In this document: positions 1-32,136 of the stretch, piece by piece
Layout of the letters: the number at the start of each line of letters is the position of its first letter
How positions within the stretch are numbered: position 1 is the first letter of the stretch
Source: Minisyncoccota bacterium
Lineage (GTDB): Bacteria > Patescibacteriota > Minisyncoccia > Phycocordibacterales > UBA9973
Assembly (NCBI GenBank): GCA_021734995.1
Contig: JAIPHX010000009.1
Span: 1 to 32,136, forward strand
Length of the DNA: 32,136 nt
Reading direction: 5' to 3'
Position numbers and translations under genes: made by a program
The notes under the pieces: model-generated
What the model was told of the DNA's origin: nothing
The model's input: the letters and a program-made list of their open reading frames with translations, nothing else
The model's database searches: none

Positions 1-1855
1 ATTTGATTTCTTTAGGTACAGGAAGTGGAGTAACCACTGGTCTAGAAGGAGCTGCTGCTGCACTACCTGAAGGTCCTGAAGTTTTTATGATAGTTACAGG
101 GATAGTGGTTTCTAAAGTATTGTAGTTTGTATCATTTGATGTAGCAGTAAGAGTAATACTAGCAGAAGATATATTGTCTCCTGAAGAATCTGTGTTTGGA
201 GTAAGGGTAATGGTTTGAGCAGTAGACCAGTTGGAAGTGGTAAAGACTAGAGAGTTTGTATTTAAAGTACCTGCGTTGGGATCTGATATACCTACTGCTA
301 CAGTAGCTGTATCTGTTGGTTTGGAAGCAAGAGAGACTGTTAGACTATCACCAGATGCTCTATATCCTCTATTAATCTCAAGAGAGGATTTTGATTTAGT
401 GTAACCTGCTGTGTCATCGTCTGTGATAGTAATGGTATATGTACTATTTGTTCCAAGATCTGTGTTGATTGGGTCTTCTAGGGTTAGGATGATGGTTTTA
501 TCTGTATTGTCTATATCATTGTTTATGATTGTAATTGTTTTTGTAACTGAAGTTTCTCCTGTTCCTAGAGATATACTTGTACTGTCTACTGTGTAGTCTA
601 CTCCTTCGGTAGCTGTACCAGAGAGAGCAATAGTAGAAGTGACTGTTCTGTCATTGTCTTGTGTTAGTGATATTTGTATTTGAGTGGAACCTACACTCTC
701 TGCTACTGTGGTACTAGAAGATGCGAATGATATTTTTTGTATGGGGAAGGAGGCAAGGTATGGTTGAGAATTTCCACCAACAGTGGTGAAATCTCCACCG
801 ATGTATATATTATCTTGATCTATGACCATAGAAAATATATCACCATTTACACTCGGATCCCAATCTGTAGCTGTACCATCGTTTAACTTTAATCCTGCAA
901 TTTTGTTTCTTGACTGACCTCCAATCGTGGTAAAACTTCCTCCTGCATATATATTGTCTCCACTAATAGCTAAAGAATTTACATTATTGTTTGCATTAGG
1001 ATTCCAAGCAGTAGCTGTACCATCACTCAGGACAAGCTCTGCAATTCTATTTCTTGTTTGACCTCCGATAGTGGTAAAACCTCCTCCTGCATATATGTTG
1101 TCTCCAGAAATAGCTAAAGAATATACAGGACCATCTGCATTTGGATTCCAATCTGTAGCTGTACCATCTGCCAAAGAAAGCTTTGCAATATAATTTCTTG
1201 TTTGACCTCCGATAGTGGTAAAACCTCCTCCTGCATATATGTTGTCTCCAGAAATAGCTAAAGTAGACACCGCACTATTTGCATTCGGGTTCCAATTTGT
1301 AGCCAATCCATCACTTAAATTAAGAGCCGCGATATTATTTCTAGATTGACCACCAATAAAAGAAAACTGCCCTGCAACATATAATAAATTGTTTTTTATA
1401 GAGAAATCTGAAATTGTTGGATATGGTGGCCACCCATCAATTTGAGGGTCTGGATTCCAATCCGTTACTTCACCTGTACTAATATTTATAGCAGCAAAAC
1501 CATTTCTAGCTTGACCTCCAATAGTAGTGAAACGTCCACCAGCATACAAAATCGAATTATAAATTCTTAAAATTGAGACACTATTATCTGCGTCCGGGTT
1601 CCATTCTTCTATAAGTTGACCAGTAGAAGTATTAATAGCTGCAATATAGTTTCTTGTTTGGTCTCCAACTGTGGTAAAATTCCCACCCACATACAAAATT
1701 CCATCTGAATATACTGAAGTATTTATAGCTCCATTAAAAGCTAAATCTTCAGAAAAAACACTACTAGGCGTATCTACCGGATTCGCCCAGACATCACTAA
1801 GCAAAAGAAAAGAAAACACAAACACAAAAACCAAAGCTGAGAATTTTTTTATCAT
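1..1855 (-). CDS. Secreted beta-propeller/Calx-beta protein (3' end beyond left edge)
   Basis: The frame is open from ATG at 1853-1855 to the left edge, about 618 residues with no stop. Residues 1-25 look like a signal peptide (MIKK start, a Phe/Val/Leu core, cut near VWA-NP). About seven tandem blades of roughly 48 residues follow, each with a core like NIYAGGxFTTIGGQxRN, then IAxL, then DGxATxWNPNA. Next comes a Calx-beta-like domain (AESVGSTQIQISL, SGTATEGVDY, TITDDD), a second Ig-like/cadherin-like beta domain, and an Ala/Pro/Thr linker at the edge. The seven blades may close as one seven-bladed propeller; this is inferred from repeat count. Family knowledge suggests a cell-surface or secreted binding or adhesion protein; no catalytic motif is visible and the ligand is unknown. 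The gene is a separate unit downstream of rseP with its own promoter. Confidence 0.8.
   Translation of the reverse strand, partial: MIKKFSALVFVFVFSFLLLSDVWANPVDTPSSVFSEDLAFNGAINTSVYSDGILYVGGNFTTVGDQTRNYIAAINTSTGQLIEEWNPDADNSVSILRIYNSILYAGGRFTTIGGQARNGFAAINISTGEVTDWNPDPQIDGWPPYPTISDFSIKNNLLYVAGQFSFIGGQSRNNIAALNLSDGLATNWNPNANSAVSTLAISGDNIYAGGGFTTIGGQTRNYIAKLSLADGTATDWNPNADGPVYSLAISGDNIYAGGGFTTIGGQTRNRIAELVLSDGTATAWNPNANNNVNSLAISGDNIYAGGSFTTIGGQSRNKIAGLKLNDGTATDWDPSVNGDIFSMVIDQDNIYIGGDFTTVGGNSQPYLASFPIQKISFASSSTTVAESVGSTQIQISLTQDNDRTVTSTIALSGTATEGVDYTVDSTSISLGTGETSVTKTITIINNDIDNTDKTIILTLEDPINTDLGTNSTYTITITDDDTAGYTKSKSSLEINRGYRASGDSLTVSLASKPTDTATVAVGISDPNAGTLNTNSLVFTTSNWSTAQTITLTPNTDSSGDNISSASITLTATSNDTNYNTLETTIPVTIIKTSGPSGSAAAAPSRPVVTPLPVPKEIK
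1049..1263 (-). repeat. Tandem blade repeats, 144-bp period, with a 71-bp identical copy
   Basis: Bases 1049-1119 and 1193-1263 are identical over 71 bp at an offset of exactly 144 bp (48 codons). A third, diverged copy lies around 910-975. The repeats encode the propeller blades of the surface protein, so they are coding repeats. The near-identity of two neighbouring blades points to recent duplication or gene conversion. Confidence 0.9.
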
Positions 1856-1882
1856 AAAGTATCGTTTAAATTAATTGTATAC

Positions 1883-1891
1883 ATTATAGCA
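1883..1891 (-). promoter_or_regulatory. Extended -10 promoter of the propeller gene
   Basis: On the minus strand TGC-TATAAT (hexamer 1883-1888) gives a perfect -10 with an extended TG. The predicted start is near 1876, leaving a leader of about 20 nt before the ATG at 1855. No clear Shine-Dalgarno is seen in that leader. Confidence 0.55.
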
Positions 1892-1920
1892 GAGAATGCT
1901 TGCCCAAAGCAAAACACATC

Positions 1921-1957
1921 AAAAAAAAAACAGCTTCCGGAGTTACTAAAAAAAAAG
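1921..1957 (-). other. Two T-tracts flanking an imperfect palindrome downstream of rseP
   Basis: After the rseP stop the minus strand reads nine T, then AGTAACTCCGGAAGCTG, then ten T. It resembles a termination region, but the central palindrome gives only a weak stem. A real terminator is possible but not shown. Confidence 0.3.
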
Positions 1958-1960
1958 AAT

Positions 1961-3055
1961 TTACATCAATTTTGTAATATCTTTGTAGGTTACAAAAAGC
2001 ATTAAAATAATCAATAGAGCAAAACCCACCATATTGGCTACATTAGAAAAACTAGGGGAAAGACGAGAACCTTTAATTTTTTCAATTAATAAGAAAAGTA
2101 ATCTTCCACCATCAAGAGCTGGGAAAGGCACAAGGTTGATAATAGCAAGATTGATAGATATCAGAGCGGCAAAAGATAAGAGATATACTATTCCAAAGTC
2201 ATAAGCTTGCCCTACAATACTTACCATACCTACTGGTCCTGTAATAGAAGAAAGATCCCCATTACCCTGCAATCCATCTACTACTAAATGAAACAATCCT
2301 GTCGCAGTACCGATAGCCATATGCCAAGTCATCTGTGCTCCTTTCCAAAATGCTTCAAAGAATGAAAATTGAACTATCCCTACTTGATCCATTGAAATAC
2401 CAATACCAGTAGAGCCGTTTGATAATTTTGAAGTAGGCATAAGTGAAACTGCCGAAAATTCCCCTATTGCTCTTTCATAGTCTATAGTTAGCTCTTCTGT
2501 GGAATGAGAAATAATAAATTCTTTTAATTTTTCAGGATTTAATTCTTCCAATACAGCATCTTTGCTAGAAATTTTTAATATTTTATCTCCTGATATAAGG
2601 CCAGCTTTTTGTGCAGGTGAATCAGGCAAGACAGAAAGCACCATAAGCTTTGCATCTTTTACTTCATATCCATCCATACTCCCCACTGAAGCCGGAAGCC
2701 CACTCATAAATCCGACTGAAAAAAGAAGCCACGCAAGTAGAAAATTGGCAAAAACCCCTCCAAACAATACTATTGCTTGTTGCCATTTTGGTTTATTGAT
2801 CATACTACGAGCACTATCTGGACCACTAGTATTTTCTTCATTAGGATTTTCTCCAAATATTTTTACAAAACCACCAAGCGGTATGAGATTGAAAGTATAT
2901 TCTGTCTCACCGATTTTTTTACCAAACAATTTTGGAGGAAATCCAAAACCAAATTCATCTACTCTGATGCCAAACTTTTTGGCAGCAAAAAAGTGTCCAC
3001 ATTCGTGCACAATAACTAAGACCAAAAGCACAATAAAAAAAATTAAAATATTCAT
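1961..3055 (-). CDS. rseP: Site-2 intramembrane metalloprotease RseP
   Basis: The 364-residue protein is a full-length M50 family member. The zinc site HECGH lies at residues 17-21 in the first membrane helix, followed by the FGFPPKLF/PLGGFVK region, a PDZ domain at about residues 130-210 (SVLPDSPAQKAGL), and the second active-site motif NLVPFPALDGGR in the C-terminal helices. Family members cut transmembrane segments of anti-sigma factors or remnant signal peptides; the substrate here is unknown. It begins 10 nt after the frr stop and has no clear promoter of its own, so it is probably co-transcribed with frr. The start chosen is the first ATG, which leaves the normal short N-terminus before HExxH. 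Confidence 0.95.
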   Translation of the reverse strand: MNILIFFIVLLVLVIVHECGHFFAAKKFGIRVDEFGFGFPPKLFGKKIGETEYTFNLIPLGGFVKIFGENPNEENTSGPDSARSMINKPKWQQAIVLFGGVFANFLLAWLLFSVGFMSGLPASVGSMDGYEVKDAKLMVLSVLPDSPAQKAGLISGDKILKISSKDAVLEELNPEKLKEFIISHSTEELTIDYERAIGEFSAVSLMPTSKLSNGSTGIGISMDQVGIVQFSFFEAFWKGAQMTWHMAIGTATGLFHLVVDGLQGNGDLSSITGPVGMVSIVGQAYDFGIVYLLSFAALISINLAIINLVPFPALDGGRLLFLLIEKIKGSRLSPSFSNVANMVGFALLIILMLFVTYKDITKLM

Positions 3056-3065
3056 ACTTTATATA

Positions 3066-3617
3066 TTAACCCATTACTTCTTTTTCTTTTTTGGAGAAAA
3101 TTTCTTCTAAATTTTTGTTGGCTTCATCTACAATCTTTTGAAGCTCATCTTTTCCACGGAATTTTTCATCTTCAGTCATCTTCTTTTCTTTTTCCATTTT
3201 TTGAATCTCATCCCAAGCCTGCTCTCTTTCTTTTCTAACAGAAATTCTAGCATCTTCAAGCTTTTCTTTTAAAAGCTTCACGAGCTTCTCTCTAGTCTCT
3301 GTAGTAAGCTGAGGAAATACCACTCTAATACCTATATCATCCACTGCTGTAGATAGGCCAAGATTTGCTACCATTATAGCTTTTTCTATTTCTTTTATCT
3401 GACCTTTGTCCCATGGAATAACTCTAAGAGTTTTTTGGTCTTCTATGGAAATAGAAGCACTATTTTTAATAGGCATTTTTGTGCCATAAGAATCTACCAT
3501 AACACCATCTAACACAAGAGGTGAAGCTCTACCGATATTGAGCTCCCTGTATTCTTTTGACAGAAATTCCTCAGTCTTTTTAATTTGAATTTTAAAATTT
3601 GAAAAATTGTATTGCAT
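3066..3617 (-). CDS. frr: Ribosome recycling factor
   Basis: The 183-residue protein has the usual length. It matches RRF along its length: the N-terminal helix, the RASPLVLDGVMVDSYGTKMPI segment, the IEKAI..NLGL segment, and a long C-terminal helix rich in Lys/Glu (EKLVKLLKEKLEDARISVRKEREQ). With EF-G it splits post-termination ribosomes. Its -10 element ends 6 nt before the ATG, predicting a leaderless mRNA. The neighbour order delta'-frr-rseP differs from the frequent frr-uppS-cdsA arrangement. Confidence 0.97.
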   Translation of the reverse strand: MQYNFSNFKIQIKKTEEFLSKEYRELNIGRASPLVLDGVMVDSYGTKMPIKNSASISIEDQKTLRVIPWDKGQIKEIEKAIMVANLGLSTAVDDIGIRVVFPQLTTETREKLVKLLKEKLEDARISVRKEREQAWDEIQKMEKEKKMTEDEKFRGKDELQKIVDEANKNLEEIFSKKEKEVMG

Positions 3618-3623
3618 GTATAT

Positions 3624-3629
3624 ATTATA
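3624..3629 (-). promoter_or_regulatory. -10 box of frr, overlapping the stop of the upstream gene
   Basis: TATAAT lies on the minus strand exactly 6 nt (ATATAC) before the frr ATG. The TAA stop of the delta'-like gene (3625-3627) lies inside the hexamer. A start about 7 nt downstream would fall on the A of ATG, giving a leaderless transcript. The -35 region is weak (TTTAGC). Confidence 0.55.
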
Positions 3630-4410
3630 TCACAGGTAAGATTAATGCTAAAGACTCTAGCAAATTTTTTGAAGAAGCACCTGTTTGTCTTAAATACTCT
3701 CTAATTTTAAACAAATGGTTTAGAACCTTTATTTTCATCTGTGAAGTGTATTTATTTTTAGCAAAATTTCCTGCATTAAAAAATTCTTGGTGCAAAATCA
3801 CCTCTATCTCATTCAAGAATCTATGCGTTTTACTTTTAGTTGAATCTGTAACATCCTCATCATCATTTTCTTTTACAAAACTTTTTATAAAATCAATTCT
3901 TTTGGGTAAATTCATTTGTAAAAATTGATATGCTATATCTAGATTTTCTTGGTAATCTTTTGTTTCCGTTTTTAACTTTGAAGGAATAAAATAAAAACGA
4001 GAAATTAAAGTTTTAGATAGATGCGACACATCTGGCACTACAACAAAAAAATGTATATCTTCTGCTGGTTCTTCAAATATTTTGAGCAATACTCCCTGAG
4101 CGTCATTTGAAAAATTATTTGCATAAATTAAAAATATTTTTTTACCTAAAAAGCTTCTCTGCTCCCCGTCATTTTTTTCATTTAAATCAATACTGTTAGA
4201 AATGAAACTTTTTTGCATAGCCATATTCTTTAAATTTAATGCTTCGTCAATCTTAAAACTATCTATTTCTAAATGCAAAAAATCTGGATTACCCAATACT
4301 TTTAAACCTATTTCTTTGAAAGTATCCAAAATATTAGAAACTATATCCCTTTCCCCTTCTATTAGATAAGCATGATGCCATTCATTTTTTGATAAGTGTT
4401 CTTTTATCAT
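3625..4410 (-). CDS. holB: DNA polymerase III delta' (clamp-loader)-like protein
   Basis: The 261-residue protein has AAA+ clamp-loader features: an N-terminal HAYLIEG segment, the block KIFLIYANNFSNDAQGVLLKIFEEP (compare the family's ANALLKxLEEP), and a LISRF motif corresponding to the family's IRSRC region. The Walker A loop and the zinc-binding cysteines of other clamp-loader subunits are absent; delta' proteins commonly cannot bind ATP, so this fits delta' better than tau/gamma. The C-terminal third is poorly conserved. It lies 18 nt after mreB and ends 7 nt before frr, so it is probably transcribed with mreB. The delta' call is inferred from motif pattern. Confidence 0.72.
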   Translation of the reverse strand: MIKEHLSKNEWHHAYLIEGERDIVSNILDTFKEIGLKVLGNPDFLHLEIDSFKIDEALNLKNMAMQKSFISNSIDLNEKNDGEQRSFLGKKIFLIYANNFSNDAQGVLLKIFEEPAEDIHFFVVVPDVSHLSKTLISRFYFIPSKLKTETKDYQENLDIAYQFLQMNLPKRIDFIKSFVKENDDEDVTDSTKSKTHRFLNEIEVILHQEFFNAGNFAKNKYTSQMKIKVLNHLFKIREYLRQTGASSKNLLESLALILPVI

Positions 4411-4428
4411 TTTTTGTAAATATGAAAA

Positions 4429-5442
4429 TTATCTTTTACTTAAAATGGCTTTTTTGTAAACATCTAAGTGGTTTAGAGCTATTCCAGTACCTTTTGCAAC
4501 ACAAAACAATGCTTCTTCGGCAAGAGTTGCTTTTACTCCTGTCTTTCTATACACCAAGTCTGTTAGATTTCTGAGCTGAGAAGAACCTCCGGTCATAATA
4601 ATACCGTAATCCATAATATCTGAAGCAAGCTCTGGAGGAGTCTCTTGCAATACATCTTTTATTGCTTTAATGATTTGTTTTAATTCTGCGTCTATCGCTT
4701 TTACAATTTCATTTGTACTGACCTGTGCTGATCTTGGTAATCCTTGAATAAAATCTCTACCCTTAATAGTAGCTCGAAGCTCTTCTTCCAATGGTACCGC
4801 TGCCCCTATTTTTATTTTAACTTCCTCAGCTGTCCTTTCTCCAATAGCAAGATTGAATGTTTTTTTTATATAATCTGCAATAGCTTGATCTATTTTGTGT
4901 CCAGCACATTTTACAGAAGTGGAAGCTACAATACCACCAAGAGAAATCACAGCTACATCTGTAGTTCCCCCACCAATGTCAACAATCATATATCCACGAG
5001 ATTCATAAATAGGGATACCTGCACCAATTGCTGCGAGTATTGGCTCCTTCACTACATAGGCATTTTTTGCACCAGCTCTAATCGTCGCTTCTACTACAGC
5101 TCTCCTTTCTGTAGAAGTAATACCAGCAGGAACTGATACCATTACGTCTGGCTTAAAAAAATTAAATTTACCTAAAGTTTTATTTATAAAATATCGAAGC
5201 ATCGCTTCTGTAACTCTATAATCCGCTATTACTCCATCTTTCATTGGACAATAAGTGATGATAGACTCTGGAGTTTTCCCAATCATATTTTTAGCTTCAG
5301 ACCCAATAGCTAGGATTCTATTCCCCTGCTCAGATACAGCTACTACAGAAGGTTCATTTAAAACAATACCTTTTCCAGGCAAAAATACCAAAGTATTAGC
5401 GGTCCCAAGGTCTATTCCCAATTTCCTAGAAAAAATACTCAT
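4429..5442 (-). CDS. mreB: Rod-shape actin homologue MreB
   Basis: The 337-residue protein has the normal length. Actin-fold nucleotide motifs are intact: phosphate-1 DLGTANTLVF near residue 11, phosphate-2 DIGGGTTDVAV near residue 155, and an adenosine motif IIMTGGSSQLRNL near residue 283. It forms membrane-associated filaments that direct side-wall peptidoglycan synthesis. No mreC, mreD or pbp genes are adjacent, which is unlike many bacteria. It is divergent from priA with only 37 bp between start codons and has an extended -10 element 7 nt before its ATG. Confidence 0.98.
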   Translation of the reverse strand: MSIFSRKLGIDLGTANTLVFLPGKGIVLNEPSVVAVSEQGNRILAIGSEAKNMIGKTPESIITYCPMKDGVIADYRVTEAMLRYFINKTLGKFNFFKPDVMVSVPAGITSTERRAVVEATIRAGAKNAYVVKEPILAAIGAGIPIYESRGYMIVDIGGGTTDVAVISLGGIVASTSVKCAGHKIDQAIADYIKKTFNLAIGERTAEEVKIKIGAAVPLEEELRATIKGRDFIQGLPRSAQVSTNEIVKAIDAELKQIIKAIKDVLQETPPELASDIMDYGIIMTGGSSQLRNLTDLVYRKTGVKATLAEEALFCVAKGTGIALNHLDVYKKAILSKR

Positions 5443-5449
5443 ATATAAT

Positions 5450-5458
5450 AATATATCA
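5450..5458 (-). promoter_or_regulatory. Extended -10 promoter of mreB
   Basis: TGA-TATATT on the minus strand (hexamer 5450-5455) lies 7 nt before the ATG, compatible with a leaderless transcript. It lies between the two divergent start codons, 12 bp from the opposing priA -10 hexamer. Confidence 0.5.
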
Positions 5459-5464
5459 CAAATA

Positions 5465-5473
5465 TGCTAGAAT
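5465..5473 (+). promoter_or_regulatory. Extended -10 promoter of the priA-like gene
   Basis: TGC-TAGAAT (hexamer 5468-5473) lies exactly 6 nt (GAAAGA) before the ATG at 5480. This predicts a leaderless mRNA. The GAAAGA stretch is too close to the ATG to serve as a normal Shine-Dalgarno. Confidence 0.55.
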
Positions 5474-5479
5474 GAAAGA

Positions 5480-7480
5480 ATGCGGATAGTTACAGTTATT
5501 CCACTCAAAAAAGGTTTCCTTAAAAATGATTTAACTTATTTTAGCGCCAAAAATATCCAAGAAGGTTATGTGGTAGAAATACCCATTAAAGGTAAAAAAT
5601 CTTTAGGACTTGTTGTTGCTAGTGAGGAAGCCAAAATACAAAAAAGTGAGATCAAAGACATGCCTTTTGGCCTAAGAAAAATTGAAGAGGTCAAAGGTCA
5701 ATCTATTTGGAAAGAAGAATTAATTGATACTATCAGAGAGACAGCTCAATACTTTGCTGTAAGTAAAAACCAAGTAGCCACTACTTTTATCCCAACTATT
5801 TTTAGAGAGAAATATGATGTATTCAATACTATCAAAAATATTTCTAAAGAATATGTAATAGAAATAAAATCTCCCAAAGATGAAGAAAATATACGCGCAG
5901 AAAAATCTTTATTCCAAGCACCCACTGAAGACCGTTTGTCTTTTTACAAAACTCTGATTAGGGGATGTTTTGCCGAAAAAAAATCTATTTTTATAGTATT
6001 ACCAACAGAAAGAGACATTTCCTTCTTTAAAGAATATTTATCTAAGGGAATAGAAAACTTTATTTTTTCCTTTCATAGTGGAATGACAGAGAAAAAAATA
6101 ACAGAGGAATACAAAAAATGTCTCAGTGAAGAACACTCAGTTTTAATTTTGGGAACAACACCATATTTATCAGTACCAAGAAGAGATGTAAAAGTAGTCA
6201 TTTTAGAAATAGAGAGTAGCCCTGTATATAAATTACAAAATAAACCATATATAGATATGCGTATTTTTGCTGAAATTTTTGCCCATAAAATAAAAGCTAA
6301 ATTTATTTTGGGCGACACTTTGCTTAGAATGGAAAGTCTGGCAAAACAGGATTCTATTTTGTGGAATTCAATTCAAGGTTTATCTTTTAGAAATAATTTT
6401 GAAGGGAATATTCTTATAACCGATAAATACAAAAGGATAGATGCCTATACGGAAGAAAAGAAATTTAATATTTTAAGTGAAGAAGGTATAGAAAAAATAC
6501 TGGATAATATAAACAATGGGAAAAATACATTTATTTTTAGCCTACGGAAAGGTCTAGCCACATATACTTTGTGTGGTGACTGCCAAGAAGCACTACTATG
6601 TGACAACTGTTCAGCTCCTATCACTTTATATTTATCAAAAGATGGTCAGAAAAGAATGTTTTCTTGTAATAAATGTAGGTCTGAAAAAAACCCAGAAATG
6701 ACTTGCCCAAATTGTCAAAGCTGGAATCTAATATCTTTTGGTATAGGGACTGAGACTATTTATGAAGAATTACAGAAAATAATAAAACAAAAAATAATTG
6801 AAGACAACCAGAAAGATAAAAAAACTTTAAAGATATTTCGTCTAGATAAAGAATCTGTAAAGACAGCCAAGGGAGCAGAAAAGATTATAGAAGAATTTGA
6901 ATCTACCGATGGGTCTATTTTGGTAGGTACAGAGTTGGCTCTATTTTATTTACACAAAAAAGTCTTTACATCACTTATTGCATCTTTTGATTCTCTTTGG
7001 AGTATTCCAAGTTTTAGAATGAGTGAAAAAATGATTCATATTGTCAGTAGTATTTTAAACAAAACAGAAAATACTTTAATTATTGAGACTCGAAATCCTG
7101 AAGATGAAGGGATCAATGCTTTTTATACAGATACAATATCTCACTTTATAAAAAAAGAATTAGCAGACAGAAAGATTCTTGGTTATCCCCCATACAAACG
7201 TTTTATAAAAATATCATTTTCTGGAGAAAAAGATAAAACAAGTGAGGCAAAGAAAATATTGGAAGAATTGTTTAGTAAATATAATCCAGATATATTTGGT
7301 GGTTTTATGCCAAAAGTAAAGGGAAAGTATATAATCAACGCTTTAATAAAAATAGAACCTGAAAATTGGACAGTACCAGATCTTTATCCAGATGGTCTTA
7401 TCATAGAAGATTTGTATAAAAGACTCACATCACTACCTCCTGTCTTTTCAGTGAATGTAGATCCAGAAGATATCCTGTAA
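5480..7480 (+). CDS. priA: PriA-like primosomal protein with degenerate helicase motifs
   Basis: The 666-residue protein aligns with PriA over its length. It has an N-terminal DNA-binding region (residues 1-105), a segment FSFHSGMTEKKITEEYKKCL like the family's LHSGL..ER region, an eight-cysteine zinc domain (C365/C368, C374/C377, C396/C399, C409/C412), and a C-terminal region with LGYPPYKRFIKI. The motor motifs are lost: QAPTEDRLS (about 146-154) stands where GVTGSGKTE is expected, LEIES (242-246) replaces the DEEH box, and the VAGRAGR motif VI is replaced by IVSSILNK (521-528). I infer a structural, non-ATPase role in replication restart or primosome assembly. No frameshift or stop is seen, so it is a maintained gene. 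Confidence 0.85.
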   Translation: MRIVTVIPLKKGFLKNDLTYFSAKNIQEGYVVEIPIKGKKSLGLVVASEEAKIQKSEIKDMPFGLRKIEEVKGQSIWKEELIDTIRETAQYFAVSKNQVATTFIPTIFREKYDVFNTIKNISKEYVIEIKSPKDEENIRAEKSLFQAPTEDRLSFYKTLIRGCFAEKKSIFIVLPTERDISFFKEYLSKGIENFIFSFHSGMTEKKITEEYKKCLSEEHSVLILGTTPYLSVPRRDVKVVILEIESSPVYKLQNKPYIDMRIFAEIFAHKIKAKFILGDTLLRMESLAKQDSILWNSIQGLSFRNNFEGNILITDKYKRIDAYTEEKKFNILSEEGIEKILDNINNGKNTFIFSLRKGLATYTLCGDCQEALLCDNCSAPITLYLSKDGQKRMFSCNKCRSEKNPEMTCPNCQSWNLISFGIGTETIYEELQKIIKQKIIEDNQKDKKTLKIFRLDKESVKTAKGAEKIIEEFESTDGSILVGTELALFYLHKKVFTSLIASFDSLWSIPSFRMSEKMIHIVSSILNKTENTLIIETRNPEDEGINAFYTDTISHFIKKELADRKILGYPPYKRFIKISFSGEKDKTSEAKKILEELFSKYNPDIFGGFMPKVKGKYIINALIKIEPENWTVPDLYPDGLIIEDLYKRLTSLPPVFSVNVDPEDIL

Positions 7481-7498
7481 GAATTAAAAAACTAAGAC

Positions 7499-8173
7499 CT
7501 AAGCTACAATCACCACAAACTCCCCTCTTTGTTTTTCTGTATTTTCTTCAAAAAATTTTAAAACTTCTTTTGGTGTATCTGTTTTAAACTCTTCATATAT
7601 TTTTGTTAATTCTCGAGCTACACAAACTCTTTTATTTGGGCAAAATTCTGTTAAAGATTCTAACGTTTTTAAAATTCTATGTGGAGATTCATAAAAAGCA
7701 TAAGTTCTTTTGGCATTAGATATTTCTTTAAAAATAGTTTCTCTCCCCTTCTTATGTGGTAAAAATCCAAGAAAAGTAAATTCATGGATTGGTAAACCTG
7801 AAGCACACAAAGCACTAACCAGAGCATTAGCACCTGGAATTGGTATTATCTTTACTTCAGATCCAAATCTTTCTCGTATTAATGATACTAGCATTGCTCC
7901 AGGGTCAGAGATACCAGGGGTACCAGCATCAGATACTAATGCCAGATTTTTCCCTTCAGCCAATAAATCAAAAATTTTATCTGTTTTTGACATCTTGCTT
8001 TGAGCGTGATAGCTCAAAGTAGAAGTATTGATATCATACCTCTGTAAAATTTTTCTAGTTTCTCTGGTGTCTTCACACAAGATTATATCTACTTCTTTTA
8101 AAGTTTCCAAAGCTCTGAAAGTAATATCTTTCATGTTACCGATAGGGGTAGCTACTACATAAAAATTTGACAT
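7499..8173 (-). CDS. rsmI: 16S rRNA (cytidine1402-2'-O)-methyltransferase RsmI
   Basis: The 224-residue protein is an SAM-dependent tetrapyrrole-methylase-fold enzyme. Visible motifs are VVATPIGNMKDITFRAL at the N-terminus, CEDTRETRKIL, LVSDAGTPGISDPG, PGANALVSALCASGLP, and FLGFLPHKKGR. It methylates C1402 in the decoding centre. The frame extends 5 codons upstream to a GTG at 8188, but I place the start at the ATG at 8171-8173, because the family begins with xxFYVVATPIGN and a TATAAT lies exactly 6 nt upstream. It converges on priA, with 18 bp between stops, and lies just downstream of atpC. Confidence 0.96.
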   Translation of the reverse strand: MSNFYVVATPIGNMKDITFRALETLKEVDIILCEDTRETRKILQRYDINTSTLSYHAQSKMSKTDKIFDLLAEGKNLALVSDAGTPGISDPGAMLVSLIRERFGSEVKIIPIPGANALVSALCASGLPIHEFTFLGFLPHKKGRETIFKEISNAKRTYAFYESPHRILKTLESLTEFCPNKRVCVARELTKIYEEFKTDTPKEVLKFFEENTEKQRGEFVVIVA

Positions 8174-8179
8174 AATATG

Positions 8180-8185
8180 ATTATA
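8180..8185 (-). promoter_or_regulatory. -10 box of rsmI
   Basis: A perfect TATAAT on the minus strand is separated from the rsmI ATG by exactly 6 nt (CATATT), predicting a leaderless transcript. It lies in the 38-nt gap after atpC; no terminator is seen in that gap, so read-through from the ATP operon is also possible. Confidence 0.55.
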
Positions 8186-8211
8186 CACTCAATAAAATAA
8201 AAAGCGTAAAA

Positions 8212-8655
8212 TTACTTTCTATATTTTTTCAATCTCCATTTATCAGCGATTTTTACTCTAGTCAAAGATCTCTCTAGTTCAGAAGCAAAGTGTTCGTAGT
8301 TGATATCTTCTTTGTTGATCATTTTTGCTCTAATCTCTTCTGCTCTATCTCTTGCTTGTTGAACCATATTTTCATCTAACTCAGAGATATGCTCAGCAAA
8401 ATCAGCTAAAACTGCCACCTCAGTGATTCCTTCATTTTTTTTCACTTCCACAAATCCTCCGACTACTGCTAGTGGGACATACTCTCCATTAGACAAAGCT
8501 ACTACATCTCCGGAAGATAAGTTGGCTACAAGTGGTATGTGATCTGGCAAGATAGTAATCTCTCCTGTAGTAGCAGGCAAACTCACCTGCTCTACTTCTT
8601 CTTCTAAAAGCATTTTTTCAGGTGTTACAATTTTTAATTTTAGTTTTTTTGCCAT
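8212..8655 (-). CDS. atpC: ATP synthase F1 subunit epsilon
   Basis: The 147-residue protein has both epsilon domains: the N-terminal beta sandwich (KLKIVTPEKMLLEEEVEQVSLPATTGEITILPDHIPLVANL) and a C-terminal helical part rich in Arg/Lys/Glu (about residues 95-147). Epsilon links gamma to the c-ring and can inhibit ATP hydrolysis through its C-terminal helices, which are fully present here. It is the last gene of the operon, 16 nt after atpD. Its start is preceded by AAAAA with no Shine-Dalgarno. Confidence 0.96.
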   Translation of the reverse strand: MAKKLKLKIVTPEKMLLEEEVEQVSLPATTGEITILPDHIPLVANLSSGDVVALSNGEYVPLAVVGGFVEVKKNEGITEVAVLADFAEHISELDENMVQQARDRAEEIRAKMINKEDINYEHFASELERSLTRVKIADKWRLKKYRK

Positions 8656-8671
8656 TTTTTAAATTATTTTT

Positions 8672-10036
<1,365 letters not shown>

Positions 10037-10061
10037 TTATTTAATAATTATCTAATAAATT

Positions 10062-10973
10062 TTATTCCAGCGAAGACATACCGGCGCTAATCTCCGATAT
10101 TTCTTGGGTAATTCCCGCTTGTCTTGCTTTGTTGAATACTAATGTTAAATCATCTATCATTTCTTCCGCTGCTTCAGTAGCATTTTTCATTGCTATCATT
10201 CTTGAAGACTGCTCAGAAGCGTTGGATTCCAAAATCATTTGATAAATCTGCATTGTAGTAATTTTTTCAGCCAAATCAGATACAAGCTTCTTCATATTTC
10301 CTTCAAAAATGTAATCATTTTTTACTTCTAAAGTAGGGGTTTTAAAATTTTTAAGATCTCCAAGCTGAGCCATCAACTCAAGCAGATCTGCTTTTGATAC
10401 AGGTAAGACTTGTCGGATGGTGGGTTTTTGAAGCAAGGGGGAAATAAAAGTAGTATAAGCCACAAACACCTTATCATATTTCATATTTTTAAAATCTTCG
10501 GTAATCAAAGAAGACACAGGATTGATGTCTGAAAGATTTACTGAATCTGGTATTTCTGTAAAACTAGCAATAATATTTACTCCTACTCTCTTCATAAACG
10601 CATCTCCTTTTTTACCGATCATTGCAATGCTCGCTGTCGCTTCAGGATATCCTGCTTTTTCTTTCAAAACACCGAGAGTCTTTTTTAATATTTGTGCATT
10701 ATATGCTCCACATTGACCACGATTGGAAGTAATCACCAAGAAAAGTATATTTTTTACTTCTCTTTCATTAAAATACGGATGGTCAAGATTGGCTATATTT
10801 TGACCGATAGAATTTAAAATATTCCAAGAATATTCTGCATACAAACGAGAGGCCAAAGCACTATTGACTGCACGCTTCATTTTTGAAGCAGCGACAAGCT
10901 CCATTGCTTTGGTAATTTTTTTAGTATTCTTTACCGATTTTATTCTTCTTTTAATTTCTTTTGTTCCAGCCAT
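10062..10973 (-). CDS. atpG: ATP synthase F1 subunit gamma
   Basis: The 303-residue protein has the conserved N-terminal helix (KRRIKSVKNTKKITKAMELVAASKM), the central SNRGQCGAYN segment (family consensus SDRGLCGxxN), and the C-terminal helix (SRMIAMKNATEAAEEMIDDLTLVFNKARQAGITQEISEI). It forms the rotating central shaft. It starts 3 nt after the atpA stop, implying translational coupling. Confidence 0.97.
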   Translation of the reverse strand: MAGTKEIKRRIKSVKNTKKITKAMELVAASKMKRAVNSALASRLYAEYSWNILNSIGQNIANLDHPYFNEREVKNILFLVITSNRGQCGAYNAQILKKTLGVLKEKAGYPEATASIAMIGKKGDAFMKRVGVNIIASFTEIPDSVNLSDINPVSSLITEDFKNMKYDKVFVAYTTFISPLLQKPTIRQVLPVSKADLLELMAQLGDLKNFKTPTLEVKNDYIFEGNMKKLVSDLAEKITTMQIYQMILESNASEQSSRMIAMKNATEAAEEMIDDLTLVFNKARQAGITQEISEISAGMSSLE

Positions 10974-10976
10974 TTT

Positions 10977-12476
10977 TTAATTTAAAAAACTTAATTTAAA
11001 ATCACTTATTGCTTTTTTTAATTCCTCTTCTCCTTTGTCTGTCCACATTTTCTCTTCTTTCACTTCTTTACAAAAATGTTTTGCGTTATTTTCTGCATAT
11101 TCAATCAAACCTTGTTCAAATTCTTTAATTCTTTCAAGAGGGACATCATCCATGTGTCCACGAGTAAGTGCATATAAAGATACTACTTGGTTCACAGTGA
11201 CCATTGGAGAATATTGTGGTTGTTTTAATATTTCCACAGCTCTTTTCCCTCTTTCCAATTGCTTTTTAGTAGCTTCATCTAGATCAGAACCAAACTGAGC
11301 AAAAGCTTCTAACTCTCTATATTGAGCAAGGTCAAGCTTCAAAGTTCCTGCAACCTTTTTCATTGCTTTTATTTGTGCAGTAGATCCTACGCGAGAAACA
11401 GAAAGACCAACGTTCACAGCAGGACGCACTCCTTTATAAAACAAATCAGTCTCTAGGAATATTTGTCCATCTGTAATAGAAATCACATTTGTAGGAATAT
11501 ATGCGGACACATCACCAGCCTGTGTTTCAATGATAGGTAAAGCTGTGATACTTCCTCCACCATATTCTTTGTTTCTACGACATGCTCTTTCCAAAAGTCT
11601 TGAGTGAAGATAAAAAACATCTCCAGGGTATGCTTCACGACCTGGGGGTCTTCTAAGTAAAAGAGAAATTTCTCTATAAGCAGAAGCATGCTTGGATAAA
11701 TCATCATAGATAATCAAAACATCTTTTCCTTGATCCATGAAATATTCTGCAATAGCCACACCTGTGTAAGGAGCAAGATATGACATCGCTGCAGTTTCAG
11801 CAGCAGATGCTTTTACTATAACTGTATATTTCATTGCCCCACCTTCTGCAAGTCTAGTTTCAAGTTTGCGAAGTTTGGAATCTTTTTGACCAATAGATAC
11901 ATATACACATATCATATCTTGATCGGATTGATTTAAAATAGTGTCTATCGCAAGAGCAGTTTTACCTGTCTGCCTATCTCCAATGATAAGCTCACGTTGT
12001 CCACGACCGATTGGAATAATCGCATCAATAACTTTTATACCTGTAGCGACAGGCTGATCTACTGTTTGTCTTGTCACAACCCCAGGAGCTACTTTTTCTA
12101 TTTTGTTTGATTGGCTAGATTTTATATTTGCTTTTCCATCTACAGGTAATCCAATTGCATTTACAACTCTTCCAAGTAATTCATCTGCTACAGCTACTTC
12201 CAAAATTTTTCCTGTTGCCTTTACTTCTTCTCCTTCTTTAATTTTAGAAAAATCTCCAAGTATCACAACACCAACCTTGTCTTCTTCTAGGTTTAGAGCT
12301 ACTCCCACTTCTCCTCGAGCAAAAGAAACCATTTCAGAAGCTTTTAGATCTTGTAGGCCTGAAACAGAAACAATACCATCAAAAACTTCTAAAACCTTAC
12401 CTACTTTTTCAGCTTGCACTTCGGCTGAAAATTTTTCTATCTCTCTTTTTAAGTTTTCTACTATTATATTTGTCAT
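10977..12476 (-). CDS. atpA: ATP synthase F1 subunit alpha
   Basis: The 499-residue protein has the P-loop GDRQTGKT (about 166-173), Walker [13 protein letters not shown], the [24 protein letters not shown] block, and the [10 protein letters not shown] segment with the interface arginine. It forms the non-catalytic nucleotide-binding sites of the hexamer. It starts 3 nt after the atpH stop. The sequence before the ATG is A-rich and has no Shine-Dalgarno. Confidence 0.98.
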
Positions 12477-12479
12477 TTT

Positions 12480-12887
12480 TTATCTTGTTATGTAAGCTTG
12501 TAATTTTTGAATTTTATTTTTAATTGTATTGTCCAATAATTCATCTTGTGCCTCTACCCTTATTCCTCCTATCAAATCTTCCTGTATTGATTCTTCAAAC
12601 TCTATCTCTTTGGCGGTGTATCTATTTTTGAGTATTTCTTTTAATTCATCTTTTTCTCTATTTCCCAAAGATCTGGCTGTCTGGAGTGTGGCTACTATTT
12701 TTTGTTCTTCTTTATTTATAATTTTTTCTAAATTTTTTAAAATAATTGGGGCTTTAAACAAAAGTCGTTTTTTGTAAAGAAACTGAGTGACTTTTTGAAG
12801 AGCCTCTGAAAATTCTCCACCCTCTTTTCCTTTTAAAGAAAGGTATATGGCTCTTGCTATGTCGTTTTGTTTCTTTGACGAATTCAT
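12480..12887 (-). CDS. atpH: ATP synthase subunit delta (OSCP), short form
   Basis: The 135-residue protein is shorter than typical bacterial delta (about 175-180). The C-terminal end, IGGIRVEAQDELLDNTIKNKIQKL, is the recognisable OSCP signature, and the N-terminal AIYLSL matches the family's start. The shortening seems to come from the N-terminal helical domain and the linker. Position between atpF and atpA supports the call. It connects the peripheral stalk to alpha. The gap to atpF is 1 nt. Confidence 0.88.
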   Translation of the reverse strand: MNSSKKQNDIARAIYLSLKGKEGGEFSEALQKVTQFLYKKRLLFKAPIILKNLEKIINKEEQKIVATLQTARSLGNREKDELKEILKNRYTAKEIEFEESIQEDLIGGIRVEAQDELLDNTIKNKIQKLQAYITR

Positions 12888-12888
12888 T

Positions 12889-13383
12889 TTATTTTATATT
12901 TTTTAAATCTTCTATAGACCTTTGGTCAAAAGAAGAATCCATTTTACCTGCCAAAAGTCTTTCCGCCATTTTTACAGCCACCAAAGATACTTCTTTTTTG
13001 GCTTCTGCAATCATTTTTTCTTTTTCTGCTTCTAGTGTTTTCTTTCCATTATCTATTAGAATTTTTACTTCATTCTTAGCTTCTTCCAGCATTTCATTTT
13101 TCTTATCATTTGCTTCTTTTTTACTTTCTTTTATAAAATCATTTGCTTCAGCTCTTGCTTTTGCTAATGTTTCTTCATATTCTTTGGTAGTCTTGGCTAA
13201 ATTTTCTTCACAAATCTTTGCATCTTTTAATCCTTTTTCTATTTTTTCACTTCTCTCTGCCATTAACTTTTGTAATGGTTTTAAGGCATAAAAATATAAT
13301 ACAGTAAGTACTACCGCAAAATTAAATATTTGCGCTACTATTAATTTCCAATCTATATGAAATGTTTCAATTATTGATTCCAT
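12889..13383 (-). CDS. atpF: ATP synthase F0 subunit b
   Basis: The 164-residue protein has one N-terminal membrane helix (LIVAQIFNFAVVLTVLYFYALKPL), then a long charged Lys/Glu/Ala coiled coil, as expected for the peripheral stalk. Position between atpE and atpH agrees. The spacer to atpE is 90 nt and contains two potential hairpins. A single b gene is present, so a homodimer is expected. Confidence 0.95.
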   Translation of the reverse strand: MESIIETFHIDWKLIVAQIFNFAVVLTVLYFYALKPLQKLMAERSEKIEKGLKDAKICEENLAKTTKEYEETLAKARAEANDFIKESKKEANDKKNEMLEEAKNEVKILIDNGKKTLEAEKEKMIAEAKKEVSLVAVKMAERLLAGKMDSSFDQRSIEDLKNIK

Positions 13384-13417
13384 TCGGTTTTAAAATTATT
13401 TTTATAATAAACATACA

Positions 13418-13455
13418 GCCCTTGTCTAAGGCAACTAGCTCCAAAAAGAAGCTAA
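13418..13455 (-). other. Two hairpins between atpE and atpF
   Basis: Two inverted repeats lie in the c-b spacer: 13435-13455 (CTAGCTCC/GAAGCTAA around an A5 loop, one or two wobble pairs on the minus-strand RNA) and 13418-13432 (CCTT/AAGG with a flanking G-C). No U-run follows either, so neither is a standard terminator. They may stabilise the upstream atpE message or reduce passage to atpF. Confidence 0.45.
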
Positions 13456-13471
13456 TTGCATTATGCTAGTG

Positions 13472-13810
<339 letters not shown>

Positions 13811-13825
13811 ATACGCCCTCTCACT

Positions 13826-14782
13826 CTACACTACTACTGCATCTTTTTTTCCATGATCTCTTAAAACTTCTAAATTTTCTTGTACCGTGTTATTTTCATT
13901 TTTGGAATGCTCATTGTGTTCATGTTCTTCTTCGTGGTCATGATCACTAGCTGAAATAGTAAAGTAAACCACCAGAAGAATAGAAAAGATCAAAGCTTGA
14001 ATCACTCCAACTAATATTTCCAAAAACAAAAAAGGAATCGGTACTACATAAGCCACCAAGGCGGTCATAGAGACCAGAAGCACTTCTCCTGCAAATACAT
14101 TTCCAAATAGACGGAAAGAAAGAGAAGCAATTTTTGCAAATTCTCCTATAATCTCAATCAATCCTATAAAGAAAGTAATCGGGGCTACTATTATCACAGT
14201 CGGGTCTTTTCTTACTTTTCTAAAGATATCTCCCAACGCCTTAAGATTAACATATTTATTCAAAACTTTCCAAAAACCTAAAGAAAATATACCAAAGATG
14301 TTTGCACCTACCACTCCCATAATAGATAAGGCAATAGTAGTATTAATATCAGCAGTACCTCCACGCAGGAATGGAATAAATGATAGACCATGTTCCCCTT
14401 CATGAATAATTCCAAATCCACCAAAAGGCATAATACCTAGCCAGTTGTTTGCTAAGATAAAAAAGAAAGCAGATATAGCTATTGGAAATATTCTCAAAGA
14501 TAATTTTCTATCCCCTGTCACTTGATCGCAAAGAGACAAAGCTCCATCAATGATGATTTCAAATACATTTTGGATTCCTTTTGGGATTTCTTTTATTTTT
14601 GATTTTAAAAATAAAGCAATAACAATCAAAGCTAAAACTGCCACCCAAGAAGTCAGCAAAGCATTGGTAATAGGAAATTCTTTGGAATGATTGATAGGTT
14701 CAGCAAAAAGAGTAATCTCGTGAGCCAACTCTTCATGTCCAGTTTCAGTATTTGAATTTTCTGTTGTATTGGTCTTTGCCAT
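13826..14782 (-). CDS. atpB: ATP synthase F0 subunit a
   Basis: The 318-residue multi-pass membrane protein contains the essential arginine in the ASLSFRLFGNVFAGE segment and the following helix FLFLEILVGVIQALIFSILLVVYF, both diagnostic for subunit a. It forms the proton half-channels beside the c-ring. It has a 40-residue N-terminal extension and an odd hydrophilic C-terminal tail (residues 280-318) that starts with a His/Glu/Asp-rich cluster (DHDHEEEHEHNEH). The start follows an A/T-rich region with no Shine-Dalgarno. Confidence 0.97.
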   Translation of the reverse strand: MAKTNTTENSNTETGHEELAHEITLFAEPINHSKEFPITNALLTSWVAVLALIVIALFLKSKIKEIPKGIQNVFEIIIDGALSLCDQVTGDRKLSLRIFPIAISAFFFILANNWLGIMPFGGFGIIHEGEHGLSFIPFLRGGTADINTTIALSIMGVVGANIFGIFSLGFWKVLNKYVNLKALGDIFRKVRKDPTVIIVAPITFFIGLIEIIGEFAKIASLSFRLFGNVFAGEVLLVSMTALVAYVVPIPFLFLEILVGVIQALIFSILLVVYFTISASDHDHEEEHEHNEHSKNENNTVQENLEVLRDHGKKDAVVV

Positions 14783-14802
14783 TTTTATTATTTAAAAATT
14801 TT

Positions 14803-15147
14803 TTAATTTTTGATTTGTCTATTTCTTTCTTCTCTCTCTTCTCTCTCATCAGCTTCTTTTACCTCATCTGGTATGCTACAAATAAATTTTCTCTTAGGGG
14901 CGTCTGTTTTTTCCATTTTCTTGATGTGTTTCAAAGTAGCTTTCACTATTCCAAAACAAGAAATTGCAAAACTCAATCCTACCATCCCCAAAAAAAACCA
15001 AGGTTTTGTATCATACTTTGTATCCAGGTATTTACCCAAAAACAAACCAACAATAAGTGGTGTCACAATCCATGAAGATATTTCAGTGAAAATCTTAACT
15101 GCTGGTTGCCACCATCCATTTTTTGTATTGTTTTTTTCTTCTTTCAC
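14803..15147 (-). CDS. atpZ: AtpZ/AtpI-type small ATP synthase accessory protein
   Basis: A two-helix membrane protein of 114 residues: helix 1 around FTEISSWIVTPLIVGLFLGKYLD and helix 2 around WFFLGMVGLSFAISCFGIV, with a charged C-terminal tail rich in Glu/Arg. Position as first gene of the operon and the GLFLGKYLD..PWFFLGM pattern match the AtpZ/AtpI family, linked to Mg2+ supply or c-ring assembly. The frame runs upstream to a TTG at 15207, but that stretch contains the promoter; I choose the GTG at 15145-15147, about 25 nt after the predicted transcription start. Confidence 0.8.
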   Translation of the reverse strand: MKEEKNNTKNGWWQPAVKIFTEISSWIVTPLIVGLFLGKYLDTKYDTKPWFFLGMVGLSFAISCFGIVKATLKHIKKMEKTDAPKRKFICSIPDEVKEADEREEREERNRQIKN

Positions 15148-15178
15148 AAAAATAAAAGCCCTTTTAAGACTTTCGTGT

Positions 15179-15207
15179 ATTATAAAACAAAAGCATCCTT
15201 GATGCAA
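15179..15207 (-). promoter_or_regulatory. Promoter of the ATP synthase operon
   Basis: TTGCAT (15202-15207) and a perfect TATAAT (15179-15184) are separated by 17 bp on the minus strand. The predicted start is near 15172. TTGCAT is also the -35 found 17 bp from the trhO -10, suggesting a local consensus. Confidence 0.65.
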
Positions 15208-15222
15208 ATTTTATATAATAGG

Positions 15223-15236
15223 AACCCTTTTGGGTT
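15223..15236 (-). terminator. Small hairpin directly after tRNA-Ile
   Basis: AACCC-AAAA-GGGTT on the minus strand begins 2 nt after the tRNA discriminator base. It may guide 3'-end processing or partial termination. Only an interrupted T-run follows, so it is weak as a terminator. Confidence 0.35.
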
Positions 15237-15237
15237 G

Positions 15238-15309
15238 TGCGCGTGCTTGGAATCGGACCAAGGACCTCTGTCTTATCAGGACAGCGTTCTACCACTGAAC
15301 TACACGCGC
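15238..15309 (-). tRNA. tRNA-Ile (anticodon GAU)
   Basis: A complete cloverleaf can be drawn on the minus strand: acceptor GCGCGTG/CACGCGC, D arm GTTC-AGTGGTA-GAAC, anticodon arm CTGTC-CTGATAA-GACAG with anticodon GAT, variable AGGTC, T arm CTTGG-TTCGATT-CCAAG, discriminator A. The CCA end is not encoded (CAA follows), so CCA must be added by nucleotidyltransferase. The D loop is short. It lies upstream of the ATP operon promoter on the same strand. Confidence 0.95.
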
Positions 15310-15420
15310 TTTAACTTGTATAAATAAACTAAATAGCACTTAAATCAGTCCCCTTTTTATACAATCCAAACTATACCAAAAAAAATCTTTTGGAGCAAAC
15401 TACATCCATTACATAAACAC

Positions 15421-15450
15421 AAAAACACTTCCCTTGCGAGAAGTGTTTTT
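15421..15450. terminator. Strong bidirectional intrinsic terminator after the RRM gene
   Basis: An 11-bp perfect stem AAAAACACTTC/GAAGTGTTTTT with an 8-nt loop lies 24 nt after the RRM stop, with T5 on the minus strand. The symmetrical A/T ends make it work in both directions. It separates the RRM gene from tRNA-Ile. Confidence 0.85.
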
Positions 15451-15474
15451 GAATAGAAAGACTAAACTTTTGTT

Positions 15475-15804
15475 TTAGTATTCTCTACGGGATTGGTTGT
15501 ATCCACCAGATCCGCCTCTATTATTAGAGAATCCACCAGTTCTTGGGGGACGATCTTCCATTGGACGAGCTTCATTAACTGTAAGTCTGCGTCCTTCGAA
15601 CTCTTTGTCGTTAAACATTTCGATTGCTTTTGTGGCATCTTCTTGAGACTCCATTTCAACGAAACCGAAACCTTTAGAACGACCGGACATTTTGTCCATA
15701 ATAATAGCGACTGATAATACATTACCAGCTTGACTAAAGTATTCTTTTAAAGAATCGTCTTTAGTAGTGTAAGGGATTCCCCCTACATATAGCTTTGTAG
15801 CCAT
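15475..15804 (-). CDS. Single-RRM RNA-binding protein with Gly-rich tail
   Basis: The 109-residue protein has one RRM (residues 1-82) with RNP2 LYVGGI and RNP1 SKGFGFVEM, followed by a Gly/Arg/Asn-rich tail (GGFSNNRGGSGGYNQSRREY). This is the plan of the bacterial RNP-1 proteins known as cold-induced RNA chaperones in cyanobacteria. The frame extends 11 codons upstream, but the ATG at 15802-15804 follows GGGAG at good spacing and starts MATKLYVGGIPY as the family does. It is monocistronic, with a long leader and a terminator of its own. Autoregulation through the leader is inferred. Confidence 0.92.
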   Translation of the reverse strand: MATKLYVGGIPYTTKDDSLKEYFSQAGNVLSVAIIMDKMSGRSKGFGFVEMESQEDATKAIEMFNDKEFEGRRLTVNEARPMEDRPPRTGGFSNNRGGSGGYNQSRREY

Positions 15805-15812
15805 ACTTGTTT

Positions 15813-15935
15813 CTCCCGTTTTCAAAAAACCGGGCAAAAACTAATTATAATGCTCATAAAAACAGAGTAGACATTCCCCTATTTGAAATGAACGTAGAAT
15901 ACTCTTGCACTAACTTAACTAAATTGTTTGCCCGG
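15813..15935 (-). promoter_or_regulatory. Potential RNA switch in the RRM gene leader
   Basis: On the minus-strand RNA the Shine-Dalgarno GGGAG (15813-15817) overlaps the 3' arm of a hairpin CCCG..TTTT/AAAA..CGGG (15815-15834). The 5' arm of that hairpin is also part of TTTGCCCGG (15830-15838), which is the exact complement of CCGGGCAAA about 95 nt upstream (15927-15935). Pairing of these 9-nt segments would open the hairpin and free the Shine-Dalgarno. Two exclusive states are thus encoded. An additional imperfect stem pairs GAGTA near 15905 with TACTC near 15866. Confidence 0.5.
15844..15849 (-). promoter_or_regulatory. Possible proximal -10 box of the RRM gene
   Basis: A perfect TATAAT on the minus strand would start a short leader of about 33 nt that contains only the Shine-Dalgarno hairpin, not the upstream anti-hairpin segment. 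The -35 region is weak. Confidence 0.35.
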
Positions 15936-15988
15936 AAAACCAAACTTACAATATAAACAAAAGTTATCTTGAGAAACTACTGCGGGTA

Positions 15989-15997
15989 TTATAGCAT
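15989..15997 (-). promoter_or_regulatory. Distal extended -10 promoter of the RRM gene
   Basis: TGC-TATAAT on the minus strand (hexamer 15989-15994) predicts a start near 15982 and a leader of about 180 nt. That is far longer than the leaders of neighbouring genes. Confidence 0.5.
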
Positions 15998-16044
15998 AGA
16001 TTGCAATAAAAAGATAGTCTTGTACAGTTAACAACCTTTACATT

Positions 16045-16311
16045 TTATCTATAAATATCATGATCTCCAACCGATAAGATATATGCTATGTTTTTGTTAG
16101 TTTTTGGATAAGAAAATATTACCCGATACCTATAATTAATATAAAAACTATATCTATCTTTTAAAATACCTTTTAATTTGTGTACTTTTAATTGTTGATG
16201 ATTTTTAGGGTTTTCAAAAGAAGAAAGTTTGTCTAGAACTTCTTCTTGCAAATCGGAACTCAATTTGTTTAATTGTCTAATAAAAATAGGTGCAAAAATA
16301 AGAGTCAGCAT
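16045..16311 (-). CDS. RelE/ParE-superfamily toxin
   Basis: The 88-residue protein has the RelE/ParE fold pattern: an N-terminal strand and two helices (FIRQLNKLSSDLQEEVLDKL), then the core LKVHKLKGILKDRYSFYINYRYRVIFSY and the end GDHDIYR. This pattern belongs to the mRNA-interferase or gyrase-type toxins of type II systems; which activity applies cannot be told from sequence. It starts 1 nt after the antitoxin stop, implying coupled translation. The genes downstream run separately. Confidence 0.88.
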   Translation of the reverse strand: MLTLIFAPIFIRQLNKLSSDLQEEVLDKLSSFENPKNHQQLKVHKLKGILKDRYSFYINYRYRVIFSYPKTNKNIAYILSVGDHDIYR

Positions 16312-16312
16312 G

Positions 16313-16534
16313 CTATTTTATTTTCTTCATTAAATTCCTTGCATCTCCTTTTAAACCTTTCCCCATAGAAATTTCTTGTTCAGCTAATAAAACCTGCCTG
16401 ACTGCTTCTTCTTCACTAGCCATTTTTAAAGCACGACGAATAACATCAGCTTTGTTGGAACCATATCCTGATTCTACTAAATTATTTAAACTTTTTTCTA
16501 ATTCCATTGTAAGTGGCACAGATATAGTACTCAT
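16313..16534 (-). CDS. Ribbon-helix-helix antitoxin (ParD/CopG-like)
   Basis: The 73-residue protein has an N-terminal strand MSTISVPLTMELEKSL followed by two helices with SGYGSNKADVIRRALKMASEEE, the ParD/CopG ribbon-helix-helix signature. The C-terminal part would wrap the toxin. It precedes the toxin, the usual order, and an upstream perfect palindrome is a likely operator for its own repression. Confidence 0.88.
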   Translation of the reverse strand: MSTISVPLTMELEKSLNNLVESGYGSNKADVIRRALKMASEEEAVRQVLLAEQEISMGKGLKGDARNLMKKIK

Positions 16535-16558
16535 AGGTTCTCTAATCTATATATTAAA

Positions 16559-16592
16559 ATTATAATAATCCTATATTATCATATGATAATAT
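16559..16592 (-). promoter_or_regulatory. Toxin-antitoxin promoter with 20-bp palindromic operator
   Basis: The perfect palindrome ATATTATCATATGATAATAT (16573-16592) covers the expected -35 position of a TATAAT -10 box (16559-16564, minus strand). A ribbon-helix-helix dimer bound there would block RNA polymerase, the standard autoregulation of these systems. The predicted start is near 16552, 18 nt before the antitoxin ATG. Confidence 0.7.
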
Positions 16593-16604
16593 CATACGCA
16601 AATA

Positions 16605-17567
16605 TTACTCCTCTTCTTCCCCCGTCTCACCAGATTCTAGAGCATTAAAAATATCATACATATCACCTTCCATAATAGCAGGTAGATTGTGCCATGATTT
16701 TTTTAGGCGATGATCAGTAAGTCTGTCTTGTGGAAAATTGTATGTGCGAATCTTTTCACTTCTATCCCCTGTACCAATCTGATCTTTACGTTCTCCTGCG
16801 TATTTTTTAGCTTCTTCTTCTTCTTTCAATTGCTGTAATTTTGCAGTTAGAATATTCATAGCTTTTTCGCGATTGGCTTGCTGACTGCGTTCATTGGTAG
16901 ATCGGACATCTATCCCTGTGGGCTTGTGAATCAACCTCACTGCTGTCTCTACTTTATTGACATTCTGCCCTCCCTTACCACCAGAGCGAGAATATTCCAT
17001 TTCAATATCTGTTGGATTTATTTCAAAGTTTACTTTTTTACGAATAGGTAAAATGGCAACAGAGGCAGTAGAAGTGTGCACTCTGCCATTTTTTTCAGTA
17101 GCAGGTACTCTTTGTACTCTGTGCACTCCTGTCTCATAACGCATTTTTTTATACACATCCTTACCTTTAATTTCAAAACTAGCTTCCCTGTACCCACCAA
17201 TATCATTTTTGGATTCATAATTTACTTTCCACTGCCATTTTTCTGCTTCTGCTAATCTTTCATACATGTGAGCAATCTCCCAAGCAAACAAAGCTGCTTC
17301 GTCTCCCCCTGCTCCTGCTCTTACTTCTAATACAATCTCTGTGGCAATCTCTTCCTCTTCTTTTTCTTTATCTAAGATATCTTGAATTTGTTTTTCTATA
17401 TTCTCTCTTTCTGTTTGCAAACCAAGAAGTTCTTTAGTTGCGAGTTCGTGAAGTTCATCATCACCTCCCATCATCTCTCTAACTTCTGCTTCCTTGCGCT
17501 CTAAGTTCTCCAGCATATCAGCCAGATAACTTGTATTATGATTCTTTTTTAATTCTTCAATATTCAT
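16605..17567 (-). CDS. prfA: Peptide chain release factor 1
   Basis: The 320-residue protein is somewhat shorter than the usual 355-360, mainly at the N-terminal helical domain. It has the stop-codon-reading PAT motif (155-157, in [10 protein letters not shown]), which marks RF1 (UAA/UAG), and the catalytic GGQ (199-201, in [12 protein letters not shown]). It has its own -10 box 6 nt before ATG, after the rpmE terminator. The absence of any TGA stop codon in this window gives RF1 special weight here. No RF2 or PrmC gene is in view. Confidence 0.97.
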
Positions 17568-17573
17568 AGATAT

Positions 17574-17579
17574 ATTATA
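17574..17579 (-). promoter_or_regulatory. -10 box of prfA
   Basis: TATAAT on the minus strand ends exactly 6 nt (ATATCT) before the prfA ATG, predicting a leaderless mRNA. It lies 15 bp downstream of the rpmE terminator stem. Confidence 0.55.
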
Positions 17580-17592
17580 TTACATATTACGC

Positions 17593-17627
17593 AAAAATTC
17601 TTTGGGACAAGTGCCCCAAAGAATTTT
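17593..17627. terminator. Intrinsic terminator between rpmE and prfA
   Basis: A 13-bp perfect stem AAAATTCTTTGGG/CCCAAAGAATTTT with an 8-nt loop (17607-17614) is followed by T on the minus strand, making a five-T run. It ends the rpmE transcript before prfA. Confidence 0.85.
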
Positions 17628-17640
17628 CAATTCAAAATAT

Positions 17641-17859
17641 TTATTTTCCAGCTTTTGCTCCAGCAAGACGACGCTTATTGAATCTATCTACACGTCCAGC
17701 AGTATCAAGTACTTTTTCGTTACCAGTATAAAAAGGGTGACATTGACTGCAGATTTCAACTTTTATTTCAAATAAAGTAGAGCCCACTTCAAAAGTAGCT
17801 CCACAGGCACAAGATGCCTTTGCTTTATCACTGTATTTTGGATGAATGGCTTTTTTCAT
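17641..17859 (-). CDS. rpmE: Ribosomal protein bL31 (zinc-binding type)
   Basis: The 72-residue protein begins MKKAIHPKY and has CAC and CSQC cysteine pairs, typical of the zinc-containing bL31, with [23 protein letters not shown] downstream. The frame can be extended 12 codons upstream, but the family start and the promoter spacing support the ATG at 17857-17859. It precedes prfA as in many bacteria, but the two are separated by a strong terminator. Confidence 0.97.
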
Positions 17860-17866
17860 ATTCGTT

Positions 17867-17895
17867 ACAATATCATATTTTAGAATACTTTGCAA
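17867..17895 (-). promoter_or_regulatory. Promoter of rpmE
   Basis: TTGCAA (17890-17895) and TATTGT (17867-17872) are separated by 17 bp on the minus strand. The -10 ends 7 nt before the ATG, so the mRNA is probably leaderless. The -35 lies just after the stop of the transglycosylase gene. Confidence 0.55.
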
Positions 17896-17903
17896 ATCCT
17901 AGA

Positions 17904-19319
17904 CTAGTTTGAACTCACCCCGTACTGATTTAGATAATCAATATTAGACTGTATTTTAGTGGCATGACTCATTACTGCATTACCATAAAAAGTATTTTTA
18001 ACTTTTGGATCAGAACATCCTCTACCAGAATAATATCTACATGCTGCTTCTCTCTCTGCTGTGTAGGTTCTACCATTAGCACCATTTCCTTTTAAGAGAA
18101 TAGAGGAAGCCATAATAGCATCAGCCGGATTCCAAGGATCAGGAACAGTTTTACCTACAGCTGTAGCTATTTGACTTTTAATTAAGTTCCAAGTGGAAGG
18201 AATAAACTGGGCGGGGCCCATAGCTCCTCCATACCCTACTGACTGTGGACAAGAAACTTTTGTAGAAAGTGGATCTCTTCCAAGTTCTTTTACTATTGTT
18301 TGTAAAAGAGGCAAGTCTCTTGTTGGATGAATACCATTTGAAAATACATTTCCAGTATTAATACTCTTTGTTTCTCCTGTTGAGAGATTGGTAATGATAC
18401 AGGAACCAACGTTTGCTCCTAGGTTTGTTTCTTGGGTAAGAATAGCAAGAACAAAGGCAGGCCTTACTCCTGTAACTTTTTCTGCATCTTTAGCATATTC
18501 TAGAGCAATTCCAAATGGAATGGCTTGAGCATCACGAAGAGAAAAGAGTGCTGCTCTAATCTTTTCTGCTCTAGCTCTCTTTTCTGCAGCCAATTTTTGA
18601 TATTCACTTTCTTTGTTTTGACTGATAGCAAGAAGTTGTTTTTTTTCTGTTTCAGATTTAGATACTTTTTTCTTACTTTCTTCCAGCTCAACTTTTGCAT
18701 CTGTCTCTGCATTTTGTTTTTCTTCTAAACCCTTTTTTTCTACTTCTACATCTCTTCTTACTCCTCTGATTTTATCGATAGAATCGCGAACAGCTTTACG
18801 GATAGAAGCATAAGATTCTACATTACTAAAAAAATCAGAAACGGTGTCATCAGATAATACTAAATACAAAAAATTATCATTATCAAATTCATTGGTATTT
18901 CTAATCAATTCTGCTAAATGTCCATGCTCTCTTTTTATCTTTTCAGACAAAGACTCTAGTTTGTTTACTTTTTCATTAATAGATATTCTAAGCTGAGCAA
19001 TAGCAATAGCGCGAGACTTAATTTTGGTCTGTAAAGCATTGATCTGGCTATTGAGATAAGTAACATCTCCTTTTAATGTTCCTGTTTGTTTTTGTTGGAC
19101 TTTTTGCTTTTCTAATAGCTCTGCAAGCTCGGCTTCAATCTTGGCAAGCTCATTTTTACAATAGTTTTTATCAGCTTCAGAGGAAGCAGGGGTGATTTTT
19201 AGACAATCCACAAATCCAAAAACTTTTTGTGTTTTGATTGTTCCACTTAAAACTAAAACAATTAGGATTAAAATGGGGACAAAAATTAAATTAAAAACAA
19301 AAAAACCTGCATTTTTCAT
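17904..19319 (-). CDS. Secreted coiled-coil lytic transglycosylase
   Basis: The 471-residue protein has an N-terminal hydrophobic signal or anchor (residues 5-27), a long coiled coil (about 50-260) with a break near 145-175, resembling the PcsB/EnvC hairpin, then a transglycosylase domain (about 265-465) with catalytic Glu297 in LAILTQETNLG and GGAMGPAQFIPSTW. PcsB/EnvC proteins are controlled by FtsEX and act at division. Here the C-terminal enzyme is a glycan-strand cleaver where EnvC carries a LytM domain. A division or cell-separation role is inferred. The start codon lies in a terminator-like hairpin; no alternative ATG, GTG or TTG preserves the signal peptide. Confidence 0.85.
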   Translation of the reverse strand: MKNAGFFVFNLIFVPILILIVLVLSGTIKTQKVFGFVDCLKITPASSEADKNYCKNELAKIEAELAELLEKQKVQQKQTGTLKGDVTYLNSQINALQTKIKSRAIAIAQLRISINEKVNKLESLSEKIKREHGHLAELIRNTNEFDNDNFLYLVLSDDTVSDFFSNVESYASIRKAVRDSIDKIRGVRRDVEVEKKGLEEKQNAETDAKVELEESKKKVSKSETEKKQLLAISQNKESEYQKLAAEKRARAEKIRAALFSLRDAQAIPFGIALEYAKDAEKVTGVRPAFVLAILTQETNLGANVGSCIITNLSTGETKSINTGNVFSNGIHPTRDLPLLQTIVKELGRDPLSTKVSCPQSVGYGGAMGPAQFIPSTWNLIKSQIATAVGKTVPDPWNPADAIMASSILLKGNGANGRTYTAEREAACRYYSGRGCSDPKVKNTFYGNAVMSHATKIQSNIDYLNQYGVSSN

Positions 19320-19324
19320 ACAGG
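19299..19324 (-). terminator. Terminator-like hairpin overlapping the transglycosylase start codon
   Basis: On the minus-strand RNA the stem CCTGTAT/ATGCAGG (19318-19324 and 19306-19312, one G-U pair) with loop GAAAA is followed directly by seven T (19299-19305). The ATG at 19317-19319 is within the 5' arm and loop. It could end rplY transcripts, 30 nt after their stop, and also attenuate the transglycosylase gene. Confidence 0.6.
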
Positions 19325-19328
19325 TTTA

Positions 19329-19337
19329 ATTATAACA
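19329..19337 (-). promoter_or_regulatory. Extended -10 promoter of the transglycosylase gene
   Basis: TGT-TATAAT on the minus strand (hexamer 19329-19334) lies 9 nt before the ATG. The transcript would begin near 19322, at the 5' base of the terminator-like hairpin, with a leader of only 2-5 nt. Confidence 0.5.
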
Positions 19338-19354
19338 TAAAAATATTTTTCTAC

Positions 19355-20005
19355 TTAGTTATTTTCCCCAGATTCAGGTGTTTCTGTCTCTTCTTCTTTC
19401 TTACCTTTCTTTTCTACTTCAATAGCAGAAAGATCAACCGGAGCTACTTCTTCAACTTCTTCTTTTTGTTCAGCAATAGATGCTACAACTTCAGTATCTT
19501 TGGTAATCAGAGATACACCACTTGGCAAAGATACATTTGAAGCAAGGATTACACTATCAAGTCCTTCTAATACTGATATATCGATCTCTATTTTTTGAGG
19601 TAAATCTTTTGGTAATGCTTCTATCTCAATATCGTGCATAACTTTTACCAAAGTACCAAGACCACTCTTTACGATAGGAGAAACTCCAACGAATTCCAAT
19701 GGTACAGATACTTCAATCTTTTTATTCATATCAATAACTAAGAAGTCTATATGTATAGCAGTATTGGTCACAGGGTCTCTTTGTACATCTTGTACCAATA
19801 CATCTACGTCTCCATTTTCAGTAGTCATTTTTATAGCAGAAGATTCTCCTGCTTTTGAAAATACTTTATTGAATTCCACCAAAGATACAGATACATTTGT
19901 GGATTCTTTCTTTGCACCATAAAATACAGCTGGGACTTCCCCGCTTTTTCTTAATACTTCTGGATTTACACCACTTTCGCGCTTTTTAGCTTTAATTGAA
20001 AACAT
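19355..20005 (-). CDS. rplY: Ribosomal protein bL25, CTC/TL5 form
   Basis: The 216-residue protein has the N-terminal 5S-rRNA-binding L25 domain (SIKAKKRESG..VPAVFYGAKKE..SVSLVEFNKVF) and the additional C-terminal TL5 beta domain (VSVPLEFVGVSPIVKSGLGTLVKVMHDIEIEALPKDLP), then an acidic Glu-rich tail. The frame extends upstream to a TTG at 20023, but that segment contains the TATAAT; the ATG at 20003-20005 gives MFSIKAKKR, fitting the family. It is divergent from trhO. Confidence 0.95.
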   Translation of the reverse strand: MFSIKAKKRESGVNPEVLRKSGEVPAVFYGAKKESTNVSVSLVEFNKVFSKAGESSAIKMTTENGDVDVLVQDVQRDPVTNTAIHIDFLVIDMNKKIEVSVPLEFVGVSPIVKSGLGTLVKVMHDIEIEALPKDLPQKIEIDISVLEGLDSVILASNVSLPSGVSLITKDTEVVASIAEQKEEVEEVAPVDLSAIEVEKKGKKEEETETPESGENN

Positions 20006-20012
20006 AAAATTC

Positions 20013-20018
20013 ATTATA
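20013..20018 (-). promoter_or_regulatory. -10 box of rplY
   Basis: A perfect TATAAT on the minus strand ends 7 nt before the chosen ATG, predicting a leaderless mRNA. The -35 region is weak (CTTGTT at about 20035-20040). Confidence 0.5.
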
Positions 20019-20048
20019 TACAAAAATTAAATAAAAACAAGGGGGTTA

Positions 20049-20082
20049 TATAATTGGTCCTATGAAGCAATGCTTAAAATAA
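20049..20082 (+). other. Promoter-like box followed by a six-codon mini-ORF
   Basis: In the 197-bp rplY-trhO intergenic region TATAAT (20049-20054) is followed after 7 nt by an ATG (20062) opening a six-codon frame (MKQCLK, stop TAA). The same spacing marks true genes here. It could be a leader peptide or the start of a small RNA upstream of trhO, or chance. Confidence 0.3.
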
Positions 20083-20167
20083 AATCTAGTGTAATCAAGG
20101 TTATTTATTTTTATCTCAAAAACTCATCTATAAAAAAATATATAGAAGATAATCATCAGAACAAAAA

Positions 20168-20196
20168 TTGCATAAAACAAAGATAAAGAGTATATT
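20168..20196 (+). promoter_or_regulatory. Promoter of trhO
   Basis: TTGCAT (20168-20173) and TATATT (20191-20196) are separated by 17 bp; the -10 ends exactly 6 nt (TTTTAT) before the ATG at 20203. A leaderless mRNA is predicted. Confidence 0.65.
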
Positions 20197-20202
20197 TTTT
20201 AT

Positions 20203-21102
20203 ATGGAAAATCAAAAATATGAAGTTCTTCTGTATTACAAATATGTAAAAATTGAAGACCCTGCTTCTGAAAAACTAAAACAAAAGAAACTTTGTGAAGA
20301 TTTAAACCTGAAAGGACGCATTATTGTCGCCACTGAAGGTATCAATGGCACAGTAGAAGGATTGGAAGAAAATACTCAAAAATACATAGATCTCATAAAT
20401 GATGATCCTAAATTTAAAGACATCCATTGGAAAAGAAGCACAGGAACTGGTAAGGCTTTCCCAAAGCTTTCTGTAAAAGAGCGTAAAGAAATTGTATCTT
20501 TGCATTTAGGAGAAACTTGTGACATTGATCCAAACGAAGTTACAGGGATACATTTAAAACCAGAAGAATTACACAGCTGGCTAAATATTGAAAAAAAAGA
20601 ATTTTATATTATAGATATGAGAAATATTTATGAACACAAGGTGGGCTATTTTGAAAATTCTGTGTTACCTTCTTTGAATAATTTTCGAGATCTACCAAAT
20701 CTTGTAAAAGAATTACAGCATCTAAAAGATAAAGTGGTGGTGACAGTGTGCACAGGAGGAGTCCGTTGCGAAAAAGCTTCTGGATTTTTAATTACTCAAG
20801 GATTTAAAAATGTATATCAACTTGATGGTGGGATAGTAAGCTATATGGAAAAATACCCTAATGAAAATTTTAAAGGGAAACTTTATGTCTTTGACAATAG
20901 AATTACTCAAGGTTTCTATACAGATGACCCTAAGCACGAGATTATTGGGGTATGTAATGCTTGTGGAGAGAAAAGTGAGCGTTATATCAATTGCGCAAAC
21001 AATATGTGCCACCGCCATTTTATCGCTTGTGGTAACTGCGAAAAAACTAAAGGAGAAAAAGTGCTTTGTCCAGATGGGTGTACTCTTTCTAGACGAGGCT
21101 AG
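20203..21102 (+). CDS. trhO: tRNA uridine(34) hydroxylase TrhO (rhodanese family)
   Basis: The 299-residue protein has the N-terminal acylphosphatase-like domain (YKYVKIEDPASEKLKQKKL..GRIIVATEGINGTVEG), a central rhodanese domain (about 120-220) with active-site Cys183 in VCTGGVRCEKASGF, and a C-terminal cysteine-rich region (CNACGEKSERYINCANNMCHRHFIACGNC). TrhO hydroxylates C5 of U34 in tRNAs on the way to 5-methoxyuridine or 5-carboxymethoxyuridine. Length and motifs are normal. It is a single-gene unit, convergent with the FAD oxidase gene. Confidence 0.96.
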   Translation: MENQKYEVLLYYKYVKIEDPASEKLKQKKLCEDLNLKGRIIVATEGINGTVEGLEENTQKYIDLINDDPKFKDIHWKRSTGTGKAFPKLSVKERKEIVSLHLGETCDIDPNEVTGIHLKPEELHSWLNIEKKEFYIIDMRNIYEHKVGYFENSVLPSLNNFRDLPNLVKELQHLKDKVVVTVCTGGVRCEKASGFLITQGFKNVYQLDGGIVSYMEKYPNENFKGKLYVFDNRITQGFYTDDPKHEIIGVCNACGEKSERYINCANNMCHRHFIACGNCEKTKGEKVLCPDGCTLSRRG

Positions 21103-21157
21103 TTTTCTTTATCTATCAAAAAATACTGCACGGGAAGCATAGAAAAATTTTATAAAA

Positions 21158-22810
21158 CTACTCTTTTAAGATATGCTCTTTTATATACCCTCTTGTTCCC
21201 ACTCCATTTGGTATGGGTACTTTTTTCCCTGGATTAAATATATTGAGTGGATCAAAAATAGCTTTCACTCCATAAAACAAGGTTAGTATTTTTGCATTAA
21301 ACATTTTATCTAAATATGGAGTTCTAATGATTCCATCATTGTGTTCAGCAGTTATAGAGCCCTCGTATTTTACCACCAAATCATAAACCTTATCTGAAAG
21401 ATCAAAAATAATCTGAGCAGTATCTGCTCTTTTAAAATCCATTAAAGGAATAATATGGAAATTGCCATCTCCAGCATGCCCTGCAATGGTATATGTCAAA
21501 TCATACTTTGAAAGTAATTTATTTAATTCGGGTAAAAATACAGGCAAGAATTCTGGGCGAACAATAATATCATCTATAAATGGAGCAGTCTTTTTACCAC
21601 TAACATGCTTTCTTAGAAGTGAAAAACTTTCTCTGCGGACATCCCAATATTTTTCAGCTTCTATTTCAGAAGAAGTAATATGAGTTTTTAATTTAAAATG
21701 AGCAATACTATCTACTAGTTTTGAACATTTTTGATGAACATCTTCTTCGTGTTCCCCTGAAAATTCAGCTAGCAATATCATCTTTGGGAAACCACCTGTT
21801 AGCATCATTTTAAATTCAGGCAAGAAACTCCACATAAATTTGAGCATTCCCCATACTCCCCTATTTTTTAAAAAATCAGGGAAAAATCGCACTGCCAACT
21901 TCATAGTCTTATCATCATAAGTTTCTAGAGTTTCAGGAGAATGTTTTAATATTTCATCTACCAAATCGCCAAGAGGTTTTAAATCTTTCATAAAAATTGC
22001 GACGAGCTTAGAATATTTCTTCTCTGGCACTAATCTAAAAGTAATCTCTGTCACAATTCCTAGAGTACCTTGAGAGCCAACTAAAATCTTGTTTAAATCA
22101 AAGACGCCTTCATTAATCACATTCCAAAGATAATATCCAGCAGAATTTTTATGCACTTTTGGACGAGCATTTTTAATTTCCTCCATATTCTCAGTCAACA
22201 AATCGTTCATTTCAAAATATACTTTTCCTTCAAAATCTTTTTGTTTTAATTTTCCAGTCAACCCCTTACTATCTAAAGGCTTTATAATTCTTTCTTCGCC
22301 GTCTGCCATAATAACTTTTGCTTCCAAGATATAATTTTCCGTTTTACCATATTTTAAAGTTCTTTCTCCTGCTGAATTATTACCATACATTCCTCCGATA
22401 GTATTTAAACTTTTTGAAGCTGTATAGCAAGGTAAAATCAATCCTTTTTCTAAGGTTATCTTTTCAAAATCTCTATAAAACATTCCTGGCATAGCTGTAA
22501 TCTGCATTTTTTTTGAATCAAAAGAAATGAGCTTGTTCATGTATTTTGTAAAATCTAAAATAATAGACTCACCTATCGCTCCACCTGACATATCTGTCCC
22601 TGCTGAACGACAAGTAATAGATAGATTTGAATACTTCTCTTTATTTTCAGATACCCATACAACCAACTTTTTTATATCTTCTGAATCTTTTGGATACAAT
22701 ACAATCTTTGGAGTAATATGAAAAACACTCGCATCTCGCGAATATTTTTCTAAAGTCTCTTGATCATCTAATGCTTCCCCACTAAAAAATTTTAATATCT
22801 CTTCTTTCAA
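21158..22810 (-). CDS. FAD-linked oxidase (GlcD/D-lactate dehydrogenase type)
   Basis: The 550-residue protein has the FAD-binding type 4 domain (SITCRSAGTDMSGGAIGESIILDF; GMYGNNSAGERTLKYGKT; VGSQGTLGIVTEITFRL) and the C-terminal FAD-oxidase domain with GHAGDGNFHIIPL and AEHNDGIIRTPYL. It should oxidise a D-2-hydroxy acid such as lactate or glycolate; substrate and electron acceptor cannot be told. The C-terminal iron-sulfur module present in longer relatives is absent. TTG is the likely start (22808-22810), as no ATG lies upstream in frame. It follows the aldolase gene on the same strand by 72 nt. Confidence 0.85.
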   Translation of the reverse strand: MKEEILKFFSGEALDDQETLEKYSRDASVFHITPKIVLYPKDSEDIKKLVVWVSENKEKYSNLSITCRSAGTDMSGGAIGESIILDFTKYMNKLISFDSKKMQITAMPGMFYRDFEKITLEKGLILPCYTASKSLNTIGGMYGNNSAGERTLKYGKTENYILEAKVIMADGEERIIKPLDSKGLTGKLKQKDFEGKVYFEMNDLLTENMEEIKNARPKVHKNSAGYYLWNVINEGVFDLNKILVGSQGTLGIVTEITFRLVPEKKYSKLVAIFMKDLKPLGDLVDEILKHSPETLETYDDKTMKLAVRFFPDFLKNRGVWGMLKFMWSFLPEFKMMLTGGFPKMILLAEFSGEHEEDVHQKCSKLVDSIAHFKLKTHITSSEIEAEKYWDVRRESFSLLRKHVSGKKTAPFIDDIIVRPEFLPVFLPELNKLLSKYDLTYTIAGHAGDGNFHIIPLMDFKRADTAQIIFDLSDKVYDLVVKYEGSITAEHNDGIIRTPYLDKMFNAKILTLFYGVKAIFDPLNIFNPGKKVPIPNGVGTRGYIKEHILKE

Positions 22811-22847
22811 AATATTTTTGTATTAAATAATAATTTATGCTCTTTGG

Positions 22848-22868
22848 CCTTAAAAAAGTATTTTAAGG
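22848..22868. other. 8-bp hairpin between aldolase and oxidase genes
   Basis: CCTTAAAA/TTTTAAGG with a 5-nt loop lies in the gap after the aldolase stop. No U-run follows on the minus strand, so termination is uncertain; it may be an RNA-processing or stability element. Confidence 0.35.
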
Positions 22869-22882
22869 TAAAGACGACAGTA

Positions 22883-23770
22883 TTATTGTGTATTAAAAAC
22901 TTTTAATTTTTCATATACCACATCTCTTACTGCTTCTACTGCTTTCACACCAAACTTATACGGTGCGATTTCATTTTTGTTTTCTGTCAATTCTTTTTGT
23001 AAGGCATTTCTATATGCTACTCTAAGCTCAGTATTTATATGTACAATACTTATTCCTGCTTTGATAGCAGATACAAAACCCTCTTCTGTGATACCAGAAC
23101 CACCGTGCAATACCAATGGCACTCCTGCTTGTGTTCGTATTTCTTTGATTCTTTCTGGATGAATAGCGGGATTACCTCCTTTGACCATTCCATGTACATT
23201 TCCAACTGAAGGAGCAAGCATATCAATGCCTGTAGCCTCTACAAAGCTTTTAGCTTCAATTGGAGAGGTCATAGTAGCTTCACTCACTCCTTCGGGCACT
23301 GCATCAATCAATTTGGAAGATTGCCCAATAAAGCCAAGCTCTGCTTCTACTAAAATATCTCTACCTGTATTTTTACTTTTTTCTTTAGCGTATTCTACGC
23401 ATTTTTTGGTCAAAGCAATGTTTTCTTCTAAAGGAAGCTTTACCGCATCAATAATCACAGAATCATATCCAGCATCTATGCTTTTTTGTACAGATTCAAA
23501 AGAATAATGATGATCTGCATTTAAAAAAATAGGATAATGATCAGTATCACGAATAGCACTTACTAAGGCAGAAACTTCTTCTCTCCCTACGAATTCTTCT
23601 TCCCCTTCGGAAACTCCAATAACAAAAGGAGTTTGAACCCCCACCTCATCAGAGTATTTTTTTACTCCTGCATATATACCATGCAAAGTCTCTAAATTTG
23701 AAATATTAAAATGACCAATAGCTACCCCTTTTTCTTCTGCTTCTTTTATATATTCTCTTAAAGTCTTCAT
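22883..23770 (-). CDS. fba: Class II fructose-bisphosphate aldolase family
   Basis: The 295-residue protein is a zinc-dependent aldolase. The catalytic Asp and first zinc ligand are in NADHH (D86, H87/H88), then E144 in VEAELG, H193 in GNVHG and H222 in LHGGSG; the substrate loop HINTELR is near the C-terminus. It should split fructose-1,6-bisphosphate or a related ketose bisphosphate; tagatose-bisphosphate cannot be excluded. It has its own promoter with the -10 exactly 6 nt before the ATG. Confidence 0.93.
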   Translation of the reverse strand: MKTLREYIKEAEEKGVAIGHFNISNLETLHGIYAGVKKYSDEVGVQTPFVIGVSEGEEEFVGREEVSALVSAIRDTDHYPIFLNADHHYSFESVQKSIDAGYDSVIIDAVKLPLEENIALTKKCVEYAKEKSKNTGRDILVEAELGFIGQSSKLIDAVPEGVSEATMTSPIEAKSFVEATGIDMLAPSVGNVHGMVKGGNPAIHPERIKEIRTQAGVPLVLHGGSGITEEGFVSAIKAGISIVHINTELRVAYRNALQKELTENKNEIAPYKFGVKAVEAVRDVVYEKLKVFNTQ

Positions 23771-23776
23771 ACTATG

Positions 23777-23785
23777 ATTTTAACA
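23777..23785 (-). promoter_or_regulatory. Extended -10 promoter of the aldolase gene
   Basis: TGT-TAAAAT on the minus strand (hexamer 23777-23782) lies exactly 6 nt (CATAGT) before the ATG. A leaderless mRNA is predicted. Confidence 0.55.
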
Positions 23786-23823
23786 TAATTATCACAAAAA
23801 TCTTAATCTTATTAATTAAAAAT

Positions 23824-25251
23824 TTATTTCAACAAATTAGACAATATTTCTTTTGCCACACTTGGATTTGCTGATCCTTTTGTTTCTTTCATGATCTGCC
23901 CCACCAAAGACATTAGAGCATTTTCTTTCCCATTTTTATAATCCTCTACTACTTTAGGATTTTTTTCGATGATATCTTGAGCTATTTTGGTCAATGCATC
24001 GGTGTCATTTTTTTGTAACAAATCTTCTTTTTCAGCAATTTCTTTTGGTGACATATCATCTTTTGTAATTCTAATCAATAAATCTTTAGCAACCCTAGAA
24101 GAAATCTGATTTTGAAACACCATCTCTATAAGTTCCGCAAAATTCTTTACATTTGGATATTTTACATCTGCATTATTCTTTTTTAAACCAAGCAAATCAG
24201 AAGTAATGTAATTGACGGCTATTTTAATTTTTTCTACATCATTCAAGATAACCACTACGGATTGAAACCACTCTGCTAGCTCCATATCATTTATAAAAGT
24301 TTCTACATCTTCATCTTTCAAGTCAAAATCTTTTTTGTATCTTGCTCTTTTTTGTGCTGGTAATTCTGGCAAGCTTTTATGTATTTCTTCCATGTTAAAA
24401 AGTTTGTGTAAATTAAACTTTGGAATATCTGGATCTGGAAAATACCTATAATCTTGACTAGTTTCTTTTTTACGTTGAGAAAAAGTAAGTTGTTTGTTTT
24501 CATCCCACCCACGAGTCTCTTGGACTATTCCCTCCCCTTTTCCTTCTTCTAAAATCTTTATCATTCTATCTGTCTCGTATTTTATAGCTCTTTCTACACT
24601 TCGAAAAGAATTAAGATTTTTTACTTCTACTTTTGTGCCAAATTTTTCTTTATCAGAAGAAACTGAAATATTCGCTTCTACTCGCATTTCTCCTTTTTCC
24701 ATATTGGCTTCTGAAACTCCAAGATACCAAAGTAGAAGCTGAAGTTCTTTAGCAAAGAAAGTAGCTTTAGCAGAAGCTTCTTCACTAGAAGCAAAAGTAT
24801 GGGGCTCTGTTACAAGCTCCATTAAAGGCACACCTGCCCTATTGAAATCAATCAAAGAATAATCCCCCCTATCATGCTTGTTGTTGGCGGTGTCTTCTTC
24901 TAAATGCACTCTAGTGACATCAAAATCTGCCAAATGCCCACCGGATACTATTGGATATTTGTACTGAGAGATTTGATAGCCCTTAGGGATATCTGGATAA
25001 AAATAATTTTTACGATCAAATTCTGTAAAATCAGCAATGTTTGCATCGAGAGCAAGTCCGACTTTTACCACATTTTCTACTGCTTTTTTGTTTACCACAG
25101 GCAAAGTCCCTGGATGTGCCATACATACAGGGCAAATATTTGTATTGGGATTTTTCTCATCAGGATTATTGATACAAGCACAAAACATTTTTGTTTTTGT
25201 CTTTAGCTCTGCATGTATTTCAAGTCCTATGGTTGTGTAATATTTATTCAT
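23824..25251 (-). CDS. gatB: Asp/Glu-tRNA(Asn/Gln) amidotransferase subunit B
   Basis: The 475-residue protein has the GatB catalytic core (YTTIGLEIHAELKTKTKMFC; FDRKNYFYPDIPKGYQISQY; NFNRAGVPLMELVTEP-like segment; RVEANISVS) and the C-terminal YqeY-like tail (about 325-475). With GatA and GatC it converts misacylated Glu-tRNA(Gln) or Asp-tRNA(Asn). Neither gatA nor gatC is in this window, so the complex is encoded at more than one locus. It is preceded by AAAGGAT, one of the few Shine-Dalgarno-like sites here, and lies 27 nt after the exporter ATPase gene. Confidence 0.97.
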   Translation of the reverse strand: MNKYYTTIGLEIHAELKTKTKMFCACINNPDEKNPNTNICPVCMAHPGTLPVVNKKAVENVVKVGLALDANIADFTEFDRKNYFYPDIPKGYQISQYKYPIVSGGHLADFDVTRVHLEEDTANNKHDRGDYSLIDFNRAGVPLMELVTEPHTFASSEEASAKATFFAKELQLLLWYLGVSEANMEKGEMRVEANISVSSDKEKFGTKVEVKNLNSFRSVERAIKYETDRMIKILEEGKGEGIVQETRGWDENKQLTFSQRKKETSQDYRYFPDPDIPKFNLHKLFNMEEIHKSLPELPAQKRARYKKDFDLKDEDVETFINDMELAEWFQSVVVILNDVEKIKIAVNYITSDLLGLKKNNADVKYPNVKNFAELIEMVFQNQISSRVAKDLLIRITKDDMSPKEIAEKEDLLQKNDTDALTKIAQDIIEKNPKVVEDYKNGKENALMSLVGQIMKETKGSANPSVAKEILSNLLK

Positions 25252-25278
25252 AGTATCCTTTTTATTTTTTTAAAATAT

Positions 25279-25953
25279 TTACGGCTTACTCTCTCGCACA
25301 ATCTTACCATCTTCTAAGTATACAATACGATCGCAATATTTTGCATACTCTGCTTCGTGGGTAACCATGACAATGGTTTGACCTTTTTTATGTATTTCTT
25401 GAAAAAGTTCTATAACAGAATTACCAGAGACACTATCTAGATTGGCAGTAGGCTCATCTGCAAAAAGTATTTTTGGATTATGGGCCATGGCTCTTGCAAT
25501 AGAGACTCTTTGTTGTTCTCCTCCTGAAAGCTGACTTGGCTTGTTATTGATTCTTTCTGCTAAGCCAATACTTTCAAGAATTTTTCGGCTAATACTTATC
25601 GCCTCATCAGAAGAATGTCCTTGCATCAAAAGTGGAATCATTACATTTTCCAATGCAGAAAGTTCTGGAATCAGAGCATAATCTTGAAAAACATATCCCA
25701 AAGTAGAAAGACGCATTTTGGTTCTTTCTTCATGATTCATTTCTTCTGTGTTTATTCCATTTAAAACTATTTCTCCCTTGGTAGGGTGATCAAGAAGACT
25801 AATCTGATACATCAAAGTAGATTTACCTGCACCAGACTTTCCCATAATACCCAAAAACTCTCCTTCTTTCACCTCCAAATCAATCCCTTTTAATACATGA
25901 GTTTCTAAATCTTTTGTTTTAAATGTTTTGTATAAATTTTTTACTTTAATCAT
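25279..25953 (-). CDS. MacB/LolD-type ABC transporter ATPase
   Basis: The 224-residue protein has all ABC motifs: Walker A GKSGAGKST (38-46), Q-loop VFQDYALIPELSALENV, signature LSGGEQQRV (142-150), Walker B ILFADEPTANLD (162-173) and the H-loop in MVTHEAEYA. The ENVMIPL segment and the small size place it in the MacB/LolD/FtsE group that pairs with FtsX-like permeases. The permease gene lies 17 nt upstream and the adaptor gene before it, so a three-part exporter is encoded. Confidence 0.95.
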   Translation of the reverse strand: MIKVKNLYKTFKTKDLETHVLKGIDLEVKEGEFLGIMGKSGAGKSTLMYQISLLDHPTKGEIVLNGINTEEMNHEERTKMRLSTLGYVFQDYALIPELSALENVMIPLLMQGHSSDEAISISRKILESIGLAERINNKPSQLSGGEQQRVSIARAMAHNPKILFADEPTANLDSVSGNSVIELFQEIHKKGQTIVMVTHEAEYAKYCDRIVYLEDGKIVRESKP

Positions 25954-25970
25954 TTTTTTAATTTAAATTT

Positions 25971-27254
25971 TTATCTTCCCAAAATACTATCTAATGTATT
26001 TTTCTTTACAATATTTCTAGCGGGTATATATCCTGCGACAAGAGTAACCAAAAGAAGTAATGCAAATCTAAAGGAAGTCTCCCCTATTGGGGCTACCAAA
26101 ATACCATCAGAAAAAGGAAAGTCTAGCGGGTGCGACAAAAAGAAAGGGACTAATAAAGCATATACTACTATCATCCCCAAAATTCCACCTGCAGAAGCGT
26201 AAAAGATAGATTGTAATATATATGATATTTCAATTGCTCTCTCTGATATACCTATTCCTTTCATAATACCTATGTATTTCCTACGCGTCACAGCGTTGAT
26301 AAATATGACAATAAAGATAGTAATAGAAGCTACCACAATACCTATAAGTCCGATAACATTTCCAAGCAAGCTAAAAGCGATTTTTATTTGATTCAAAAAA
26401 TCAGGAATGGCTTCAAGAGCAGTTTGAATCTTGCCATCATTTACAAAACCAACACTGACAAGATTGCTTTTTACCCTATCTGCTGAGATTGTAGAATTCG
26501 GTTTCAAATCTACAGCAATTTCATTTGCATTGATTCCTGGCCTATCTACCAATCGCCAAAAATCTTCCTCCGTCATGAAGGCACGCATAGATACCTCTCC
26601 CACTTTTGTATCTACAATACCTTTGACAATAAATGTTTTAGTCCTGTCATCAATAGTCACTTTTACTTCTTCTCCTGGATACACTCCTTCAAGAGAAGCG
26701 AAATAATCACCAAAGCCAGCAGAATATCTACGAAGTAGATTTGCCCCTATAAGTATTTTTCCACTTTCATTTGGAGAAAGATATTCTCCTTCTACGACAT
26801 ATTTTGATAAATTGGAAAGTGAATCCTCGGCTTTAGTATCAATTCCTGCAATCTGAGTAGCTACCACATCAGGCAGGGTACTAAAATCTCTACGAGTCTT
26901 GTAATTGGCTTCTACTCTACCATTTTCTATATATCTCAAACTTATGTTTTCTATCCCTTGCATTTTACTCAAAGTGCTCTCTATCTCATGCGTACGACTG
27001 ATATCTGGCTCGCCTGCTACGGTGGTAATGATTACATCTCCTGTATATTGTTCTTTGTTGGCTATATTTCCACCTTCAATCAATCCCACCAAAATACCAG
27101 ACACTACAACTAAATTCAAAAAAGTAAGTGTCATTATAAAAACAATTAAAAAGGTGGTGGATTTGTTGGAACCTTTTATTTGTCTTTTGGCTAAAAACCA
27201 AGCAACCCGCACAGTATTAAACCATTTTTTGTTAGAATATTTTTTTTCTTTCAT
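25971..27254 (-). CDS. FtsX/MacB-like ABC permease
   Basis: The 427-residue protein has an N-terminal membrane helix (TTFLIVFIMTLTFLNLVVVSGILVGL), a large extracytoplasmic domain (about 60-290), then three C-terminal helices (IGLIGIVVASITIFIVIFINAV; ASAGGILGMIVVYALLVPFFL; FRFALLLLVTLVAGYIPA) with RRKYIGIMKGIGIS between, the FtsX-like signature. This is the MacB topology with the ATPase encoded separately. The substrate is unknown; macrolides, peptides and lipoproteins are all possible for the family. It starts 6 nt after the adaptor stop. Confidence 0.92.
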   Translation of the reverse strand: MKEKKYSNKKWFNTVRVAWFLAKRQIKGSNKSTTFLIVFIMTLTFLNLVVVSGILVGLIEGGNIANKEQYTGDVIITTVAGEPDISRTHEIESTLSKMQGIENISLRYIENGRVEANYKTRRDFSTLPDVVATQIAGIDTKAEDSLSNLSKYVVEGEYLSPNESGKILIGANLLRRYSAGFGDYFASLEGVYPGEEVKVTIDDRTKTFIVKGIVDTKVGEVSMRAFMTEEDFWRLVDRPGINANEIAVDLKPNSTISADRVKSNLVSVGFVNDGKIQTALEAIPDFLNQIKIAFSLLGNVIGLIGIVVASITIFIVIFINAVTRRKYIGIMKGIGISERAIEISYILQSIFYASAGGILGMIVVYALLVPFFLSHPLDFPFSDGILVAPIGETSFRFALLLLVTLVAGYIPARNIVKKNTLDSILGR

Positions 27255-27260
27255 TTATTT

Positions 27261-28664
27261 TTATTGAACTAAAACTTTTTCCCCTTCATTCAATCCAGCA
27301 AGAATTTCTATCATACTATCTGTTCCTTCTAATCCCACAGAAACACTTCTTTCTTCTGTCTTTCCATCAAGAAGTAAAACTTTTACCTTAGAATCTTCTC
27401 CTACTAAGTATTTTGGGATAGCGAGCACATTTTCTTTTTTCATTAAAGTAAGACTACCATTTGCGCTCATACCACTTTTGATACGAGGGTCAGCTTCTAA
27501 TCCTACAAAAGCTTCATACACAGGCACACCATCTACTTTTGTCTCTTTCGAATTGATAGTATTTAAAGTTCCAACAAAAATTTCTCCTGGCAAAGCATCA
27601 AAAGATATATTTATTTTTGATTCTGGTAAAATTCTAGAGACATCTAATTCAGATACTTTCAATACAATCTCCAATCTACCTTCACCCAAAAGAGAAATTA
27701 CCCTATCTCCCGTAGAAGCATTCTCCCCTACCACTTTTTCTATGTTTGTAACTTTTCCAGAAAATGGAGCGTATATAGTATTTTTTCGAATCTCTGCATT
27801 TATTTTATCTATCTCTGCTTGTGTTACTAAAGATTGACTATTGTCTTTCCCTGAAAGAAGTTTTTTGTAATCTGTCTCCGCTTGTTTTACAACCTTTTCT
27901 TTATTTTGTTTAGCTTCATTATAAGCACTTAGGTTTGCAAAGTATGCAGAACTTGCTTTGTTGGGTATATCTAAATACCAAATAGTATCATGGTATAAAT
28001 CCAAACTATCTGACAATGAAATATAAAGGCCTTTTGTGCCAAGCTTAGTTGGACCTTCTTCATTTACATCCACGATAGTCTTTTCAATATCAAAAGTTCG
28101 TAAAATATAATCAGATGAAGTGACATTTTCTTTTTCAATAGATACTTTATACCTTCCCTCCATACCTGAATATGCTCCTGTAATAGTAGGAGGTGTGACT
28201 GTATATGTAGAAGAGCTTGGAGTAAAAGTAAGTCCATCAGACAAAAGTTTTCTTCTCGCACTTTCTATTTTTGTATCTTCTAGACTTATAAGCTTATCAA
28301 GATTTTCTTTGGCCCCTTCCAAATCTACTTCAGAAGTATTTAAATTAACTTGTTTTATTTTTAAATCAGCCAAAAGCTCACCTATCTCAAGTTGAGCCAG
28401 CACTTGTCCTGCTCGGACTTCTTGATTGTTTTCTACATAGATTTTATTGATTCTTCCAGAAGAAGCAAAACCAAGATCTGCTCTATCTCCTGTACGAACA
28501 TCTCCAGAGAGTATTATAGACTGCTCTACAGTAACAGGAATGACTGTGTATGTTTCTGTTTTATCTTTCTTTCCGCTGACCAAAAATAAAACCGCCACCA
28601 AAACGATAACTCCAACAATAAAATAATACTTATTATTTAAGACAAAATTTGAATATTTTTTCAT
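27261..28664 (-). CDS. HlyD/MacA-like membrane fusion protein with inserted domain
   Basis: The 467-residue protein has an N-terminal membrane anchor (12-30), a split biotinyl-lipoyl-like domain (SGRINKIYVENNQEVRAGQVLAQLE near 69-93; TIYAPFSGKVTNIEKVVGENAS near 296), a helical hairpin (about 95-142 and 245-292), and a beta-barrel with a membrane-proximal domain at the C-terminus. An extra beta-rich region of about 100 residues (143-240) interrupts the hairpin at its tip, where Gram-negative MacA contacts TolC. First gene of the exporter operon. A GATACT box lies 6 nt before the ATG; its promoter quality is low. Confidence 0.9.
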   Translation of the reverse strand: MKKYSNFVLNNKYYFIVGVIVLVAVLFLVSGKKDKTETYTVIPVTVEQSIILSGDVRTGDRADLGFASSGRINKIYVENNQEVRAGQVLAQLEIGELLADLKIKQVNLNTSEVDLEGAKENLDKLISLEDTKIESARRKLLSDGLTFTPSSSTYTVTPPTITGAYSGMEGRYKVSIEKENVTSSDYILRTFDIEKTIVDVNEEGPTKLGTKGLYISLSDSLDLYHDTIWYLDIPNKASSAYFANLSAYNEAKQNKEKVVKQAETDYKKLLSGKDNSQSLVTQAEIDKINAEIRKNTIYAPFSGKVTNIEKVVGENASTGDRVISLLGEGRLEIVLKVSELDVSRILPESKINISFDALPGEIFVGTLNTINSKETKVDGVPVYEAFVGLEADPRIKSGMSANGSLTLMKKENVLAIPKYLVGEDSKVKVLLLDGKTEERSVSVGLEGTDSMIEILAGLNEGEKVLVQ

Positions 28665-28772
28665 AGATATAGTATCTTAACACAAATTAAGACCTTCTCG
28701 CAAATATAGATTTAAAGATAAAACACAATACATTTAGTAAAAATGCACTAAAAATTACCTTTTTTTAAACAA

Positions 28773-29768
28773 CTATAAGTCCTGCAAAAATTTACTGAGC
28801 TCTTTTTGTAGATTTTTTACAGCTTTATCATCAAACAAAGATACTACCAATACTTCTTTGTCCAATTTTGTAAAGTTTGATTTTTCCTGCTCTACTCTTT
28901 CAAAATCCACCACGTCTGTCTTCGTAAGTATAATTATTTCTTTTTTACTAGATAATCCTTCATCTCCCAAATTTTCTTTAGTGTCATATTTTTCTAATTC
29001 ATTTCTAATATCATTATATGCCTGCATCATATTTTCATTTTCAAATGATACCAAATGTGCAAGCATTCCCGTCCTTTTTATATGACGCAAAAACTTTACT
29101 CCAAGCCCTTTTCCTTCTGAAGCACCTTCTATTACTCCTGGAATATCAGCTACGATATACCCATAAAAATCTCCAAGGTTTGGATCTAGGGTAGTAAATG
29201 GATAATCACCCACTTTAGCTTCAGCATTAGTAAGAATATTTAAAAGAGAAGATTTACCAGCATTTGGTAATCCTATCAATCCCAAATCTGCAAAAAGCTC
29301 TAGCTCAACAGAAAATTCTCCTTTTTCTCCTTCTTCTCCATAATTAAATTCTTTAGGAGTAGTATTCACTGAACTTTTAAAATGCTCATTACCATAGCCA
29401 CCATAGCCACCTTTTAAAAGTAATTCTGTATCACCTTCTTTTAGAAGTTGCCATTTTTGATCTGTCTCTATATTTGTAACAACAGAACCAATCGGTAATT
29501 CCAAAAAGAAATCCTCTCCTCTTTTCCCATGAAGACTCTTTCCTTGCCCATCTCCTCCTTTTTCAGCCAAAAATTCTTTCTTGGATTTATACTTTGCTAA
29601 AATATTTATATCTCGGACTGCTTTGATATAAAAATCTCCACCTCGTCCGCCATCTCCACCCGCAGGACCACCCTTTGGCACAAATTTTTCTTGACGCCAA
29701 CGAACCACTCCATCTCCACCTTTTCCTGCTTCTGCTCTTATTTTAATTTCGTCTATAAATGATGCCAT
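28773..29768 (-). CDS. obgE: Obg GTPase
   Basis: The 331-residue protein has the glycine-rich Obg domain (1-158, with GGPAGGDGGRGGD and GKSLHGKRGEDFF) and the G domain with G1 GLPNAGKSS (166-174), G3 DIPG (208-211) in DIPGVIEGASEGKGLG, and G4 TKTD. The variable C-terminal domain of some Obg proteins is absent. Obg acts in 50S ribosome assembly. Its start lies 1 nt after the stop of the MYG1-family gene, so the two are translationally coupled. Confidence 0.97.
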   Translation of the reverse strand: MASFIDEIKIRAEAGKGGDGVVRWRQEKFVPKGGPAGGDGGRGGDFYIKAVRDINILAKYKSKKEFLAEKGGDGQGKSLHGKRGEDFFLELPIGSVVTNIETDQKWQLLKEGDTELLLKGGYGGYGNEHFKSSVNTTPKEFNYGEEGEKGEFSVELELFADLGLIGLPNAGKSSLLNILTNAEAKVGDYPFTTLDPNLGDFYGYIVADIPGVIEGASEGKGLGVKFLRHIKRTGMLAHLVSFENENMMQAYNDIRNELEKYDTKENLGDEGLSSKKEIIILTKTDVVDFERVEQEKSNFTKLDKEVLVVSLFDDKAVKNLQKELSKFLQDL

Positions 29769-29769
29769 A

Positions 29770-30672
29770 TTATTCTAATGTTTTTTTTGCTAAAGCGACC
29801 GCTCCTTCTTTACTTTTAGCTACTGCTAAAAATAAAGCTCTGTGACAAAATACTGCGTCATTTACTCCTGAAGATTTCACAATATCTTCATTCATCAGTC
29901 CTGCCCAATCTTTTGGAAAATCTTTTCTATTACCAAATGACTTACTATTTTTTCTAACTGCTTTTGCTCCCCAAAATTGATCACTCTTTCTAGGATAAAT
30001 TACAAAAAAAGTTTCTGGTAATACTTCGGCTGAAAAATCAAATGGGTAATCTTTATCAAGTACCAAGATTCTTTTATCTTCCGTATTCTCATATACTGCT
30101 AAAACTTTTTCTTCCGCTAGGACAAAAGCTTTGGTATGAATAATTTCTCTTTCTAAAATATTTTTTGCCATCTCTACACTTTTCAAAAACATTTCATCTA
30201 TATCTAAATCAGCTTCAAGCCAAGTCGGACGCATAGACAACAAAGCAGATTGGATAAAATATGGAGAGATCTCATGATCAAAAGAAATTAAATTTTGACC
30301 ATTATCATTGGCATCTATTGGTGCCACTATTCTAGTATCTAAAAGATCGGCGGACTTTTGATCTCCACATAGCTCTACTCCGTATTTTTTCCAAACCAAA
30401 CCAAAAGAAGCATATTCTATGCCATTTTCCCTCTTCCCCGCTCCTCCTGTTTGATGATGATCAAACAAATCCTTGGCAGGATCATAGATACCCCCTACAT
30501 CAAAAACAATGTCTCCATTTTCAATTATTTCTTTGTCTCTAGTTCTAAATATTTTGTATTCTTTACCATCTCTTTGAAACAAAAGTGCAAAGACTGCTGA
30601 AGAAAATATATCGTCAGCATGAAATGAACCATTATGTGTCACTAGTTTTATAATTTTTTCTCCATCCATCAT
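29770..30672 (-). CDS. MYG1-family DHH-like phosphoesterase
   Basis: The 300-residue protein starts LVTHNGSFHADDIFSSAVFALL and has DHHQTGGAGKRENGIEYASFGLVWKKYG and VAPIDANDNG, the conserved metal-binding motifs of the MYG1 (UPF0160) family, with GLMNEDIVKSSGVNDAVFCHRALFLA near the end. Relatives act as 3'-5' exonucleases with a DHH-like active site; the bacterial role is not settled. Two ATGs in a row make the exact start uncertain by one codon. A TGC-TAGATT box 8 nt upstream could be its promoter. It is coupled to obgE. Confidence 0.88.
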   Translation of the reverse strand: MMDGEKIIKLVTHNGSFHADDIFSSAVFALLFQRDGKEYKIFRTRDKEIIENGDIVFDVGGIYDPAKDLFDHHQTGGAGKRENGIEYASFGLVWKKYGVELCGDQKSADLLDTRIVAPIDANDNGQNLISFDHEISPYFIQSALLSMRPTWLEADLDIDEMFLKSVEMAKNILEREIIHTKAFVLAEEKVLAVYENTEDKRILVLDKDYPFDFSAEVLPETFFVIYPRKSDQFWGAKAVRKNSKSFGNRKDFPKDWAGLMNEDIVKSSGVNDAVFCHRALFLAVAKSKEGAVALAKKTLE

Positions 30673-30706
30673 ATATACTTAATCTAGCAAATATTTGGAA
30701 TATTAG

Positions 30707-31345
30707 CTATTTTTCACAATGATCAATACAAGAATGATCATTTTTAAATCCATTTTTTACGAACTTCATCATTGTAAACATATTGGCTACCAATTTATCA
30801 AAAAATACAAAGGCAAGTATCAAAAGGATACTAATAAAAGAAAATCTCCACATTTCTTTACTAAATCCAAGAGCGGTCTCTCCAAAAAAATATCCAATCA
30901 ACAAAAGACTAGGAGCCCAGATAATAGTAGAAATGATTTCTGCTTTAAAGTATGTTTTTAGGCTAATACGATTAAATCCTGAGAAAATAAGAGTAAAGTA
31001 GTTGAGACCCATAATGAATTTTGAAATAAAAATAGAAAAGAAGGGTTTTGTTTTAAAATTGGGCATAATACATAAAATCTTTTTATTCACATATTTCAAA
31101 AAAGTAGAATCACTGTATTTTTTAGAAATATAAAATCCAATATAGTAACAAGCAATTGTTTTTACAAAAGAACCAGCAAAAATAAAAATGAGAGAAGTGG
31201 TAAAATCCAACGCTCCAAGTCTAGAAAAAACTCCCGTAGCCAGAAGCACTATTTCTCCTTCAAAAATCAATCCCAGCAATATAACCAAATATGCCCATAG
31301 GTGGTTGTTCTCTATTATATGATTTAAGAATTGAACTGAGTGCAT
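30707..31345 (-). CDS. DedA-family membrane protein
   Basis: The 212-residue protein has several membrane helices (about 17-38, 50-75, 105-125, 135-155, 165-185). The FEGEIVLLATGVFSRLGALDF segment matches the DedA N-terminal motif E-x-x-x-x-x-x-x-G. The downstream motif around ISKFIMGLNYFTLIFSGFNRISLKTYF is diverged: the family usually has a Pro/Arg pair (F-x-P-x-x-R) that is not clear here. DedA proteins affect membrane potential, and some members flip polyprenyl phosphate or phosphatidylethanolamine; which applies here is unknown. It starts 1 nt after the yqeY stop. Confidence 0.75.
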   Translation of the reverse strand: MHSVQFLNHIIENNHLWAYLVILLGLIFEGEIVLLATGVFSRLGALDFTTSLIFIFAGSFVKTIACYYIGFYISKKYSDSTFLKYVNKKILCIMPNFKTKPFFSIFISKFIMGLNYFTLIFSGFNRISLKTYFKAEIISTIIWAPSLLLIGYFFGETALGFSKEMWRFSFISILLILAFVFFDKLVANMFTMMKFVKNGFKNDHSCIDHCEK

Positions 31346-31346
31346 T

Positions 31347-31796
31347 TTAGAATAAAGAATCCACTACTTGCTTTACAGTATTTCCATCAGCTTTTCCTTT
31401 TAAGTCTTTCATTAGAGCAGACATTAATAATCCTTTCTTGGTAGGGTCATCTATTCCAAGCTCTGCTTTTTTTGCTTTAGCAATCTCTCTTACTTCCCCT
31501 TCTTCCATCATTTTTGGAAGAAAAGTCTCAAGCACAGCTAGCCCCGCTTCTTCTTCTTTTACTAAATCTTCTCTATTACCTTTTTTAAATTGTTCTATTG
31601 AATCTTTGCGTTGCTTGGCAAGTCTAGCAAGAACAGCTAAGACTTCTTCATCTGTAAGAATATCTGTGGGTTTTTTACCTTTTGATACTAGTTCATTGGT
31701 AAAAGCAGATACAGCTAGACGCAAGACAGAAAGTCGCACAGCATCTTTTGCCAGCATCGCCTCTTTTATACTATTTTTAATTGTTTCGTGAAGCAT
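31347..31796 (-). CDS. yqeY: YqeY/GatB-tail domain protein
   Basis: The 149-residue protein is a stand-alone YqeY domain: an N-terminal helical bundle (KEAMLAKDAVRLSVLRLAVSAFTNEL..KGKKPTDILTDEEVLAVLARLAKQRKDSIEQFKKGNREDLV) and a C-terminal domain with KKGLLMSALMKDLKGKADGNTVKQVV. It is homologous to the tail of GatB and may bind tRNA; the role in the cell is not established. A TATGAT box 6 nt before the ATG predicts a leaderless mRNA. Confidence 0.95.
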   Translation of the reverse strand: MLHETIKNSIKEAMLAKDAVRLSVLRLAVSAFTNELVSKGKKPTDILTDEEVLAVLARLAKQRKDSIEQFKKGNREDLVKEEEAGLAVLETFLPKMMEEGEVREIAKAKKAELGIDDPTKKGLLMSALMKDLKGKADGNTVKQVVDSLF

Positions 31797-31802
31797 ATAA
31801 TT

Positions 31803-31811
31803 ATCATATCA
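31803..31811 (-). promoter_or_regulatory. Extended -10 promoter of yqeY
   Basis: TGA-TATGAT on the minus strand (hexamer 31803-31808) lies exactly 6 nt (AATTAT) before the ATG. It sits in the 29-nt gap after the peptidoglycan-binding gene. Confidence 0.5.
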
Positions 31812-31825
31812 AAAATTTTAATTAT

Positions 31826-32136
31826 TTAAAACCTTATATTACTTAGCAACGCATTAAGTACTCCCCTACTCTTCGGTCCAAAGATACCATCAGGAGTAAG
31901 ATTGTTTGCTTTTTGAAATTTAATAAGAGCATTTTTGGTAGCCGGTCCAAAGTAAGTGGTTTCATTTCCTAGAGATCCTGCACCACTAATAGAGACTGTG
32001 TAGCCTAGAGTGTTTAATGCTTGTTGTAGTTGTCTCACATCTTCACTTCTTTTGTTTTGGGAAAGAACAGGGGTAGTGGTTTTAAAGGGTACTGTGTTAG
32101 AAGGAAGGATGTTTGGGGTATTTGTTAGATTTGGTA
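31826..32136 (-). CDS. Peptidoglycan-binding protein, C-terminal part (5' end beyond right edge)
   Basis: The frame is open from the right edge to TAA at 31826-31828, about 102 residues. The first 30 form a Thr/Pro/Asn/Ser-rich linker, followed by a complete PG_binding_1 domain (EDVRQLQQALNTLGYTVS..NETTYFGPATKNALIKFQKANNL..DGIFGPKSRGVLNAL). A GTG at 32036-32038 could open a 70-residue frame, but coding continues upstream without a break, so this is the tail of a longer, probably secreted wall-attached protein. The enzymatic or structural part lies outside the window. Confidence 0.9.
   Translation of the reverse strand, partial: PNLTNTPNILPSNTVPFKTTTPVLSQNKRSEDVRQLQQALNTLGYTVSISGAGSLGNETTYFGPATKNALIKFQKANNLTPDGIFGPKSRGVLNALLSNIRF

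Follow-up and report, generated by a model that had tools for sequence, protein, structure and literature searches.

A conserved RNA leader in front of Patescibacteria RRM genes and a possible start-codon lock in cells without an anti-Shine-Dalgarno

The window, a stretch of 32,136 nucleotides, derives from a 0.79 Mb genome whose named close relatives are Candidatus Paceibacterota / Parcubacteria. It encodes a small RRM protein behind a long leader, which raises the question of what such a leader does and how translation begins behind it. Inspection of the letters alone had led to the proposal of a two-state RNA switch, responsive to temperature or protein, that hides or exposes a Shine-Dalgarno (SD) sequence. 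The view of the long leader as exceptional, structured and conserved is borne out here, whereas the two-state switch, the SD, a second promoter and thermosensing are not. A protein-responsive, that is autoregulatory, role fits the leader best.

The RRM gene and the range of its leader

The gene and the 5' part of its leader comprise the following features.

15475..15804 (-): RRM protein gene, 109 aa, with one RRM_1 domain (Pfam PF00076, E = 1.8e-22) and a Gly/Arg-rich tail
15420..15451 (-): intrinsic terminator-like hairpin after the RRM gene, consistent with a one-gene transcript
15988..15996 (-): distal promoter, extended -10 (TGC-TATAAT), read directly from the sequence and conserved in leaders of the genus
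15971..15980 (-): P1 5' strand, GUAG-UUU-CUC, at the predicted 5' end of the RNA
15894..15904 (-): P1 3' strand, GAG-UAUU-CUAC, pairing with the P1 5' strand
15852..15893 (-): P2, an optional helix with outer stem GUUCAU (15893-15888) / AUGAGC (15857-15852) and, in the window, an inner hairpin

A same-genus orthologue of the RRM gene is present in most relatives. Among the best solved structures, the matches of the encoded RRM are the RRMs of poly(A)-binding protein, nucleolin and hnRNP A1/A2B1, and its RNA specificity is not fixed by these matches. Between the RRM gene and a prfA-like RF-1 gene (16605-17567), the window has a HigB-like toxin gene preceded by a small gene that is likely its antitoxin (16045-16534, minus strand); many congeners have the RF-1 gene directly upstream of the RRM leader. 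The RRM gene is followed by a tRNA-Ile gene (15237-15309, minus strand), and a tRNA within about 250 bases downstream was also seen in several congeners (e.g. L004, L008, L016, L018, L023 and L026).

Conservation of the leader is evident from the sequences upstream of 50 orthologues. When 12 leaders were used to build a covariance model, it gave about one strong match per genome across 80 genomes of the genus, ending at the start of the RRM gene. Six genomes without a usable match also lack the RRM gene, and in the seventh without a leader (G075) the RRM match spans residues 25-109 only. With this model no other gene carrying the leader was found in the genome itself (next match E about 1), nor any convincing second gene within the genus.

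The distal extended -10, correctly recognised in the original prediction, is conserved: among 70 leaders of the genus the -10 is found in 66 and the TGn in 48, mostly with 6-7 nt between the -10 and an invariant GTAG. The RRM mRNA would begin at about 15980 and carry a leader of about 176 nt. In 71 leaders of the genus the GUAG of P1 is invariant and its outer helix is 100% paired. P2 is a fold prediction; a helix occurs at the same place in 35 of the 71 leaders, with a swap test z of 10.3.

At its promoter-proximal end the window has the P1a/P1b elements of an order-wide leader, GUAG/CUAC and CUC/GAG. Beyond the genus P1 is kept as a 5' strand (e.g. GUAAG or UCGUU), UUCUC, a variable loop, GAGAA, GGUCG and the complementary strand, from which about 20-30 nt lead to the AUG in order-level leaders. 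The MAFFT alignment around P1 is too poor for a covariance model at this level; anchor-based swap tests and an exact pattern took its place. Swapping halves among 60 order-level leaders gave z = 7.2 for P1a and z = 2.6 for P1b. About a dozen of 31 type-I leaders also have a pseudoknot between a strand before CUUAC and a strand about 12 nt downstream, with the compensatory variants CUAGUC/GACUAG, GUAGUC/GACUAC, CCGGC/GCCGG and CCGACA/UGUCGG (swap z = 4.8). Named carriers of the leader are Falkowbacteria, Uhrbacteria, Jorgensenbacteria, Zambryskibacteria and Shapirobacteria. RRM leaders with P1 and GGUCG, a subset of them with the H-type pseudoknot, were seen in other families and classes (L119-L180 and L227-L266).

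A strict pattern of the commonest form had 8 matches in 197 genomes of the order and 1 in 380 genomes of the phylum; it misses most leaders, and these counts therefore measure specificity, not frequency. By coordinates, each of the 8 order matches directly precedes an RRM gene; the ninth has the same sequence as the leader of the L156 RRM gene. As a control, the reversed pattern gave a single match in the phylum sample and none in the order sample. Linkage to RRM genes is exclusive in these searches.

The conserved or covarying GGUCG and pseudoknot of the order-level leaders could speak for a riboswitch-like element, in which another ligand, a metabolite or a protein, binds the internal loop of P1 (GGUCG, or the pseudoknot in relatives). 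The GGUCG and the pseudoknot strand have, however, been lost from the genus of the window, which has UAU/UUU in that place, and no gene other than the RRM gene was found linked to the leader. We regard this explanation as very unlikely. No Rfam family (release 15) matched the leaders of the genus or the order. RRM genes of Betaproteobacteria have a different conserved leader (TCAGTTTCGCG ... CTCCATCGC or CCCCATCGC ... GGAGTCC; L194, L196, L200-L209, L212, L214, L215, L219, L221, L222 and L224-L226), in which an upstream strand seems able to pair with the SD arm.

P3, the linker and the question of a Shine-Dalgarno

Three further features belong to the leader.

15810..15840 (-): P3 hairpin, UUUUU-G-CCCG...CGGG-AGAAA, covarying, and originally taken for an SD hairpin
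15841..15850 (-): near-invariant unpaired linker UUAUAAUUAG, a candidate RRM binding or ribosome standby site; it contains the TATAAT once proposed as a promoter
15927..15935 (-): CCGGGCAAA, the proposed long-range arm, whose end closes a local hairpin GUUUG/CAAAC

The local hairpin at 15840-15810 that buries GGGAGA was rightly predicted, and covaries strongly in the 71 congeneric leaders. For its four inner pairs both sides have changed in 25, 10, 12 and 29 sequences, and 98.9% of the helix cells pair; 0 of 500 shuffles matched. Since the alignment of the 71 leaders was fitted to structure, an anchor-only swap test independent of this alignment was added for P3; native arms paired better than exchanged arms (z = 9.6).

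The long-range arm behaves differently. In the window, 15927-15935 and 15830-15838 are exactly complementary over 9 bp, but elsewhere only L004 and L097 have a matching complement, and compensatory changes are lacking. The expected pair of exclusive, conserved pairings is therefore not seen, one arm being confined to three leaders of the genus, which is the outcome that the original proposal had named as refuting it. A swap test over 26 long-loop leaders gave p = 0.11, and 0.51 without the window, L004 and L097; the upstream extension is missing altogether from many leaders of the genus. Forcing the long-range state costs 5.9, 4.9, 4.3 and 3.1 kcal/mol at 5, 15, 25 and 37 C, respectively. Nor would it expose the SD-like strand as claimed, part of which re-pairs elsewhere in that state. 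No conserved alternative fold was found.

The buried GGGAGA had been described as a real SD. The 16S rRNA of the same genome ends in ...GTCGTGGAATAATTCAATT, its 3' end reading GTAACAAGGCACGGCTAGCGGAAGCTGGTCGTGGAATAATTCAATT followed by TGAAAC, and contains no CCTCC. The CCUCC anti-SD is likewise absent from four congeners and, in other families of the order, from five members whose 16S ends can be read. Tails of this kind, e.g. GGAAUAAUUCAAUU and GGAAUAUUUCAAAU, were seen in the genome itself (L283, C8:60863-62440) and in L276-L282, L284 and L285. SD-like sequences are rare, as had been noted: they are absent from 28 of the 30 genes of the window, and an SD-like 4-mer precedes only 3 of 76 long genes of the genome (about 110 kb). 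With a 16S rRNA lacking the anti-SD and SD-like 4-mers this rare, GGGAGA cannot be an ordinary SD. Nor does the altered 16S tail (GGAAUAAUUCAAUU) appear to pair with the leader, the native value being 10.2 and the shuffled value 12.4. A survey of 16S tails reported that organisms without an anti-SD also lack recognisable SDs, its list of such organisms being concentrated in Bacteroidetes, Tenericutes and Proteobacteria (PMC6107228). Most CPR bacteria lack Era, which binds GAUCACCUCC (PMC10582724), and we infer that the missing Era is linked to the missing anti-SD.

P3 is nevertheless constrained. Its purine arm drifts (GGGAG, GAGAG, AAGAG, AGGAAG) while the pairing is maintained, which together with the missing anti-SD argues that the constraint is not that of an SD cover.

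The linker UUAUAA.UAG is unpaired in the 71 leaders of the genus and shows 92-100% identity at all but one position; with the U strand of P3 the conserved unpaired motif reads UUAUAAnUAG-UUUUU. The second promoter proposed at 15844 finds no support in this conservation, the best hexamer being exactly TATAAT in only 23 leaders. By inspection, no -35 accompanies the proximal TATAAT (15849-15844). Relatives have TATAAA, TTTATT or TATAAG in its place but keep the UUA and the UAG, and the proximal promoter was rejected. A hexamer that drifts between a fixed UUA and UAG is read here as an RNA motif and not as a -10 box.

A stretch that is both unpaired and almost unchanging suggests sequence-specific recognition. 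In most leaders the linker reads (A/G)U1-2AGU followed by U4-5 (AUUAGU, AAUAGU or GUAGU), which is the pattern given for Musashi-type RRMs, whose targets are (G/A)U1-3AGU and UAG (PMC12342889). Within the genus the UAG reading is weak, since the linker is nearly invariant there and enrichment says little. Linkers at the order level contain 60 UAGs versus 28 expected from shuffling and 39 under a dinucleotide model, and apical loops of the order-level leaders have no such excess.

Closure of the start codon by codon choice

Two hairpins lie at the start of the coding region.

15787..15806 (-): P4, the start-codon hairpin GUAUGGCU-ACAA-AGCUAUAU; the start codon is 15804-15802
15769..15786 (-): P5, hairpin GUAGGGG-GAAU-CCCUUAC in codons 7-12, a predicted fold whose pairs persist in most of the 72 sequences compared

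The occlusion that matters most affects the start codon itself and falls outside the stretch covered by the original prediction. P4 (AUGGCU-ACAA-AGCUAU) spans codons 1-6, and five of its pairs are identical in 72 of 72 sequences of the genus. The evidence for P4 is of the synonymous-conservation type, with no compensatory change. In the 72 sequences the mean share of the major codon at synonymous sites is 0.92 for codons 2-9 versus 0.74 for the rest, and K4 AAG and L5 CTA are used in 100%.

Folding predictions, which treat the RNA alone, without proteins, ribosome or co-transcriptional order, put the RRM start region (-30 to +36) at -21.9 kcal/mol; the 84 ORF starts of the same genome have a median of -3.9. 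The RRM AUG is the least accessible of the 84 (0.9% unpaired versus a median of 44%). One other ORF start has a like energy; it is an internal ATG, the listed ORF starting upstream with TTG. As a control, codons 2-12 were redrawn from the synonymous usage of the genus in the RRM gene. Over 71 relatives the AUG is unpaired in 1% with native codons versus 38% with redrawn ones, and every native value is below its control median. By these predictions, the choice of synonymous codons closes the RRM start codon in this genus.

Order-level leaders show no start-codon occlusion (0.37 versus 0.44, 62 of 103). As it is not found outside the genus, the occlusion is probably a later addition, and the halves of the leader may differ in role.

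Temperature does not appear to open the start. The AUG is predicted unpaired in 0.1% at 4 C, 1% at 37 C, 2% at 45 C and 5% at 55 C; in the model, the start codon is closed from 4 C to 45 C, contrary to the suggested thermosensing, and opening of only 5% even at 55 C argues against melting as the trigger. The idea of a thermometer or two-state switch in which the long-range pairing controls access to an SD can point to an exact 9-bp complement in the window, but this pairing is limited to three leaders without covariation, is disfavoured by 3-6 kcal/mol with the site still partly paired, would act on an SD in a cell without anti-SD, and comes with no predicted melting below 55 C. It is highly implausible.

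The leader might instead stabilise the mRNA, P1 and the hairpins protecting the message and the AU-rich linker being a nuclease site shielded by the RRM protein. A nearly invariant P1 at the predicted 5' end and a linker that is AU-rich and unpaired agree with this. We consider it rather improbable, as it leaves unexplained why codons 2-6 are chosen to pair with the AUG.

A putative mechanism and its relation to known systems

The reading that we favour, with a confidence just short of even, is a default-closed initiation region at which the RRM protein negatively autoregulates, the linker being a shared site of entry and binding. The region would be closed by default, with P1 at the 5' end, P3 just upstream of the start, P4 on the AUG and codons 4-6, and then P5; the UUAUAAnUAG-UUUUU between P1/P2 and P3 would stay unpaired. 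In a cell without anti-Shine-Dalgarno, initiation should depend on local openness, and the gene would be locked unless something opens it. The unpaired stretch would most likely serve as the entry point from which a 30S subunit reaches the AUG once P4 opens, or before P4 forms. When plentiful, the RRM protein would bind the same UAG/U-rich stretch and shut initiation. Established here by computation are the helices, the conserved linker, the closing of the start by codon choice, the missing anti-SD and the exclusive link to RRM genes, whereas the transcription start, standby role, protein binding and sign of regulation are inferred.

The opposite sign of regulation, a self-activating or chaperone-dependent switch, is unlikely. 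Here the RRM protein or a helicase would bind UAG-UUUUU, strip the U5 strand from P3 and open the start, for example in the cold. The U5 strand, adjoining the UAG, pairs with an invariant AGAA(G) of P3, the default state stays closed at every temperature modelled, and the cyanobacterial protein Rbp1 is needed for adaptation to cold (PMC9333190). On the other side, a second conserved pairing that could form an open state is lacking. Autoregulated RRM proteins are moreover negative regulators as a rule.

Several known systems share parts of this arrangement. Bacteroides RbpB and the cyanobacterial rbp genes likewise encode single-RRM proteins, but a structured leader with an occluded start codon was not found described for them in the literature searched. 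RbpB binds its own mRNA (PMC11697453), whereas binding of the protein to the leader of the window is putative. Musashi-1, in an engineered system, represses translation in E. coli from RUnAGU sites near the ribosome binding site (PMC10942595). The linker is similar, with AUUAGU, AAUAGU or GUAGU in most leaders; that repressor is engineered and acts in an SD-using host, whereas the RRM leader is natural and belongs to a cell without anti-SD.

The MS2 coat gene also has its start codon in a hairpin beside an unpaired entry stretch. Ribosome standby there works with an SD, whereas the RRM leader operates without an anti-SD and its hairpin is maintained in a family of chromosomal genes. Like RNA thermometers and the cspA leader, the RRM leader is a structured leader near the start of an RNA-binding protein gene, but it has neither predicted melting in the physiological range nor a conserved alternative fold.

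A literature search of incomplete coverage returned no description of the RRM leader or of anti-SD loss in Parcubacteria, either of which may be reported elsewhere. On this basis the leader is of an undescribed kind, and probably a means for the RRM protein to regulate its own synthesis. The wider proposal, that a phylum-scale, undescribed family of cis-regulatory RNAs fronts the RRM genes of Patescibacteria and here forms a start-codon lock operated by the RRM protein without an SD system, is put forward tentatively, as something less probable than not.

Patescibacteria are mostly uncultured, and how cells lacking an anti-Shine-Dalgarno select and regulate their start sites has yet to be worked out. 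A start lock made by codon choice and tied to one RNA-binding protein across the group makes this question directly testable with short RNAs and a protein of 109 residues. If the proposal is true, the leader would be among the very few natural RRM-based translational controls in bacteria.
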